Source of the DNA: Haladaptatus caseinilyticus
Lineage (GTDB): Archaea > Halobacteriota > Halobacteria > Halobacteriales > Haladaptataceae
Direction of reading: 5' to 3'
Assembly (NCBI RefSeq): GCF_026248685.1
Contig: NZ_CP111036.1
Location: forward strand, 1,736,001 to 1,800,000
DNA: 64,000 bases
In this document: positions 1-64,000 of the stretch, piece by piece
How positions within the stretch are numbered: position 1 is the stretch's first letter
How the letters are laid out: each line of letters starts with the position of its first letter
Program-made: the position numbers and the translations under genes
The notes under the pieces: generated by a model
Database searches by the model: none
What the model saw: only the letters and a program-made list of their open reading frames with translations
What the model was told of the DNA's origin: nothing

Positions 1-249
1 GGACGACTGACGCTCGACCCGGCCTTTTTCGGTGAAGCACAGTTGGCCGTTCGACGCGGCGGCGCGGAAGCGGATTTTTCGGTCGAACCGGTGAACGAAG
101 TCGCCGAGGAGTTCGACTACTTCGCGGACCGCCTGCTTTCCGGACGCGACCCGGTACCGGACGGGGAGCACGCACTCGTGGATATGCGCGCTATCGAGGC
201 GATTTACGAGTCCGCCGAGACCGGCGAACGGGAGTTGATCAAGGGGTGA
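1..249 (+). CDS. Gfo/Idh/MocA-family oxidoreductase, C-terminal part (5' end outside window)
   Basis: The reading frame is open from base 1 and ends with TGA at 247-249, so only the last 82 residues are present. The tail has the pattern typical of the C-terminal domain of Gfo/Idh/MocA NAD(P)-dependent sugar oxidoreductases: an acidic helix with FDYFADRLLSGRDPVPDG, followed by the final helix AIEAIYESAETGE. In the family this closes the beta-sheet domain that sets substrate specificity; the Rossmann domain lies upstream of the window. Its last 11 bases overlap the end of the oppositely oriented alcohol dehydrogenase gene. Substrate cannot be inferred; the nearby glucose dehydrogenase makes a sugar role plausible. 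Confidence 0.75.
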   Translation, partial: GRLTLDPAFFGEAQLAVRRGGAEADFSVEPVNEVAEEFDYFADRLLSGRDPVPDGEHALVDMRAIEAIYESAETGERELIKG

Positions 250-1279
250 TGACGGCCCGACCTTCGATTTCGCCGTGTTCCAGCTTCTCCGCTACGTCGT
301 TGATCTCGTCCAAGTCGTATCGCGTTGTTCGTAAATCGACGTCGCCCCGAGCGACGAGCGACATGAGTTCCTGTAGTTCGGGATACGTTCCGACGAGGGT
401 TCCTCGATAGTCGAAATCGCCGTTTACGAGTGCCTGGGCCGGTTCGTGAATGTGGCCACCGTAGCCGACAACGTGGTGGTCGCCGCCCCCTGCGAGCACG
501 TTCGGAGCGTACCGGAGCGTCTCGTCACTGCCCACGAAATCGAGGATCTGATGAACTCCCGCACCGTCGGTGATCGCGTCCACCTCGTTCGCCACGTCCT
601 CGTCGCGCGAATTAACGGTGTGGTCTGCACCCAAATCGGTGGCGAGGTCGAGCGCTGCGTCTTTCACCTCGACGGCGGTAATTTCCGCCGCGCTCATCGC
701 CCGCAACACTTGCAGTCCGATGTGACCCAATCCACCGACGCCGACGACGACGGCGTGTTCACCGGGATTCAGTTCACGGACTGCCTTTTTCACTGCATGG
801 TAGGCCGTGATTCCGGCGTCGGCGTGTGGGGCGATTTCCGTCGGGTCGACCCCGTCGGGAAGCGGAATCACGGCACGCTCGCTGGTCAGTAGATATTCGG
901 CGAAGCCGCCATCCGTCGAAAGGCCGGGGAAAACGAGGTTGTCACAGTGCATGTCCTGCCCACGTCGGCAGGCACGACACGTACCACAGGTTCGTGCCGG
1001 ATGACAAATGACGGCATCGCCCGCCGAGACGAGGCTCACGTCATCTCCCGCTTCCGTTACGATTCCAGCGTTCTCGTGGCCGAGTGTCATCGGTAGCGAC
1101 TGACCCATCTGTTCTTCCCACATACCTTCGATGACGTGGTTGTCGGTCTGACACCAGCCAGCACCCTCTATTTCGACGACGACGTGGTTCCCGTCGGTTA
1201 CCTCCGGTCGGTCTACCTCGTCGATGGAGAGCGCATCGTCCATCTCGTCAGTATAGTCGTGGAGTCGTGCGGCTTGCAT
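239..1279 (-). CDS. Zinc-dependent alcohol dehydrogenase (MDR family)
   Basis: 346 residues starting MQAARLHDYTDEMDDAL; a longer frame to 1360 exists but its extra 27 residues look non-coding. Seen: catalytic-zinc Cys in GAGWCQTDNH (about residue 38), GHENAGIV with the second zinc ligand (about 67), the four-Cys structural zinc site CGTCRACRRGQDMHC (about 100-115), and the nucleotide-binding turn VGVGGLGHIGLQ (about 175). These are the standard elements of medium-chain zinc alcohol dehydrogenases, which oxidise alcohols or sugar alcohols with NAD(P). Divergently placed from gdh with 250 bp between the start codons, so both promoters lie in 1280-1530. Exact substrate unknown. Confidence 0.85.
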   Translation of the reverse strand: MQAARLHDYTDEMDDALSIDEVDRPEVTDGNHVVVEIEGAGWCQTDNHVIEGMWEEQMGQSLPMTLGHENAGIVTEAGDDVSLVSAGDAVICHPARTCGTCRACRRGQDMHCDNLVFPGLSTDGGFAEYLLTSERAVIPLPDGVDPTEIAPHADAGITAYHAVKKAVRELNPGEHAVVVGVGGLGHIGLQVLRAMSAAEITAVEVKDAALDLATDLGADHTVNSRDEDVANEVDAITDGAGVHQILDFVGSDETLRYAPNVLAGGGDHHVVGYGGHIHEPAQALVNGDFDYRGTLVGTYPELQELMSLVARGDVDLRTTRYDLDEINDVAEKLEHGEIEGRAVITP

Positions 1280-1530
1280 GGGTTCACAACAACGCGAAAG
1301 ATGACAGGTGTTGTGGCGACCGCTCGGAACCCCTCCGAGCGACTCGGATACAATCGCCATTCGTTCGGAAGCGCATTTCAGTCAGAACGAGGGTGGCCAG
1401 TACGGAGAATCGGGGATGATGTTCGGGACCCGATGTGAGCCAAACGTCGTGCAGTGGCCACCTTCCTGCAACAAACAAATTTACTCGGTGAAGAATAAAT
1501 CTTTTGAATCGGTGGCTCCAAGGGAGCGAT

Positions 1531-2595
1531 ATGCACGCAGTCGCACTTCGACGCGGGGCGGACAGCCCCGAGGTTATCGAGAAACCACGTCCGGAACCCG
1601 GCCCGGGCGAGGCGTTGGTACGGACACTCCGGGTCGGGGTAGACGGCACCGACCACGAAATCCTCGCCGGACACCACGGTGAATTCCCCGCGGACGACGA
1701 CCACCTCGTACTCGGTCACGAAGCGGTCGGCGTCGTGGAAGACCCGAACGGAACCGCGTTCGAGGAAGGTGACGTGGTCGTTCCAACCGTCCGAAGACCA
1801 CTCCCGGACGGCCCAACGGAGTACTTCGAGCGCGGCGAACCTGACATGGCTCCACCGGACGAAACGGCCGAACGCGGGATTTCGGGTGACCACGGATTCA
1901 TGAGCGAGTATTTCGTCAGTCCTGCCCAGAACCTCGTTCCGATTCCGGAGGAATTGGCAGAGTGGGGGTTTTTGATCGAACCCATCAGTATCTCGGTGAA
2001 AGCGATCGAGCACGCTCGCGCCTCCCGATCCGCGTTCGACTGGCGACCTGAAAGCGCGCTCGTCCTCGGAAACGGCAGTCTCGGGCTACTCACCGTCGCC
2101 ATGCTCGACTCAGACTTCGACCGAATCTACTGTCTTGGACGACGCGATAGGCCGGACCCGACTATCGATATCATCGAAGCGTTGGGTGCGACGTATATCG
2201 ACTCACGCGTGACGCCCGTTTCCGACATTCCCGACAAAGACGAATCGATGGATTTCATCTACGAGGCGACTGGCTACGCCAAACACGCCTTCGAGTCGAT
2301 CGGTGCGCTCGCCCCGAACGGAGTCGCTGCACTGCTCGGCGTGCCGAATTCGTGGTCCTTCGAGATCGACGGAGGGACACTTCACCGAGAGCTCGTGATG
2401 AACAACAAGGCGCTCGTCGGGAGCGTAAACTCCAACTACCGGCATTTCGAATCGGCGGTCGAAACGCTCGCCGAACTACCGGCGTGGTTGTTGGATGACC
2501 TCGTGACTGGCATCTACGATGTGTCGAATTTCGAGTCGGCGTTTGCGGACGACGAAACGACAATAAAGACGGCGGTTAAATTCCACACTCAATGA
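1531..2595 (+). CDS. gdh: Glucose 1-dehydrogenase (haloarchaeal MDR type)
   Basis: 354 residues from ATG 1531 (MHAVALRRGADSPEVIEKP). It closely resembles the structurally characterised Haloferax mediterranei glucose dehydrogenase: RVGVDGTDHEI carries the Asp that replaces the usual catalytic Cys, LGHEAVGVV carries the His-Glu zinc ligands, and FLIEPISIS and VLGNGSLGLLT (dinucleotide fold) follow. It oxidises glucose to gluconolactone with NADP, the first step of the semi-phosphorylative Entner-Doudoroff route. An A+T-rich box at 1492-1504 sits about 27 bp before the ATG, fitting a leaderless transcript. The stop overlaps the next gene by ATGA, so gdh and gfcR are probably co-transcribed. Confidence 0.92.
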   Translation: MHAVALRRGADSPEVIEKPRPEPGPGEALVRTLRVGVDGTDHEILAGHHGEFPADDDHLVLGHEAVGVVEDPNGTAFEEGDVVVPTVRRPLPDGPTEYFERGEPDMAPPDETAERGISGDHGFMSEYFVSPAQNLVPIPEELAEWGFLIEPISISVKAIEHARASRSAFDWRPESALVLGNGSLGLLTVAMLDSDFDRIYCLGRRDRPDPTIDIIEALGATYIDSRVTPVSDIPDKDESMDFIYEATGYAKHAFESIGALAPNGVAALLGVPNSWSFEIDGGTLHRELVMNNKALVGSVNSNYRHFESAVETLAELPAWLLDDLVTGIYDVSNFESAFADDETTIKTAVKFHTQ

Positions 2596-3218
2596 AGAAC
2601 GTAGACGACTTGATAGAGAGTGCGGCGGAACTCGCAGAGCGTGGCCTCTCGAAGGGCGAAATCGCGGATGAACTGAACGTGTCGCGCGAGACGGCCAGTT
2701 GGCTCGTCGAGCGCAGTGGGAGCACCCCAACCCCCGAACCGAAAGGTGGCACGCAGGATATCCACGTCGATTGGAGCGCCATCGGGCGCGACAGCGCCCG
2801 CCTTTCCCATATCGGTGCGGCGATGGCGGATCTCCTGTCGAAACACGGCGAAGAGGTCGACTTGACCATCGGTATCGAGAAAGCTGGTGCACCGCTCGCA
2901 ACCGTGGTCGCGCGCGAACTCGACACCGATCTCGGAACGTACGCCCCCCGAAAGCACCAGTGGGAGGAAGGCGACATCGAGGATTCCAGAGGTACTTTCT
3001 CTCGCAACTTCGCGCAGATTCGCAACCGGGAATGCTACGTCGTGGACGACACCATCACCAGTGGAACGACGATGACCGAAACCATCGAAGCGATCCAGGA
3101 TCGAGGTGGCGAACCGGTCGCCTGCATCGTACTCGCGGACAAACAAGGCATCGAGGAACTGAACGGCGTCCCGGTCTACTCGCTCGTGCAGGTCATTGGC
3201 GTTGGAAGCGACGAGTAA
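2592..3218 (+). CDS. gfcR: PRTase-like transcriptional regulator GfcR
   Basis: 208 residues. Residues 1-45 form a helix-turn-helix (LAERGLSKGEIADELNVSRE); the rest is a type I phosphoribosyltransferase fold with the PRPP loop VVDDTITSGTTMTET near residue 150. The protein class was long annotated as orotate phosphoribosyltransferase-like (PyrE2); in Haloferax volcanii GfcR is known as an activator of sugar-degradation genes. Coupling to gdh by a 4-bp ATGA overlap supports the regulatory reading over a pyrimidine role. Whether the PRTase domain binds a sugar-phosphate ligand or PRPP is not visible from sequence. Confidence 0.88.
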   Translation: MKNVDDLIESAAELAERGLSKGEIADELNVSRETASWLVERSGSTPTPEPKGGTQDIHVDWSAIGRDSARLSHIGAAMADLLSKHGEEVDLTIGIEKAGAPLATVVARELDTDLGTYAPRKHQWEEGDIEDSRGTFSRNFAQIRNRECYVVDDTITSGTTMTETIEAIQDRGGEPVACIVLADKQGIEELNGVPVYSLVQVIGVGSDE

Positions 3219-3261
3219 CTCGGGCGCAACTTCTTTGCGCCGTGAGTTCCTACGCAAGCGC

Positions 3262-3609
3262 ATGACGTTTACACCCGGCGAGCAACTCTCCGCCGAGGAA
3301 GTTGCGAACCGCGTCGATTCGACGATCGAAGAGGAGGAGGTCGTACTGTTCATGAAGGGCACTCGAATGATGCCACAGTGCGGGTTCTCCCAACGAGCCC
3401 TCGAACTCATCGGAAAGCACCGGGGCGACGAGTTCGAGACGGTAGACGTGCTCGACAATCTGGACGCCTACCGGGAGGAGCTGTCGGAGCACAGCGGATG
3501 GGAAACGATTCCACAAACGTACGTCGGCGGCGAATTTATCGGCGGGAGCGACATCCTCGCGGAAATGGAAGAACGAGATGAACTCGGTGACACGCTTCGA
3601 ACCAACTAA
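3262..3609 (+). CDS. Monothiol glutaredoxin-family protein (CGFS type)
   Basis: 115 residues from ATG 3262 (MTFTPGEQLSAEEVANRV); a longer in-frame extension back to 3196 overlaps gfcR and is not supported. Residues about 25-60 read VVLFMKGTRMMPQCGFSQRA with the CGFS active site, then ETIPQTYVGGEFIGGSDIL with the cis-Pro loop and glycine pair that hold glutathione in bacterial Grx4-like proteins. The family carries [2Fe-2S] clusters in iron-sulfur assembly. Haloarchaea use gamma-glutamylcysteine rather than glutathione, so the thiol partner here is inferred to differ. Confidence 0.88.
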   Translation: MTFTPGEQLSAEEVANRVDSTIEEEEVVLFMKGTRMMPQCGFSQRALELIGKHRGDEFETVDVLDNLDAYREELSEHSGWETIPQTYVGGEFIGGSDILAEMEERDELGDTLRTN

Positions 3610-3620
3610 CGTCAATCCGA

Positions 3621-3638
3621 CGGTTGCATATGCAACCG
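3621..3638. promoter_or_regulatory. Perfect 18-bp palindrome CGGTTGCATATGCAACCG
   Basis: A perfect, spacer-free inverted repeat 12 bp after the glutaredoxin stop codon and about 10 bp upstream of a TATA-like box (CCTATAAGTT, 3650-3659) serving the gene at 3715. It could be an operator next to the BRE/TATA, or the stem of a transcription terminator for the upstream gene; absence of a following T-tract favours an operator. Confidence 0.5.
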
Positions 3639-3714
3639 AAAGGGTAGCCCCTATAAGTTCGGGGCACGTAGTAACAAACGTACCGCCGACGGGAGACGGA
3701 ACTCACGACCACAA

Positions 3715-4293
3715 ATGAGCCAGGTATACCGACTACACTCGACGCTCGAACTGCCGCTTGAAACCGTCTACGACCACTTTGAAAGCGACCCGATACTACC
3801 GGATGGAATCGACAGCGTCGATATCACCCGCCGGAATAACACGCTTATCATCAGTGCTGTCTCGACGGACGAGAGCATTAGTAAATATACGCCAACGGCA
3901 CAGCTGAAAGCCAGCGTTTCGGAGACGCGAGTCTTCACCGAAGAGGAGGAGGCGCGACGCAACGCCCCTCGATGGGGCGCGGACGCCGAGGACGAAGAGG
4001 AGGAGGAACCGACCGGCGAACTCATCGAGATGGCCGCATTCAAAGGCGACCGGGAGACGGTGCTACAGAACACCGCGCTTCAGTATCCGATGTTCGAGGT
4101 GCTGTGTTCCCTCGCCCGCCAAGCCGAAAAAGGCACACTCACCGCAATATCGGAGGTCGATGGTGATTTGGAAGCGACCCGTATCGTCGACGGTGACGAC
4201 CGACCGGCCTCCATCGAAGTGGTGGAAGGACCACGGAACGAAAACTCCTCGTCTAGCGGCGTGAACTGGCGCGACAACAAGTTCATTTCCTAA
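3715..4293 (+). CDS. Conserved haloarchaeal protein, possibly DUF7110 family
   Basis: 192 residues, very acidic, no signal peptide or membrane segment. The N-terminal 75 residues (YRLHSTLELPLETVYDHFES) look like a compact alpha/beta domain; residues about 70-105 are a low-complexity Glu/Asp linker (EDEEEEEPTGE), followed by a helical section with LEVLCSLARQ-like spacing (MFEVLCSLARQAEKGTLTAI). I recognise it as a lineage-specific haloarchaeal family, tentatively DUF7110, with no known function. It has its own promoter (CCTATAAGTT at 3650-3659) and leader of roughly 35 nt. Confidence 0.6.
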   Translation: MSQVYRLHSTLELPLETVYDHFESDPILPDGIDSVDITRRNNTLIISAVSTDESISKYTPTAQLKASVSETRVFTEEEEARRNAPRWGADAEDEEEEEPTGELIEMAAFKGDRETVLQNTALQYPMFEVLCSLARQAEKGTLTAISEVDGDLEATRIVDGDDRPASIEVVEGPRNENSSSSGVNWRDNKFIS

Positions 4294-4420
4294 CGCCGCG
4301 TTCTGGGTTCGCATTCAGACGGAACGGACGAGCCTTCGCCGCACGATTTTTCCCACACATCATAAAATTCGAACGCGGTGTGTCACTAACCTAAATGGTT
4401 CTTCACACGGAGCCGAAAAG

Positions 4421-4450
4421 CACTTTAGCGAGGTAATTATATCTAATTAC
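4421..4450 (+). promoter_or_regulatory. Promoter with 18-bp palindromic operator for the PP-loop gene
   Basis: An A/T-rich box (ACTTTAGC, 4422-4429) lies about 27 bp ahead of the ATG at 4456, fitting a leaderless promoter. Between it and the start is an inverted repeat GTAATTA-TATC-TAATTAC (4433-4450; 7-bp arms, 4-bp spacer). A regulator bound there would cover the transcription start, so repression is the likely mode. Inference from position and symmetry only. Confidence 0.45.
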
Positions 4451-4455
4451 GAGTC

Positions 4456-5427
4456 ATGGCAACCGAGTTCCCAGACTATCTCGATGTAGACTACAGCGAT
4501 GGTGAAGGCGAACAGCCCGAGGATTATCCCTCGATCGAACACAAAGTCGAGAAAGCTATCGAAGTCACGAAGAAGGGTCTCGAAGAGTACGAAAACCCCG
4601 CCGTGATGTGGACGGGTGGAAAGGACTCCACGCTCACGCTCTACTTCATCAAGGAAGTGGCGGAGCGATACGACATGGAGGTTCCACCGGCGGTCTTCAT
4701 CGACCACTATCAGCACTTTCAGGAGATCCACGACTTCGTCGAACGTTGGGCCGACGAGTGGGATTTGGACGTCATCTACGCCCGCAACGAGGACGTCGGT
4801 GCGTACGTCGATGAGCACGGTCTCGAACCGGGTGACGACATCGACATCACCCAGCTTTCCGAGCACAACCAGCACCACGTTCGTGACCTCCTCGAATACG
4901 AGGAGGACACCTTCCCGTTCCTGCTCGACACCTACGTCGGCAACCACCTCCTCAAGACCGTCGCGCTGAATGACGCGCTCGAAGAGTACGATGTGGACGG
5001 CGTCATCTCCGGCGTCCGATGGGACGAACAGGAAGCCCGCGCCGACGAGACGTTCTTCAGCCCGCGCCACGACCCCGAAATCTACCCACCCCACGACCGC
5101 ATTCAGCCTATCCTCCACTTCGACGAACCGGCCGTTTGGGACGCGTTCTGGTACTTCGTCGTCCCGGACACCGTCGAGGCGTACCCCGACGATGGCTACG
5201 TCCCGCAGGGATTCGACGACCTGCCGGAGGGTGTGGAACAAGACGACATCCCAGTCTCGCCGAAATACTTCGAAGGCTTCCGCTCGCTCGGCAGCGAAGT
5301 CAGCACGAAAAAGAGCGATCAGGAGCCTGCGTGGTTGCAGGACATGGAGAACACGACCGAGCGTGCAGGCCGCGCCCAGGACAAAGAAGACCTGATGGAG
5401 CGTCTGCGCGATCTCGGCTACATGTAG
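4456..5427 (+). CDS. PAPS reductase-family PP-loop protein
   Basis: 323 residues. The PP-loop AVMWTGGKDSTLTLYFI (about residue 50) and FIDHYQHFQEIHDFVERW (the 'target in sight' strand after the loop) mark the phosphoadenosine-phosphosulfate reductase / sulfate adenylyltransferase-2 family. Later GVISGVRWDEQEARADETFF and HPILHF-like IQPILHFDEPAVWDAFW match the family's C-terminal substrate region. Such proteins activate or reduce sulfur compounds, but the CGLH catalytic Cys motif of true PAPS reductases is not present, so ATP pyrophosphatase-type chemistry on another substrate is possible. Single gene with its own promoter; the preceding palindrome suggests regulation. Confidence 0.82.
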   Translation: MATEFPDYLDVDYSDGEGEQPEDYPSIEHKVEKAIEVTKKGLEEYENPAVMWTGGKDSTLTLYFIKEVAERYDMEVPPAVFIDHYQHFQEIHDFVERWADEWDLDVIYARNEDVGAYVDEHGLEPGDDIDITQLSEHNQHHVRDLLEYEEDTFPFLLDTYVGNHLLKTVALNDALEEYDVDGVISGVRWDEQEARADETFFSPRHDPEIYPPHDRIQPILHFDEPAVWDAFWYFVVPDTVEAYPDDGYVPQGFDDLPEGVEQDDIPVSPKYFEGFRSLGSEVSTKKSDQEPAWLQDMENTTERAGRAQDKEDLMERLRDLGYM

Positions 5428-5900
5428 GCACCCACCTTTTCGATGGTCGAGGGGTAAGCGTCTGCGTCGTGGCGACGTAGACGCTGACCGTTTCCCTGTA
5501 AACGCTGGACCAAACGCACCGGAAAACGGCCCTGTTCGCTCGGGAAGAGGCACCCTCTTCCGTGCTCTCGTTCGCTTTGCTCACGAGAGCTCCGCGGCCG
5601 CGACTTCCGGGCCGTCGTTCGCACTGCTCACGAAGACATTCCTTCTTCGCTTCAATCCATTTTACCTCGTCGTCGGCCCGCTCGTTCGTCACTGCGTTCC
5701 TCACTCGCGAAGTCTCAAACTCGCACAACCATTTCGCTTGCTGGGAATCGCGACGGTTTAGTCGATGGATGAGTACGTCGCCGATGTTACCGTTTGCCCG
5801 CCCTGTCGAGCGGTCTGCTCGCGTGAAGTCGCTAATATCAAATCCTTCCACCTTCAAATTGATACAATCGATTTTTGAGTAGACGGGTACATGTATCTCT
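5428..5900. other. Long non-coding stretch with hairpins
   Basis: 473 bases with no supported gene. It contains a tight hairpin GGAAGAGG-CAC-CCTCTTCC (5543-5561) directly followed by GCTCTCGT ... ACGAGAGC (5564-5571 / 5583-5590). The stretch 5660-5760 is rich in CGCTCG/TCACTCGCG tracts of the kind often seen between haloarchaeal genes. It may include the terminator of the upstream gene; a small RNA is possible but not shown. Confidence 0.4.
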
Positions 5901-6911
5901 GTGAGACAGTCTGCATTGGGTTCCCGCCGTGGATTTCTCCGAACTGCCGGAATCAGTGGTCTCACTCTCACCTCGTCGGCAGTCGTTTCGCTCGCCACTG
6001 CATCAGCGATGGTACAGAATTCGGGGTCGGGAAAGCTCGTATTCATTTACGACGACGGAACGACGGCGGATTACGCCGAAACGTACCCCGTCCATCAGGA
6101 AGCGGGCGTCCCCGGATGTTTCGCGGTCGTTTCGGGACTGATCGGAACCGAAGGACGACTCACGAAAAACCAACTACTCGACATCAACGCCGCCGGGCAC
6201 GAAATCATCTCTCACACGATCAAACACAGGGCGTTGGGAAGTCTCGAAGTCACGAAAGATGTCGAGAAAGGCGACGTGAAAGTCTACGGACGTTCGAACC
6301 GTTTCGGCGAACTCCCGGGCGACGACGTTCGGATCTTCGATTCCGAAAAGCACGAAACCGTGACCGTTACTGGGAACGGCGCTGACGAAACTGGGGAATA
6401 CATCACGCTCGAAAGTCCAGTGACGAAGGCGTTCAGCGCAGAGCACGCACGGATTCGCTATTCGGACGAGATATTGAAATCCGCGATCGGCGGCTCGAAA
6501 GCGCAGTTGGAAGGGTACGGCGTGCACGTCTCGAATTTTGTCCTTCCCTACGGTGTCAACAGCGACCGCGGGCAAGCGTTGATTCCGAAACACTACTCCG
6601 CCGTCGCAAATGCAGTGCGAGGTGATGGTCTGAATCCGATTCGAGGGCTCGACCCGTACAACCTCCATCGGCGCTATTTCAGACCGGACCGGCTGTCGAA
6701 ACCCGAACTGGAAACGCATCTCGATACGGTGGCAAATAGCGACGTGCTCGCTATTTTCGTCGGTCACAGCGCCTACGAAAGTTTCAGTGCGGAGCGTGTT
6801 CGAACGGCAATCCGACTGGCAAAGGAGCGAAACATCGAAATCGTCACGCTTCGGAGAGCACTCGTCGATTTGGGATACGCAAAACCGATGACGACCACGA
6901 CGCAGCGGTAG
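5901..6911 (+). CDS. Tat-exported polysaccharide deacetylase-like protein
   Basis: 336 residues from GTG 5901. The N-terminus has a Tat signal (SRRGFLRTAGISGLTLTSSA) with hydrophobic core to about residue 38. The NodB-type fold follows: KLVFIYDDGTTADYAETYPV (metal-binding DD motif, about 45) and INAAGHEIISHTIKHRALG with the H-S/T-x3-H metal site (about 95-105). A late GHSAYESFSAERV segment resembles the last catalytic-His motif. The enzyme class removes N- or O-acyl groups from polysaccharides outside the cell; in haloarchaea the target could be exopolysaccharide or surface glycans (inference). Residues 115-160 form an insertion absent from minimal NodB domains. Confidence 0.8.
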   Translation: MRQSALGSRRGFLRTAGISGLTLTSSAVVSLATASAMVQNSGSGKLVFIYDDGTTADYAETYPVHQEAGVPGCFAVVSGLIGTEGRLTKNQLLDINAAGHEIISHTIKHRALGSLEVTKDVEKGDVKVYGRSNRFGELPGDDVRIFDSEKHETVTVTGNGADETGEYITLESPVTKAFSAEHARIRYSDEILKSAIGGSKAQLEGYGVHVSNFVLPYGVNSDRGQALIPKHYSAVANAVRGDGLNPIRGLDPYNLHRRYFRPDRLSKPELETHLDTVANSDVLAIFVGHSAYESFSAERVRTAIRLAKERNIEIVTLRRALVDLGYAKPMTTTTQR

Positions 6912-7144
6912 GACCTCTTCCCGTACCAATACAACCCGGACTACGCCGCAGAAGACGACGACACGAACTGGACGGTTGAAGTTTAGGTTTGCGATTGCAT
7001 TCGGTGGACAAAGTGATTCTCTTCCACGACGAATGAAACGGAAAACTGATGGTTTTTCTCGTCCCACTCGCTTTCTCGCTAGCAGATAGTACCACCCTAT
7101 CGGACGAAGAACTTTATTTCATTATCAGAGATGGACGTGTCACG

Positions 7145-7996
7145 ATGGCAGATGATGACCTGCAGGCCAAAATCGACCCGGCGAACTACTACGACGACCT
7201 CGGCGAGGGCGAGTGGGAACGTCTCCAAGAGTCGTTCAAGAACTCGCTGGAGTTCGAGAACACGACCGATTATTTGAGTCAGTATCTTCCCGAATCGGGG
7301 CACGTGCTCGACGCTGGCGGGGCCGCCGGGAGGTACTCGATTTGGTTGGCGGAGCGAGGCTACGACGTGACCCTGCTTGACCTTTCGGCGGAGCAGGTCG
7401 CCATCGCCAAATCACGGGTTGCTGAACGTGACCTCGAATCGCAGGTTACCATTCAACAGGGTGACATTCGCGACCTGCCGTTTTCCGAAACCCGATTCGA
7501 TGCGACCCTGTGTCTCGGCGGACCGCTCTCACACATCATCTCGGACGACGAGCGGAGCGAGGCAATCCGCGAACTGAATCGTGTGATGCAGTCGAGTGCT
7601 CCCGTTTTCGTCTCCGTGATGGGCTTCGTTTCCGTCGTCCAGAACCTCATCAAGAGCGCGGCCCATTTCGAGGCGGGTGTTCGCCAACTCCCCGAGTTCA
7701 TCGAGACGGCTACGTATTCGGCCGAACTCGCGAAAAAGTACGAGGACGACGACCCTGCCTTCGTTGAGTGTCACTTCTTCCGCGCGGCGGAACTCCGCAA
7801 CCTGCTGGAAAAACACGAGTTCGCCGTCGAAGTCGTCGCCGGACTCGAAGGTCCGGCCTCGAACTTCGAAGCTCCGCTGGAAGAGATCGACGCTGACGCG
7901 CAAAAGAACGTCACAGAAGTCGTTCGAAAACTGCGCGAAGACCCGACCGTCGCCGACCTGTCGAATCACATCCTCGCGGTCGGACGTGTCGGGTAA
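7145..7996 (+). CDS. SAM-dependent class I methyltransferase
   Basis: 283 residues from ATG 7145; the TATA-like box CTTTATTT (7112-7119) lies about 27 bp upstream and supports this start over an upstream ATG at 7049. Motif I is GHVLDAGGAAGRYSIWLAER (about residue 50; the last Gly of DxGxGxG is replaced by the AGR turn), followed by the acidic LLDLS, QGDIRDLPF (motif II) and DATLCLGGPLSHI (motif III). The fold is that of small-molecule methyltransferases; the acceptor is unknown. It stands alone, convergent with a small membrane protein gene. Confidence 0.85.
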   Translation: MADDDLQAKIDPANYYDDLGEGEWERLQESFKNSLEFENTTDYLSQYLPESGHVLDAGGAAGRYSIWLAERGYDVTLLDLSAEQVAIAKSRVAERDLESQVTIQQGDIRDLPFSETRFDATLCLGGPLSHIISDDERSEAIRELNRVMQSSAPVFVSVMGFVSVVQNLIKSAAHFEAGVRQLPEFIETATYSAELAKKYEDDDPAFVECHFFRAAELRNLLEKHEFAVEVVAGLEGPASNFEAPLEEIDADAQKNVTEVVRKLREDPTVADLSNHILAVGRVG

Positions 7997-8006
7997 ATTC
8001 GTTTGG

Positions 8007-8198
8007 CTATCGCGTCGCCCGGTACTCGCCGTGTTTGACACCGAGGAGGAGTGCGATCAGGCCGAACACGAGCATCGAGGGTGCGACCATCATCAGCACC
8101 GTACTCGTCGCCATAACTCCCATTCCGATGAGTCCCGCCGTACCGACGGCGACGATTGCCAGCAGTGCCGCGGCGGTCACGGGTAAATTGAACTCCAT
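8007..8198 (-). CDS. Small two-helix membrane protein (haloarchaeal)
   Basis: 63 residues, MEFNLPVTAAALLAIVAVG..., with two hydrophobic helices (about 6-28 and 33-55) separated by a short turn and ending in a basic tail KHGEYRATR that should face the cytoplasm. Recurrent haloarchaeal small-membrane-protein architecture; no function known. It ends 10 bp from the convergent methyltransferase gene. Confidence 0.6.
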   Translation of the reverse strand: MEFNLPVTAAALLAIVAVGTAGLIGMGVMATSTVLMMVAPSMLVFGLIALLLGVKHGEYRATR

Positions 8199-8229
8199 AC
8201 CGGACAGTTAGCCGACCAATAGAAAAGGG

Positions 8230-8973
8230 TTACTCCGATTTCGGCCGCATGAGATTCGCCAAGGTGACGAAGAACCCGAGGAACCAACCCAACGGTACCG
8301 CGATGCCGAACCACATGCCGACGTAGGCGAACCCTTCCAGTTCGAACCGGGCGCGGAGAACCTCGTCGATACCGCGATAATCGAGTACGTTATCGAGCAA
8401 CCACATGGCTAGCGTTTCGCTGTTCGGAAAGACGATCTCCGAGAGCGTCGGCGAGTACAGCGCCGCGACGACGGGCGGCAGGAACAGCGCCGTCATGCCG
8501 AACGGATAGGCGAACAGCACCGTCGTGATTCGACCGCCGTACCGACTGGTGAGAGACGCTAGCACCGCTGCGACGGTCGCCACGCCACCCGCGGCGGTGA
8601 CGGCATAAAACCCCTCCGTCGAAAAGCGGACCCTAGCCAGCGCCGCCAATCCGCCCCAAACGACAACCGAGAGCAGGATGACGCCCAACACGCCGAGACT
8701 CGCCGCGGTTCGGTCGATTCGACTCGTGTAATAACGAGTCGCAAACCCGAACAGGACGAACGGATACAGGAGGCCGACCACGAGCGTGCCGACCGTACCC
8801 CATATCCGATAGGCTACCTTCCCGGACGTGCTCTGTGGCGTCCACCGTCCGAGTACCGAATGTGCTTGCTGTCGCTGCCGTGGAAAGAACAGCGACATCC
8901 ACCCGGTATGTAACTGCCGTACGTCGTATCGTATCGCATCGAAGAGTCCTCCCTGACTCGTCCCACGTGACAT
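8230..8973 (-). CDS. Multi-pass membrane protein of unknown function
   Basis: 247 residues. A cytosolic N-terminus of about 55 residues (RYDVRQLHTGWMSLFFPRQR) precedes roughly five hydrophobic helices: VGTLVVGLLYPFVLFGF, LGVLGVILLSVVVWGGL, VTAAGGVATVAAVLASL, VLFAYPFGMTALFLPPV and FGIAVPLGWFLGFFVTL. No transporter or enzyme motif is recognised. Gene is transcribed towards the small membrane protein gene 31 bp downstream, so the two may share a transcript. Confidence 0.6.
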   Translation of the reverse strand: MSRGTSQGGLFDAIRYDVRQLHTGWMSLFFPRQRQQAHSVLGRWTPQSTSGKVAYRIWGTVGTLVVGLLYPFVLFGFATRYYTSRIDRTAASLGVLGVILLSVVVWGGLAALARVRFSTEGFYAVTAAGGVATVAAVLASLTSRYGGRITTVLFAYPFGMTALFLPPVVAALYSPTLSEIVFPNSETLAMWLLDNVLDYRGIDEVLRARFELEGFAYVGMWFGIAVPLGWFLGFFVTLANLMRPKSE

Positions 8974-9052
8974 ACCGGAATTTGATTCGGCCAGTCGATA
9001 TGAAGGTTCTCCTTACCGGTCGTAAAAATGGTCGAGAATAGTACTAAAATAG

Positions 9053-11179
9053 TCACTCCGCCCGCCGCCCAGAATGGCCGGGATAGTCCCGTTCGAACCG
9101 GTCTTCGATCTCCCGTTCGCTGAACTCGATGATGACTGGTCGGCCGTGCGGACAAGCATACGGATTGTCACAATCGTCCAGCGCTGCGAGCAGGCTCACC
9201 ACGTCGCCGTCCCGGAGCGACGTGTTACCGGTAATCGACGGATAGCACGCTAAATCCGAGATCAGCGTATCGGCCACTGCCTCCGCGGAGTTTCGGTCGT
9301 GTTCGTCGGGGTCAGTCGAGACGAACTCGCTCAGCACGTCACGCAGGAGGTCGGGGGCCAACGTTTCGCTGAGGACGGCGGGAACCGTCGTCACTTCGAC
9401 CGTTCGCTCGCCGGTGAGTGCCGCGTGAAAGCCCAATCGCGCCAGCGCCTCGTCGTACTCCTCGAACAGCGCGGACTCCGCCGCCGTCAGTTCGAGTTCG
9501 ACGGGCGAAGCGAGCACCTGCGACGTCGTGTCGCCCGCGAACTGGTCACGGAGTCGTTCGTAGTTCACGCGTTCGTCGGCGGCGTGTTGGTCGATGAGCA
9601 CCAACCCGTCGGGCGTTTCGGCAACGACGTAGGTGTCGTGGAGTTGGCCCAGAACGTCCATTCGTGGTAACCCGTCGAACTCGTCGGTCGATTCCGACGC
9701 CTCGGTCAGCGTGCCGGTTTCCGTCGGGGCTTTGAACTTTCGTTCCTGAAACGATCCGCCGGGTTCGTTTCGCGATGTCGGGGATTCACTCGTCGATGAC
9801 GTTCGGTTCACACCGTGGCTCCCGTCGGTACCTGCGAAACTGGTGGTTTGTGGTCGGTTCTTCTCTGACGGTTCGCTTTCGGCCGACGATGAATCGTTGG
9901 CGTTCCTCGTGCTCTCGCTGCTCGATGTCGAACTACTCGTTGCCCGTGTCGAATCGCCGGCCGACGATTCGACCGGCGAAGAGTTGTCGGCCCGACTGTC
10001 CTCGTCGCCGACAACCGACGCAGTGGTCTCCGTTTCGTCAGTGGTCGGTTCGTCGACGGTGGCATCGAGTTCGGACTGCATCGATTCGGGTACTACGTCG
10101 GTTTCGTCGGGTGCAGAGCGGCCTCGGGGTGCGGACGACCGAACGAGTCCGTTGTCGAGGAGCGCGCTCTCTATCGCGGTGCGGACTGCATCCCGTACCG
10201 TTCCTTCGTCGCCGAAACGGACCTCCATCTTGCGAGGGTGAACGTTCACGTCTACCGACTCACCCGGCACCGAGAGGAAGAGCACGGCGAACGGATACCG
10301 GTCGGGTGCGAGCTGGTTTCCGTATGCCGAGAGGACGGCTTCCCTGACGACTGACGACCGTACGTAACGCCCGTTGACGTACGTCGCGACGTACTCTCGC
10401 GTGCTTCTCGTCGTTTCAGGGTGGCTAACGTACCCCGAAACGTCGAGTTCTCCCGTCCCGTGTTCGATGCTTTCGCCTTCCGCCTCGCTTCCGACCGGAA
10501 TCATCGCGGTGGCGACTTCACGTCCGTACACGGACAAGATCGTGGATTGGAGGTCACCCTGTCCGGTCGTCGAGAAAACTTCGCGACCGTCGTGTTCCAG
10601 CGAGAACGCCACGTCCGGATTGGCCAGCGCGTACTGTGTGACGACTCGATTCACGTGTGCGAACTCGGTCGAGTCGGTTTTCAGGTACTTTTCGCGCGCA
10701 GGGGTGTTGAAAAACAGGTCGGTAACTTCGACCGTCGTCCCTACCGGTCGGCCTGCCGGTTCGACTCCGTCCACTTCACCTCCGTCGAGTCGGAGTTCGG
10801 TCCCTGCCTCGCCGCCTCTCGGTTTCGTTCGAATGGTCACCCGCGCAACTGCACCGATGGTGTAGAGGGCCTCGCCGCGAAAACCGAGGGTTGCGACGCC
10901 GGATTCCAAATCGTCGATATCCCGTATCTTGCTCGTCGTGTGTTCCTCGACGGCGAGTCTCACGTCCTCTTCGCTCATCCCGATTCCATCGTCCTCGACG
11001 ACGATTCGGTCCGTGCCGCCGCCGTCGATGCGCACCGAAATCCGCGAGGCATCCGCGTCGAGACTGTTTTCGACCAGTTCCTTGACCACGGAGGCCGGTC
11101 GTTCGACGACCTCTCCTGCCGCGATTCGCTGGACGGTTTTCTCGTCCAGTGCCCGAATGTTCGTCTCCCTATCGCTCAT
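9053..11179 (-). CDS. mutL: DNA mismatch repair protein MutL
   Basis: 708 residues. The N-terminal GHKL ATPase shows VERPASVVKELVENSLDADA, DDGIGMSEEDV and ATLGFRGEAL (residues about 25-105), then the transducer domain to about 335. Residues about 345-480 are a Ser/Glu/Thr-rich disordered linker. The C-terminal dimerisation domain carries the endonuclease metal motif LIDQHAADERVNYE (DQHA-x2-E-x4-E) and the zinc motif ACPHGRP, so this MutL should nick DNA itself, as in organisms lacking MutH. It cooperates with MutS. Here it lies 9 kb from mutS1b, separated by an accessory block. Confidence 0.95.
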   Translation of the reverse strand: MSDRETNIRALDEKTVQRIAAGEVVERPASVVKELVENSLDADASRISVRIDGGGTDRIVVEDDGIGMSEEDVRLAVEEHTTSKIRDIDDLESGVATLGFRGEALYTIGAVARVTIRTKPRGGEAGTELRLDGGEVDGVEPAGRPVGTTVEVTDLFFNTPAREKYLKTDSTEFAHVNRVVTQYALANPDVAFSLEHDGREVFSTTGQGDLQSTILSVYGREVATAMIPVGSEAEGESIEHGTGELDVSGYVSHPETTRSTREYVATYVNGRYVRSSVVREAVLSAYGNQLAPDRYPFAVLFLSVPGESVDVNVHPRKMEVRFGDEGTVRDAVRTAIESALLDNGLVRSSAPRGRSAPDETDVVPESMQSELDATVDEPTTDETETTASVVGDEDSRADNSSPVESSAGDSTRATSSSTSSSESTRNANDSSSAESEPSEKNRPQTTSFAGTDGSHGVNRTSSTSESPTSRNEPGGSFQERKFKAPTETGTLTEASESTDEFDGLPRMDVLGQLHDTYVVAETPDGLVLIDQHAADERVNYERLRDQFAGDTTSQVLASPVELELTAAESALFEEYDEALARLGFHAALTGERTVEVTTVPAVLSETLAPDLLRDVLSEFVSTDPDEHDRNSAEAVADTLISDLACYPSITGNTSLRDGDVVSLLAALDDCDNPYACPHGRPVIIEFSEREIEDRFERDYPGHSGRRAE

Positions 11180-11434
11180 TTCTCGTACCGTTTCATTCCG
11201 GCGTATTCAACTTTGGCGTGTTCGACCGCGCGAAAGAAGTCGAGATGAGAGAATGACCCACGTGATACTGATCTGGTGGAAAGCGGTGGCGTAGTGTCGT
11301 CGCTGGCGACCGGGTTTGCCACGGATTCCTAACAAAACAACACAAGGATTCAAATCGTCCAATATCCGTTTCGGAAACGACCCCTCACGAAGGCCGGAAC
11401 GCTTACTCGCCTCCGAACCGTGTTACCTAGCGGC

Positions 11435-11722
11435 ATGCAGACGTTCACCGAAACACTGGAAATCGTTGTTCTGGGGGACAACGTCCGGATCGAACTCGTT
11501 GACGGGACGATTTACGAGGGGCCTGCGAGTCCTATCGACTACATGCCGGACGAACGCTTCCGACTCGAAATCGAACCCGGCCACGAGCAAATCCGACGGT
11601 GCGCGGTCAGCGCGGAGTGTATCGACGGGGAGTGGTCGGTACCGGAAGTTCGCCACTACAGCTTTGGCGACGACGACTGGACCCTCGCAGGGGAGGCCAA
11701 CGATATCGAAATTACGCGATGA
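11435..11722 (+). CDS. Conserved small haloarchaeal protein
   Basis: 95 residues from ATG 11435 (MQTFTETLEIVVLGDNVRIE). All-beta character: alternating strands around VRIELVDGTIYEGPASPIDY resemble an Sm-like or small barrel fold, but this is only an impression. Cysteines at two places (IRRCAVSAECIDG) might bind metal. No signal peptide or membrane helix. Single gene divergent from mutL with about 255 bp between starts. Function unknown. Confidence 0.6.
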   Translation: MQTFTETLEIVVLGDNVRIELVDGTIYEGPASPIDYMPDERFRLEIEPGHEQIRRCAVSAECIDGEWSVPEVRHYSFGDDDWTLAGEANDIEITR

Positions 11723-11758
11723 CCGCGTCGGACCCGATCCGAGGCCTTTTCGACGATT

Positions 11759-11902
11759 TTAACGTTCGACGGGATACGTCATGCAGGAACGAATCCACGC
11801 ATCAGGATTCTCGGGATCGTAGATCATCACGACACGACCCGTTCCGTCGAGATACTCGGTTTGCTTGAGTTCGGTTGCTGATTCGTCAATTGTTGTTGAC
11901 AT
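11759..11902 (-). CDS. Very small conserved protein (DUF7331-like)
   Basis: 47 residues, MSTTIDESATELKQTEYLDG, ending DPENPDAWIRSCMTYPVER. The internal EYLDGTGRVVMIYDPENPDAWI is the hallmark of a small haloarchaeal family often found beside HalOD1 and zinc-finger genes; I recall the label DUF7331. A frame extension to 11962 overlaps the next gene and is unlikely. Last of four genes pointing the same way behind the large Bat-type regulator. Confidence 0.62.
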   Translation of the reverse strand: MSTTIDESATELKQTEYLDGTGRVVMIYDPENPDAWIRSCMTYPVER

Positions 11903-11934
11903 GGGGGTGTGTGGGTAGGGGTTTCCGGGGATCG

Positions 11935-12138
11935 TTACGACCGATTCCACGCGTCCTGACACGTCTCGTCACAGAACGAGTGGAGAACGACCGACTCGCT
12001 TTCGGTGGTTTCCGTGACGATGGGAAACCATTCCGTCGTCTCGATGGGGGAGCCACAGTGAGAACAGATCGGTGTTCCCGTTCGGGAGGTGACCTCGGTT
12101 CGAGTATCAACGTTCCTGTCCTCTGCGTCGTCCCTCAT
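11935..12138 (-). CDS. Small zinc-finger-like protein
   Basis: 67 residues starting MRDDAEDRNVDTRTEVTSRT. It has the pattern CSHCGSPIETTEWFPIV ... HSFCDETCQDAW, i.e. CxxC plus CxxxC, suggesting a single structural zinc. Its start codon overlaps the stop of the upstream HalOD1 gene (ATGA, 12135-12138), so translation is coupled. Haloarchaeal family without known function; probably a protein-binding module in the same signalling unit. Confidence 0.68.
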   Translation of the reverse strand: MRDDAEDRNVDTRTEVTSRTGTPICSHCGSPIETTEWFPIVTETTESESVVLHSFCDETCQDAWNRS

Positions 12139-12416
12139 GTATCGACCGTCGAGAGCAGTTTTGCGGCCACGACTTGATTGTCGGTGATCGTGATTTCGCA
12201 ACCGGCCATGGTAAACTGGACACACGATTCGATATCACGCTCCGTCGAGATAGTCGGCCGAAAGAGGCGATCCAGTGCATCGGGGTCGATGGTATCGTAC
12301 AAGGGGCTGAGGTCAAGCGGATCGACACCGTTGACTTGTGAAATCGCACGGATGACCGCTTCACTGACCGCACCGTCTTCGACCGATGTCGTGGCGGAGT
12401 TGTCTCGGTTACTCAT
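12135..12416 (-). CDS. HalOD1 output-domain protein
   Basis: 93 residues from ATG at 12416 (MSNRDNSATTSVEDG). The core AVIRAISQVNGVDPLDLSPL followed by LYDTIDPDALDRLF is the haloarchaeal output domain HalOD1, which ends many response regulators and also occurs alone, as here. In the family its molecular role is unknown. It lies 78 bp downstream of the stop of the Bat-type regulator and overlaps the zinc-finger gene, so these genes likely form one signalling operon. Confidence 0.78.
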   Translation of the reverse strand: MSNRDNSATTSVEDGAVSEAVIRAISQVNGVDPLDLSPLYDTIDPDALDRLFRPTISTERDIESCVQFTMAGCEITITDNQVVAAKLLSTVDT

Positions 12417-12494
12417 GCATTCTACGACCGGACCCACGAGTAGTATTGACAAAGCGATTCCAGCTAGTTATGCAGTGAGAAGGATGAGCATGCA

Positions 12495-15400
12495 CTAGGT
12501 ATCTAGCGAGTCAATACCGTAGAGCTGTCCGAACAACTTTCGCTGTGCCGTTCTGAGATGGTTCATGAACGTCGGTTGTGTGATGCCGAGGGAGGCCGCG
12601 ACGTCCTGCCCCGATGTTGTTCGTGGCGAGTCGAAAAAACCGCTGAGATAGGCGGTCTCCAACACCTGTCGCTGACGGTCGGTGAGCCGTTTCTCGAACG
12701 CGGCGCGGCAGGTTTGAACCGTCTGTACCGGTCGTTCACGGTCGCGTCGTGCGGCGAGTTCGAGATTCGGATAGCGCACTCGGAGTCGCTGGATAAACTC
12801 CCTGACTTCCATCGCATGTGGGAGATCGACGACTGCCCGAACGGTGTCTTCGGTCGCCGTGATCGATTCGGGGACCGCACCTCGTTCGACGAGGGCGGAC
12901 ACGAACAATGGTTCCGTGACGGTCACCTCGAACAGCACCTCGTCGTCGTGTTCGCCGACGAGACGACTGTTTTCGACGCCGACGACCTCGTCCAAGTACG
13001 CTTCGACCGCGTCTATATCACCTTCCGAAATCGTGATGAACAAGTTGTCCCCCTCCTCTCCGGCGACGATGCCTTCGTACGTGACGTGACAACTACCGGT
13101 GGCCGCAAGTCGCTGAAGTAAGTCATCGGAACCGTGGACACGTAGGTCGAGTTCGGTGATTCGATCGGTAAGCAGTCCACGCTTCGTTTCGATCGCGTTG
13201 ATGGCGTAGGCGATCGTGCTCCCGAGTTCGGCGAACACCGCCTGTGAGAGTTCGTCGAACGCATCCGCCCGACCAGCGTACACGGACAAAACACCGTACG
13301 TATGGCCGCGATATTCCAGCGGGATGCCGATTACTGCTTGGTACCCTCGTGCGAGTGCCTCTGCTCGCCAGCCATCGCGCTGGAACCTGTTTGTCGCTCC
13401 CGTCACGTCCGCTACGTTCGGTACGGTCGCGAGTTCACCGCTCTGTAGTGCCTGCACGGCGGGTTCAATCGTCTCAGGGTCTGCTTCCAACTCCAGTGGG
13501 ACGCTGTTCAGGTAGCCACGTTCGATCCCGGCCCACGCTTCGGGGAGTATCCGTGATGCGGATTCGTCCGGCGTCCCAACCCACGCCATCGCGAACCGGT
13601 CCGTTGCAGCGAAACGTTCACAGACGTCCCTGACGACGTCCGAACGGGATTCCGCGAGGACGAGAACGTGTTCGATATCGCGGAGTAGTTCAGTCGTTTC
13701 GTGAAGTCGCTCCAGACGTGCGGTCTGCTCTTCGAGTTCCAGTTCCCGCTCGCGGAGCGAGGATTCTCGACTCACCCGGTCGAGCGCGGCTTGCGTGGTC
13801 GCGGCGAAGATGGTCGCCAGTTCGACCGCATCCGATTCGAAGGTTTCCGGCGTATCATCGACGGATATGAAGACGCCATGAGTTCCGAGCGGGACGTACA
13901 GCCCACTTCGAAGGCGCGTATTCGAATTGTAGACGTGTTCGGATTCCCGCACATCGTCGAACACTTTTATCTCACCAGTGACAAAAACCTGCCACGCGAT
14001 GCTTTCCCCGGCTTCGAACGGCGTCGGTTCTCCGACGAGTTCCGGGACGTCGTCCGAATGAGCGACGGGACGGAGCTCATTCGTCTCCTCGTCGAACATG
14101 TAGACGACTACGCCGGGAAGGTCAAGTATCGAGGCACCCACCTCGGCGGTGATTTGAGCGATCGCCTCGGTCGAATCCGCTTCGAGCATTTCCCGTGTCC
14201 CAGTGTGGAGGGCGGTGAGCGCCTGTTCGTGACGTGTTCGTGAAGTAACGTCCATCGAAACACCGATGACGCCTGTGACTTCGTCCCCGTCCCACACCGG
14301 TTGGTACCACGTTTCGAAGTAGAACTCGTCCATCTTGTGGACGACATCGAACGTCTCGCCAGCCAGCGCTCGCCGAATGTCCGCAACGGCGTCGGGATAC
14401 TCGGCCAACCAGTCGAAAATCGAGTCGCCGACTGCCTCCCCGGCAGTCGCGTCAAATGCCGATAATCCTCGTCCTTCGGACAACGTGAACGCCCCATCGG
14501 AATCGATGGCAAACAGGATAACGGGAACGTTCTCGACGACCGTCCTCAGCCGTTCTTCGTTCTCACGGAGTGCACGCTGTCGTTCGACGCGCTCCGTGAT
14601 ATCGCGGACGACGCCAACGGTCCCATGTCCTCGTCCCTCGTCGTCGGTCGGGAGGGGTTTGAACCGAAGTTCCACCGGAATCGATTCCCCGTCCGCGGCG
14701 CACAAATCTATCGTGGCAGACTCCATTTCGGAGGTGCCGTTCAGTAGTCGCTCGCGCATTGCCGTGGTTTTCGTGAGCGTCCCCTCGTCGAGCACCAGTG
14801 CGGGCGTACTCCCGAGCAGTTCGTCGCGGCTATAACCGGTCAACGAGACCAACGCGTCGTTGACTGCGGTAAACCGGGACCCCTCGTCCGTCGTGTAAAT
14901 ACCGTCGCCGACCGTCTCGACGATGGTTTCGTAGCGTTCGAGGTCGCGTTCACGCTCTTTTCGATCGGTGATATCGGTGTACACGCCGTACGACCGTTCC
15001 CCGGATTCTCCTGGACGAATCGGCACTGACCGCAACAGAAAATCGCGCATGCCGTCCGCGGCCTTCCGTCGAACTTCGTTTTCGAGGTACTCTCCCGTCC
15101 TCGTGCGCCGGTTGATTTCGGCCGCTTCCTCAGTGAATTCCGATGGGACGACGACGTCGTCGATGGGGGTTCCCCACACCTCACTGCTGATCACTCCGAA
15201 ACAGTCCTCAAACGCGGCGTTTACCGACCGGATGAGCGGTACGTCGCCGTCGTATTCGCAGTACACCATCGGGTCACCCGTATTCTCGAACAGTGCCGCA
15301 ACCCGGTCGCGTTCGATTTGGAGTCGCCGATCACGTTCGACTCGGTCCGAGATATCGCGCATGACACCGACCGTTCCCTCGAACCCCCCGTTTTCGACCG

Positions 15401-16451
15401 GGAGGGAGGTGAACCGAACCTCGACGGGAACGGGGTCGTCGTCGGCAGTTCTGATGGTGATCTCGTACTTTCCGACGTCGATATCGCCAGCGAGAAGGAG
15501 CTCTCGCTGGCGAATCGCCTCTTCGACCGTCTCGTCGTCCGCGATGAGCGACCCGTGTGCGCCGACGAGTTCCGCGCGGGAGTACCCCGTCAACTCCTCC
15601 ATCGCTTCGTTGACCGAGACAAACCGAAACTCCTCGTCCAGCGCATAGATACCGTCGCCGACCGTCTCGACGATGGTTTCGTAGCGTTCGAGGTCGCGTT
15701 CACGTTCCTTTTCGTCCGTGATATCCGTTGCGAATACCGTGACGCCGTCAGGCGAGGGGTAGAGATGCGTCTGCATCCACCTGTCCGTCGTGGAGAGGTA
15801 CTCTTGGAACGTGTTCGGTTGCTGCGTTTCAAGCGCGGTGGTGATTTCGTCGTACAACTGCGTATCGGTGGCCGCCGGAAACTGCGTCCAGATGTGCTTT
15901 CCACTCACTGGTTCCCCGTCGTGTCCCCATTCGGCCGCCGATTCGTACCACGATTCGTTCACGTATGTAAATCGTAACTCCGCGTCGAGCGCGAAAATTA
16001 TCGTTTCGACGCGGACCAGCGCCTCTTGCCGCTCGCTCGGTTCACTTTCTTCGGTTACGATCCCGAAGAGGAGGTCGTCCTTCGCGATTCGGACGAGTTT
16101 ACACTCGCCGATACGGGTTTCGTCGGTCGTGGTAAGTGCCACGGGAAGGGTCGTGTCGCCGTCGCCGAGTGCGGTCTGAACTCCCGCTTCGAAGCGCTCT
16201 CGGCAGGTATTCGCGACGAGGTCGCGGGCACGACGTGACCCGAGGTCGGAATCCGTCCAGTCGGTCAGTACGGTCACGCGATTCGACCACCACGTGAGGG
16301 GTTGGTCGGGTCGAAAGGCGAAGGCGAACACCGTGTCGTCTATCGCCGCGAACAGTGGGGCAAATGACTGCTCTTTACCGCACAGCCACGACGCCACAGC
16401 ATCGAACCCGTCCGCATCCTGCGACGCCCGTTTGTCGGGGAACGAAGTCAT
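12495..16451 (-). CDS. Multi-PAS/GAF Bat-type transcriptional regulator
   Basis: 1318 residues, no membrane segment. By motif reading: about five PAS domains between residues 145 and 750 (each closed by DITD or DISD linkers), two GAF domains (about 755-895 and 920-1070), a bacterio-opsin-activator domain (about 1085-1240) and a C-terminal HTH_10 (KRLTDRQRQVLETAYLSGFF ... SLGITQPTFMNHLRTAQRKL). Bat in Halobacterium activates bacteriorhodopsin genes in response to light and oxygen; relatives sense other cues. No histidine-kinase core is present, so this is a one-component sensor-regulator. PAS modules 2 and 4 start with the same ERERDLERYETIVETVGDGI linker, encoded by identical DNA. Target genes unknown; the subtilisin upstream is a candidate. 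Confidence 0.85.
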   Translation of the reverse strand: MTSFPDKRASQDADGFDAVASWLCGKEQSFAPLFAAIDDTVFAFAFRPDQPLTWWSNRVTVLTDWTDSDLGSRRARDLVANTCRERFEAGVQTALGDGDTTLPVALTTTDETRIGECKLVRIAKDDLLFGIVTEESEPSERQEALVRVETIIFALDAELRFTYVNESWYESAAEWGHDGEPVSGKHIWTQFPAATDTQLYDEITTALETQQPNTFQEYLSTTDRWMQTHLYPSPDGVTVFATDITDEKERERDLERYETIVETVGDGIYALDEEFRFVSVNEAMEELTGYSRAELVGAHGSLIADDETVEEAIRQRELLLAGDIDVGKYEITIRTADDDPVPVEVRFTSLPVENGGFEGTVGVMRDISDRVERDRRLQIERDRVAALFENTGDPMVYCEYDGDVPLIRSVNAAFEDCFGVISSEVWGTPIDDVVVPSEFTEEAAEINRRTRTGEYLENEVRRKAADGMRDFLLRSVPIRPGESGERSYGVYTDITDRKERERDLERYETIVETVGDGIYTTDEGSRFTAVNDALVSLTGYSRDELLGSTPALVLDEGTLTKTTAMRERLLNGTSEMESATIDLCAADGESIPVELRFKPLPTDDEGRGHGTVGVVRDITERVERQRALRENEERLRTVVENVPVILFAIDSDGAFTLSEGRGLSAFDATAGEAVGDSIFDWLAEYPDAVADIRRALAGETFDVVHKMDEFYFETWYQPVWDGDEVTGVIGVSMDVTSRTRHEQALTALHTGTREMLEADSTEAIAQITAEVGASILDLPGVVVYMFDEETNELRPVAHSDDVPELVGEPTPFEAGESIAWQVFVTGEIKVFDDVRESEHVYNSNTRLRSGLYVPLGTHGVFISVDDTPETFESDAVELATIFAATTQAALDRVSRESSLRERELELEEQTARLERLHETTELLRDIEHVLVLAESRSDVVRDVCERFAATDRFAMAWVGTPDESASRILPEAWAGIERGYLNSVPLELEADPETIEPAVQALQSGELATVPNVADVTGATNRFQRDGWRAEALARGYQAVIGIPLEYRGHTYGVLSVYAGRADAFDELSQAVFAELGSTIAYAINAIETKRGLLTDRITELDLRVHGSDDLLQRLAATGSCHVTYEGIVAGEEGDNLFITISEGDIDAVEAYLDEVVGVENSRLVGEHDDEVLFEVTVTEPLFVSALVERGAVPESITATEDTVRAVVDLPHAMEVREFIQRLRVRYPNLELAARRDRERPVQTVQTCRAAFEKRLTDRQRQVLETAYLSGFFDSPRTTSGQDVAASLGITQPTFMNHLRTAQRKLFGQLYGIDSLDT
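14899..15704. repeat. 56-bp direct repeat inside the PAS regulator gene
   Basis: Bases 14899-14954 and 15649-15704 are identical over 56 nt, 750 bp apart and in the same reading frame (250 codons). They encode the linker into PAS modules 2 and 4. This indicates recent duplication or gene conversion between PAS units; recombination between the copies would remove exactly 250 residues in frame. Confidence 0.85.
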
Positions 16452-16574
16452 ACTCGTTGTGCTCCTCGCTGCTAACAGGGGCTACCTGCAGAGAGGGAGG
16501 GAAAGGTGATGAATCCATTGCCACCCGGAACACCATTCGTTACGTACTCTTCGTCCGCTCTCCCTCGTGAGTGC

Positions 16575-18068
16575 TTATTTTCGGTGATCGGCTTCCTCGA
16601 CGGCGTCGGGGGCGTAGATGATACCGGCCCCGGTATCGGCGTCGCCCTTGCCGTTGCTGTACCGCGCGGTGTTCTCGATGATACTCTGAACCTGCTTTGC
16701 GTTCAAGTCGGGATTGACCTCCCGGACGAGTGCAACGAGTCCAGCGACCTGCGGTGCCGCCATCGACGTGCCCGCGTACCAGGCGTATGCGGTGCCGTCG
16801 TTCAGGTCCGGTGGCACGGTCGAGTAGACGAGGTTGAGTGGGTAGGGCCACTCCGTATCGCTCGCGAGCGTTTTTTCGAGCGTCTCGTAGCCACCTCCGG
16901 GTGCGCCCACGTCGATGTCGCTGGTGCCGTAGTTCGAGTAAAATACTCGTTCGTTGTTCGGCCCCGTTGCGGAGACGCTGATCGACCCTGGGACGCTGTT
17001 CGGGAGGGTGTAGTATCCCTCGTGTTGGAGGTCGGAACTCGCATTCCCTGCGCTGGTCGTGACGACGGTTCCACGCTGAACTGCCGACTGGATAACCTTC
17101 TGGTAGCCGACGTGCTCGCCGTCTTTGTGTGCACTGCCCTTGATAACGCCACCGCCGAGGCTCATGTTCGCAGCGTCCGCACCGATGGTCCCCGCGTAGT
17201 CGATGGCACTTAGAATATCGAAATCGGTCGTCCACAGCGTCGTTACGGTGACGCTTTCGTCCTCACCATCGCCGTCCGTATCGTACTGATAGTCGTCCAA
17301 CCGCTTCCAATAGAACACCCGCAGTGGAACCACGTCGGCGTCGGGTGCCATACCCACGATACCGAAGTCTTCGCCCGCGGACGTGTCATCGTGTTTTGCC
17401 GTGGCGATACCGGCACAATGGCTGCCGTGGGAGTGAACGTCGTCTGCCGCCATCTGAGACCGGATGGCGGGGGCACCGAGATAGGTGTACGATTCTATCT
17501 CTTCGCCACTGGGTGGCAGTCTGGCGTCGATCGTCGTATCGCCGTCGACCGCCGGGCCGCCATCGGGACTCGACGCCCCATCTGCACGGAATAGTCGTCC
17601 TCGTTCGACCCGGTTTCGCAGGTCGGGATGGGCAGTGTCGATGCCGGTGTCGATGATGGCGACGGTTCGACCGTCACCTGTCGCGGTATCGTGGGCTTGG
17701 AAGGCACCGGTGGTGTCAGCGTGTTTGTCCCACTGGATGTCCGCATACTCCTCGTCGGTCGATTCCTCGGTCGATTGCAGTTTGGGCCCGACCGCCCGAT
17801 AACCGAGGTTGGATTCGACGTGCTTGACGCCGCTGACGCGCTGAATCGTGGACTTTTCGGCCGCCGCCACGAGCAGGACGCGACCGTCGGCGACGCTGTC
17901 TTGTACATCCGCGCCCGACCGTTCGAGTCGTTTTCGAGCACCCTTCCCCCCGACAGTAACGACGAACTGGTCGCGGCCGTCCGCCGCGCTCGCGACGCCC
18001 ATCGAGGCCAACGCGACGGCTCCGGCACCGACGCTTTTTACGAACGTTCTTCTGTTAAGGTTTGGCAT
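16575..18068 (-). CDS. Tat-secreted subtilisin-family serine protease (S8)
   Basis: 497 residues. A Tat signal (NRRTFVKSVGAGAVALASM) with cleavage near ASAAD is followed by an inhibitor-like propeptide (about 35-105, FVVTVGGKGARKRLERSGAD) and the catalytic domain. Catalytic triad: VAIIDTGIDTAHP (Asp), DVHSHGSHCAGIA (His) and YAGTSMAAPQVAG (Ser); the oxyanion region VTTSAGNASSD is present. It is halolysin-like but lacks the C-terminal extension of R4-type halolysins. An acidic insertion with Asp/Gly run (DTDGDGEDES) after residue 265 looks like a calcium-binding loop. Extracellular protein degradation is the expected role. Confidence 0.92.
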   Translation of the reverse strand: MPNLNRRTFVKSVGAGAVALASMGVASAADGRDQFVVTVGGKGARKRLERSGADVQDSVADGRVLLVAAAEKSTIQRVSGVKHVESNLGYRAVGPKLQSTEESTDEEYADIQWDKHADTTGAFQAHDTATGDGRTVAIIDTGIDTAHPDLRNRVERGRLFRADGASSPDGGPAVDGDTTIDARLPPSGEEIESYTYLGAPAIRSQMAADDVHSHGSHCAGIATAKHDDTSAGEDFGIVGMAPDADVVPLRVFYWKRLDDYQYDTDGDGEDESVTVTTLWTTDFDILSAIDYAGTIGADAANMSLGGGVIKGSAHKDGEHVGYQKVIQSAVQRGTVVTTSAGNASSDLQHEGYYTLPNSVPGSISVSATGPNNERVFYSNYGTSDIDVGAPGGGYETLEKTLASDTEWPYPLNLVYSTVPPDLNDGTAYAWYAGTSMAAPQVAGLVALVREVNPDLNAKQVQSIIENTARYSNGKGDADTGAGIIYAPDAVEEADHRK

Positions 18069-18124
18069 AGCATCTTCATCTCATCCTCCCTGTTAATATA
18101 TCTTGTTTACAATTTCGAGTTATA

Positions 18125-18290
18125 TCATACGTACACGGAACCGTTTCCCGAATACCGACGATAATCGGCGAAATCGAACCCTTCACTGTCGAATCTGCCC
18201 CGGGTCGATGCTTTTAGCAAGCGGTCCGCGATGACGTTCCTCTGAATCTCGCTGGTACCTCCGTAGAACATTACTACGCAGTGATCCCAC
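18125..18290 (-). pseudogene. C-terminal relic of an acyl-CoA dehydrogenase
   Basis: On the minus strand, about 18215-18286 encodes VMFYGGTSEIQRNVIADRLL, the near-invariant FAD-adenine/substrate signature at the end of acyl-CoA dehydrogenases, followed by a short tail to the stop at 18125. Upstream sequence in this frame (to 18349) does not resemble the rest of the roughly 380-residue enzyme, and nothing matching lies nearby. It is therefore a decayed remnant; acquisition and deletion within the mutL-mutS1b interval is inferred. Confidence 0.75.
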
Positions 18291-18423
18291 GTCCGAGTAC
18301 AGTATCGTTCTTCTATCCTGCATCGGGGACTAGAACACGGGGATTCCAAACAAGCGGCAATCGATAGGGGTCAGCGAATAGGCTATTGGCAGGGTGTGAA
18401 AGGATACCAGTGACGAGTGAACA

Positions 18424-19566
18424 ATGGTTCAGAAACCGTTTGACGACATCATCCGTGAACTCGACAGGGCCGACGCGGATGCGTTCGTTCACGTCGGCGA
18501 CCGATTCGATGACCAGCTTCGATATCTCACCGACTTCTCCGGGCCGGACCGCGACTACGCGTTCGTCCACGTAGCCGGACGGTCGATACTCTGTGCGCCC
18601 CGATTGTTCGGTGAGCAAGCACGCCGTGAGTTCGGCGGTGACGAGGTACGAACGAGTGTGCAACAAACAGGGACGACAGCACCGGCCCGAGCCATCGAAA
18701 CGATTCGGGAGTTCGCCGATGCCCGGCGAATTCTCGTCCCCGGCCACATATCCCACCGGACGGCGACGTCGCTAGAACAGCAGTTCGAACTCATCACGAC
18801 GGACGCCGATTTCGGTCGTTCGCGGAAAACGCCGGACGAGCGTACCGCAATCGCCGGGGTTCAGGCCGCCGCACAGCGGGGAATGGCCCGTGCAGAAACC
18901 GTCCTCGCCGAAACGACGGTTCAGGGCGAAAACCTTCACTGGAAGGACAAACCGCTCACCACGGAACGTCTGCGACGGGAGGTCAACGCCGTCCTTGCAC
19001 GCCACGGCGTTGGTGACGCCGGAAACACCGTCATCGGTGCTGGGCCGAGTTGTGCGGACCTCCACTTTACGGGCGAAGACGGGATCCGTTCCGGGGAGAC
19101 GGTGTTGCTCGACATCTCCCCACGCGGTTCGCGTGGCTACTACGGTGACCTCACTCGAACGTTCGTCGTCGGTGATGTCGGCGAGTGGGAACGCGCCGCC
19201 TATGACGCCGTTCGAGATGCACAGGACGCCGCCCTCTCGACGCTCGATGCAGGGGCAGGAACCCCCGCCGAGACGGTTCACCGGAGCGTCTCGGAAGCGC
19301 TCCAAAGTCATGGGTTCGATGTCGGAGCCGTTTCGGCCGGGATGTATCACGGAACCGGGCACGGTGTCGGACTCTCGCTTCACGAACCGCCATCCCTGTC
19401 GAGCGAGGCGCGACTCGAAGTCGGACACGTCGTCACTGTCGAACCGGGGGTTTACGACCCGGAACGCGGCGGCGTTCGAATCGAAGACCTCGTCGTCGTC
19501 ACGGAATCGGGCTACGAAAACCTCACCGAGTATCCTCGGCGACTTCGACCGACATCGGGTCGATAG
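18424..19566 (+). CDS. M24-family metallopeptidase (Xaa-Pro peptidase type)
   Basis: 380 residues. Creatinase-like N-terminal domain to about 140, then the pita-bread catalytic domain. All five metal ligands are visible: VLLDISPRGSRGYYGDLTRT (Asp, Asp), GTGHGVGLSLHE (His), VTVEPGVY (Glu) and GGVRIEDLVVV (Glu). This is the set of aminopeptidase P/prolidase enzymes that cleave Xaa-Pro bonds. It sits alone between relics of an acyl-CoA dehydrogenase and a GMC oxidoreductase, both probably from a lost catabolic locus, so it may be a survivor of that locus. Confidence 0.87.
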   Translation: MVQKPFDDIIRELDRADADAFVHVGDRFDDQLRYLTDFSGPDRDYAFVHVAGRSILCAPRLFGEQARREFGGDEVRTSVQQTGTTAPARAIETIREFADARRILVPGHISHRTATSLEQQFELITTDADFGRSRKTPDERTAIAGVQAAAQRGMARAETVLAETTVQGENLHWKDKPLTTERLRREVNAVLARHGVGDAGNTVIGAGPSCADLHFTGEDGIRSGETVLLDISPRGSRGYYGDLTRTFVVGDVGEWERAAYDAVRDAQDAALSTLDAGAGTPAETVHRSVSEALQSHGFDVGAVSAGMYHGTGHGVGLSLHEPPSLSSEARLEVGHVVTVEPGVYDPERGGVRIEDLVVVTESGYENLTEYPRRLRPTSGR

Positions 19567-19569
19567 CGG

Positions 19570-20058
19570 CGTTTCAGTTCCGGCAACTGCTGCTCGATAC
19601 CGAACCGACGAGCCCCACGGTTCCCCGTCGATCGTTTCAACCGAACAGAGGTACCGTCTCAGCTAGGTTCGTTTTCCAGCAACGTCGGATACGTACCGCG
19701 TGTACTCGATACGAACACCGACTCCAAAAGGGGAACGTCGCACTTCGACCGAACGCCTACGTCACCGACATCGAGACGGTCGCGCGACGAACTCTCCCGA
19801 ATCGCGGCCCGTATCCACAAGGAGGCAGGGGCCGAGCACGTTCACAGGTGCGATTGGCCGCCGCTCCTGTTACATATGCAGTCATCGATGCGCATGGGCA
19901 CGGTCCTCGATTCGAACGCCGAAGCGAAGAACGTAAAGCGCCTGTTCGTCGCCGACCACTCGGCGCTGGCGAACGGTCTGGGGGGCCCGAATCCGACGAA
20001 CAGTGGGCAGGCACTCGCCCTGCGAACTGCCGACCGAATCGCGGACAGCTACTTCTAA
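19570..20058 (+). pseudogene. C-terminal relic of a GMC-family oxidoreductase
   Basis: The frame ending at TAA 20056-20058 reads ELSRIAARIHKEAGAEHVHR, then a DWPPLLLHMQSSMRMG segment, and LFVADHSALANGLGGPNPTN followed by a QALALRTADRI tail: the conserved C-terminal flavin region of GMC oxidoreductases. Upstream of about 19780 the plausible sequence (NAYVTDIETVAR) is in another frame, indicating a frameshift near GTCGCGCGACGAA, and the N-terminal FAD-binding GxGxxG domain is absent. At under 170 residues against about 520 normal, it cannot be a functional enzyme. Confidence 0.78.
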
Positions 20059-20140
20059 CGAGCGGGTTTTTCGGCACGCTATTCGTTCTCGAATCGAACG
20101 ATAAACGCGAACAGCGAACGTCCCCGCCCTCTGACGGCAT

Positions 20141-22819
20141 TCAATCGCTTTCGAGTCGTTTTTGCCACTCTTGCACTTTCGACATCAACTCGATCGGCGA
20201 CACGTCGGCGACTTCGACGCCGGAAAGTTCGGACAGCACCGCCTCGGTTTCCGGGTCGAATTTCGCCTCGTCGCTCCCGTTTTCGCTCGCTTCGTCACCA
20301 CCAGTTCCGGCACCCGAATCGCGTTCTCCCTGCTGGAACTCGCCGCACCCGAGGTCGAAGACGGCCTGCACGGGTTCGTTCGACGCGCCGCCTTTCGCTT
20401 CGATTGCCTTCTCCTGGCGCAGTCTGTCGAGCACGTCGCGGGAGCGTTCGACCACCGGAACCGGTACGCCAGCGAGGTCCGCGACGTGAATCCCGTAACT
20501 TCGGTTGGTCGGTCCGTCACGAACGGTTCTGAGGAAGGTTACATCGCCATCCCGTTCGTCCGCCGCGACGTGGACGTTCGACACTCGCGGAAGGTGGTCG
20601 GCCAGCGTCGTCAGCTCGTGGTAGTGAGTCGCAAATAGGGTGTTCGCGCGAACCTCGTTGTGGAGGTATTCCGTGGCCGCCCAGGCTATCGAAATCCCGT
20701 CGTAGGTCGCGGTACCGCGCCCGACTTCGTCCAGAATGACGAGCGAATCCTCGCTCGCGGAATGCAGGATGTTCGATAGCTCCTGCATTTCGACCATGAA
20801 CGTCGAACGCCCTTGGGCCAACTCGTCCAGCGCGCCGACCCGGGTGAAGATACCATCGACCAGACCGACGCGTGCTTCGTCCGCGGGAACGAAACTGCCG
20901 ACCTGTGCGAGGAGGGTAATCAGCGCGACTTGGCGCATGTACGTCGATTTCCCCGACATGTTTGGCCCGGTGACGATGAGGAATTCGCGTTCGTCGTCCA
21001 TTTGAACGTCGTTGGGGACGAACTCGGTTGTCTGTTCCACGACGGGATGACGACCCTGCTGGATGTCGAGTCCGGAGTCCGCGAGTTCCGGGCGGATCCA
21101 TCCGTTTTCGACGGCGTGAACCGCGAGACTCGCCAACGTATCGAGTTCGGCGAGCGTCCGTCCTACGTCCTGCATGAGTTCCGCGTGGTTCGCGGTTCGC
21201 GCTCTGAGTTGCTCGAACAGGTCGTACTCCAGTTCGCCCCGTCGCTCTTCGAGCCGCAGGATTTCGCGCTCCCGCTCGCGGAGTTCGTCGGTGACGTAGC
21301 GTTCCGAGTTTTTGAGGGTCTTTATCGCTTCGTACTCCTCGGGAACCTTGTCCGTATCCGATTTGCCGACTTGCAGGTAGTAGCCGTCCGTCTTGTTGCG
21401 GTCTACCTGCAGATGCGAGATTCCGGTCCGGGACTTCTCCCGGCTTGCGAGGCTGTCGAACCACTCCAGGTTCTCCTCGTGCTGGTCGATGATTTCGTCC
21501 AGTTCCTTGTCGTAGCCTCGGCGGAACAGGCCGCCCTGTGTAACGGTTTTCGGTGGGTCGTCGGCCAACGCCTCGGCCAACTCCTTGCGTAGGCGTTCCG
21601 ACTGTGCGCCGTCAGGGCGACCCACGAGTTCGGCGAGTGGCGAACTCGACAGGGAGGGTGCGTTCGTAATCGAATCCGCAACCGCCGGGAGTACTGCGAG
21701 GCTGTCACGTACTCGAAGTAAGTCGTCCGCATCCGCGCTCCCCGACGTCGCTTTGCTCGCCAGCCGTTCGAGGTCGTATGCGTCCGACAGGGTGTCCCGA
21801 ATCTCCTCGCGAGCCAGTGCCGACTCGGCGAACGCAGAGACGTTCGACTGCCGTTCACGGAGCAACTCGGCCGACCGTCGTGGACGCTGGAGCCACTCCT
21901 TCAACAGGCGACGACCCGCGCTCGTCTTGGTGTGGTCTACCGTCTCGAACAGCGACCCGTTTCGGTCGCCGTGCATCGTTTCCGTGAGTTCGAGGTTTCG
22001 CTGGGTCGTCGCGTCGAGTTCGACGTGGTCGTCGGCGTGATAGGACTGGAGACGCGTCATCGAACCGAGAACGCCCGCGCCGGTTTCCTCGACATACGAG
22101 AGCACTGCGCCCGCGGCACGTACTTCCCCTCCGTCGTCCGAATCCAAGCCGAGACTGGATATCGTTTCCGCGCCGAACTGCTCGCGGGTGACGTGTTTCG
22201 CTTTTCCCGGTGCGAACGCGTTCGCGTCGTGTAGCGAGAGGGACGCGTCGGTTCGTTCCCGAACCCGTTCGAGGAACGAATCGTCGTTGCGAAGTTCGGG
22301 GCCGGGTAGCACTTCCGCGGGGTCGAACCGGTAGAGTTCGGTCAGCGCCTTCGAATCCGCGTCGGGGCCGAATACCGAACTGACGAGGAATCGTCCAGTC
22401 GTGACGTCCGCGAAGGCCAAGCCGTAACCCTCGTCCACGCGGACGATTCCGGCGAGATATCGGGCGTCCGCTGAGGTCGTTTCGAGCAGTGTGCCCGGCG
22501 TCACGACTCGCGTGATTTCGCGAGCGTGGCCGTTTTCCGACTCGTACTGGTCGGCGATTGCCACCCGATAACCGCGTTCGACGAGTTGTTTCATGTACGG
22601 CGTTATCTCCGACAGCGGGACTCCCGCCATCGGATAGCTACTGCCGTGACTCGACTTCTGCGAGACGTTCAAATCGAGTACGTCGCCGACCAGTTCCGCG
22701 TCGTCGGCGAAAAATTCGTAGAAGTCGCCGACTTGCATCGTCAGCACATCCGCATCGGAGCTCTCCTTCAGTGAGAAAAACTCCCCGACGATGCCGCCCT
22801 CGCTCACGGGAGACACCAC
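20141..22819 (-). CDS. DNA mismatch recognition protein MutS (MutS1b paralog)
   Basis: 892 residues. Mismatch-binding domain with the Phe-x-Glu wedge in TMQVGDFYEFFADDAEL (about residue 30), then connector, lever and clamp, and the ABC ATPase: [20 protein letters not shown] (Walker A), [29 protein letters not shown] (Walker B) and TLFATHYHEL. The start MVSPVSEGGIVGEFFSLKE matches the short N-terminus I associate with the haloarchaeal MutS1b branch. A Ser/Gly/Glu-rich stretch near residues 815-855 precedes a helical tail. It detects mispairs and recruits MutL. A second MutS lies at 33096-35678. Confidence 0.93.
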   Translation of the reverse strand: MVSPVSEGGIVGEFFSLKESSDADVLTMQVGDFYEFFADDAELVGDVLDLNVSQKSSHGSSYPMAGVPLSEITPYMKQLVERGYRVAIADQYESENGHAREITRVVTPGTLLETTSADARYLAGIVRVDEGYGLAFADVTTGRFLVSSVFGPDADSKALTELYRFDPAEVLPGPELRNDDSFLERVRERTDASLSLHDANAFAPGKAKHVTREQFGAETISSLGLDSDDGGEVRAAGAVLSYVEETGAGVLGSMTRLQSYHADDHVELDATTQRNLELTETMHGDRNGSLFETVDHTKTSAGRRLLKEWLQRPRRSAELLRERQSNVSAFAESALAREEIRDTLSDAYDLERLASKATSGSADADDLLRVRDSLAVLPAVADSITNAPSLSSSPLAELVGRPDGAQSERLRKELAEALADDPPKTVTQGGLFRRGYDKELDEIIDQHEENLEWFDSLASREKSRTGISHLQVDRNKTDGYYLQVGKSDTDKVPEEYEAIKTLKNSERYVTDELREREREILRLEERRGELEYDLFEQLRARTANHAELMQDVGRTLAELDTLASLAVHAVENGWIRPELADSGLDIQQGRHPVVEQTTEFVPNDVQMDDEREFLIVTGPNMSGKSTYMRQVALITLLAQVGSFVPADEARVGLVDGIFTRVGALDELAQGRSTFMVEMQELSNILHSASEDSLVILDEVGRGTATYDGISIAWAATEYLHNEVRANTLFATHYHELTTLADHLPRVSNVHVAADERDGDVTFLRTVRDGPTNRSYGIHVADLAGVPVPVVERSRDVLDRLRQEKAIEAKGGASNEPVQAVFDLGCGEFQQGERDSGAGTGGDEASENGSDEAKFDPETEAVLSELSGVEVADVSPIELMSKVQEWQKRLESD

Positions 22820-22906
22820 CGAAGACGGGCAGTCGAAATCATGTACGGAAGTGAGTTGGAGGGCGACTAAAACGGTGTGGATTCTCCGACGATAGCCAGC
22901 ACACTG

Positions 22907-23200
22907 TCAATAATCGATCACGTTCACGAGTTCGAGGACGGTTTCCCGAACTGATTCGACCTCCTCGTCGTACGCGGCGAGAAACTCGTCGGTCAGTTCG
23001 GTCGTGACCGCACCATCGTCCGTCGAGCGTATCAGTTCGTGGTTTTCCAGTATCTGAAAGGAGGTTCGGATTCGGTGTTCGGGGGTGTTGGTACCCGCCG
23101 ACGTCCGTCTGATTCCGACCGGTTGCTCGATATCGATAAATTCGAGAACTTCGACAGTTCTTGCAATTACATCGATTTCTTGTTGAAGGGACCCAAGCAT
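22907..23200 (-). CDS. Small winged-helix-like haloarchaeal protein
   Basis: 97 residues from ATG 23200 (MLGSLQQEIDVIARTVEVLE); a GTG seven codons upstream (23221) is an alternative. The sequence QPVGIRRTSAGTNTPEHRIR is followed by FQILENHELIRSTDDGAVTT, reading as helix-helix-wing of a small winged-helix domain, with a C-terminal acidic helix (EEVESVRETVLELVNVI) that might dimerise. Conserved-looking in codon use, no enzyme motif. A DNA-binding or protein-protein role is an inference. It diverges from the arylsulfotransferase-like gene. Confidence 0.6.
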   Translation of the reverse strand: MLGSLQQEIDVIARTVEVLEFIDIEQPVGIRRTSAGTNTPEHRIRTSFQILENHELIRSTDDGAVTTELTDEFLAAYDEEVESVRETVLELVNVIDY

Positions 23201-23343
23201 TATCGTGGAATTGTTGCTCACGGTCTAAAGCGTTCCCTCGTACTGCCCTACGAGTGCTACCAATGCACATTCCCTGGGCGGGTCGAACGGAGGACCGGAG
23301 GCCAGCACAGTTTTGTCGTTTCGTGGCATTTGACACCATTCAC

Positions 23344-24588
23344 GTGGTTTCGATTGGGTTCCCGTCGGGACGTCGACTCGGTGCCGGACTGATGGGCGTT
23401 GCGCTCGTCAGTGTGATTCTCGTACTCGTTGTTAGCGCCCTCGCCGCGCCCCCGATTTCGAAGCCGTCGCTGACGAACGACTCGGCCGAAACCGTCGTCG
23501 GGGTACAATCGACGACCACCAAGGGACGAGTCGCCGTTCTGGACGCGAGCGGTCAGCAAGTATGGGATTTCGGACAGGCGGCCAGCTATCACGACGTGTC
23601 CCGTCTTCCGAACGGGTCGATTCTCGCGTCGTTCATGGCACGTGGGTATGACGACTGCGGCCCCTACGAGTCACCATGCGAACGCACCGGGATTCGAATC
23701 ATCGACCCGGAGCCGACCCCCCACGTCGTCCGGGAGTGGTCGTTCCCGGTTCGAACCAGCCTCAACAGCGAGGTCCACGACGCGGAATTTCTCCCCTCCG
23801 GCGAACTGCTGGTCGCGGACATGGACAGGGAACGGGTGTTCACGCTCGCACCAAACGGAACCATAACGTGGCAATGGAACGCGAGCCAGTTCTACGACGC
23901 GCCGCCCGACCCGACGAAAACCGACTGGCTCCACATCAACGACGTGGATCGAATCGGCGACGGGAGATATCTCGTCTCGGTTCGGAACGCGAACCAATTG
24001 CTCGTCATCGAACGCGGCCGGGGTGTCGTCGAGGTCGTCAACGAAAACCGCGACGCGAGCGTCTTGAACTACCAGCACAACCCACAGTGGCTCTCGGAAA
24101 ACACGATTCTCGTCGCCGATTCGGAGAACGACCGGGTGGTCGAGCTCCACCGAAACGGATCGACCGGGCAGTGGAACGTCGCGTGGCAGGCCCGCGGCGC
24201 GGGTGGAATCGGGTTCGACTGGCCGCGGGATGCGGACCGCCTGCCGAACGGCAACACGCTCATCACCGACAGTCGGAACAACCGCGTCGTGGAACTGAAC
24301 CAATCCGGCGCGATGGTCTGGAGCGCGCGGGTTCCCACTGTTCCCTACGAGGCGGACCGCGACCCCGGAGAATACCCCGCTGGGCGATCGTACGATTCCG
24401 CGAGCGACGTCGGCACCGGAACGATAACGCTGCCCGTTTTCGGCTATCTGCTCGACAGTGCTCGACACGTGGTTTCCCTCCCGTACTGGCTGGCCGGGTG
24501 GCATCTCGCGGTTAGTTCCGTCGCACTCCTTCTTTTCCTCGTCGGACTCTGGCTGTTCGTTCGAGGCGGGGAAAAGACGGTTGCATGA
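23344..24588 (+). CDS. Arylsulfotransferase-like beta-propeller protein, membrane anchored
   Basis: 414 residues from GTG 23344 (alternative ATG 23392). The GTG start places SGRR before the first hydrophobic helix (GVALVSVILVLVVSALAAP), a sensible signal-anchor. The body has repeated blades with D/N-x-x-H-D patterns: VSRLPNGSILASF, EVHDAEFLPSGELLVADMD, HINDVDRIGDGRYLVSVRN, YQHNPQWLSENTILVADSE and WPRDADRLPNGNTLITDSR. This is the pattern of the arylsulfotransferase (ASST) six-blade propeller. A last helix (AVSSVALLLFLVGLWLFVRG) anchors the C-terminus. Function in archaea unproven. Confidence 0.8.
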   Translation: MVSIGFPSGRRLGAGLMGVALVSVILVLVVSALAAPPISKPSLTNDSAETVVGVQSTTTKGRVAVLDASGQQVWDFGQAASYHDVSRLPNGSILASFMARGYDDCGPYESPCERTGIRIIDPEPTPHVVREWSFPVRTSLNSEVHDAEFLPSGELLVADMDRERVFTLAPNGTITWQWNASQFYDAPPDPTKTDWLHINDVDRIGDGRYLVSVRNANQLLVIERGRGVVEVVNENRDASVLNYQHNPQWLSENTILVADSENDRVVELHRNGSTGQWNVAWQARGAGGIGFDWPRDADRLPNGNTLITDSRNNRVVELNQSGAMVWSARVPTVPYEADRDPGEYPAGRSYDSASDVGTGTITLPVFGYLLDSARHVVSLPYWLAGWHLAVSSVALLLFLVGLWLFVRGGEKTVA

Positions 24589-24630
24589 GCAACCACAGTT
24601 CGTTCGGCGGACACTCCCCTCACTTCTTCC

Positions 24631-24978
24631 ATGGCACTCAGCGAAATCGACCATCTGACCGACGAACAGCGCGACTGCATCGACAACTGTTTCGAAGCCA
24701 CCCAAGCCTGCGAATGGTGTGCCGACGAATGTGCCGGGGAGGACGGGGATATGGCGCGGTGTATTCGACTCTGCCGAGACGTGGCCGACCTCGCCAGCCA
24801 GCACGCCCGATTCATGGCCCGGAACTCGAACTATAGCGAGCAACTCGCGGAAGCCTGTGCCGGTGCGTGCGAGGAGTGTGCCGAGGAGTGTTCCCGACAC
24901 GACCACGACCACTGTCAACTCTGTGCCGACGTGTTGGAAGACTGTGCCGAAAGCTGCCGCTCGATGATCGCGTCGTAA
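24631..24978 (+). CDS. Four-helix-bundle copper-binding protein (Csp/DUF326 type)
   Basis: 115 residues with about 15 Cys arranged as CxxxC and CxxCxxxC along helices: RDCIDNCFEATQACEWCADEC, ARCIRLCRD, ACAGACEECAEECSRHDHDHC and CADVLEDCAESC. This is the pattern of copper storage proteins (Csp) in which Cys line the core of a four-helix bundle and hold many Cu(I) ions. No signal peptide, so the cytosolic Csp3-like type is expected. It begins 42 bp after the arylsulfotransferase-like gene and could share its transcript. Confidence 0.87.
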   Translation: MALSEIDHLTDEQRDCIDNCFEATQACEWCADECAGEDGDMARCIRLCRDVADLASQHARFMARNSNYSEQLAEACAGACEECAEECSRHDHDHCQLCADVLEDCAESCRSMIAS

Positions 24979-25058
24979 GTCGGTCATCGTCGGCCATCTT
25001 TTCGCCTCGACCGCCGGTTCCCGATAACATAATGTCCGTTCGCATTCGTGTCCAGACC

Positions 25059-25520
25059 ATGACCGACGACCACGAGGAGCATACGGGGGGTGACGAACAC
25101 GACGACCACGCGCTTTCTCCCGACGAACTCCGGTACCCGGAGTTCGTCTTCGAAGGGGGGACCATCGGGGACGACGGTTCGTTCGCCCTCGAAACCGACC
25201 TCGACCGAGCGGAGATGGCTGAATGGCTTTCGGACCTCGCTGACGGGATGGCGAGCCACGACGTAGCGGTCGAATCGCCGAACGGATACGTTACCTTCGG
25301 CGTCGGCGCATCCGGCGTCGAGATGTCGTTCGAACCCGAAGATGGCGGGGTTGGCGATTTCGAAGTGACGTTCAAACTCCGTGCGAAGCCGATGTTCGTT
25401 GCGGACGACCCCGACCAACCGAAGGCGGGTGCACGAGGGGGTACGGGTTTCATCCCCATCGAAATGCTGACGACCGACCGCGAGACGTTTCGGTGTTACA
25501 ACTGGATGGGTGAGAAGTAA
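25059..25520 (+). CDS. Amphi-Trp domain protein
   Basis: 153 residues from ATG 25059 (an ATG nine codons upstream at 25032 is possible). After a His/Asp/Glu-rich leader (TDDHEEHTGGDEHDDHALSP) comes the domain FVFEGGTIGDDGSFALETDL, MAEWLSDLADGMASHDVAVE, PNGYVTFGVGASGVEMSFEP and RETFRCYNWMGEK. The last three-residue YNW segment and alternating strands mark the amphi-Trp family, common in haloarchaea and of unknown role. No membrane segment. Confidence 0.75.
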   Translation: MTDDHEEHTGGDEHDDHALSPDELRYPEFVFEGGTIGDDGSFALETDLDRAEMAEWLSDLADGMASHDVAVESPNGYVTFGVGASGVEMSFEPEDGGVGDFEVTFKLRAKPMFVADDPDQPKAGARGGTGFIPIEMLTTDRETFRCYNWMGEK

Positions 25521-25547
25521 GGGTGGGAGGGAACTTCGGTTACTCCT

Positions 25548-26912
25548 TCAGGACTCCAACGTCGAGAGCACTGCAAACGCCCGGCGTTGCAGTTCCTCCG
25601 TATCCGTCGCCAGGAGTTTCACGATGGCCTCCTTACCGACCTCTCCGCGGTCGATTATCGCCACGGGCGTCCCGCTCGCTGACTCGAACGCTCGTTTTGC
25701 CCCCCACTGCATCGTACTCCCTTCCTGTTCTTTCACGTCTTCAGGCTCCGATTCGCGGTCGAACTCCGAAATTTCGCCATTGAGCGTCGAGAGCGCCGCT
25801 TCCACATCCTCGTCGAACCGGCAGTTGACGGCGAATCGGAGGGCGGGGTCGAACTCGCGCGCGGAGAGCAGGAATCGGGCGACGTGACTCGACGCGCCGA
25901 ACCGCACGCCGCGATTCGGCTTCACGCCGGACAGTGTTCGGGTAATTCTCCCCTCGACGGCTGCGGTTTCGCCCACCGACTCGGCGGACGGTGTCGCACC
26001 GACGATGTTCATTCCGACCTCCGGAACCAGTGCACTCACGTCGCGCTCGACGAACGACTGAACGACACGTTCGACCGCTTCCGCGGTCGAATCGCGGTCG
26101 GCTTCGTTTCGCAGTTCCACGAGATGGTGAACCGATCCCGGCCCCTCGCCGACGTTCAGATGGTAGCGAACGGCACGTTCCATGAACGCCGTCGCACCTG
26201 CAACCGACTCGCGCAGGACGTCACCCTGCGCGAGTCGGGCGGCGATGGCACTGGCGAGCGTGCATCCGGACCCGTGGGTCGCGTCCGTCTCGACTCGGTC
26301 GTGAATGAAGGTTTCGACGCCGTCCGCGGTCACCAACACGTCTCGAACGTCTTCGTCCGGAACGTGCCCACCCTTCATCAGTGCCGCGTCGGCCCCCTGT
26401 TCGAGCAGTTTCTCGCCCGCCGTACGGGCGCTCTCTTCGTTCACGGGTTTCGTTCCGGTCAACACTTCGGCTTCGTCGGCGTTCGGCGTCACGAGCGTCG
26501 CGTGTTCGATGAGTTCCTCGTAGGCGTCCTGTCCGTCAGAGTCCAGCAGTGGATCACCCGAAGCAGCAACCATCACGGGGTCGATGACGACTGGAACATC
26601 CAGACCGGAGACTTGTTCCGTGACGCTCCGAACCACCGGAGCTTCCGCGAGCATCCCGGTCTTGACCGCCCGAACGTCGAAATCAGAGAGGACGGCGGAG
26701 CACTGGGCTTCGACTTCCGCGACGGGAAGGGTGAACGCTCCTTCGACGCCTCGCGTGTTTTGTGCCGTGACGCTCGTCACGACGCTGGTACCGAAGACGC
26801 CGTGAGCCTCCATCGTCTTCAAATCGGCTTGAATTCCCGCACCTCCTCCGGAATCGCTTCCAGCGATCGTCAACGCGACCGGCAGTTCGACCGGTGCTGG
26901 AATCCGGCTCAT
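25548..26912 (-). CDS. Bifunctional ThiD-ThiN: HMP(-P) kinase and thiamine-phosphate synthase
   Basis: 454 residues. N-terminal ThiD (about 1-265): [33 protein letters not shown] and [14 protein letters not shown] (ribokinase-fold anion hole). C-terminal ThiN (about 275-450): [36 protein letters not shown] and [17 protein letters not shown]. In archaea ThiN replaces ThiE, joining HMP-PP with the thiazole phosphate to give thiamine phosphate. The start codon overlaps the stop of the AIR-synthase-like gene upstream (26909-26912), so the two are translationally coupled; the final kinase of the pathway, ThiL, shares that neighbour's fold. Confidence 0.92.
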
Positions 26913-27922
26913 TCGGATCGCCCCATGTACTCCTCGAAAGCGCCCCAGAACGGGTCTACCTCCGGATGTTCGATTCGATTGCCATCGACCGTCACGCCAT
27001 CCCCGTCGCGGACTTCACCGATATCAGCGGCAGGGATTTCGGCGGCGGAAAGCGCCGAAAGCACGACCTCGGCGTCTTCAGGCGCGACCGAAAGCAAAAG
27101 CGTTCCTTCGCTTATCGACTCCCACGGATCGATGTCGAAAAACTCGCAGGTTGGCAGTACACCCGGGAGAACGGGGACCGAGTTCCGGGAAACGTCGAGA
27201 TGGACGCCGCTGGCGTGAGCCATCTCGACCAGTGCACCGTGGACACCGCCCTCCGTCGCGTCGTGCATCGCGGTGACGGTGCCCGCGTCCGCCGCGACTA
27301 GCGCGTCCTCGACAGGACTCATATCGTAAAACCGTTCCTTGGCGTTCTCGACCGTCTCTTCGGATAGTTCCATCAGTTCCTCGAATTGGATGGAAAGCAG
27401 CCCCGTCGCTTCGACCGCCGGACCTTTGGTGATGAGGACGCGGTCACCGGGGCGCGCCCCGTCCGGCCGAACGATGTCATCGGGATTACCGACGGCCATG
27501 GCGTTTGCTCCGCCGACCATCGGATAGTTACACCCCGCATAGCGGGCGGTGTGGCCCGTGACGACGCTGACATCTAGTTTTTTGGCTTCGCGGTCGAACG
27601 TCGTCCAAATCGTTTCGAACTCCTCGTCCGTGATTTCGGGCGGCAGGTTGAAATCCACGGCGAGGTGGGTCGGCGAAAGCCCGCTGACCGCCACGTCGCT
27701 CATGACGATATGGAAGGCGAACCACGCCGCACGCTCGAACCCGAGCGAAGGCATGATAAAAATCGGGTCGGTCGCGGTTGCAACTGCTTCCCCGCCGACC
27801 TCGAACACGCCGAAGTCCACACCGTGCTGTGGCGAGAGCATTACGTCGTCGCGCTCCGCACCGAGATGCGGGTAAATGTACTCCTCGAAAAACGCCCTAT
27901 CTACTTTGCCGAGCTTGTCCAT
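26909..27922 (-). CDS. AIR synthase-related (PurM/HypE/ThiL superfamily) protein, copy 1
   Basis: 337 residues. PurM-fold features: HGVDFGVFEVGGEAVATATDP (metal/ATP Asp), AFHIVMSDVAVSGLSPTHLA, RYAGCNYPMVGGANAMAVG, PGDRVLITKGPAVEATGLL and MHDATEGGVHGALVEMA. These motifs resemble HypE/AIR-synthase-related proteins rather than true PurM. The ATGA overlap with thiDN suggests a role linked to thiamine, perhaps a thiamine-phosphate kinase-like reaction or AIR handling, but this is inference. A close paralog lies immediately upstream (27959-28969). Confidence 0.82.
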   Translation of the reverse strand: MDKLGKVDRAFFEEYIYPHLGAERDDVMLSPQHGVDFGVFEVGGEAVATATDPIFIMPSLGFERAAWFAFHIVMSDVAVSGLSPTHLAVDFNLPPEITDEEFETIWTTFDREAKKLDVSVVTGHTARYAGCNYPMVGGANAMAVGNPDDIVRPDGARPGDRVLITKGPAVEATGLLSIQFEELMELSEETVENAKERFYDMSPVEDALVAADAGTVTAMHDATEGGVHGALVEMAHASGVHLDVSRNSVPVLPGVLPTCEFFDIDPWESISEGTLLLSVAPEDAEVVLSALSAAEIPAADIGEVRDGDGVTVDGNRIEHPEVDPFWGAFEEYMGRSE

Positions 27923-28721
27923 ACGAAGGTATTATTACTAGGTGGTATTTAGTGGTGTTCAGTCCCGGTCTGCATACTCGGCAAACACCTGCCACGAGGG
28001 GTCTACATCGGGATGTTCGATTCGACTTCCATCGACGTAGACCCCATCGCCTTCACACACCGTACCCATTTCGGCCGCCGGAATCCCCACGTTTGCGAGC
28101 GCGCCGAGGATACGTTCTACGTCCTCGGGTGCGACCGAAAGGAGGAGTGTCCCCTCTGTCGTGGATTCCCACGGGTCGATGTCGAAGAACTCACACGCTT
28201 CCAACACACCCGGCAATATCGGCACGTCGTCGTGCGTCACATCGAACCGAACGGCCGCTGCCCGAGCCATCTCGACCAGTGCACCGTGAATCCCACACTC
28301 CGTCGCGTCGTGCATCGCGGTGACGGTGCCCGCGTCCGCCGCGACCAGCGCGTCCTCGACGGGACTCATGTCGTAAAACCGTTCCGTGGCTCGTTCGATG
28401 GTCTCCGATGGGAGGTCGATATGCTCCTCGAACAGCGTGACCAGAAAGCCCGCCGCTTCAACGCCCGGTCCCTTCGTGACGAGGATACGGTCGCCTGGTC
28501 GTGCTCCATCCGGTCGCACGAGATCGTCTTTTTTCCCGACTGCGAGCGTCGTCGCTCCGCCGACCCATGGATACTGACACCCCGCATAGCGGGCGGTGTG
28601 GCCCGTGACGACGCTGACGCCCAATTTTTTGGCTTCGCGATCGAACGTCCGCCAAACGGTGGCGAACTCCTCGTCCGTGATTTCGGGCGGCAGGTTGAAA
28701 TCCACGGCGAGGTGGGTCGGC
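27251..28721. repeat. Blocks of identical DNA between the two AIR-synthase-like copies
   Basis: Identical tracts: 27251-27298 with 28298-28345 (48 nt), 27531-27571 with 28578-28618 (41 nt) and 27617-27674 with 28664-28721 (58 nt), all at a constant offset of 1047 bp. Sequence between the tracts differs clearly, including at third codon positions. This patchwork is typical of gene conversion between tandem copies rather than uniform recent duplication. Confidence 0.8.
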
Positions 28722-28969
28722 CGAAGGCCACTCACCGCCACGTCGCTCATGACGACGTGGAAGGCGAACCACGCCGAACGTTCGAATCCGAGTTCCGGTA
28801 GAATCGAAAGCGGGTCGGTGGCGAGTGCGACGACGTGCTCACCGACGTCGATGACCCCGAAATCCACGCCGTGTTTCGGCCCGAGTAGTTCGTCCTCACG
28901 CTCCGCACCGAGGGAGGGATAGATATGTTCGTCGAAAAAATCCCGATCTATCTTTCCGAGCTCCGTCAT
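27959..28969 (-). CDS. AIR synthase-related (PurM/HypE/ThiL superfamily) protein, copy 2
   Basis: 336 residues from ATG 28969 (MTELGKIDRDFFDEHIYPSL); the extra eight codons of the longer frame are not needed. Colinear with copy 1: HGVDFGVIDVGEHVVALATDP, AFHVVMSDVAVSGLRPTHLA, RYAGCQYPWVGGATTLAVG, TKGPGVEAAGFLVTLFEEH and MHDATECGIHGALVEMA. One motif difference stands out: DATECG here against DATEGG in copy 1, at a glycine of the nucleotide-binding turn, so activity may differ. Only 36 bp separate it from copy 1; all three genes (copy 2, copy 1, thiDN) run the same way. Confidence 0.82.
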   Translation of the reverse strand: MTELGKIDRDFFDEHIYPSLGAEREDELLGPKHGVDFGVIDVGEHVVALATDPLSILPELGFERSAWFAFHVVMSDVAVSGLRPTHLAVDFNLPPEITDEEFATVWRTFDREAKKLGVSVVTGHTARYAGCQYPWVGGATTLAVGKKDDLVRPDGARPGDRILVTKGPGVEAAGFLVTLFEEHIDLPSETIERATERFYDMSPVEDALVAADAGTVTAMHDATECGIHGALVEMARAAAVRFDVTHDDVPILPGVLEACEFFDIDPWESTTEGTLLLSVAPEDVERILGALANVGIPAAEMGTVCEGDGVYVDGSRIEHPDVDPSWQVFAEYADRD

Positions 28970-29053
28970 ACCAGAGATATCTCCCGGTGGCACAAATCGG
29001 TGGTGGTTCGACGGGCCGGGAGTTATACATTATAGTACACCAATTCCGCCCAC

Positions 29054-29824
29054 ATGACGCGAATCGCAGTGACGGGTGCCGCTGGCAACGTCGGGAGGGA
29101 AACGCTCGCCGCTCTCGAAGAGTACGACGTAACCCCGATTACTCACAGTGAGCACGACGATCTCGATAGCGAAGTGTGCGACGTGACCGAAGCCGACGCA
29201 CTTTCCGAGATTCTCGCCGGTCACGACGTCGTCGTTCACCTCGCTGCGAATCCCTCCCCGGAGGCAGGTTGGCGAAGCACGGTGGACGTGAACATCGAGG
29301 GTACTCGCAACGTCTTCGAGGCCGCCCGTGAGCACGACATCGACCGCGTCGTCTTTGCCTCCTCGAATCACGCCGTCGGTATGTACAACGCGGACGACCC
29401 GTCGGAGACGGAAACGATGGTTACCGGGCGCGCCCACCCCGTCTATCCCGACGACCCGCCACGTCCGGACTCCTACTACGGTGTGAGCAAAGTGACGGGG
29501 GAAGCACTCGGAACCTACTTCGCCGATCGCCACGGTATCGAAGTCGTCAACCTCCGAATCGGGTGGCTCATCTCGGAGGACGAACTTCGAGACACACAAA
29601 CCGAGTCGGACGAACACGCCCGATTTTCGCGTGCGATGTGGCTCAGCCCCCGCGACTGTCGAAACGTGATGTACGCGGCCGCCACCGCTTTACTCCCCGA
29701 ACCGACCGTGACCGCCCACGCGACATCGCGGAACGACGACCGATTCCTTTCGCTCCTCGAAACCGAGCGAACACTCGGGTATCGCCCCCGTGACAACGCG
29801 AGCGAAGTGTTGGACGTTCAGTAG
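29054..29824 (+). CDS. NAD-dependent epimerase/dehydratase-family protein, Azf-like
   Basis: 256 residues, extended SDR: IAVTGAAGNVGRETLAAL (NAD turn), VVVHLAANPSPEAGWRSTVD, NIEGTRNVFEAAREHDIDRV, FASSNHAVGMY and the catalytic SYYGVSKVTGEALG (Tyr-x3-Lys). FASSNHAVG and a late RDCRN motif closely recall Azf, the NAD-dependent glucose-6-phosphate dehydrogenase of Haloferax volcanii, so a sugar or sugar-phosphate substrate is likely. The length (256) fits that group. TATA-like box GTTATACATTATAG precedes it (about 29021-29035). Divergent from the AIR-synthase pair. Confidence 0.8.
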   Translation: MTRIAVTGAAGNVGRETLAALEEYDVTPITHSEHDDLDSEVCDVTEADALSEILAGHDVVVHLAANPSPEAGWRSTVDVNIEGTRNVFEAAREHDIDRVVFASSNHAVGMYNADDPSETETMVTGRAHPVYPDDPPRPDSYYGVSKVTGEALGTYFADRHGIEVVNLRIGWLISEDELRDTQTESDEHARFSRAMWLSPRDCRNVMYAAATALLPEPTVTAHATSRNDDRFLSLLETERTLGYRPRDNASEVLDVQ

Positions 29825-30025
29825 AGACGCTTCGAAGTTGGGGTTTCATCAAATGAATCGATAGGTACTGAACCTGACCACTCAATTATTGCATAGTAGT
29901 TAACTATAAATATTGAAGTCTATACTTTGGATTCATGCCAGATAGTCACAGCCATGGTTTCGGTCGTCATACGACCTACACCCATTCCACAGCTTCACGA
30001 ATCGATTTCACGGTGGTGTCTCCGG

Positions 30026-31729
30026 ATGGCTAGCGCGACCGAAATCCTCCTTGCGGTTCTTCCACTCGTCGTCATCGCGTACCTGATGGTCGGTGAGTAC
30101 TGGCCAGCAACGCGCGCGATGCCGGTTGCTTGGGTCTCCGCCGTCGTCGTCGGCTTCTTCGGCTGGGAGATGACGCCGCGCTGGGTCGCCGCGGCGACCA
30201 TCAACGGCTTCATCACCGCGACGAACATCCTCTGGATCGTCTTCGGCGCGATTTTACTCCTGTACACGTTGAAACAGACCGGTGCGTTCGACACCATCAA
30301 CGCGGGCTTCACCTCCATCAGCGAAGATAGATGCGTCCAAGTGGTGTTGCTCGTCTTCTTGTTGGGGTCGTTCATCGAAGCTGCGGCCGGATTCGGCACG
30401 CCCGCGGCGGTCGTCGGACCCCTTCTCGTCGGTCTCGGATTTCCGCCGCTCGCGGCCGTCGTGGTTGCCCTCACCGGAAACCTGATGGCCATTACCTTCG
30501 GCGCAGTCGGAACGCCACTTATCATCGGCCTTCAGGACGTGTTCGCCACTTCGGACGTTGCGACGCCCGCCGGAACGACCGTTCCGGAGTGGGTCGCTCA
30601 AATCGGCGTCTGGGCGGCGACGTTTCACGTCACCGTCGGCCTCTTGCTTCCGTTCATTGGTGTCGCAATGATGACTCGGTTCTTCGGCGAGGAGCGATCC
30701 ATCAAACCTGCGCTCGAAGTGCTTCCGCTCACGCTGTTCGCCTGGTTTACCTTCGCCGTTCCGTACTGGATCACTGCCTACTTCATCGGGCCGGTGTTTC
30801 CCGGTCTCATCGGCGCGATGTCAGGGATGGTGTTCACCGTCGCCGCGCTCAAAGCCGGCTTCTTCCACCCAGACGAGGAGTGGGATTTCGGCCCCCAGGA
30901 GACGTGGCCGAACCACTGGGTCGGCGACATCGAGCCGGGTGAAACGACCACGCAAGACGGTACCATCGCCGCCGACGGTGGTGTCGTCACCAAGCAGATG
31001 CCCCTCTGGAAGGCGTGGACGCCGTACGCGATGTTGGCGGCGGTGCTCGTCCTTACGCGAGTCTGGTCGCCGCTGACCGATTTCCTGACTCATACGCTCG
31101 TACTCGTGTGGTCCGACATCCTCGGAACGGGCCTCGAAAACGATTTCCCGCTGTTGTACCTTCCCGGCGCGGTGTTCGTCTTCGTCCACCTCCTGACGAT
31201 ACCGCTTCAGGATATGAACGGCCGCGAAATCAAAGCCGCGTGGGTCGAAACGGCGGAGAAGGTCATGCCAGCAGTCGTCGCACTGCTGTTCGCAGTCGCG
31301 ACCGTCCAAATCATGATTCAATCGGGGAAGGCGGCCGGCATCGACAGCATGCTCGCCGTTCTCTCGGACGCGACTGCGAACTTCGCCGGGGGCGTGTATC
31401 CGTTCTTCGCGGCGCTCGTCGGCGCGTTTGGTGCCTTCCTCGCAGGGTCGAACACGGTCAGCGACATCCTGTTCGGGACGTTCCAGTACAACGTCGCGGA
31501 AAACCTCGGCGTCTCCCGGACGATTCTCGTCGGATCTCAGGCCGTCGGCGGTGCTATCGGCAACCTCATCGCGATCCACAACGTCGTCGCGGCGCTCGCC
31601 GTAGTGGGTCTCGTGGGAGAGGAGGGGCGGGTCATCCGTCTCGAACTCATTCCGTTGGCCTACTACGCCGTCGCGACCGGGACGCTGACGATGCTGTTCG
31701 TCTACGTGATATTCCCGAACGTTTTCTGA
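30026..31729 (+). CDS. L-lactate permease (LctP family)
   Basis: 567 residues from ATG 30026; the frame upstream (to 29927) looks non-coding. About 13 hydrophobic helices. Family signatures: ILWIVFGAILLLYTLKQTGAF, GSFIEAAAGFGTPAAVVGPL, GNLMAITFGAVGTPLIIGLQ and, near the end, GAFLAGSNTVSDILFG and QAVGGAIGNLIAIHNVVAA. The family imports lactate and related hydroxyacids with protons or sodium. A hydrophilic loop of about 45 residues after residue 290 is typical. Promoter-like ACTATAAATATT lies at 29903-29914, giving a leader of about 90 nt. Confidence 0.92.
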   Translation: MASATEILLAVLPLVVIAYLMVGEYWPATRAMPVAWVSAVVVGFFGWEMTPRWVAAATINGFITATNILWIVFGAILLLYTLKQTGAFDTINAGFTSISEDRCVQVVLLVFLLGSFIEAAAGFGTPAAVVGPLLVGLGFPPLAAVVVALTGNLMAITFGAVGTPLIIGLQDVFATSDVATPAGTTVPEWVAQIGVWAATFHVTVGLLLPFIGVAMMTRFFGEERSIKPALEVLPLTLFAWFTFAVPYWITAYFIGPVFPGLIGAMSGMVFTVAALKAGFFHPDEEWDFGPQETWPNHWVGDIEPGETTTQDGTIAADGGVVTKQMPLWKAWTPYAMLAAVLVLTRVWSPLTDFLTHTLVLVWSDILGTGLENDFPLLYLPGAVFVFVHLLTIPLQDMNGREIKAAWVETAEKVMPAVVALLFAVATVQIMIQSGKAAGIDSMLAVLSDATANFAGGVYPFFAALVGAFGAFLAGSNTVSDILFGTFQYNVAENLGVSRTILVGSQAVGGAIGNLIAIHNVVAALAVVGLVGEEGRVIRLELIPLAYYAVATGTLTMLFVYVIFPNVF

Positions 31730-31787
31730 AGGGACGTTTCCTCTCACGAACCTTTTTATCGGATAACGGGCCCACTCCGAGCCACCC

Positions 31788-32309
31788 GTGGGACACCGAG
31801 CATTTGTCGCCTACGAGCGACCCGACGGCCGTTACGACCGCCACTACGCACATTGGGGAGCGACGTCGCTTTCGCTCCGCCACAAAATCACGCCCGAAAC
31901 GCCTTTCGGTGGTGATTCGAGGAGTTCCCGCGGTGGTTCGACGAACCGATGGATACCCGCCATCGAGCCAACCCCCGAAGCAACAGCATTGTCGTGCAAG
32001 GGCGCGGCGTCGTTCGATTATCAGCAGATCGAAGCGTTCTACGTCGTCTCGCTGACGTGGGTCGTGACTGTTTATCTTCCGCTCTGGTTCGGCACTCCCG
32101 CGAATACGGCACCGGATTCGGGGGCGCTCGTTGCGGTCTCCGACGACCACGACGCTGCACACGTCCGACAGTGGTATCGGGCGACGCGAGCGGTCGTTTG
32201 GGATATGGTTCGTCGCGGAGTGCTTTCCGAGCACTCCGCGACGAACTACCTCGCTGCCCGTCTTGTCGAATGGGGGGGTGACCGTCGGGAGGTGATTTCG
32301 ATGTCGTGA
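31788..32309 (+). CDS. Haloarchaeal conserved protein (DUF6735-like)
   Basis: 173 residues from GTG 31788. A TTTTTATC box (31753-31760) lies about 26 bp upstream, so a leaderless transcript starting at the GTG is likely. The N-terminus GHRAFVAYERPDGRYDRHYA followed by HWGATSL is the hallmark of a haloarchaea-only family (I recall DUF6735). A central segment FDYQQIEAFYVVSLTWVVTVYL and a late RQWYRATRAVVWDMVRRGVL helix are visible. Function unknown; probably cytosolic. Confidence 0.68.
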   Translation: MGHRAFVAYERPDGRYDRHYAHWGATSLSLRHKITPETPFGGDSRSSRGGSTNRWIPAIEPTPEATALSCKGAASFDYQQIEAFYVVSLTWVVTVYLPLWFGTPANTAPDSGALVAVSDDHDAAHVRQWYRATRAVVWDMVRRGVLSEHSATNYLAARLVEWGGDRREVISMS

Positions 32310-32333
32310 CCGTTTCGATACGCCGATGACGGT

Positions 32334-32368
32334 CGGTTTTTATCCGACCGCCATCTATCGTCCACCAG
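32334..32368 (+). promoter_or_regulatory. Leaderless promoter of nucS
   Basis: The box TTTTTATCC (32337-32345) is 24 bp before GTG 32368. The same TTTTTATC box is placed similarly ahead of the gene at 31788. This spacing favours the GTG as the true start of nucS rather than the ATG at 32326, which lies upstream of the box. Confidence 0.55.
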
Positions 32369-33099
32369 TGACAATCGAGGGCAGCGGCGAACCGACCACG
32401 ACACTGATGCCGACCCACGGTGAGGCACTGACACAGGTCGAAGCGGCAATCGAACGAGGCGACCTCCTTACCCTGTTCGGACGCTGTACCGTCGAGTACG
32501 ACGGCCGTGCGGAGAGCTACCTCGGTCCCGGCGACCGACTGGTCGTGCTCAAACCCGACGGCACCGCACTCGTCCACACCGAAGAGGGACAAAAACCCGT
32601 CAACTGGCAACCACCAGGTGGGTCGTTCGACGCCGAACTGAACGACGAGCGACTGCTCGTCGAAAGCAGACGACCGAACCCGGATGAAACGCTCGCGGTC
32701 CACTTCGAACGCATCGTCCAACTCTCGGCGTTCGACGTGACCGACGCGAAGGAAATATCGCTCGCTGGAAGCGAAGAGGACCTCCGCCAGCGAATCCTGA
32801 ACGACCCGGACCTCGTGGAAAAGGGGTTCACGCCGTTAGCGACCGAGCGCCAGACCACCGCTGGTGCCATCGATATCTACGGAAAGGACGCGGGAGGAAC
32901 GACGATGGTCGTCGAACTCAAGCGTCGGCGTGTCGGTCCGGACGCGGTCGGTCAACTCCGGCGGTACATCGACGCGCTTCGGCGCGACCTTCACGCCGGA
33001 GCGGAAGTCAGGGGGGTGCTGGTAGCCCCATCGGTTACGGAACGCGCTCGCAATATGCTGGCTGAGAGCGGGTTGGAGTTCGTCTCGCTCGAACCCTAA
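32368..33099 (+). CDS. nucS: Endonuclease NucS (EndoMS), mismatch/flap-specific nuclease
   Basis: 243 residues from GTG 32368. The N-terminal DNA-binding half has [37 protein letters not shown] and PVNWQPPGG. The C-terminal RecB-like nuclease shows [20 protein letters not shown] (GxID, ExK) and [15 protein letters not shown] (QxxxY). NucS/EndoMS cuts both strands at mismatches in Thermococcales and acts in mutation avoidance in mycobacteria; in archaea it also binds PCNA through a C-terminal PIP-like tail, here ending LEFVSLEP. Its end overlaps the end of mutS1a by 4 bp, putting two mismatch-repair systems tail to tail. Confidence 0.93.
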
Positions 33100-35678
33100 T
33101 CCAACTGCCCTTTCAGTCTGTCGAGCAGTTGTAGCGCCTCCAGTGGCGTCGTATCCGCGATGTTCGTCCGTTTTAGTTCCGCGAGGATGTCCGCGGTGCC
33201 ACTCGACGTGGATTCTAGCTCCTCGTTTTCGTCGATCAGTTCCTTCGACCGGGAGATAACCGATTTCGGAACGCCCGCGACCTGCGCGACTTCGATGCCG
33301 TAGGATGTCATCGTCGCGCCCGGCGAGATGTCGTGCTCGAACACGACTTCGCCGTGATTTTCGGTCGCGCCGAAGTGGAGATTGGTGGCGTTCGACAGTT
33401 CGTTCGCGACGGCAGTGAGGTCGTGGTGGTGTGTGGCGAAAAGCGTCTTCGCGCCGATTTCGTCGTGGATGTGTTCCGTCACCGACCGTGCGATAGCGAA
33501 CCCGTCGGTCGTACTGGTGCCGCGTCCCACTTCGTCCAGCAGGATGAGCGATTTCTCGGTCGCGTTTTGCAGAATGTCCGCGACTTCCGTCATTTCGACC
33601 ATGAAGGTAGAACGCCCGCCCGCGATGTCGTCGCTCGCACCGACTCGAGTGAAGATTCGGTCAACCAGTTCGACCTCCGCTCCGTCCGCGGGAACGAAAC
33701 TGCCGACCTGTGCGAGGAGGGTAATCAGCGCGACTTGGCGCATGTACGTCGATTTCCCCGACATGTTCGGCCCGGTGATGACTGCGAGCGTGTCCCGGTC
33801 GAGATTCGTATCGTTCGGGACGAACGAGCTTTCGGTCCGCTCGACGACCGGGTGGCGACCGTTTCGAATCTCGATCCCATCGTTCCCGATTTCGGGACGG
33901 GAGTACCCGTGCTTCGCTGCGACTTCCGCAAGCGAGACGAGCACGTCCAGTTCGGCCAGCGTGTCGGCAAGCGACTGCACTCGCTCCGATTCCTCGGCAA
34001 TCGTCGCGCGTACGTCGCGGAACAAGTCGTATTCCAAGTCGTCGGCGCGTCCTTCCGCGCGGACGATTTCGTCCTCGCGTTCCTTGAGTTCCGGCGTGTA
34101 GAACCGCTCCGAGTTCTTCAGTGTCTGTCGGCGGTTGTAATCATCCGGCACGTCGTCGAGGTTCGGGTTCGTCACCTCGATGTAGTAGCCGTGCACCTGA
34201 TTGAAGCCGACTTTGAGCGACCCGATGCCGGTTCGTTCGCGCTCGCTCGCTTCGAGGTCGTCTATCCACGCCTTCCCCGAACGCTCGGTTTCTCGGAGTT
34301 CGTCGAGTTCGTCGTCGTACCCCGATTTGATGACGCCACCTTCGGTGATTTCGATGGGGGGCTCCTCGGCAATCGCGCGACCGATATGATCGCGCACGTC
34401 GGCCATTTCGTCCAGGTTTCCGTGCAGCGTCCGGAGTTTGTCCGACTCTACGTCCGCCATCGCGTCGGCCACTTCCGGCACCACGTCCAGCGTGGATTTC
34501 AGCGAGCGTAGGTCGCGGGCGTTGGCACGCCCACGAGCGACTCGGGAGATGAGCCGTTCGATATCGTACACGTTTCGCAGAAGTTCGTGAACCTCCTCGC
34601 GCTGTTGTACTCGGGTCGTCAATTCTTCGACCGCGTCGAGTCGCTCCTCGATTCTCTCTCGCTCTAGCAACGGTCTGCGAATCCAATCCTTCAATCGCCT
34701 GCTACCGAGCGCGCACGCAGTTTCGTCCAGAATGCCGACGAGCGTCGCGTCGTCCTGTCCGTGGACGGCCCGCGATTCGAACAGTTCGAGGCTCGAAAGC
34801 GCGACGGCATCCACGAGCATGTACGAACGCGGATCGTATCTGGTGAGGTGATTCAGGTAGTCGAGATGGCCGGGTTCGGTTTCCTCTCCGCCGTCTTCGC
34901 TTGCATACTCTCCGCCCCGGACGTACTCGGCGTAGGCGAGGAGTCCGCCACAGGCCCGAATCTCGGCGTCGGTAGCGAGCAGTCGCTCCGGCGGGCCGAA
35001 GTATTCCGCAACGAGGCTGCTCGCATTTTCGATGTCGAAGGCCGATTCTTCGTATCCCGTGACCATACAGTCGGTGTCGAACGGTGTTTCGGGTGTCTCG
35101 GGGGCGACGACCGCCTCTGCAGGTGCGAACCGGCCGATCTCGTCCCGAACATCGCTCTCGGTTTCGACCGTCGTCGCGTAGAAGTCGCCCGTCGAAACGT
35201 CGAGAACGGCCACCCCGTAGTCGCCGTTACCGTGCTCGCCGCCGCTGGTGAGACATGCAACGAAATTGTTGTCGTCGGTGTGGAGCAGTTCGTCTTCCGT
35301 CAGCGTTCCCGGCGTTACGACTCGCGTAACTGCTCGTTCGACGACGCCGGACGCATCCGCCGGATCTTGCACTTGGTCGGCGACGGCGACACGATATCCG
35401 GCGTCGAGAAGCGTCTCGATATACGACTCGGCGTTGTCGATTGGAATTCCCGACATCGGATACGTTCCCGTGCTGTCCTCACGTTGTGTGAGGGTTATCT
35501 CCAGTATACGGGCGGTTCGTTCGGCAGCCTCGCAAAACGTCTCGTAGAAATCGCCCACCTGAAACAGCACCAACGAGTCCTCGTACTGCCGACACAGTTC
35601 GAAGTACTGACGCATCATCGGCGTCAGTTCCTCGCTGTGTTCGGCCATCTTCTCCGGTGGCCCCAGCGCCGAATCCAT
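33096..35678 (-). CDS. mutS: DNA mismatch recognition protein MutS (MutS1a)
   Basis: 860 residues. Mismatch-recognition wedge in [20 protein letters not shown] (about residue 45), typical start [20 protein letters not shown], core clamp, and ATPase [51 protein letters not shown] and [12 protein letters not shown]. Length fits the bacterial-type MutS family. The C-terminal helix ([17 protein letters not shown]) is the classic tail. Together with MutL and MutS1b it makes a complete bacterial-type mismatch repair set in this window. The GKST-to-GSFVPAD DNA is very similar to that of mutS1b (for example 33690-33770 against 20880-20960). Confidence 0.95.
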
Positions 35679-35794
35679 GCGAGAAACCCAGTGCTTGCAT
35701 GCAAATAAGCCTCCGGAATCGTCCGGCCATTTCCACGAAAAACCGGTTTCAGTAGAACTAAGTAGAGCCGAAAACTCGAAAATGAAGGTTACCG

Positions 35795-36865
35795 ATGGAC
35801 ATCAGGACTGGTCTTTCGTACGGCGACGTGCTTTTGCTTCCACAACGCTCCCCGGTCGATAGCCGGAGTAACGTTTCCCTTTCCACGAATCTCACTCCCG
35901 ATCTCGAACTCGATGCACCGCTGCTGAGCGCGGCCATGGACACCGTCACGGAAACGGAGTCCGCCATCGCGCTGTCCGAAATGGGTGGTCTCGGAACGCT
36001 CCACCGGTTCATGAGCATCGAGGAACAGGCGGAGATGGTTCGCTCGGTCAAGGACGCTGGCGAACTCGTCGCCGCCGCTGTCGGCATCAACGAGGAGTTC
36101 GAGGCGCGCGTCGAAGCCACGCTCGAAGCGGGCGTGGACTGTATCATGGTCGACGTCGCCCACGGCCACATGGAACGCTGTCTCGATGCCGTCTCGCGCA
36201 TCGACGGCGAGTTCCCCGACGCGGAACTCGTCGCGGGCAACGTCGTCACTCCGGAGGCGGTTTCCGACCTCTATTCTGCGGGTGCGGACGGCGTGAAGGT
36301 CGGCGTTGGCCCCGGTTCCCACTGCACGACCCGGGAGGTCACCGGCGCTGGGTCCCCGCAGTTGACCGCGGTCGATGACTGTGCGGAGCAAGCCCACGAA
36401 CTCGGCATTCACATCGTCGCGGACGGCGGTATTCGAACCTCCGGTGACGCAGTGAAGGCGCTGATGGCGGGTGCCGACACCGTGATGCTGGGCAGTTTCT
36501 TCGCCGGAACCGAGGAAGCACCTGGTGAGACGGTGACCGTCGATGGCCGGAAGTTCAAACGTTCTCGCGGGATGGCGTCCACCGCGGCGAACGAAAACCG
36601 CACCGACAAGGACCTCACGCCGGATGCGGACGAGGGTATCGCGGGCCTGACAGAGTACAAAGGATCGCTCGCGAGCGAAGTCGAACCGTTCCTCGCCGGA
36701 ATCCGCTCCGGGTTGAGTTACTGTGGCGGTCACGACATCGAAGCGGCCCGCGAGAACGCCGAGTTCATTCAGGTTGCCCCGAGCGCACGTGAGCGCGAAG
36801 GCGCTCACTCGGTGTTCGCGGATGTGGAACCCGAGACCGAAAAAGAGCTGGCACCGTTGCAATAG
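35795..36865 (+). CDS. IMP dehydrogenase/GMP reductase-family protein without CBS domains
   Basis: 356 residues. The TIM barrel is clear: [52 protein letters not shown] with the active-site Cys, [20 protein letters not shown] and [16 protein letters not shown]. The roughly 120-residue CBS pair of most IMP dehydrogenases is missing, and the flap that usually carries the Arg-Tyr pair reads [15 protein letters not shown]. It may be a GMP reductase or an atypical IMP dehydrogenase; both use an NAD(P)-linked Cys intermediate at C2 of the purine. Haloarchaeal genomes usually carry a second, longer guaB, so I give no symbol. Confidence 0.8.
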
Positions 36866-36886
36866 CGAAATGCGCTTTTTCTCGAC

Positions 36887-37519
36887 CTATACACCATCTA
36901 TCAGCCGTTCTAGCTGCTCCGGCGGAACCGCACCCCGGGCCGCGTAGCCCTCGTAGGTGAACGTCGGAACGCCCGTGATACCTCGTTGCTGTGCTTCGGC
37001 GAACTTCCCGTGAACTCGCTCCTGTCGTTCCTCGTCTTCGATCGCTTCTCGAACCTCGTCACCGTCGATACCCTCGTTTTCGGCGATTTCTGCCAACACG
37101 TCCGAATCGCCGATGTCCCGTCCGTCCTGCCAGAGCGCATCCAGGATAGCCTCGTCGAAGGCTCGCCATCGGTCTGAATACGCTTCTTTGACGTAGAACG
37201 AGGCGATCTGCGCGGAAAGCGAGTCGATATCGGTCGCGATCTCTTGCGCCATCTCGACGTCGTATTTCTCCTGCAACCGTCGGACGTTCTCCCTCGCCTG
37301 TTCGTAGTAGGCGTCGTCCTTGCCGTCGTCTACTCCGTGGTTGATATTGCCGTCCGGATTTCGCTTCCCGCTTCGAAGGTCGAACGGGTGCCAGTCGATC
37401 TCGACAGTGTCGTCCCTTCGTTCCTCGTAGCGTTCGAGGGATTTGCGTCCGAGATAGCAGAACGGACAGACGTAGTCGGAGTAGACCGTCACTCGATCGC
37501 TGTTCTGTGAGTCGCTCAT
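36887..37519 (-). CDS. DsbA/FrnE-family thioredoxin-fold oxidoreductase
   Basis: 210 residues from ATG 37519 (MSDSQNSDRVTVYSDYVCPF). Active site YVCPFCYLGRKSLER near residue 20, helical insertion (about 60-150), then cis-Pro strand GITGVPTFTYEGYAARGA. No signal peptide, so it is cytosolic and of the FrnE/2-hydroxychromene-isomerase-like branch rather than a secreted DsbA. In bacteria FrnE proteins help resist oxidative stress. Convergent with the IMPDH-like gene (21 bp apart). Confidence 0.85.
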   Translation of the reverse strand: MSDSQNSDRVTVYSDYVCPFCYLGRKSLERYEERRDDTVEIDWHPFDLRSGKRNPDGNINHGVDDGKDDAYYEQARENVRRLQEKYDVEMAQEIATDIDSLSAQIASFYVKEAYSDRWRAFDEAILDALWQDGRDIGDSDVLAEIAENEGIDGDEVREAIEDEERQERVHGKFAEAQQRGITGVPTFTYEGYAARGAVPPEQLERLIDGV

Positions 37520-37644
37520 ACCCTTTCTTGTGGGTTCCGCCTGTAAAGGGAGACGAATCGGGAGGGAATTGCCGATGCATCGCCCGCGTCGAACCCGTCT
37601 CGAACCGAACACCTGAGGTAGCCGGAGCACTAACGTTACTGTGA

Positions 37645-37971
37645 ATGGCATCCGTGGCCCAGCCGCTTCACGCGCTTGCGGGAGGCGGTGCCGAACTGAT
37701 GCTCCCGACCGTCCTCGTGTTGGCGGCCGTCGGGTCGGCAGTCGTCTTCACGCTATCGGTGGTCGCCTTTCGACAACGTCGGTCGGTTCCGTACCTGCTG
37801 GTCGCGTTGGCGTTTGGGGCACTCGCAGGGCAGACGCTCATCGGCGGCTTGACGACCGCCAACTATCTCACGGGAAGCACGCACCATCTCGCGGAACACG
37901 CGCTCGACGTAGTAATCATCGCCCTTCTCATCGGCGCGGTGTACTACGCACGGAAAATCGAAACGCGATAA
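37645..37971 (+). CDS. Small membrane protein (DUF7471-like)
   Basis: 108 residues with three hydrophobic helices: LMLPTVLVLAAVGSAVVFTL, YLLVALAFGALAGQTLIGGL and HALDVVIIALLIGAVYYARK. The His-rich loop TGSTHHLAEH between helices 2 and 3 could bind metal. Thirteen bases separate it from the following winged-helix gene, so they form one transcript. I recall the family as DUF7471; it seems tied to the regulator and the Cys-cluster membrane protein next door. Confidence 0.65.
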   Translation: MASVAQPLHALAGGGAELMLPTVLVLAAVGSAVVFTLSVVAFRQRRSVPYLLVALAFGALAGQTLIGGLTTANYLTGSTHHLAEHALDVVIIALLIGAVYYARKIETR

Positions 37972-37984
37972 CTGAAACACGACG

Positions 37985-38497
37985 ATGACAGAAACACGAA
38001 CGCAGATAGCACGATACGTCGAATCCCGTCCCGGCGTCCATTTCAACGACCTCGTTCGAGGGTCGGGACTCGCACCCGGACAGGTTCAGTATCATCTCCG
38101 TGATCTACTCGGAGAACGACAACTCACGAGCGAACAACTGTACGGGAAAACACACTACTACCCCCCGGAGTACGACGAGTGGGAGCGGTCCGCGCTCGCC
38201 CTCCTCCGTAGGGAGACTGCACGTGACGTTCTCGTCACCCTTCTTGAGCGTGAAACGGACCGCCCAGCAAGGCTCGCGGACGATCTGGGTATCGCCCGGA
38301 GCACGCTCGAATGGCACGTCGACCATCTCGTAGAGCAGGAGTTAGTCGAAAAACGACGCGACGCGAGAAATCGGGTGACGCTCGTTCCAGCACGTCCGGA
38401 AGCGACCGGTCAACTGCTGGCGACCGTCACGCCGTCGTTCCCGGAACGGATGGTGGACCGGTTTACCCGACTCGTGGATGATCTATTGGCGGACTGA
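37985..38497 (+). CDS. Double winged-helix transcriptional regulator
   Basis: 170 residues with two consecutive winged helices: QIARYVESRPGVHFNDLVRG through SGLAPGQVQYHLRDLLGERQ (1-60), and ARDVLVTLLERETDRPARLA through DDLGIARSTLEWHVDHLVEQ (about 75-135). Recognition helices GQVQYHLRDL and STLEWHVDHL are MarR/ArsR-like. No ligand Cys are visible. It is transcribed with the small membrane protein and faces the Cys-cluster membrane protein, which it probably controls. Confidence 0.82.
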   Translation: MTETRTQIARYVESRPGVHFNDLVRGSGLAPGQVQYHLRDLLGERQLTSEQLYGKTHYYPPEYDEWERSALALLRRETARDVLVTLLERETDRPARLADDLGIARSTLEWHVDHLVEQELVEKRRDARNRVTLVPARPEATGQLLATVTPSFPERMVDRFTRLVDDLLAD

Positions 38498-38505
38498 CGG
38501 TTGTG

Positions 38506-39624
38506 TCACTCGTTCTGCATGCCGAACCACGCCAGGTTTCCGGCTAACAGGGCGATACTGAAGACGAAAAACAGCGCGCCGACTGGCGAGGCGAGGTCGA
38601 CGAACAACCAGTAGAGCGGGGCGGCGGCGGACGGTCCGACGGATACCACGGCGAGTTCCGAAATGATCGGGCCACAACAACAGCAGGCGTTCGGGGCCGC
38701 CACTGCCGCCGTCCCTGAGGTGACCTCTCTCGTGCCGGATTTCGTCGAACTTTGCCACTGGAACGCGATGACCGAGGCGTTCAGACCGACGAGGACCGCG
38801 ACCATGCAGATCTGAATCAGCATACCGGGTGAGAACACGCCTGCGATGGGAATCGACGGGAAGCTGAACTCCACGGCGGTCCAGTAAACGAGCGGATTGG
38901 CGACGGGAATCGTCGTGACGAACGCACCGTCGGGAACACCGATACCGTGTTCCGGGACGAAGGTGAGCATCCCCATCGAGAACGCGAAAAAGAGTCCCGC
39001 GAGGATGCCGCTTCCGATACCGAACCAGCGCGCAGGTCGGTCGCTCGTCACCCACGAGAGCGGCCGACGGGCGTCCCGCCAGAGCACGTAGCCAACGCCC
39101 AGCGGGGCACCGAAGACGAGTAGATAACCGAGTGGATGCGTTCGCGCGCCGAAAGCGTCCATCACAGCGGGATAGGCTACCCACGCCCCGAGTAGCATCC
39201 CGACACCGGCATAACGCGGGCGCTCGGGCCACTTGAGGCGTCCGACGAGGAGGCTCCCGACGGCGACGATCGTCCCCGCTGCTAGCGTCAGTGGCTGATA
39301 CCACTCCCTACCGAGCGGTGCCTGTGATGCATGGAGCGTTTCGACCGGCGACAACTGTACCAGTCCAACCGCTCCGGCGGCGGCGACGAACAGGCCAACG
39401 AAAACACCCCAGAGTGCCACCGTTCGTTGATGTACCCAGACGGTGCGTCCGAGGAGGACGCTTCCAGCGACCATACCAACGCCGACGAACAGAACGACCA
39501 GTGCGAGCCATTGTGGATACGCTGGTCCATGGCCGCCGCCGTGTGCGGAAGCGATCGGAAGCGTGGCGAGGGCCGTCAGTACCACGAGCGCTCGGCTCCC
39601 CCATGCTTTCACGTTCGAGTCCAT
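38506..39624 (-). CDS. Multi-pass membrane protein with a CCCC cluster
   Basis: 372 residues. A signal-like first helix (ALVVLTALATLPIASAHGGGHGP) leaves a His-rich outer end, and about eight more helices follow. The loop APNACCCCGPIISE has four consecutive Cys, an unusual feature that suggests metal (copper) or redox binding. Met-rich FSMGMLTFVPEHG adds to the copper impression. Ends 9 bp from the convergent wHTH gene. Conserved in haloarchaea; function unknown. Copper handling is an inference from Cys, His and Met content. Confidence 0.68.
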   Translation of the reverse strand: MDSNVKAWGSRALVVLTALATLPIASAHGGGHGPAYPQWLALVVLFVGVGMVAGSVLLGRTVWVHQRTVALWGVFVGLFVAAAGAVGLVQLSPVETLHASQAPLGREWYQPLTLAAGTIVAVGSLLVGRLKWPERPRYAGVGMLLGAWVAYPAVMDAFGARTHPLGYLLVFGAPLGVGYVLWRDARRPLSWVTSDRPARWFGIGSGILAGLFFAFSMGMLTFVPEHGIGVPDGAFVTTIPVANPLVYWTAVEFSFPSIPIAGVFSPGMLIQICMVAVLVGLNASVIAFQWQSSTKSGTREVTSGTAAVAAPNACCCCGPIISELAVVSVGPSAAAPLYWLFVDLASPVGALFFVFSIALLAGNLAWFGMQNE

Positions 39625-39704
39625 AATCGGATTTACGATTCGGTCGACATGTAGGCACTGGATTCACGCCGCCTATCGAGTTGCCATCGAGAGAGGACCT
39701 CGGT

Positions 39705-40523
39705 TTAATCAGCCTGCACCGCACACGACTCGTCGGTATACTCCACTTCGCCTATCGAGTCGATGCCCTCGTCACCGCAGACCGGGCAGTCGGGATTGTT
39801 GCGGTACTCGACCTCCTCGAAGGTCATGTCCATGGCGTCGTAAAATATCATTCTGCCTTCCAGTAGTTCGCCGATTCCGGTGAGGCATTTGACCGTTTCG
39901 GTGGCCTGAATGCAACCCACGGTTCCGGGTAGCACGCCGAGAACACCCGTCGTCGCACAGTCAGCGACCATGCCGTCCGGCGGTGCTTCGGGAAACAGAC
40001 ACCGATAACACGGTCCGTCGGTCGTGAACGTCGTCACCTGTCCCTCGAACTTGTAAATCGCGCCGTGGGAGAACGGAATCCCGGCCAGCGTACACACGTC
40101 GTTGACGAGGTAGCGCGTCCGGAAGTTGTCGGTCGCATCGACGACGAAATCGTAGTCCGTGACGAGCGTTTCGGCGTTCTCGGGCTCGACCCGCAGTTCG
40201 TGGGTTTCGACGGTTACGTCGGGGTTCAGGTCGGCGACGAAATCCTTCGCACTCTCGACTTTCGGGCGTCCAACGTCGTCGTCACCGTGAACGACTTGCC
40301 GTTGGAGGTTGCTTCGCTCCACTACGTCGTCGTCCACGATGCCGAGCGTTCCGACGCCGACGGCGGCGAGATACTCGATTGCCGGTGCGCCGAGTCCTCC
40401 CGCTCCGATGACGAGAACGCCGGAATCGAGGAGTGCCTGTTGGCCCTCCGGCCCCACTTCGTCCATGATGATGTGCCGAGAGTACCGGTCGAGCTGTGTC
40501 GCGTCGAGCGAAAGGCCGCTCAT
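39705..40523 (-). CDS. ubaA: E1-like SAMP-activating enzyme UbaA
   Basis: 272 residues from ATG 40523. ATP loop VLVIGAGGLGAPAIEYLAAV, DDDVVERSNLQRQVV, TDNFRTRYLVNDVC and the crossover region with the conserved acceptor Cys in MVADCATTGVLGVLPG; zinc pairs CYRC and CPVCG. In Haloferax volcanii UbaA adenylates the ubiquitin-like SAMPs and serves protein modification, molybdopterin synthesis and, with SAMP2 and NcsA, tRNA thiolation. NcsA is encoded in this window (55052-56059). The long extension of the frame to 40925 is not coding. Confidence 0.93.
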   Translation of the reverse strand: MSGLSLDATQLDRYSRHIIMDEVGPEGQQALLDSGVLVIGAGGLGAPAIEYLAAVGVGTLGIVDDDVVERSNLQRQVVHGDDDVGRPKVESAKDFVADLNPDVTVETHELRVEPENAETLVTDYDFVVDATDNFRTRYLVNDVCTLAGIPFSHGAIYKFEGQVTTFTTDGPCYRCLFPEAPPDGMVADCATTGVLGVLPGTVGCIQATETVKCLTGIGELLEGRMIFYDAMDMTFEEVEYRNNPDCPVCGDEGIDSIGEVEYTDESCAVQAD

Positions 40524-40647
40524 GCGTTCGGATTGGTTGTATCGATGTATAAACCCGTGGTTCAACGACCCCACATTCGGTTCACGTCGAGCGCACGGTG
40601 AAAGGGAATTGGAATAGTTTTTCGCCCTTCGATGCGGCCCCTGTGAT

Positions 40648-41463
40648 ATGCAAACCGTCACAGCCCGAACGAAACGAACGGGATCGCGTTCGTTTGTGAA
40701 AGGAGTCGTAGCGATGTTTCTTCTCGGACTCCCCGGCATCGTGGCTGTCGGTGTTTCGTCGATCGGTGTGCTTCGGACGCTTCCACAACTGGCCGAACTA
40801 TCGGCGACGGCGTTGTTTTTCCTGGCGGTTACACAACCACTCATTCTGCTCGTACTCGCGTGCCTCGTCGGAACTGCTCTTGCCCCCCGAGTGGGACTTC
40901 GCTCCCGTCTGCTGGCCCGAATCACGGGTCGAATTCAGCCGCCGAACCTGTTCGCGGAGGAGGTTCCTATCGGCATCGGTGTCGGCGTTGGGATCTCGTT
41001 CCTCACACTCGTGCTGGATTTCGGGTTCGCGTCGTTCGTTCCAAGACTCTCGACGACGACCGTCGTAACAGCGAGTAACGTGTCAATCTTCGACGTTCTC
41101 GCCGGGATTCCCGTACGATTCCTTTACGGTGGAATTACCGAGGAGCTGATGCTACGATACGGGATCATGTCACTCGTCGCGTGGAGTCTCTGGAAACTGA
41201 CCGGCGGCGAGCGTCCGTCGGACCCGCTCATGTGGACTGCAATCGTCATCTCCGCCATCGTTTTCGGATTGGGTCACCTCCCTGCCCAGTCGATAACCGC
41301 ACCGTTGACATCCGCCGTGGTCGTTCGAACGGTGCTTCTCAACGCAATCGCGGGAATCGGGTTCGGCTGGCTCTACTGGCGACAGAGCCTCGAAACGGCG
41401 ATGGTTGGTCACGTGTCGTTTCATCTGCCACTCGTCATCGTGTCACTTGTTCTCGTCGTGTAA
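40648..41463 (+). CDS. CPBP-family intramembrane protease-like protein
   Basis: 271 residues, about eight hydrophobic helices. The glutamic-protease motifs are complete: GGITEELMLRYGIM (EExxxR), VFGLGHLPAQ (FxxxH) and GHVSFHLPLVI (final His). Family members include prenyl-protein CAAX protease Rce1 and bacteriocin-immunity proteins. Substrate unknown. Preceded by TTTTTCGC-type A/T-poor sequence; promoter not evident. Confidence 0.85.
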   Translation: MQTVTARTKRTGSRSFVKGVVAMFLLGLPGIVAVGVSSIGVLRTLPQLAELSATALFFLAVTQPLILLVLACLVGTALAPRVGLRSRLLARITGRIQPPNLFAEEVPIGIGVGVGISFLTLVLDFGFASFVPRLSTTTVVTASNVSIFDVLAGIPVRFLYGGITEELMLRYGIMSLVAWSLWKLTGGERPSDPLMWTAIVISAIVFGLGHLPAQSITAPLTSAVVVRTVLLNAIAGIGFGWLYWRQSLETAMVGHVSFHLPLVIVSLVLVV

Positions 41464-41520
41464 GCGGCAAACGCGGCTTCTGCCGAAGTACTGTTCCGTT
41501 TCCCTGCCGTTCGTTCTCCC

Positions 41521-42537
41521 ATGGCGACTAACCGAAAATACCTCCTTTCACAGCGCCCCGATGGGACACCGGATCGCGAGACGTTCGAACTGGTCGAAGT
41601 GGACGTTCCGGAACCGGGACCGGGTGAAGCTCTCGTCCGAACGCTGTACCTCTCCGTTGACCCCTATATGCGTGGGCGGATGCGCGACGCGGAATCGTAC
41701 GCCGAACCGTGGGACGTCGGCGATCCACTTCAAGGTGGCGTGGTCGGCGAAGTCGTGGAGTCGAACGGTTCGGGGTTCGAGGAGGGGCAGGTCGTGGCTG
41801 GCAATCTCGAATGGGCCGATTATGCGACCGCTCCAGGTACCGAACTCCAGCGGGTCGACCCCGACCTTGCGCCGATCTCGACCGCGCTCGGCGTCCTCGG
41901 GATGCCCGGTCGAACCGCGTACTTCGGGACCCGAGAAGTAGCGGAACCGAAAGCGGGTGATACCTTCGTCGTTTCCGGTGCGGCAGGCGCGGTCGGTTCC
42001 GTTTCGGGCCAGATTGCGAAGAAATCGGGCGCTCGCGTCGTCGGGTTCGCCGGTTCCGACGAAAAAATCGACTTTCTCGAAACGGAATGTGGATTCGACG
42101 TCGGAATCAACTACAAGACCACGGACGACTACGGTGCGGCACTCGACGAGGCCGCACCCGATGGCGTGGACGTCTACTTCGACAACGTCGGCGGTGAGAT
42201 TACTGACGCCGTCTTCTCGAAACTGAACGTCGATGCGCGTGTCGCCGTCTGCGGCCAAATCGCGCTCTACAACGAGGAGTCAGTACCGACGGGCCCGCGA
42301 AAACTCGGTACACTCATCAAGAGTCGTGCACGGGTGCAGGGCCTCCTCGTGGCTGACTTTGCCCCCCGTTTCGAGCAGGCGACCCGGCAGTTGGGCGAAT
42401 GGGTCTCGTCGGGCGAACTCACCTACCGCGAGACGGTGACGGAGGGGTTGGAAAACGCACCTGATGCCTTCTTGGGGCTGTTCGAAGGGGAAAACATCGG
42501 AAAGCAGTTGGTAAAAGTCGGCGAACGAGAGGCGTAG
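41521..42537 (+). CDS. NADP-dependent MDR oxidoreductase (CurA/leukotriene B4 dehydrogenase type)
   Basis: 338 residues. Zinc-free MDR features: LYLSVDPYMRGRMRDAESYA, LGMPGRTAYFG, VVSGAAGAVGSVSGQIAKKS (NADP turn), FDNVGGEITDAV and the C-terminal GLENAPDAFLGLFEGENIGK. The group (CurA, PTGR) reduces activated C=C bonds of enones and aldehydes. An independent gene, no operon partner. Confidence 0.9.
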   Translation: MATNRKYLLSQRPDGTPDRETFELVEVDVPEPGPGEALVRTLYLSVDPYMRGRMRDAESYAEPWDVGDPLQGGVVGEVVESNGSGFEEGQVVAGNLEWADYATAPGTELQRVDPDLAPISTALGVLGMPGRTAYFGTREVAEPKAGDTFVVSGAAGAVGSVSGQIAKKSGARVVGFAGSDEKIDFLETECGFDVGINYKTTDDYGAALDEAAPDGVDVYFDNVGGEITDAVFSKLNVDARVAVCGQIALYNEESVPTGPRKLGTLIKSRARVQGLLVADFAPRFEQATRQLGEWVSSGELTYRETVTEGLENAPDAFLGLFEGENIGKQLVKVGEREA

Positions 42538-42635
42538 TCCCCCACACGATGCTCTCCCGCGTAGGTCCGGGAGGTGCCGTCATTCCCGGCGGCACGAAGA
42601 ATTTTCTTCGTGGTTATCGTAGCCTGTCTGCTACT

Positions 42636-42791
42636 ATGAAAGTACAGGTGGGCGAAGAAGACGTAAACGAACTGCAGTGGCGAATCGACGCGAAGGTCGG
42701 CAAGTTCGAGTTCGAGTGGGGACCGTTCGAAATCGAAATCGAAATCGGGGGGGACGTAACAATCGAGTTGGAATTAGTATCGGACGACTAA
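42636..42791 (+). CDS. Very small acidic protein
   Basis: 51 residues from ATG 42636 (MKVQVGEEDVNELQWRIDAK). The second half is strongly alternating charged/hydrophobic (FEWGPFEIEIEIGGDVTIEL), predicted beta strands. No Cys or His. Codon use fits haloarchaeal coding. The frame extends upstream to 42549 but without good start context. Family unrecognised; confidence rests on reading-frame quality only. Confidence 0.45.
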   Translation: MKVQVGEEDVNELQWRIDAKVGKFEFEWGPFEIEIEIGGDVTIELELVSDD

Positions 42792-42900
42792 TCCGGGGCA
42801 CGAAGAACGAACGAGACGGAGGGGACGGCCGTCGTTCGACCGGGACCTTTCACCGTGCAGCCACAACCGTTTCAGGGGTGAAACCGCTATCCGAAAGGAG

Positions 42901-44079
42901 ATGAACAATCCTCTCTCGGCTACCACCGATAATCGCTTTCGTATCGGTTGGTGGCTATTCGTTCTCGCCCTCGGCGTTATCGCGGCGTTCATCGCATACT
43001 CGTTCGTCGGGATGCTGGTACTCGGTATATTCGGGTACTACGCCACGCGACCGATCTATCGGCGGCTCGGTTCCCTCACCGACTCGGACGGCGTCGTGGC
43101 TGGACTGACACTCGTCGTGGTCTTGCTTCCGGTCATCCTACTCGCGTTCTACGCCGGTATTCATCTCGTTCAACAGGCCCAACAGCTTCTCGGGAGCACG
43201 AGTGGCGTTCCGATCCCGGGAAACGTTCTCGACGCACTGTCGAACCAACAACGTCGAACACTGCTGTCGACCGTTCGGAACCCACGGCGGTTCGTGACCA
43301 ATCCCGGCAAACTACTGCAAACGGGAATAAAGGTGGCCTCGAGTCTCATCGGTGGAATTCTCCTCGTGGGGTTGTCCCTAACACTTTCGTACTTCCTCCT
43401 CAAGAACGACGACGATATCGAAGATGGATTGACGCGGCTGTTCGGTGGGCGGGAGACGACGGCCCACGCGTACGCTACTGCCGTGGACGAGGACCTCGAA
43501 TCCGTCTTCTTCGGGAACTTCCTGTTCGTCATCGCCATGTCCCTCATTGCTGTGGTGACGTACTCGGCGACGAACCTTTTCGCACCAGGGCCACTTCACG
43601 TCCCGATGGTCTTCGTGCTCGGGTTGCTGACCGGCGTCGCCAGCCTGATTCCAATCGTCGTCGGGAAACTGATCTACCTCCCGGTCGTGGGCTACCTCGG
43701 ATTTCAGGCGATGAACTCCGGCGGCAACCATCTCGGGTTCGTCGGCGCCGTTCTCGTCGTCTACTTCCTCGTCCTCGATATCCTTCCGCAGACGTTCGTT
43801 CAGCCGTACATGACCGGCCGCCAACTCGATATGATCGTAATGATGTTCGCCTACTTGCTCGGCCCGGTGCTGTTCGGCTGGTATGGCTTTTTCCTGCTCC
43901 CGATTCTGTTCATCCTGATGCTCGAAGCGATTCGAATCGTTCTCCCACAGCTGCTTCACGGTGAACCACTCACGCCGACCGTTTCGATGGGTGGGTCCAT
44001 CGGAACGAATCCCGACACCGTCAACAAAAACGCGTCCCCGGACGACGACAATACGGCAACCAGCGACAACGACGACTGA
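42901..44079 (+). CDS. AI-2E-family transporter
   Basis: 392 residues, about eight hydrophobic helices. N-terminal pair (WWLFVLALGVIAAFIAYSFV), then SLTDSDGVVAGLTLVVVLLP; central ISSLIGG-like IKVASSLIGGILLVGLSLTL and the typical late segment LVVYFLVLDILPQTFVQPYM, TGRQLDMIVMMFAYLLGPVL and FGWYGFFLLPILFILMLEAI. The family (YdiK/TqsA) exports autoinducer-2 in enterics, but archaeal members probably carry other substrates such as Na+/H+ exchange, as shown for some halophile members. The C-terminus is a hydrophilic Asp/Asn tail. Confidence 0.88.
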   Translation: MNNPLSATTDNRFRIGWWLFVLALGVIAAFIAYSFVGMLVLGIFGYYATRPIYRRLGSLTDSDGVVAGLTLVVVLLPVILLAFYAGIHLVQQAQQLLGSTSGVPIPGNVLDALSNQQRRTLLSTVRNPRRFVTNPGKLLQTGIKVASSLIGGILLVGLSLTLSYFLLKNDDDIEDGLTRLFGGRETTAHAYATAVDEDLESVFFGNFLFVIAMSLIAVVTYSATNLFAPGPLHVPMVFVLGLLTGVASLIPIVVGKLIYLPVVGYLGFQAMNSGGNHLGFVGAVLVVYFLVLDILPQTFVQPYMTGRQLDMIVMMFAYLLGPVLFGWYGFFLLPILFILMLEAIRIVLPQLLHGEPLTPTVSMGGSIGTNPDTVNKNASPDDDNTATSDNDD

Positions 44080-44285
44080 TCGACGACGATTCGATCGGTT
44101 CTCCTTCACGGAGGAATCACGAACTGAATCCCGAATCGTACGCTTTGGTTTATGAATTGTAACGGTAATCGGGTCCCTCTACAGCTCCAGCGCCGAAGCT
44201 CCAGAAGCCGACGCTCGACAAAAAGAGCAGTTGTTGCCGAATCGGTCCCATAAAAACCGTGGTCGTTGTCGAACCGCGGACGTCG

Positions 44286-44876
44286 TTACTTACCGCGGCC
44301 TTTGCCTTTCGAGTTGCTCGGTCGGGTGTGTTCCGTTCCCTTCCCGCGCTGTTGCAGGCCACGGTTGCTCTGGCCCGCGCTCGTGAGACCGCGCTGTGCG
44401 CGGCCACGGTGCGAGTCGTCACAGATCCAACTGAGGTCGTCATCGTTCTGGATGGCGGGGTGTTCGGGGTCCACGAGAATCACTTCGTGCCACTTCTGAC
44501 TCCCGTCTTCACCGACCCAGTAGGAGTTGAGCACGTGAAGGTTCGGGTACTTCTTGCTCACGCGCTCCTCGGCGATGCGCTGGATGTTCTTGCGCCGGCC
44601 GAGGCGGTTGACACCCTGGCGCTTGCTACGGCGGCCTGCTTTGTGGCGCTGTTTGCGTGCACCACCCTTGCGGACGCTCGCGCGTACGACGACGATGCCC
44701 TGCTTGGCTTTGTAGCCGAGGGAGCGGGCACGGTCGAGTCGGGTCGGGCGCTCGATTCGCTCGATCGCGCCCTGTTTGCGCCAGTCCTGCTTTCGTTGCC
44801 ATTGGAGTTCGGCGAGTTTGCCGTCGTCCGGGTCCTTCCACGCGTCTCGAATGTGGGTATAGAAGCTTTTTGCCAT
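44286..44876 (-). CDS. rpl15e: 50S ribosomal protein L15e
   Basis: 196 residues. The start [60 protein letters not shown] and [20 protein letters not shown] are diagnostic for archaeal L15e, a basic structural protein of the large subunit. The tail is Gly/Arg/Lys-rich ([10 protein letters not shown]). It is the only strongly basic protein of the window. Gene stands alone; rio2, another ribosome-maturation gene, lies 0.8 kb further on the same strand. Confidence 0.97.
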
Positions 44877-45430
44877 GGTCTATCACCACGGGCGTTGAGT
44901 GGTTCAGCGTGTGAACGATGTTCGAATCGGACACGCCACATTCCGTCCTGCGATCGCAGGTGCCCACTGGTGCCCGTCGACCAGCGAGTTATCGAAAATT
45001 CCCGGTTCGTGGGTTTAAGGGCTTCGTCTTCTCTCTGGCACAACTCGCACGAGGTTCACCATCGTTCCGATTGCCGATGAGCGACCGTCGGGTAGTCTTC
45101 CGGAAACGCACATGTGGTCCGGGAAGCAGTTCGCTTCGACGGTGCGGCGATCATCTTTCGTCACACGGGATACCAGAGGGTCTGGTGAGGCATCCATTCC
45201 GGACCCGATTCGTGGTACTGTCACTCGCTACCATCGGAACCTCCTCCTCCTCCTTCCGTCTCTATTGTGACACGAGTACGGGTTGATCGATTTCCTTTCC
45301 CGCAGCAATCACGATTCGAACATCGAATTTCCCAAATTTTCACCCCCGGAATGGCCGAAAGCCATATCTGAACCTTGCTAATTCAGCCCGCAGTCAGAAG
45401 TCGCTTGCTAGCCTACCAATTCTCATGAAC
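44877..45430. other. Non-coding stretch ahead of rpl15e and the DUF1328 gene
   Basis: Holds the divergent promoters of rpl15e (minus strand) and the small DUF1328 gene (plus strand). Short frames in both strands (for example minus 45015-45224) do not look like known proteins and I do not support them. The run of CTCCTCCTCCTCC at 45239-45251 is a simple repeat. Confidence 0.4.
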
Positions 45431-45448
45431 TTCGTATCCCGATACGAA
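45431..45448. promoter_or_regulatory. 18-bp palindrome TTCGTATC-CC-GATACGAA
   Basis: Perfect 8-bp arms around CC, 21 bp before the DUF1328 start codon. The core GTATCCCGATAC recurs in the palindrome upstream of cdrL (59634-59647), suggesting a shared regulator. Its place between promoter and start fits an operator. Confidence 0.55.
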
Positions 45449-45468
45449 ATCAGTGAGGTGGCGTACTG

Positions 45469-45621
45469 ATGGCTATCCTCGAACTCGCGATCGCGTTCTT
45501 CGTCCTCGCGATCATTGCCGCGGTGCTCGGCGCGGGCGGCGTTGCGGGGCTATCGATGGATATCGCCAAGTGGTTGGTTATCGTCTTCCTCGTCTTAGCT
45601 ATCATATCGTACGTCCTCTGA
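45469..45621 (+). CDS. DUF1328-family small membrane protein
   Basis: 50 residues, [20 protein letters not shown], then [20 protein letters not shown] and a last [10 protein letters not shown]. Two hydrophobic helices with the GxGGVAG turn and the AKWL start of helix 2 match DUF1328 (YtjA-like) proteins, which in bacteria are often induced by stress; role unknown. A GAGGTG ribosome-binding site (45455-45460) lies 8 nt before the ATG. The gene is too short for common ORF thresholds and is easily missed. Confidence 0.8.
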
Positions 45622-45663
45622 CCGGCGACTCGCTTTTCCCCGAATTATTCAGCAGTGTCGAGT

Positions 45664-46581
45664 CTATGGCTCGTCCGCTACGTGGTCTCGCACTGATTCG
45701 AACGTCCCATCAGCGATCGCTCGTGCGACACCCGACACGTTCACGTCGCCGACGAGTCGGGGATACTTGCGTCGGAAATACCCCACCACGTTTCGCACGT
45801 CGCGCTCCAAGAACTCGACCGCGTTCTGGTGATCGGTCGGCACGGCTTGTGGCCAGTCGAACACCGTGACCCCCTCACTGCTGACGAAGACGTTGTATTC
45901 ACTCATGTCGGCATGAACGTAGCCGCGCGCGTAGGCCTCGTTCATTTCACCGAGTACAAGGTCCAACACCGGGACGACCTGTGAGTCTTCGAACTTCGCA
46001 CGAGCGAGTTCGACGCCGTCCACTTTCTCCATCACGATTGCGTGGCGGTTGTGGTCGATTGGCCGAGGAACGCTTACGTCCGGGTAGAGCGTCTCGAGCA
46101 CCTCATGCTCCCTCTCGGCCGCTTTTCGGGCCGTATAGAGCCACGAAACGTGCTCGCGGTCTGATGTGTAATCGCGCTCTTTCATCACTTCGCGGAAGTT
46201 CGTATACCCCTCCCGGTGATATTTCAGCGCGAGCGGGCGGAACGACTGCACCTCGTACACGTCGCTTTCCTTGCCAACGCCGAGCGGCGAGCCGACTCCT
46301 TGAATCGTATCCCGTTGTGAGAACGTTCGGAGCGCCAGGGCATCGTATCCTTCGAACGTGAGGGTGTATCCCTCGTACTGTATGGTTTTACGCTGGAGCA
46401 GTTCACGGTCCAGACAGCGGTCGATTCGGTAATCCACTTCCTCGGCGGTCAACCGCGAGAAGTTCGGGATTTTCTCTTTTTGAACCCACTCGCTGAAGCG
46501 CATGCCCTGTTCGACGCCGGAGAGCAAGTAAAAATCCGCTTGCTCCAACTCGGCCATCTCGGGGGCGACGTTCCGAACCAT
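45664..46581 (-). CDS. rio2: Serine/threonine protein kinase Rio2
   Basis: 305 residues. N-terminal winged helix (about 1-90; FYLLSGVEQGMRFSEWVQ, LTFEGYDALALRTF), then the RIO kinase: PLGVGKESDVYEVQS (nucleotide loop), LALKYHREGYTNFREV (Lys), IVMEKVDGVELARAKF (hinge), YVHADMSEYNVFVSSEG (catalytic HxDxxxxN) and VTVFDWPQAV (metal Asp). Rio2 acts in maturation of the small ribosomal subunit in eukaryotes and archaea. In archaea it is normally a single-copy gene. Confidence 0.95.
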   Translation of the reverse strand: MVRNVAPEMAELEQADFYLLSGVEQGMRFSEWVQKEKIPNFSRLTAEEVDYRIDRCLDRELLQRKTIQYEGYTLTFEGYDALALRTFSQRDTIQGVGSPLGVGKESDVYEVQSFRPLALKYHREGYTNFREVMKERDYTSDREHVSWLYTARKAAEREHEVLETLYPDVSVPRPIDHNRHAIVMEKVDGVELARAKFEDSQVVPVLDLVLGEMNEAYARGYVHADMSEYNVFVSSEGVTVFDWPQAVPTDHQNAVEFLERDVRNVVGYFRRKYPRLVGDVNVSGVARAIADGTFESVRDHVADEP

Positions 46582-46836
46582 CGGCTTCGTCTACTCGGTG
46601 GGTGCGTAAGGGACTTGCGCCACGACTCGAATCGGGTGTGACATCGGTGTAACCCAAACGTAGACGGAATACACGCAATAGAGAGCGCGCGGATACCATC
46701 TCTGTCCGTCGTTGCACGATGGCAGTAAGTGGCGACCCCTGCAGTAAATCAAATACCGCGATACAAAATCCGACTTCCGATACGGTTGGCTGTCAGGTGC
46801 GGTCAGGTTTTTGTGCCCCACAACCGCAGAACCGCT

Positions 46837-47325
46837 ATGGAGTCGAAACGAGAACTACTGACTCTCCTGCTGTCGAACGCCCGTGAGGACACTGCCGACC
46901 TCGCCCGACAGATCGGACTTTCGGAATCCGACGTTGAATCGATGGTGGCTGACCTTGAATCGGAGGGCATCGTCAGAGGCTACCAAGCGGTCGTCGATTG
47001 GAACCGCTTCACCGACGAACACGTCGAGGCCGAGGTCGAACTGAACGTCGAACTCGACCGTGAAACCGGCTACGAGGAGATCGCCCGTCGAATCGCCAAG
47101 TTTCCGGAGGTGGCGTCCCTCCGGTTGGTTAGCGGCGACTACGATTTCGCCCTCGACGTCGAGGGCGAGTCGATGCACGACGTGTCGAACTTCGTCGCGG
47201 AGCAAATCGCTCCGATTCCGGAAGTGACACAGACGGTCACCCATTTCGTGATGGAGACGTACAAGGAGCGCGGCATCGAATTCGACGACCACGACGAGGA
47301 CGACCGACTCTCCGTCTCACCATGA
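46837..47325 (+). CDS. Lrp/AsnC-family transcriptional regulator
   Basis: 162 residues from ATG 46837 (MESKRELLTLLLSNAREDTA). Helix-turn-helix TADLARQIGLSESDVESMVA and wing EGIVRGYQAVVDW (1-60), then the RAM ligand-binding domain: AEVELNVELDRETGYEEIAR, RLVSGDYDFALDVEGESMHD and an E-tail. Its stop overlaps the start of the aminotransferase (ATGA). Lrp-type regulators coupled to aminotransferases are standard in haloarchaea and probably sense an amino acid handled by the enzyme. Confidence 0.92.
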   Translation: MESKRELLTLLLSNAREDTADLARQIGLSESDVESMVADLESEGIVRGYQAVVDWNRFTDEHVEAEVELNVELDRETGYEEIARRIAKFPEVASLRLVSGDYDFALDVEGESMHDVSNFVAEQIAPIPEVTQTVTHFVMETYKERGIEFDDHDEDDRLSVSP

Positions 47326-48461
47326 ACCCAGCAGACCGCGTCGAACGGGTTCCACCGTCGGGTATTCGTCGCTTCTTCGAACTCGCGGAGGAGCGAGACG
47401 ACATCATCTCGCTGGGGGTCGGCGAACCGGACTTCTCTGCACCATGGTCGGCGCGTACCGCCGCAATCGATGCGCTGGAGCGCGGAAAAACGTCGTATAC
47501 GGCCAACCGAGGACGACACGATCTCCGCGAGGCGATTACCGATCACGTCCGGCGATACGACTTGGAGTACGACCCGGATACTGAAATCCTCGTAACTGCA
47601 GGAGCGAGCGAAGCCATCGATGTGGCTATGCGAGCGTTGGTGAACCCCGGCGACTCAGTCGCGGTTCCACAACCGTCGTACATCTCCTACGTCCCAGGCG
47701 TCACCTTCGCAGGTGGTGAACCACTCCCGGTTCCGACGAGTGCAGACGACGAGTTCGTGTTGACGCGGAAAGCACTCGAGACGGCGGGTGCGGCGGATGC
47801 GAAAGTGCTCGTGCTGTGCTATCCGAACAATCCCACGGGTGCCACGATGACTCGTGACGAACTCGCGGTAGTCGCCGATTTCGTCCGCGAAAACGACCTC
47901 TTCGTCCTCTCGGACGAGATCTACGCGGCACTCACATACGACGGCGACCACACCTCCATCGCCACCTTACCGGGCATGCGCGAACGAACTATCGTCTTTA
48001 ACGGGTTTTCGAAAGCCTACGCGATGACGGGGCTCCGATTGGGCTATGCCCTCGGCCCGGAAGTAGCAATAAACGCGATGAATCGCATTCACCAATACTC
48101 GATGCTTTCGGCTCCCGTAACGGCCCAGTACGCCGCGTTGGACGCGCTCAGAAATTGTGCGGACGAGGTCGCCGAGATGCGGGATGAGTACAATCGTCGC
48201 CGGAGATTCGTGCTCTCACGGTTCGACGAGATGGGGCTAGATTGTTTCGACGCCAGCGGCGCGTTCTACGCCTTTCCCGCTTGTGATGGCGACGACGAAG
48301 CGTTCGCCGAAAATCTCCTCCGTGAACAGGGAGTCGCCATCGTTCCGGGAAGCGTCTTCGGCGAGGGCGGTGAAGGCCATCTTCGCGTCTCGTATGCGAC
48401 CGGAATGGCCGACCTCCGGGAGGCCATGAGCAGAATCGAGACGTTCATCACCGAGCGATAG
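47322..48461 (+). CDS. Class I/II pyridoxal-phosphate aminotransferase
   Basis: 379 residues, fold type I. ISLGVGEPDFSAPWSARTAA, VTAGASEAIDVAMRALVNPG, LVLCYPNNPTGATMTRDELA (PLP Asn), LFVLSDEIYAALTYDG (Asp, Tyr), FNGFSKAYAMTGLRLGYALG (Schiff-base Lys) and VSYATGMADLREAMSRIE. It belongs to the aspartate/alanine aminotransferase-like group; substrate not predictable. Translationally coupled to the Lrp regulator. Confidence 0.92.
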   Translation: MNPADRVERVPPSGIRRFFELAEERDDIISLGVGEPDFSAPWSARTAAIDALERGKTSYTANRGRHDLREAITDHVRRYDLEYDPDTEILVTAGASEAIDVAMRALVNPGDSVAVPQPSYISYVPGVTFAGGEPLPVPTSADDEFVLTRKALETAGAADAKVLVLCYPNNPTGATMTRDELAVVADFVRENDLFVLSDEIYAALTYDGDHTSIATLPGMRERTIVFNGFSKAYAMTGLRLGYALGPEVAINAMNRIHQYSMLSAPVTAQYAALDALRNCADEVAEMRDEYNRRRRFVLSRFDEMGLDCFDASGAFYAFPACDGDDEAFAENLLREQGVAIVPGSVFGEGGEGHLRVSYATGMADLREAMSRIETFITER

Positions 48462-48500
48462 TCGGTTCGGAGACGACTTCGAACCGTTGTCGCGTCCGAG

Positions 48501-48911
48501 TCACTCCGGTGCAACGATTTCGACTTTCATCCGTTCCGGATCCTCGAAATAGACGGCGTAGTGGCCGTCTCCACCTGCATACGGATGGTCATCCTCGTAC
48601 AGGATCTGTATACTTCGTTCGCGAAGCTGCGCAGTCAGTTCGTCCACGTGCTCCCGCGAGTCGGCGTGAAACGCCAGGTGATTGAGACCCGGACGACTGC
48701 GATGATATGGTTCGTCGAGATACTTCTCATCCGCCTGCACGAGAACGAGATACGTCGGTCCACGCTTCCACGACCGACCACCGTCCCAGTTCTGGTAGAC
48801 GGAGTAGCCGAGTTCACCGAGTAACCATTCCCAGAAAGCGGCTGACGTGTCGAAGTCCGAGGCGTACAGTTCGACGTGATGGAGTAATCCGGATCGAGAA
48901 TCGGATGTCAC
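48501..48911 (-). CDS. VOC-family (glyoxalase/bleomycin-resistance fold) protein
   Basis: 136 residues. Two beta-alpha-beta-beta-beta modules: LLHHVELYASDFDTSAAFWE with metal-site His, LGYSVYQNWDGGRSWKRGPT, LNHLAFHADSREHVDELTAQ and GHYAVYFEDPERMKVEIVAP with the terminal Glu. The H ... H ... E ligand set is compatible with a metal-dependent enzyme such as a dioxygenase or lyase, but the family is very diverse. Confidence 0.85.
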   Translation of the reverse strand: MTSDSRSGLLHHVELYASDFDTSAAFWEWLLGELGYSVYQNWDGGRSWKRGPTYLVLVQADEKYLDEPYHRSRPGLNHLAFHADSREHVDELTAQLRERSIQILYEDDHPYAGGDGHYAVYFEDPERMKVEIVAPE

Positions 48912-48974
48912 GCTCGAAATGGGCGGTACGCTGACAAATGATTACCGAATCGAAGGTCGGTCGAATCAGTTCGG

Positions 48975-49208
48975 TCAGGACGATTCCTGCGATCGAACGA
49001 ACGCTACTTCGACGTCAGTTTCCTTCCCGGTTCGTCGAGTAATTCGATCATCCACCAGTTGTGCGAGGTCGGGTGGCGGTGTGATTCGTGGATCAACGAC
49101 GGTTCGAACCTGCACCGGGTTGTCACGATAGAAGTCCAACGATCGATACGTGACGGTCGTTTCGATGAGTTCGTAACTTCCGAACTCGGCCTGTGGTTCG
49201 ACGAACAA
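48975..49208 (-). CDS. Small protein with uncertain start
   Basis: About 77 residues from TTG 49208: FVEPQAEFGSYELIETTVTY, FYRDNPVQVRTVVDPRITPP, then PDLAQLVDDRITRRTGKETD with a VEVAFV strand. The frame has protein-like alternation and haloarchaeal codon use. The codons just before are ATG-TAG-CTG-AAG-CCA (49223-49209), so the natural ATG is followed at once by an amber codon. Either translation starts at TTG 49208 or the gene is a nonsense mutant. Family unrecognised. Confidence 0.45.
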   Translation of the reverse strand: MFVEPQAEFGSYELIETTVTYRSLDFYRDNPVQVRTVVDPRITPPPDLAQLVDDRITRRTGKETDVEVAFVRSQESS

Positions 49209-49314
49209 TGGCTTCAGCTACATCTGCGAATCCCTTTACCATCCACTAGCGTTTTGTCAACTCGATTGTCTGTCGTCCGCAATCGCTTTTGCTCCCCCTT
49301 CCCAACCCCGTGGT

Positions 49315-50124
49315 ATGACGCTGGCGGATAGGGACTGGCGGCTGATTCGAGAGGAGTCGTGGGACGGCCCGCTCAACATGGCACTGGACGAAATCGCGGC
49401 CGAAACCGCAGCGGAGGGCGGCCCGCGAACCCTTCGCGTATATCGCTGGGAGCCGAGCACATTGTCGCTCGGTTACCGACAGGAACCGGAAACGGTCGAT
49501 TGGGAGTTTTGCGAAACCGAAAACATCACCGTCACCCGGCGACCCACCGGTGGTGGCGGCATCTACCACGACAACTACGGGGATATCTCCTATTCCATCA
49601 TCGCGCCCGCCGATGAACTACCGGGAAACCTGATGGACACGTACGAACTGCTCTGTAACCCTCTCTTCGATGCATTCGATCGGATGGGTATCGACGCGCA
49701 GTTCACCGACGAAAAACTCCCCGTCATCCATCAACCCGCGTGTTACCTTCGCGAACTCCATCCCGCACACGACGTAGTAGCGAGGGGGCGAAAAATCAGC
49801 GGAAACGCCCAGTACCGCCGGAAAGATGCCGTCATCCAACACGGTTCACTGAAGTTCGCCCTGGACGCCGAGCGCCACCTTTCGACGTTCGCAGAACCGG
49901 ATACCACGCCGGAGACGTTCCATGAACGCGTGACGACGATAAACGAACAAGTCAGTCTCTCCCGCGAAGATGCCGTCACGGCTGTGGAATCCGCACTTCG
50001 GGACTGGGCCGACGCGAGCGGAGGAGAGTGGACTGACGACGAACTGTCTCGGGGACGTGAACACGCCCGTGCCAAATTCGGAAGCGAGGCGTGGACGAAA
50101 CGGCGCGACGACCCGACTGCGTAA
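49315..50124 (+). CDS. Lipoate-protein ligase A-family enzyme
   Basis: 269 residues. LNMALDEIAAETAAEGGPRT, LSLGYRQEPETVDWEF, the Gly-rich VTRRPTGGGGIYHDNYGDIS and the catalytic Lys in ARGRKISGNAQYRRKDAVIQ, followed by HGSLKF. This is the LplA/LipM/biotin-ligase fold. Archaeal members transfer lipoate to acyltransferases or GcvH. A bipartite archaeal system with a separate accessory domain (LplB) exists; here the C-terminal part (about 200-269) seems to hold that helical domain. Confidence 0.88.
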   Translation: MTLADRDWRLIREESWDGPLNMALDEIAAETAAEGGPRTLRVYRWEPSTLSLGYRQEPETVDWEFCETENITVTRRPTGGGGIYHDNYGDISYSIIAPADELPGNLMDTYELLCNPLFDAFDRMGIDAQFTDEKLPVIHQPACYLRELHPAHDVVARGRKISGNAQYRRKDAVIQHGSLKFALDAERHLSTFAEPDTTPETFHERVTTINEQVSLSREDAVTAVESALRDWADASGGEWTDDELSRGREHARAKFGSEAWTKRRDDPTA

Positions 50125-50493
50125 TCCAACCTGTCCTGTCGTGTACCATCGGCTCAAAAGCCAACCCGTTCCGGTACAGGACCGTATGCATCTGAATCGC
50201 TTCCTGAAACTTCGACAGCGGCGGTAGGTCCATCGTCGGGTCTATCGGGAGATTCCGGTCCGAAATCGTTCGTGCAAAACGATGACGGTACAGAACTGTT
50301 CGCAAGGATGACGAAAGCGAGATGGCTTCGACCGTCCCGTCGCTGGTAACGGGTGGGCCACCTCTACTCGGCTGCCCCCTTCCCGACCGACAGGCCACCT
50401 GAATCGGACTTTCGCGACTCTCTTGGGGTATCGACATTCGTGTTCGGAAGCGCTTCGAAGTGCATTTGACCCCCGAATTACTAGTCAGCGAAT
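50125..50493. other. Intergenic stretch with no recognised gene
   Basis: 369 bases. On the minus strand one frame reads LSSSLRTVLYRHRFARTISD, then LPPLSKFQEAIQMHTVLYRN, with the TVLYR pair echoed twice (DNA CGGTACAGAAC at about 50286 and CGGTACAGGAC at about 50172). I cannot assign it; it lacks a good start and could be a relic. The nfo promoter (GAATTACTAG, 50474-50483) closes the stretch. Confidence 0.3.
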
Positions 50494-51363
50494 ATGCGAG
50501 TCGGAGCACACGTGTCCATCTCCAGTTCGAAAGTCTCCAGTGACGAGTCGAAACCGAAGCACGGTAACATCGCCAACGCCGTCTGTCGGCAGGTTACCTT
50601 CGGTGGCAACTGCGGGCAGATATTCACGACTTCCCCGCAGGTGTGGAAGGAACCGAACATCAGCGACGAGGAGGCGGAACTGTTCAAGCGGGAAACCGAA
50701 GGGAAACTCGACGGACCGTGGGTTATCCACTCCTCGTATCTCGTCAACCTCTGCACGCCGAAGGACGACCTCCGCGCGAAATCCATCGACAGCATGCAAA
50801 AGGAAGTCGATGCCGCGGACAAACTCGGCGTCGAGTATGTGAACGTCCATCTCGGCGCACACACTGGCGCAGGCGTCGAAGGCGGACTTGAGAACGCCGC
50901 GAGCGCACTCGATGAACTGGACATCCCGGACGGCGTGACGGTGCTCATCGAAAGCGACGCCGGAAGCGGGACGAAACTCGGCGGCGACTTCGAACACCTT
51001 GCGCAGGTACTCTCCGAGTCGGAGCAGGACCTGGACGTCTGTATCGACACGGCCCACGCGTTCACGGCGGGTTACGACCTCTCCACCAGCGAGGGTGTCG
51101 AGGAGACCATCGAGGAGTTCGACGATGTCGTCGGACTCGAACACCTCGAATGTATCCACCTCAACGATTCGAAACACGAGTGTGGCACGAACAAGGACGA
51201 ACACGCCCACATCGGCAAGGGCCTCATCGGCGAGGAAGGGATGGAGACGCTCATCAACCATCCCGAACTCGAAGACGTGCCGCTCGTCCTCGAAACGCCG
51301 ACCGAGAACGGCAAAGGCTTTGCGTGGAATATCGACCGCGTGAAGGAACTCAGGAACAAATAG
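50494..51363 (+). CDS. nfo: Endonuclease IV (Nfo), AP endonuclease
   Basis: 289 residues. [17 protein letters not shown] start; metal ligands in [30 protein letters not shown] (His), [14 protein letters not shown] (Glu), [16 protein letters not shown] (Asp, His), [18 protein letters not shown] (Asp, His) and [12 protein letters not shown] (Glu). Cuts DNA 5' to abasic sites in base-excision repair using three zinc ions. Length fits the family. Single gene with a short leader. Confidence 0.95.
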
Positions 51364-51448
51364 TCGTCAGCGAACAGCTACACCATATCCGTTTCCACAC
51401 CGCTTCCCAGTGACCGATTTTTTGTATTGACACGGATCATTATCGATC

Positions 51449-51634
51449 ATGCGTTCGCAGTCCAACGCTCTCTAACTCGTCGGCTTGTTGGCGGTTGTCG
51501 TCGGACTCGTTGGCTCCATCGTCTTCGATTGGCGGCTCGATTCGACCGGAAATCCCGTCGTCATGGCATTTACGGTCGGCTGTGTCATCATCGCACTCTT
51601 CATGACGATTCGACGATCGATGTACCGTCAGTAA
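51449..51634 (+). pseudogene. Small membrane-protein gene with an in-frame ochre codon
   Basis: ATG 51449 opens MRSQSNAL, then TAA at 51473-51475, then the same frame continues LVGLLAVVVGLVGSIVFDWR, LDSTGNPVVMAFTVGCVIIA and LFMTIRRSMYRQ to TAA 51632. The combined product would be a 60-residue two-helix membrane protein. The downstream half is clearly protein-like. Either the gene carries a nonsense mutation, translation restarts at TTG 51485/51488, or it is a sequencing error. Not reported by frame scans because of the stop. Confidence 0.6.
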
Positions 51635-51648
51635 ATAGCGACCCGTTT

Positions 51649-51993
51649 TCAGCCGAACAGGAAACTCAACAGCCACAGCGCGCCCATTCCCGCGGCCAGT
51701 GTCGCCAGAATGTCCTCGGTTTTCCACGCGACGAGTATCGCTAATCCCCCCGCGAACAGGCGGAGATTATCGGGTGAGAGTGAAATCGCGCCGTCGGCAT
51801 AGACGAACTGCGGGACGACCAGCGCGGAAAGCACCGCCGCGGGAACGAATCGAAGCGCCCGTTCGATCCAGTCCGGAATATCGTCCAACCGTCCGAAAAA
51901 GGCGATGAACGACACCCGAATCGCGTAGGTCCCGACTCCCGCACCGATGATGATGAGCCATAGCATTTCGGGGGTGAATCCCGTCTGCGCCAT
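51649..51993 (-). CDS. AzlD-family branched-chain amino acid exporter subunit
   Basis: 114 residues, four hydrophobic helices: MLWLIIIGAGVGTYAIRVSF, ALRFVPAAVLSALVVPQFVY, LRLFAGGLAILVAWKTEDI and ILATLAAGMGALWLLSF. Pattern TYAIRVSFIAFFGR and FVPAAVLSALV mark AzlD. Together with AzlC upstream it forms a two-part exporter of branched-chain amino acids (BrnFE/AzlCD). Starts 1 bp after azlC ends. Confidence 0.88.
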   Translation of the reverse strand: MAQTGFTPEMLWLIIIGAGVGTYAIRVSFIAFFGRLDDIPDWIERALRFVPAAVLSALVVPQFVYADGAISLSPDNLRLFAGGLAILVAWKTEDILATLAAGMGALWLLSFLFG

Positions 51994-51994
51994 C

Positions 51995-52675
51995 TTAGGC
52001 CACCTCCTCGACCAACAACCCGGCGAGAATGCCGACGATTGCGGCGATCACCAGCCCGAGGTTGAACGGGAGTCCCTCGGCGAGGACTGCAGTCGTCCCG
52101 CCGACGACCGCGGCCACCGTCGTCGCGCGGTCGGTAACACTCGGGACGAGGACCGCGAGGAAGACGAGCGGGACGGCGAATTCGAGCTTCCAACTCGGGG
52201 GGACGCTCGTGCCCAGAAGGATTCCAGCCACGGTGGCGAACTGCCACGCTACCCAGAGCGGGGTTGCGACGCCGAGGTAGTACCATCGCCGGTTCGTCTC
52301 GTCGTCGCGTTCGAACCGCATCAGGGAGACGGCATACGCCTGGTCGGTGAGGAAATATGCAAGCCCCGCCTTCCACCGTGCCGACTGCTTGCGGAAGTAC
52401 GGAGCGATGGAGGCGCTGTACATCATCATCCGGAGATTGATGATGAGGACAGTCAGCACGACGATGGCGGCGGGCACGTTTCGTCCGATGAGGTCTGCCG
52501 CGGCGAGTTGGGACGCTCCAGCGAAAATAACGACAGACATAGCGAGCGCTTGTGCGGCCGGTATCCCGGCGCTGACGGCGGCAACCCCCGCGACCATTCC
52601 GAACGGAACGATACCGAGAATAATCGGAAGGGAAACCCGAACTCCGGAGAGGAAATCCGCACGTGATGAAGACAC
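51995..52675 (-). CDS. AzlC-family branched-chain amino acid exporter subunit
   Basis: 226 residues from GTG 52675 (SSSRADFLSGVRVSLPIILG); the frame runs on to 52768 but has no better start. VRVSLPIILGIVPFGMVAGV, SVVIFAGASQLAAADLIGRN (the AzlC signature FAGASQ), LTVLIINLRMMMYSASIAPY and FLTDQAYAVSLMRFE are typical. About six to seven helices. Partner of AzlD (51649-51993). Confidence 0.88.
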   Translation of the reverse strand: MSSSRADFLSGVRVSLPIILGIVPFGMVAGVAAVSAGIPAAQALAMSVVIFAGASQLAAADLIGRNVPAAIVVLTVLIINLRMMMYSASIAPYFRKQSARWKAGLAYFLTDQAYAVSLMRFERDDETNRRWYYLGVATPLWVAWQFATVAGILLGTSVPPSWKLEFAVPLVFLAVLVPSVTDRATTVAAVVGGTTAVLAEGLPFNLGLVIAAIVGILAGLLVEEVA

Positions 52676-52813
52676 TGTCTCATCGTAGGTTCGCTTTCCG
52701 GTATCAAGCTTGGTATCTCGGTAAGTCGCGGCTACGTTCCGACCGAGTGGCCCGGAATCACAGACCACCCCGTTTTTCCCGTTCCCCTTCGAAATCGAGA
52801 TGAGGAATCAAGT

Positions 52814-53605
52814 GTGCGAGAGTTCTCCGCCGACTATCTGCGACGAACGCGGGACGGGATGTGGGAATCACGCGAGTCCTTGTCCAACCTCCGACTAGAC
52901 ACCCGTGAGCGCGTGCTGGATGTCGGCTGTGGGACGGGTGAACTCGCCCGTGTCCTCGCGGAAGAGACGCCGGGGGAAGTGGTCGGGACGGACGCCGACT
53001 CGCAACTGCTGTCCGTCGCCCGGGAACACGTTTCGGTCGTTGCGGGCGATGCTCACCGTCTTCCATTTCCGGACGACAGCTTCGACCTCGTCGTCTGTCA
53101 AGCACTGCTCATCAATCTCCCCGACCCGGAACGAGCCGTGCGGGAGTTCGCCCGCGTTTCGTCCAACATCGTCTCGGCGATCGAACCGGATAACTCGGCC
53201 GTGTCGGTCGAATCGACGGTTTCCGCGGAAGCGGAACTGGCACGTCGCGCCCGTGAAGCGTACGTCGCCGGTGTGAATACGGACGTGGCTCTCGGCGGCG
53301 AGGGAACACGGAACGCTTTCAACGCGATCGGTCTCGACGGCGTTTCGACCCACAAACACCATCACGGGAAAACGGTCGCGCCGCCGTACTCGGCGCGCGA
53401 CCTCGAGGCCGCGAAGAAAAAAGCCACTGCGGACGCACTCGTCGAGAAACGCGAGACGCTGCTCGAATCACTTTCTCCCGACGAATACGAAAACCTTCGT
53501 GCCCGCTGGCGCGAGATGGGTCGGTTGGTCATCGAGCAAATGCAAACGGGCGAGTATCGGCGGGCGGAGGTCGTACCGTTCTACGTTACGACTGGCCGGA
53601 TATGA
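52814..53605 (+). CDS. Class I SAM-dependent methyltransferase
   Basis: 263 residues from GTG 52814 (REFSADYLRRTRDGMWESRE). Motif I RVLDVGCGTGELARVLAEET, acidic VVGTDADSQLLSVARE, motif II AGDAHRLPFPDDSFDLVVCQ and post-motif III ALLINLPDPERAVREFARV. UbiE/methyltransferase-11 type; substrate unknown. The second half is helical with a basic ARDLEAAKKKATADALVEKR region, possibly for nucleic acid or lipid binding (weak). Confidence 0.87.
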   Translation: MREFSADYLRRTRDGMWESRESLSNLRLDTRERVLDVGCGTGELARVLAEETPGEVVGTDADSQLLSVAREHVSVVAGDAHRLPFPDDSFDLVVCQALLINLPDPERAVREFARVSSNIVSAIEPDNSAVSVESTVSAEAELARRAREAYVAGVNTDVALGGEGTRNAFNAIGLDGVSTHKHHHGKTVAPPYSARDLEAAKKKATADALVEKRETLLESLSPDEYENLRARWREMGRLVIEQMQTGEYRRAEVVPFYVTTGRI

Positions 53606-53868
53606 ACTCGACGCGATCGCCGATCGTCATACACTCGTATATCGAAGTCGATCGAACGATCGAACTGCCAAACGAGTCTTCTGGCTCGGTGTGTCCGAGT
53701 AATGAGACGGGACGAAGTCACGACAACCGAATTGCGTGATATTATATACTGAAGCGCGGCCAACCTCGACGTGACCTGAAATCGGTCGCGTGGGTGGTCG
53801 AAGCGGTCGTGCGGTGCGCCCCCACGTGAATCGCAAGCATCGCCCGTTAGCCCAACCAACCCCGACGA

Positions 53869-54516
53869 CTATACCACGTCGCCGCGGACAGTCGTGCCTT
53901 CCTGTCGCCGTCGGTACGATTCGACCGCTTCTGCGGCCTCGTCGATTTTCTCATCGTCCATTCCGAGCATTTCCAACGCGGCAGGGAGCGTCGGGAAGGC
54001 AAACTCGCCTTCCCGTAGTTTACGGAACGCTTCCGTGCTCCGCTGCCCATCGATCCAGAGACAGACTCCGCGCGGGTCAAGGATTTGTTCGTAGGCGTCG
54101 CGCGCCATTGCACCCCGCAATCGTTGCGTGACGTTATCCTCGAAACTCGAATTGCAGACTTCGAGATGAACCGGTTCGTCCTCCGGGAGTAGGTGCGCTG
54201 CGAGACACTTTTCGGGAGCGGCATAGCCGTTGTCGTTCGCCCGAATCAGGTCCGGATGTTCGTCTGCCCACGCGGCACGTACCGTCTTCCCGATGCCTTT
54301 TACCGCGTGAGTATCAACGAACTCCGTTTCGCGGTCGGCATCGTCGCCGCGGAGCAGGATATCCTTCGTTATGTAGACGTCGAGGCGATCGATCGGATCG
54401 AGACCGAGCGCTACGTCGCCGAACACCCAGATTTCACGGACAGGGACGGGCATAGTGTCGGTATCGACTGTCTCGACGATTTTCTCGATGTGCTCGATTG
54501 CCTCGCTTCGCTCCAT
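53869..54516 (-). CDS. Conserved haloarchaeal protein (DUF7095-like)
   Basis: 215 residues, acidic, soluble. The N-terminus ERSEAIEHIEKIVETVDTDT, VREIWVFGDVALGLDPIDRL and DVYITKDILL recalls a degenerate nucleotidyltransferase beginning (V-FGS-A-G-... strand-turn), but catalytic Asp pairs are uncertain. Then helical QRLRGAMARDAYEQILDPRG and AFPTLPAALEMLGMDDEKID. Haloarchaeal family of unknown function; I recall DUF7095. Confidence 0.65.
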   Translation of the reverse strand: MERSEAIEHIEKIVETVDTDTMPVPVREIWVFGDVALGLDPIDRLDVYITKDILLRGDDADRETEFVDTHAVKGIGKTVRAAWADEHPDLIRANDNGYAAPEKCLAAHLLPEDEPVHLEVCNSSFEDNVTQRLRGAMARDAYEQILDPRGVCLWIDGQRSTEAFRKLREGEFAFPTLPAALEMLGMDDEKIDEAAEAVESYRRRQEGTTVRGDVV

Positions 54517-54620
54517 CGATTCACGATTCGGGTTTGGCGTGGATAAGTCCGCTGGAACAGCCAGACGACGTTACAATCTCTCATGGTTCTGGACTATAGC
54601 GCAGTCTAGCACGTCGAGTA

Positions 54621-54860
54621 CTATTCGAAAGCGTACACGACGTCGCTCGATGCATATGCTACATCGCTCGTCCCGCTCTCATTGACCGCGACGTGTCCCA
54701 TCTCAGCGCCGGTCTCGAACCGTCGAATTCGGTTCCGTCGTCGGCCGACAGTACGTACACTCGGCTGTCGCTGGCACCGACGTAAATGTCGGTATCCGAA
54801 ACGTTGGAACTGTATTGATGTCTGACCTCGAGGTGGCGAGCGGTTGCCGGCCTATCTGAC
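54621..54860 (-). pseudogene. Relic of a PQQ-type beta-propeller protein
   Basis: Minus strand. One frame reads SSNVSDTDIYVGASDSRVYV followed by LSADDGTE (about 54720-54815), a classic PQQ/BamB blade. Then, after a frameshift near 54710, FETGAEMGHVAVNESGTSDV continues into AYASSDVVYAFE and TAG (54621-54623). Only about one and a half blades remain of a normally seven- or eight-blade protein. It points away from ncsA; an intact-looking but amber-interrupted PQQ lipoprotein gene lies on the other side of ncsA. Confidence 0.72.
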
Positions 54861-55051
54861 CGATTACGAGAGGGTCACGGTGTCCCCGTCATCCTCACAT
54901 TTGGGTGTCGAATTTCGAAAGGCGAAACAGTCCGACGTACGGTTGAGTTCGTTCGATATCCCTCGTACGACACACCTCCAATTTGCTATCGCGATATCTG
55001 GTTTACGACGGAGCGAAACCGTGAAACGGCCCGCGACGAAAACGACACGTA

Positions 55052-56059
55052 ATGGACTGCGATAAGTGCGACCGAGAAGCGGTGATGCATGCGGCCTACT
55101 CCGGGCTTCATCTGTGCGAAGACCACTTCTGTCGGTCGGTCGAAAAGCGTCTTCGACGGCGGATCCGTGACGACAATCTCCTCCCCTCGTCCGCAACCCC
55201 CGATGATCCCCAGACGTGGCTTATCGGGCTCTCGGGCGGCAAAGACAGCGTCGTTCTCACCCAGATTCTCCACGACACCTTCGCGAACGATCCACGGATC
55301 GAACTCGTTGCGCTGACGATTCACGAAGGTATCGAGGGCTACCGTGATGCGAGCTTGGACGCCTGCCTCGAACTCACCGACGACCTCGACATCCGGCACG
55401 AAGTCGTCACCTACGAGGACGAGTTCGACGTTCGGATGGACGATGTCGTGGAAAAGGATCCCGAAAGTATGGCCGCCTGTGCCTACTGTGGCGTGTTCCG
55501 CCGGGATTTGCTCTCGAAGTACGCAGAAGAATACGAGGCAGATAAACTACTCACGGGGCATAATCTGGACGACGAGGCCGAAACCGCGCTGATGAACTTC
55601 CTCGAAGGCGACGTTGCCCAAATCGCCAAACATTTCGATGCGAGTCTCGGAAAGTTCGCGGAAGACGCGCGAGGCGGGTCGGACGAAGACACTTCACCGA
55701 CGAGAAGCGACCAAGATTCGTTTGTGCCCCGTGCAAAACCGCTTCGAGACGTCCCGGAGAAAGAAGTCGCGCTGTACGCACACTTGGAAGACCTACCTGC
55801 ACACATCACCGAATGTCCACACTCCAGCGAGGCATATCGGGCCGAAATTCAGGAGCTGATGCTTTCACTGGAGGAAAATCACCCCGGAACGCGCCACTCC
55901 ATCATGGCCGGGTACGAAGAACTCGCCGCTGTTGCCGCGGACGAATTCGGTGCGGGAGACGGAAAACGGGAACTCAACGAATGTGAACGCTGCGGTGCAT
56001 CCACGACCCGCGACGTCTGTCGGAAATGCGCGCTCGTGGAATCGATTCACGCGGTATAG
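55052..56059 (+). CDS. ncsA: tRNA 2-thiolation enzyme NcsA (TtuA/Ncs6 family)
   Basis: 335 residues. N-terminal zinc finger CDKCDREAVMHAAYSGLHLC, PP-loop WLIGLSGGKDSVVLTQILHD (about residue 60), CAYCGVFRRDLL (catalytic/iron-sulfur Cys), LLTGHNLDDEAETALMNFLE (second catalytic region) and C-terminal zinc finger CERCGASTTRDVCRKC. In Haloferax NcsA thiolates the wobble uridine of lysine, glutamine and glutamate tRNAs with sulfur from SAMP2-thiocarboxylate made by UbaA (encoded at 39705-40523). A Ser/Asp-rich insert around 205-230 is haloarchaeal. Confidence 0.93.
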   Translation: MDCDKCDREAVMHAAYSGLHLCEDHFCRSVEKRLRRRIRDDNLLPSSATPDDPQTWLIGLSGGKDSVVLTQILHDTFANDPRIELVALTIHEGIEGYRDASLDACLELTDDLDIRHEVVTYEDEFDVRMDDVVEKDPESMAACAYCGVFRRDLLSKYAEEYEADKLLTGHNLDDEAETALMNFLEGDVAQIAKHFDASLGKFAEDARGGSDEDTSPTRSDQDSFVPRAKPLRDVPEKEVALYAHLEDLPAHITECPHSSEAYRAEIQELMLSLEENHPGTRHSIMAGYEELAAVAADEFGAGDGKRELNECERCGASTTRDVCRKCALVESIHAV

Positions 56060-56297
56060 CCGAACTGGCGAAGCCTCGCTTTCGATTCCTCGCCGAAGTT
56101 TCGTCACCGGAGGGAGATCTCGTCCTCTCGAAGCCAGTATTTGACCAAGGCGAAACGAGCACCGGTTCGAACTCGTCCATGCGTGTTTCACTATTGTAAT
56201 AGATCAACAGTTATTGTAGCAACGACTGAAACCCTGCCGTTTGTAGCCTCTCCTGCGGTAAAGAAAACTTATTACGACGAACACCAACGCCGAAGAT

Positions 56298-57494
56298 ATG
56301 CCCTCCAGACGACGGTTCCTCGCGCTTGGTGCGGTTACTGCCATAACCGGGTGTACGACGATTGCCGACGACCCACCCGAGCCAGGGTCGAACCAATCGA
56401 CGGACCCCGATAGACATATTTACGGCGCGGACGGCGAATAGTCGAGTTTCGGCTGTAACGCTAGTAATACGCGTGCAGTCGCCGACGGAAAAGCTCCCGT
56501 CGATGGTGTTTCCGAACGATGGCGGGTCGAGGTTCCACAAACCACGTATCAGGAACCGCTCGTCACCGATAGTCGAGTTTTCGTTCCTACTCCGTCCGCA
56601 CTCGTCGTCTACGATGCGACTGACGGGGCCGAACTGTGGCGAAAAACTCGCGAGTGCGGTGTCGATACGTATGCGACACCCCTCGTTCGTGGGAAGACCG
56701 TCTACGTCAGTGGAAGCGACAGATTGCTCGCGCTGGATGTCGAAACTGGCGGGACGCAGTGGAAACATACGTTCGACGAGAGTGGGAGCGTCAGAACCCC
56801 GGCAATGTACGACTCGGGCTGGCTATACGTTCCCGTCGGGGAAACCGTGTACCGAGTCAGTTCGAATACGGGGGAAATCGAATGGTCTCGCGCGCTCTTC
56901 GGCGAAATCCTCGGCTCACCCGCGGTTTTTATGGGATATTTCGTCGTACTCGCCACGAAAGCTGGGAAGCTGTATCTTCTCGCCCCGGATGGCACCGGCG
57001 AGGGTGAATGGAACCTGCCGGCAGAGCCTCGGGCACCGCCGACCGCGGACGCGGACGGCGTCTACGTCACCTGTATGGACGGAAGGACGTACGGGATGAC
57101 GATGGAAAACCCACCAAAACTGAACATCGATTGGAAGCGACGGACTGGCTGGGCGGGCGGAGGACTGGCGGTGAAAAAACACCTGTACGCCGCCGGAACG
57201 AGGGGACTGCACGCTATCAACCCGGATAACGGTGAACGAGTGTGGAAACACGACATCGGTGACTGGCGGTGGACCGCCCCCGCGCTCGGTCGAGATACGC
57301 TGTTCGTGGGTGGAGATAAGTTGTACGCTTTCGACCCGACGCCATCGTTTCGGATTCCGGGAACGGGTCCGAGTCTCCGATTCGAAACATCGTTTCATGG
57401 TCGCGTCGGCCCTGGTCCCGTCCTGAACGACGGAGTACTCTACGTCGTTGCGCAGACTGGCGAACGAAAATATCACCTGCTCGCGCTGGAGTAA
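56298..57494 (+). pseudogene. PQQ beta-propeller Tat lipoprotein gene interrupted by an amber codon
   Basis: ATG 56298 starts a textbook Tat lipoprotein: PSRRRFLALGAVTAITGC (lipobox Cys 19). After DRHIYGADGE the frame meets TAG at 56439-56441, then runs open to 57494: SSFGCNASNTRAVADGKAPV, FVPTPSALVVYDATDGAELW, VYVSGSDRLLALDVETGGTQ and further blades (LYVPVGETVYRVSSNTGEIE, YVTCMDGRTYGMTM, LFVGGDKLYAFDP). The codon fits a former TGG (Trp) changed to TAG. Without readthrough only a 47-residue lipopeptide, or a cytosolic piece from a later start such as 56724, is made. Length with the codon restored, 398 residues, is normal for the family. Confidence 0.8.
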
Positions 57495-57532
57495 TCCGTC
57501 GGTCACCGAGAGAGAAAAGGAGGGGCCGTGAA

Positions 57533-58723
57533 TTATCGAATAACGTCGAGACCGTTGTTCTTCTCTACTTCGTCTCTGCCACCGTCACTTTGGGTGCCAA
57601 ACGTTTTCTGTTGGACAGCATCGGCGTTGTTACTGGCGTCGTAGGACTGTGCATCCACGTCGCGCATCTTCTGGCGGGAGCGGTCAGCCTGTTTCTGTGT
57701 CGATGGGCCGAGCACCTGTGCGCTTTTGACGCCGGTCATGATTGCCATGACTCGGACTTTGCTCTTGTAGTTCTCCTGGATGCGCGCCCCCCAGATGACG
57801 TTGGCGCTCGCTTCGAGGCGTTCGGTGATGTTGGCCGCAATGCCCTCTGCTTCTTTGAGCGTGAGGTCCGGTCCCCCCGTGATGTGCACGAGTCCGCCGG
57901 AGGCACCGCGATAATCCACGTCGAGAAGCGGGTGGTTCATCGCGTCGCGCACCACTTCCTCGGTCTTGTTTTTGTCCTGTGTCTCACCGACGAGCATCAC
58001 CGCGACGCCGCCCTGGTTCATGATGGAGGTCATGTCGGCGTAGTCGAGGTTGATGAGGCTTGGCTGTGTGATGGTTTCCGAGATACCTTTCACGGTCTCG
58101 GCGATGATCTGGTCCATCACCGAGAATGCCTTGCCGATCGGTAGGTTCGGGACGTAATCGAGGAGTCGGTTGTTGTCGAGGACGATGATGGAGTCCGCCT
58201 CGTTGCGAAGTTTCTCCAATCCTTCTTCGGCTTTTACTGTGCGAGCACGCTCGACGTTGAACGGCGTCGAGACCATCCCGACGACGATTGCGCCCTGTTC
58301 TTTGGCGATTTTCGCGACAACGGGTGCAGCACCGGTTCCGGTGCCGCCACCCATGCCTGCGGTCACGAAGACGAGGTCGGCATCGCCGAGCACTTCCTTG
58401 ACCGTTCCCTGTGCCATCTCGGTGGCGCGCTCGCCCATGGAAGGGTCGCCGCCAGCCCCGAGACCGGATGTGAGGGATTTGCCGACGAGGATTTTCGTGT
58501 CGGCTTCGATCATTTTCAGGTGCTGTTTGTCGGTATTGATTGCAACCGTGTCAGCACCGTCTACGCCGATGTTGTAGAGCCGATTGATAGTGTTGTTCCC
58601 TGCGCCACCGCAACCGACGATGACGATTCGCGGGTCACCGAACTCGTCACCGGTTGCGACGGCATCCATCTCACGCTGTTCGCTTTCGGCGTTCTCCAGT
58701 GCTTCTTGGACGATGTCCTGCAT
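57533..58723 (-). CDS. ftsZ2: Cell division tubulin FtsZ2
   Basis: 396 residues. GTPase core: [60 protein letters not shown] (tubulin signature), [20 protein letters not shown] and T7 loop [10 protein letters not shown]. The start [20 protein letters not shown] and the tail [12 protein letters not shown] match the haloarchaeal FtsZ2 clade, which in Haloferax drives constriction after FtsZ1. Preceded by cdrS with a 3-bp gap; the pair is one transcript. ncsA lies on the far side, as in Haloferax volcanii. Confidence 0.95.
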
Positions 58724-58726
58724 CGT

Positions 58727-58906
58727 TCACACCTTTGCCCAGGTGCGCTTGTTCGTGGTCTCGGTTCCGTTTCCGTCTTGCTCGTTGAGCATGTCACGAA
58801 CTGCTGCGCGAATCGCTTCGCTTCGATTCGGGAACTCGCCAGTTTCGACCATCTGTTCGACCTCTTCGATTTGCTGTTTTGGAATTCGTAGTGTCACGCG
58901 CTCCAT
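58727..58906 (-). CDS. cdrS: Ribbon-helix-helix regulator CdrS
   Basis: 59 residues, [20 protein letters not shown], then [20 protein letters not shown] and an [19 protein letters not shown] tail. The beta strand RVTLRIP and helices with [12 protein letters not shown] are a minimal RHH DNA-binding dimer. In Halobacterium and Haloferax this short protein (cell division regulator, short) is co-transcribed with ftsZ2 and controls division genes. Too short for the usual ORF threshold. Promoter with paired operators lies at about 58927-59096. Confidence 0.9.
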
Positions 58907-58926
58907 AGTTGTATTCCCCTTGTATG

Positions 58927-58966
58927 GTAAGACGATACACGCGATGCGGTGTTTATCCCGTCTTAC
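58927..58966. promoter_or_regulatory. Inverted half-sites GTAAGACG ... CGTCTTAC in the cdrS leader
   Basis: GTAAGACG (58927-58934) and CGTCTTAC (58959-58966) are 8-bp inverted half-sites with a 24-bp gap. They repeat the arm of the palindromes at 59014 and 59077 and sit between the inferred transcription start and the cdrS start codon. A third, looser binding site is plausible. Confidence 0.5.
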
Positions 58967-59013
58967 GCCGTATTAGCAGCCGAGACGTAGTAATTCGGCC
59001 ATTTAGTTCGCGG

Positions 59014-59033
59014 CGTAAGACAATCGTCTTACG
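59014..59033. promoter_or_regulatory. Operator palindrome CGTAAGAC-AATC-GTCTTACG
   Basis: Perfect 8-bp arms, 4-bp spacer. Placed about 25 bp downstream of the TATA box for minus-strand transcription, so it covers the expected transcription start of cdrS-ftsZ2. The same architecture recurs 63 bp away. Confidence 0.75.
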
Positions 59034-59055
59034 TGGAAGTATCCACAGAGGCACA

Positions 59056-59068
59056 GTATATATAATTA
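59056..59068 (-). promoter_or_regulatory. TATA box of the cdrS-ftsZ2 transcript
   Basis: GTATATATAATTA read on the plus strand (AATTATATATA on the transcribed sense) is the strongest TATA element of the region, bracketed by the two palindromes. Expected start near 59033-59035 would give a leader of about 125 nt. Confidence 0.65.
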
Positions 59069-59076
59069 ACGGCGAT

Positions 59077-59096
59077 CGTAAAACAATCGTTTTACG
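59077..59096. promoter_or_regulatory. Operator palindrome CGTAAAAC-AATC-GTTTTACG
   Basis: Perfect 8-bp arms and the same AATC spacer as the site at 59014; only the fourth arm base pair differs (A against G). It lies directly upstream of the TATA box (BRE position) and overlaps the cdrL stop codon (59092-59094). Spacing of 63 bp from the other site is six helical turns. Confidence 0.75.
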
Positions 59097-59613
59097 CCGA
59101 GTCCAAAACGTCTGCCGATGGTGTTCGTCGCCCACACCCGGGGCAGAACGCCCAGTCCGAACGGAGTTCGTCACCACAGTCACAGAACACGCGATGGGCT
59201 GCCTTCTCGCCGCAGTTCGGGCAGTAAACGTGGCCCGAATCCAGCGACTCGCCGCACTGCCCGCACGTGTTTCCTGCCTGAGATGTGTCGGCGGTCGTAT
59301 GACGTGGACGCTCGTCCGTCGTGCTCGCTACCGAATTCCCTTCGCTCGCTCGGACGTTACTACCTTCGACGGTAACGTTCACGTTGATGTCGCGCGCGTT
59401 TTCGCTCCCGCGTGGGCCTAGTCGTTGGTCGATAAGGTCGTCTACGCGCTCTGCGACGACTGCATCGAGCGTTCCGTCGTTCTGCTCCGTCGATTCGCTG
59501 TGGCCGTCGAGATAGTCGCGGAGTGCTTCGCGCATGACCTCGCTCTTCGATGCATCGAGCGTTTCGAGTCGTTTAACGAGGTCGTCGTCCGCGCGAAATG
59601 TTATTTTACTCAT
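59092..59613 (-). CDS. cdrL: Ribbon-helix-helix/zinc-ribbon regulator CdrL
   Basis: 173 residues from ATG 59613 (MSKITFRADDDLVKRLETLD), preceded by AGGTGG as ribosome-binding site; GTG 59622 is less likely. Residues 1-45 are an RHH domain (SKSEVMREALRDYL); 45-115 an acidic, polar linker; 115-165 two zinc ribbons: CGQCGESLDSGHVYCPNCGE and CDCGDELRSDWAFCPGCGRR. This is the long partner of CdrS known in Halobacterium salinarum to control cdrS-ftsZ2, and here its gene lies just upstream in the same direction. Confidence 0.88.
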   Translation of the reverse strand: MSKITFRADDDLVKRLETLDASKSEVMREALRDYLDGHSESTEQNDGTLDAVVAERVDDLIDQRLGPRGSENARDINVNVTVEGSNVRASEGNSVASTTDERPRHTTADTSQAGNTCGQCGESLDSGHVYCPNCGEKAAHRVFCDCGDELRSDWAFCPGCGRRTPSADVLDSA

Positions 59614-59633
59614 GTTGGCCACCTGAATTCGTC

Positions 59634-59647
59634 TGTATCCCGATACA
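59634..59647. promoter_or_regulatory. Palindrome TGTATC-CC-GATACA upstream of cdrL
   Basis: 6-bp arms around CC, 21 bp before the cdrL ATG. The core GTATCCCGATAC is shared with 45431-45448, where it is also 21 bp from a start codon. Likely operator between promoter and start. Confidence 0.55.
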
Positions 59648-59742
59648 CACAGCCTATCATACTTGAACCTTTCCGTGTGTCCGACACGCGGCCGCGAATA
59701 ATAATTCTTAAGTCCACAACCCGGTTAGGTGGAAGTGCGTGC

Positions 59743-59816
59743 CCGCCCTTAGCTCAGACTGGTAGAGCAGTCGACTGTAGATCGACTTGTCCCCCGTTCA
59801 AATCGGGGAGGGCGGA
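59743..59816 (+). tRNA. tRNA-Tyr (anticodon GTA)
   Basis: 74 nt, all arms close: acceptor CCGCCCT/AGGGCGG with discriminator A, D arm GCTC/GAGC, anticodon stem GTCGA/TCGAC with loop CTGTAGA, T arm CCCCG-TTCAAAT-CGGGG. The C1:G72 pair is the archaeal/eukaryotic tyrosine identity element. No intron, no encoded CCA. An A/T-rich box (ATAATAATTCTTAA, 59698-59711) lies 30-45 bp upstream as promoter. Confidence 0.97.
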
Positions 59817-60125
59817 CTTTTACTGCGAACGACGTGAGCAGTCATACGCACGACTGGGGCGTTTGAGCTTGTGAGTCGCACGCCCGCGCAGCGACGTTCT
59901 CGTGAACGAACACGGAGCGAACGGGAACAGGGAAGAGTTCGTCCCCTCCCGTGTGAGCAGGACCGTCTCACAGCGTTCGGGGTGCATCTGCTCCGTTCTG
60001 TGCTTCGTGGTCGAGCGAGACGGGGCAGGTCGTTCGTCCGTAAACATTTGGATTTTGGCATCGTCGTCGAGTCGTCCCTCAATTTTCTGTATGAAACTTG
60101 CTGCAAACACCTCGTGTATTACACG
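59817..60125. other. Spacer downstream of tRNA-Tyr with no gene seen
   Basis: 309 bases between the tRNA and the end of the convergent transporter gene. Short frames on both strands are Arg/Ser-rich out-of-frame translations. No attachment-site duplication of the tRNA 3' end was found in the window, so no integrated element is indicated here. Confidence 0.4.
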
Positions 60126-61985
60126 CTATACGCCCCAGAATACGGCGATTCCGAGGACGGTCGCTATCGACAGCAGTAGTTGGAGCGGCGCGCCTACGCG
60201 GAAGTAGTCCGTGAACTTGTATCCGCCCGGACCGTACACGAGCAGGTTCGTCTGATAGCCGATGGGAGTCATGAAGTCGGCGCTGGAAGCGAACGTCACG
60301 GCGAGGACGAACGAAAACGGGTCGCCACCGACGCGAGTCGCTGCCTCGACGGCAACCGGTATCATGAGAATGGCGCTCGCGCTGTTGCTGACGACGGCCG
60401 TAACGAGGGTAGTGATGACGTAGAACACCCATAGGACACCGATTGCGGGCAGAAAGTCCGCACTCGTCGCTACTACCGCACCGACGAGGTTCGCCGCACC
60501 GGTCTCCTCGAACGCGATGCCGAGCGGGATGAGGCCTGCGAGGAGGAAGATGACGTCCCACTCCACCGCGTCATACAACTCTCCCGGCTTCACGATACCC
60601 GTCAGTATCATCACGACGACGCCCGCCAATGCAGTCGTGAGAATATCGTACACACCCAGCGCAGCGAACCCGACAACGCCGAGGATGATGGCGATGGCGA
60701 GGGGAATCTTCGACCGCTGATAGTCCGGTTCGGCTGCTACCTGCGTGACGATAAAATCGCGGTTCGTAGCCAACCGATTGACGCTGTCTTCCGTTGCTTG
60801 TACCAGCAAGGTGTCCCCCCGCCGGAGCGTCGTCCGGTCCATCCGCTCCCGGAGCAGTTCCGCTCCCCGCCTGATCGCAAGAACGTTGGCGTCGTATCGT
60901 TCACGAAACGTCGTGCTTTCGAGTGTCTCACCGGTCACCGACGACCACGATGGGAGGACGAGTTCGACGAGCGCTCCGCCTTCCTGCTCCGGTTCGAGTG
61001 CCTCCTCGGTTACGGACGAAAACGCGACGAGCGATAGGCCCTCCGTTAACATCAATTCCCGAAGCGACCCGAAATCCGCGCGAACGACCAACACGTCTCC
61101 CGGTCGAGCCGTTTTCCTCATTAGCGGTTCTATGAACGTCTCATCGTCTCTGATAAGCGAAACGACATCCACGTCGAGTTCGATTTCGGAGAGGGTTTCG
61201 TCGATGGTTCGACCGACGAACGCCGAGTCCTCGCCGACGACGACCTCGGTCAAATACGGCGACAGTTCGTACTCCTCTAAAATGTCTTCCTCCGGAAGCA
61301 CTCGTTCTGGGATGAGTCGCTGGCCGATGGTCATCAGATAGACCGTTCCCACGACGAAAACGACGATTCCGAGTTTCGTGAATTCGAACATCGAAAACGC
61401 GTGGAGGGAGGGGTACTGGCGCCCGAGACGTGCGGCGACGCTGCTGGCAATGAGGTTCGTCGACGTGCCGATGAGCGTGAGCATACCGCCGACCATCGCC
61501 GCATACGAAAGCGGGATAAGCAGTTTCGACGGTGACGTCCGTCCGCGATTTGCGAGGTCGGAAACGACTGGAATGAGCATGGCGACGATCGGCGTATTGT
61601 TGAGTACGCCCGACGGAATACCCGCGAATGCGAGAACGGAAGCGAGCTGTTTTCGCTCGTCGGTGCCCGCGAACGACGCCATTCGTTCGCCGAGTTCCTG
61701 TACGACTCCAGTTTGGCTCACCCCGTAACTCAAGACGAGCATCGCTAGGACGGTGATCGTCGCGTCGTTCGAAAACCCCGATATGCCCTCTTCAGGAGAA
61801 ATTCCCGTCCATGGGCCGAGGAGGATGAGGACGACCATGACGATAATGGCGGTAATGTCGGGAGGAAACGTCTCCGTCGCGAACAGAACGAAAGTCGCCA
61901 CTGCGATACCGAAAACGACGACCATCTCCAGCGTGAGTTCCGGAATCGCCGACCCGGTTTGGACCGCGAGGTCGGGAATGAGCAT
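60126..61985 (-). CDS. SLC13-family permease with TrkA-C domains
   Basis: 619 residues from ATG 61985 (MLIPDLAVQTGSAIPELTLE); the upstream frame is not coding. N-terminal helices with FSNDATITVLAMLVLSYGVS, GIPSGVLNNTPIVAMLIPVV and LIGTSTNLIASSVAARLGRQ (DASS/arsenite-permease signature), two TrkA-C ligand domains (about 215-390; VVVGEDSAFVGRTIDETLSE and LVELVLPSWSSVTGETLEST), then the second half with VVSNSASAILMIPVAVEAAT and MTPIGYQTNLLVYGPGGYKF. Related proteins carry dicarboxylates or sulfate. A sodium-coupled anion transporter is the best guess. Confidence 0.87.
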   Translation of the reverse strand: MLIPDLAVQTGSAIPELTLEMVVVFGIAVATFVLFATETFPPDITAIIVMVVLILLGPWTGISPEEGISGFSNDATITVLAMLVLSYGVSQTGVVQELGERMASFAGTDERKQLASVLAFAGIPSGVLNNTPIVAMLIPVVSDLANRGRTSPSKLLIPLSYAAMVGGMLTLIGTSTNLIASSVAARLGRQYPSLHAFSMFEFTKLGIVVFVVGTVYLMTIGQRLIPERVLPEEDILEEYELSPYLTEVVVGEDSAFVGRTIDETLSEIELDVDVVSLIRDDETFIEPLMRKTARPGDVLVVRADFGSLRELMLTEGLSLVAFSSVTEEALEPEQEGGALVELVLPSWSSVTGETLESTTFRERYDANVLAIRRGAELLRERMDRTTLRRGDTLLVQATEDSVNRLATNRDFIVTQVAAEPDYQRSKIPLAIAIILGVVGFAALGVYDILTTALAGVVVMILTGIVKPGELYDAVEWDVIFLLAGLIPLGIAFEETGAANLVGAVVATSADFLPAIGVLWVFYVITTLVTAVVSNSASAILMIPVAVEAATRVGGDPFSFVLAVTFASSADFMTPIGYQTNLLVYGPGGYKFTDYFRVGAPLQLLLSIATVLGIAVFWGV

Positions 61986-62145
61986 CCGAACGGAACACGT
62001 CGCCCAACCAGTAAAGAATATCCTGCGAAACGTGAGTAGGCTCGGCCTTCTCGCCGAGTAAGGACGTGATTCGTCCGTAATAGTATGCGTGGAGCAGGTT
62101 TCCGCCACGTGAAGGCTTTTACTCTGCACCTGTGAACGCTCCGGT

Positions 62146-63327
62146 ATGAGTACACGACTTCCCGATTCCGAGTTCGACCACCGTCTCGCCGAGGTGCGAG
62201 AAAAGATTCGTGAACGGGATGCGGACGCTGGGGTCTGGTTCGGCGCCACGAGCATCGAATATCTTACCGGCTTCGACCACATCCAAACCGAGCGACCGGT
62301 CGTGTTGGCCGTCACTGACGACCGAATCGAAATCACGGTTCCGAGACTCGAAGTCGAGCGGGTACGACCGAACCCACGAATCGATGCGGTGCATCACTAC
62401 TTCGATTATCCCGGCGGCAAACCGATCGACGTCGCTGCCGAGATGCTTTCGGGGCTTGACGTGAGGACCGTCGTTGCGGACGCGGACGGCGCGCCGGGTG
62501 TGATGGGGTACGATGGTCCCGCACTCTCCGAGTTCATCGAAGTCGAATCCCAAAGTTGGGTAGATCGGATGCGGTGGGCAAAAACGGATGCCGAAATCGA
62601 CCTCATCCGAGAGTCGGCGAAGTGGGGAAATCTCGCTCACCGGTATCTCGCCGACTACACCGAACCCGGAGCACACCCAGCAACCGTCAGCCAGCAGGCT
62701 TCGACGGATGCATCTCGCGCGATGCTGGATACGCTCGGTGACACGTATGTACCGCGCACGCGCGGCGACGGTCCGGCCTATGCAGGTTACATTTCCGGCC
62801 CGCAGACCGCTCTCCCCCACGGACACACCGCGAACCGTCGAATCGAGGAGGGGGACGTCCTGATCACGGGTGCTGCCGCGAACGTCGATGGCTACTACTC
62901 CGAACTGGAGCGGACCATGTTCGTCGGTGAACCGACCGACGAACAGGAACAGTACTTCGAACTGATGTTGGAGTCCCAGACCATCGCTATCGACGCACTC
63001 GGTCCGGGCGTCCCATTGTCTTACGTCGACCAGCAAGTGTGGGACTATTTCGAGGAGCAAGGCGTTACCGACCTGGCACAGCACCACGTCGGGCACAATA
63101 TCGGCATGGGCGGGCACGAACCGCCGTACATCGACCGAGGATGGAGCGACCACGTCGATGACCGCGACGCCGAGATGGAACCCGGCCACGTGTACACCAT
63201 CGAACCTGGACTCTACACCGACACCTACGGCTATCGCCACTCCGATACGATTGCCATCACCGAGGACGGCACGGAAATGCTAACTTACTTCCCGCGTGAC
63301 CTGGAGAGCAACGTCATCACGTGGTAA
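62146..63327 (+). CDS. M24-family protein, creatinase/ectoine-hydrolase-like, without metal ligands
   Basis: 393 residues; a TTTTACT box at 62115-62121 lies about 25 bp upstream. Creatinase N-domain (1-150) then pita-bread fold. Compared with the canonical M24 enzyme at 18424, the metal sites are altered: VLITGAAANVDGYYSELERT has Gly and Glu where Asp and Asp bind metal, and YGYRHSDTIAIT has His in place of the last Glu; HHVGHNIGMGGHE and YTIEPGLY remain. The RHSDT and YPRDLES signature is shared with creatinase and ectoine hydrolase (DoeA), which work without metal. A C-N hydrolase for a small amide such as ectoine or creatine-like compounds is likely. Confidence 0.82.
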   Translation: MSTRLPDSEFDHRLAEVREKIRERDADAGVWFGATSIEYLTGFDHIQTERPVVLAVTDDRIEITVPRLEVERVRPNPRIDAVHHYFDYPGGKPIDVAAEMLSGLDVRTVVADADGAPGVMGYDGPALSEFIEVESQSWVDRMRWAKTDAEIDLIRESAKWGNLAHRYLADYTEPGAHPATVSQQASTDASRAMLDTLGDTYVPRTRGDGPAYAGYISGPQTALPHGHTANRRIEEGDVLITGAAANVDGYYSELERTMFVGEPTDEQEQYFELMLESQTIAIDALGPGVPLSYVDQQVWDYFEEQGVTDLAQHHVGHNIGMGGHEPPYIDRGWSDHVDDRDAEMEPGHVYTIEPGLYTDTYGYRHSDTIAITEDGTEMLTYFPRDLESNVITW

Positions 63328-63671
63328 GCAACCGTTTCTGCGGGTGATTCACCGCCACCCAATTGTCGGCTACCGTCGTACCTGAGTTACGCGCCGTGGG
63401 GGATGTTCGGAGTTTTGATTCCGCCTGTTTCCGCCCCGTTCGCTCCGAGAAAACCGAATATTTCCCCGTATTCGGCCGAAAACGTGGGGGTTTGGACTCC
63501 GCGAACGTCCCCGTAGTATTTTGTCAACCGCTCGACTGTGATCGGTTCCGTTATGGACACGGGACGGAGAACGCCTCCGAGGGGCGTATAGTGTTCGCCG
63601 GGAACGTTTCACCACGACCGATAACACCACACCCCGAACCCTTATTTTTGGTCGGAACGTTCGTCTTACTA
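63328..63671. other. Intergenic stretch with the promoter of the last gene
   Basis: 344 bases, no supported gene. Contains a TATA-like box CTTATTTTT (63640-63648) about 25 bp before the ATG at 63672. TATTTCCCCGTATTCGG (63458-63474) is another A/T-rich island of unclear role. Confidence 0.4.
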
Positions 63672-64000
63672 ATGGCTTCTCGTCTCGAATTTCGAAATCG
63701 GACGGGGGAGGATTCGGCGACACAAGACGTGCAGTTCACCGAATGGCTCGCAGAACTGAAAACCAGCGGCAGCAATCTCCTCGTTACTGGTGACGTGCCA
63801 AAAGAGACGAGTGCCGGCTTCAGTCGGACGCTCTTCGGGCAGGGACGACGGTCGCGCCTTCTCGCACTCACGAATCCCACCACGCTCGATGCCGGGTCCT
63901 ATCTTCCGGTCCACCCGACCACCGGAAATACACGGATTTTCGACCGGCGGACCGAACACCGGGGTACGACGAGCGACAGCGTAAACGAACGCGTTTCCGA
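63672..64000 (+). CDS. N-terminal part of a haloarchaeal protein (DUF7504-like), cut by window end
   Basis: 109 residues visible from ATG 63672 (MASRLEFRNRTGEDSATQDV). A strand-loop VQFTEWLAELKTSGSNLLVT followed by GDVPKETSAGFSRTLFGQGR and RSRLLALTNPTTLDAGSYLP resembles the start of haloarchaeal P-loop-like/KaiC-like DUF7504 proteins, though the usual GKT loop is replaced by GDVPKET. Leaderless start supported by the TATA-like box 25 bp upstream. Function unknown. Confidence 0.6.
   Translation, partial: MASRLEFRNRTGEDSATQDVQFTEWLAELKTSGSNLLVTGDVPKETSAGFSRTLFGQGRRSRLLALTNPTTLDAGSYLPVHPTTGNTRIFDRRTEHRGTTSDSVNERVS

What the first reader, a model, noticed from the sequence alone, without database searches (positions are those of the whole stretch)
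56298..57494. Tat lipoprotein PQQ propeller gene interrupted by a single amber codon
The reading frame is intact on both sides of TAG 56439-56441, including a perfect Tat lipobox and all later blades. The context (GADGE-stop-SSFG) suggests TGG to TAG. No second lesion is visible, so the event is very recent, is a sequencing error, or is read through. Other genes here also end in TAG (for example the M24 gene at 19566), which argues against genome-wide recoding.
Basis: partly seen in the sequence, partly recalled or inferred. Interest (0 to 1): 0.55.

Follow-up and report, generated by a model that had tools for sequence, protein, structure and literature searches.

The report
Freshly broken, dispensable lipoprotein gene
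A salt-loving archaeon carries a secreted propeller-protein gene stopped by one premature stop codon; sister species have working, decayed or missing copies at the same spot, so this looks like an ordinary gene being lost rather than a special reading of the genetic code.

Summary
The frame 56298-57494 holds one TAG at 56439-56441 (codon 48) and no other internal stop. The genome is a haloarchaeon; its closest named relatives at this gene are Haladaptatus. All 10 intact orthologues aligned have TGG at that codon. The frame after the stop is strongly constrained on the window's own branch: omega 0.10, omega = 1 rejected (p ~7e-16), and a neutral tail above about 3-4% of the branch is disfavoured. 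So the lesion is very young, artefactual, or read through. Locus history favours loss. Of 9 genus genomes, 4 have an intact gene between ncsA and ftsZ and the window has the TAG copy. G002 has an old wreck (TGA at the same Trp codon, lost ATG, 4-base deletion, ~750 bases missing), and 3 have a short spacer with no hit. No PylS above cut-off and no CTA-anticodon tRNA was found, though the tRNA search was not exhaustive; TAG ends 13 of 40 long ORFs in the window. Verdict: an incipient pseudogene, one of about four inferred inactivations in the genus. Consensus error is the main rival; read-through is unlikely.

The parts
56268..56274 (+). CTTATTA, TATA-box-like element 24-30 bases before the ATG
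   Evidence: AAAACTTATTA in G000, G007, G008 and G001, AAGACTTATTA in G005; the promoter role is inferred
56298..56438 (+). First 47 codons: Tat-type signal (SRRRFL), lipobox-like ITGC, linker
   Evidence: Translation; compared with 10 orthologues; motifs read by eye
56439..56441 (+). Premature TAG at codon 48
   Evidence: TGG in 10 of 10 intact orthologues aligned
56442..57494 (+). Open remainder of the frame, BamB-like PQQ_2 beta-propeller, ending in TAA
   Evidence: Pfam PF13360, 93.6 bits; omega 0.10 on this branch
56724..57494 (+). First in-frame possible restart after the stop (TTG, 256 aa); lacks the signal and the first part of the propeller
   Evidence: ORF list
56726..56737 (+). GCTCGCGCTGGA, first copy of a short direct repeat; the matching place is where the large deletion of the G002 copy begins
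   Evidence: repeat-mediated deletion in G002 is inferred
57479..57490 (+). GCTCGCGCTGGA, second copy, near the end of the gene
55052..56059 (+). Upstream neighbour: ATP_bind_3 / TtuA-type tRNA thiolation gene (called ncsA here, name recalled), ends in TAG
   Evidence: Pfam; beside ftsZ in 9 of 9 genus genomes; stop codons of relatives
57533..58723 (-). Downstream neighbour: ftsZ-family gene
   Evidence: Pfam Tubulin and FtsZ_C

Best explanation
It is a very young nonsense pseudogene. One G-to-A change turned the conserved Trp codon 48 of a Tat-exported, lipid-anchored, BamB-like PQQ propeller protein into TAG. Translation ends after 47 codons and gives a signal peptide plus a short linker, with no propeller. 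Nothing else has visibly decayed because the event is recent. The gene is dispensable in this genus and has been inactivated or deleted about four times at this locus. Shown: the stop, the Trp codon in relatives, constraint until recently, the wrecked copy and the gene-less intervals. Inferred: that the stop is really in the cell's DNA, that it terminates translation, that the gene-less intervals are losses, and that the gene is dispensable.
For: TGG in 10 of 10 intact orthologues aligned. Downstream frame under purifying selection on this branch (omega 0.104 against 0.161 elsewhere; omega = 1 rejected, p 6.9e-16). A neutral tail of 3% of the branch costs 2dlnL 3.1 and 5% costs 5.5. Of 104 residues invariant in the other ten, 3 differ here, the stop included. 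In the genus 4 of 9 are intact, 1 is TAG (window), 1 is a multi-lesion wreck with TGA at the same codon (G002), and 3 have a short ncsA-ftsZ interval with no hit. On an unrooted ncsA+ftsZ tree the broken and gene-less genomes fall in four places. TAG ends 13 of 40 long ORFs in the window, and ncsA ends in TAG in 3 of the 8 genomes whose stop was read and in TAA or TGA in the other 5. No PylS above cut-off; no CTA-anticodon tRNA found.
Against: There is no second lesion, so a consensus error cannot be excluded from sequence alone. The constraint result would look the same if the codon were read through. A crude count of window-specific codon changes shows more replacements than in G007 and G008 (40:57 against 23:67, Fisher p 0.03; with G001 as outgroup 14:21 against 8:22, p 0.30); the codon model does not show this. 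That the same Trp codon is a stop in two species is a mild coincidence (about 7% by my arithmetic from the paths and kappa 2.7). No second strain of the species was available.
Confidence: 0.8

Rival explanations
1. Sequencing or consensus error: the real codon is sense and the gene is intact.
For: A single lesion, purifying selection on the downstream frame with almost no room for a neutral period, and an intact TATA-like box.
Against: The assembly is 99.99% complete in 7 contigs, with 3.78% contamination estimated. No stop lies inside any of 102 ABC_tran or 36 PQQ_2 domain matches listed for this genome, so stray stops are not common. Loss at the same locus in relatives makes a real lesion plausible.
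Confidence: 0.14
2. Read-through: a suppressor or near-cognate tRNA inserts an amino acid at this TAG and full-length lipoprotein is made.
For: Constraint on the frame after the stop fits, as it would for any recent event.
Against: No PylS above cut-off (best 26.5 bits against 178.15; 1 of 14 control genomes exceeded it). No CTA anticodon among 47 tRNAs with a normal anticodon, and none by pattern. TAG ends 13 of 40 long ORFs. The codon is TGG in the 10 intact orthologues aligned, so it is not a conserved recoding site. A review seen in passages names selenocysteine and pyrrolysine as the demonstrated archaeal stop-codon readthrough cases (PMC8211752).
Confidence: 0.03
3. The stop splits the gene into a short lipopeptide and a separately started propeller.
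For: There is an in-frame TTG at 56724.
Against: The restart lies about 280 bases after the stop and would lack any export signal and the first part of the propeller. None of the ten intact orthologues has such a split.
Confidence: 0.02

Closest known systems
Nonsense pseudogenes / lineage-specific gene loss in prokaryotes
   Same: Single stop in an otherwise open frame; intact, wrecked and absent copies in sister species at one place
   Different: Caught very early, before any visible second lesion; the same Trp codon is also a stop (a different one) in one relative
BamB-like PQQ_2 beta-propeller lipoproteins (PF13360)
   Same: Pfam match over cut-off; Tat-type signal and lipobox-like N-terminus in the orthologues, by eye
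   Different: This copy should not make the propeller
Pyrrolysine-type UAG decoding of methanogens
   Same: In-frame UAG with an open downstream frame
   Different: No PylS above cut-off, no CTA tRNA found, codon is Trp in relatives, gene is not a methylamine methyltransferase

Membership tests
Recent pseudogene | Relatives have an intact sense codon at the lesion | tested here: met
   10 of 10 intact orthologues aligned have TGG
Recent pseudogene | Frame was under selection until recently | tested here: met
   omega 0.104; neutral tail above about 3-4% of the branch disfavoured; a crude count points mildly the other way
Recent pseudogene | No functional product | not testable with these tools
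   Needs proteomics or a reporter
PQQ_2 / BamB-like propeller | Pfam PF13360 over the gathering score | tested here: met
   93.6 against 27.6 bits
Tat lipoprotein | Twin-arginine motif followed by lipobox Cys | tested here: met
   SRRRFL...ITGC by eye in the translation and in orthologues; no signal-peptide predictor run
Pyrrolysine-decoding organism | PylS present | tested here: not met
   TIGR02367: best 26.5 bits against cut-off 178.15; pylB, pylC and pylD were not searched
Amber-suppressor organism | tRNA with CTA anticodon | tested here: inconclusive
   None found, but the search was not exhaustive for intron-bearing or odd tRNAs; 150 of 186 candidates scored
Genome-wide TAG reassignment | TAG avoided or not used as terminator | tested here: not met
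   TAG ends 13 of 40 greedy non-overlapping ORFs of 200 aa or more in the window (ORFs not checked one by one as genes); ncsA ends TAG where five relatives end TAA or TGA

The most novel reading that the evidence does not exclude
The amber codon is efficiently read as an amino acid in this haloarchaeon by an unrecognised suppressor tRNA or near-cognate decoding, and this lipoprotein codon is a site where a stop is tolerated in the genus.
Probability: 0.03. Interest if true: 0.6.

Novelty: new member of a known kind. Interest (0 to 1): 0.12.

Why it matters
It is a clean snapshot of gene loss at several stages in one genus: intact, one nonsense change, wrecked, and gone, all at one conserved place. 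It is useful as an example and as a caution for annotation, but it does not point to new biology.

Tried and rejected
Pyrrolysine or suppressor decoding: disfavoured. The CTA-pattern scan gave 11 hits (7 forward, 4 reverse; the reversed control pattern gave 1 and 4). Three lie near the 5' ends of Val tRNAs already called (L113-L115). The other eight (L116-L123) gave no tRNA by ARAGORN. The two tRNA places that ARAGORN did not read normally were inspected by eye and show no clear CTA anticodon: L084 looks like a Gln(TTG) tRNA with an intron, and L092 is odd. A tRNA-Trp (CCA, with intron) was found with a pattern recalled from Haloferax; the second hit of that pattern gave no tRNA.

Restart downstream: rejected. 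Old pseudogene: rejected by the codon model. The codon model was my own script (five sequences, 375 codons, F3x4); its branches are long and near saturation, so branch lengths are rough. The first orthologue script found no orthologues, because of a wrong BLAST option, and was repeated with the option removed. The ncsA tail of G005 was cut short by its alignment end, so its stop was not read.

Literature: two searches. One search listed 10 of 107 papers and one search listed 4 of 4. By title and abstract start none is about this gene or about amber decoding in haloarchaea; one of them (PMC3436685) was in both listings and was not read. One review (PMC8211752) was seen in passages only. Two searches do not show that it is not in print.

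Full report
Observation. ATG 56298 opens a frame that meets TAG at 56439-56441 and otherwise runs open to TAA 57492-57494. The part after the stop is a PQQ_2 / BamB-like propeller (93.6 bits, cut-off 27.6). The first 47 codons carry a Tat-type motif and a lipobox-like ITGC, read by eye. The neighbours are a TtuA-like tRNA thiolation gene, called ncsA here (name recalled; 55052-56059 +), and an ftsZ-family gene (57533-58723 -).

Where it is. The genome has 4.82 Mb in 7 contigs, 99.99% complete with 3.78% contamination estimated. A scan of named genomes gave three loci: Haladaptatus pallidirubidus (74% identity), H. salinisoli (73%) and Natrinema versiforme (50%).

The codon in relatives. A search of 59 genomes, the window's included, gave ten full-length orthologues besides the window's own (E 5.5e-103 or better, 50-76% identity); the next matches fall to E 5.7e-28 and about 31% and were treated as paralogues. 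The family search (28 genomes, the window's included) gave ten at E <= 1e-60, the window's included. All ten orthologues aligned have TGG at this codon. The change is therefore TGG to TAG on the window's branch.

Age. Omega = 1 on that branch is rejected (p 6.9e-16), and the branch is not less constrained than the rest (two-omega against one-omega p 0.08, in the direction of more constraint). A model with a neutral tail is best at zero and loses 2dlnL 3.1 at 3% and 5.5 at 5% of the branch. Of 104 residues invariant in the other ten, three differ here, the stop included; the other species differ at 0 to 23 such positions. A rougher count points the other way: 40 replacement to 57 silent codons specific to the window, against 23:67 pooled for G007 and G008 (p 0.03). 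With G001 as an outgroup the contrast is not significant (14:21 against 8:22, p 0.30). The lesion is young in any case.

History of the locus. ncsA and ftsZ are neighbours in 9 of 9 genus genomes. Between them lie intact genes in G001, G005, G007 and G008 and the TAG copy in the window. G002 holds a wreck: CTG in place of the ATG, TGA at the very same Trp codon, a 4-base deletion, and about 750 bases gone with the gene's last codons apparently kept. In G003, G004 and G006 there is a spacer of about 90-120 bases, stop codons included, with no hit. In the window two GCTCGCGCTGGA copies lie where the G002 deletion has its ends, which suggests loss between short repeats; G007 and G008 lack exact copies. 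On the unrooted ncsA+ftsZ tree G003 and G006 pair together, next to G007; G004 pairs with G005; G002 with G008; G000 stands apart. If the gene was present in the ancestor, that means about four inactivations. The gene tree instead joins G007 and G008 (support 0.70 protein, 0.95 DNA), so some exchange between species is possible. In the six orthologues outside the genus neither neighbour was hit in the roughly 1.3-1.5 kb held on each side, so this address may be particular to the genus.

Same codon twice. In the first 147 codons G007 and G008 offer 47 and 54 single-base paths to a stop, of which 14 and 12 are transitions; this Trp codon has two of them. With kappa 2.7 the chance that G002's stop falls there is about 7% (my arithmetic). 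G002 is closest to G008, which has TGG, so the two stops are most simply independent.

Decoding. The PylS family search gave two weak matches (26.5 and 20.7 bits; cut-off 178.15), while 1 of 14 control genomes exceeded the cut-off and 13 gave some match. RF00005 gave 49 matches, with 150 of 186 candidates scored. ARAGORN called 48 tRNAs in the 47 stretches, 47 with a normal anticodon and none CTA. The remaining two places were read by eye. A pattern scan for CTA tRNAs gave 11 hits: three inside Val tRNAs already called and eight with no tRNA by ARAGORN. TAG ends 13 of 40 long ORFs in the window, TGA 15 and TAA 12. ncsA itself ends in TAG in G000, G002 and G008, and in TAA or TGA after the same last residues (IHAV) in G003, G006, G007, G001 and G004; G005 was not read. 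None of 36 PQQ_2 and 102 ABC_tran domain matches in this genome holds an internal stop (150 of 163 candidates scored). Those counts cover matched stretches only, so a stop like this one, upstream of the domain, would not be counted; two of the 36 lie in this gene.

Conclusion. The best account is a very recent nonsense mutation in a dispensable gene (0.80). A consensus error (0.14) can be settled only with reads or another isolate. Read-through (0.03) has no positive evidence of its own. The finding is real but ordinary.

Noticed in passing
L105 (G002), about 1270-1698: Wrecked copy of the same gene: start codon lost, TGA at the same Trp codon, 4-base deletion, and about 750 bases missing between places that match a short repeat in the window.
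   Followed up: yes
L092 (G000:C1:234145-234229): A tRNA-like gene with a long variable arm in which ARAGORN finds only a two-base anticodon; it may be a degenerate or unusual tRNA.
   Followed up: partly
L068, L069, L070 (G000 contigs C6, C7, C5): tRNA-Thr(TGT) copies on three smaller contigs besides one on C1 (L073), and a tRNA-Leu(TAA) on C5 (L090) besides one on C1 (L085).
   Followed up: no
and trees: The propeller gene tree joins G007 with G008, whereas ncsA+ftsZ joins G007 with G003 and G006, hinting at exchange of this gene between species.
   Followed up: partly
one search match list, e.g. L025 (G031), G051:C53:102417-103253, G020:C1:193119-193667: Several more distant PQQ-propeller matches in other genomes also hold internal stops, of all three kinds, so broken propeller genes are not rare in the order.
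   Followed up: no
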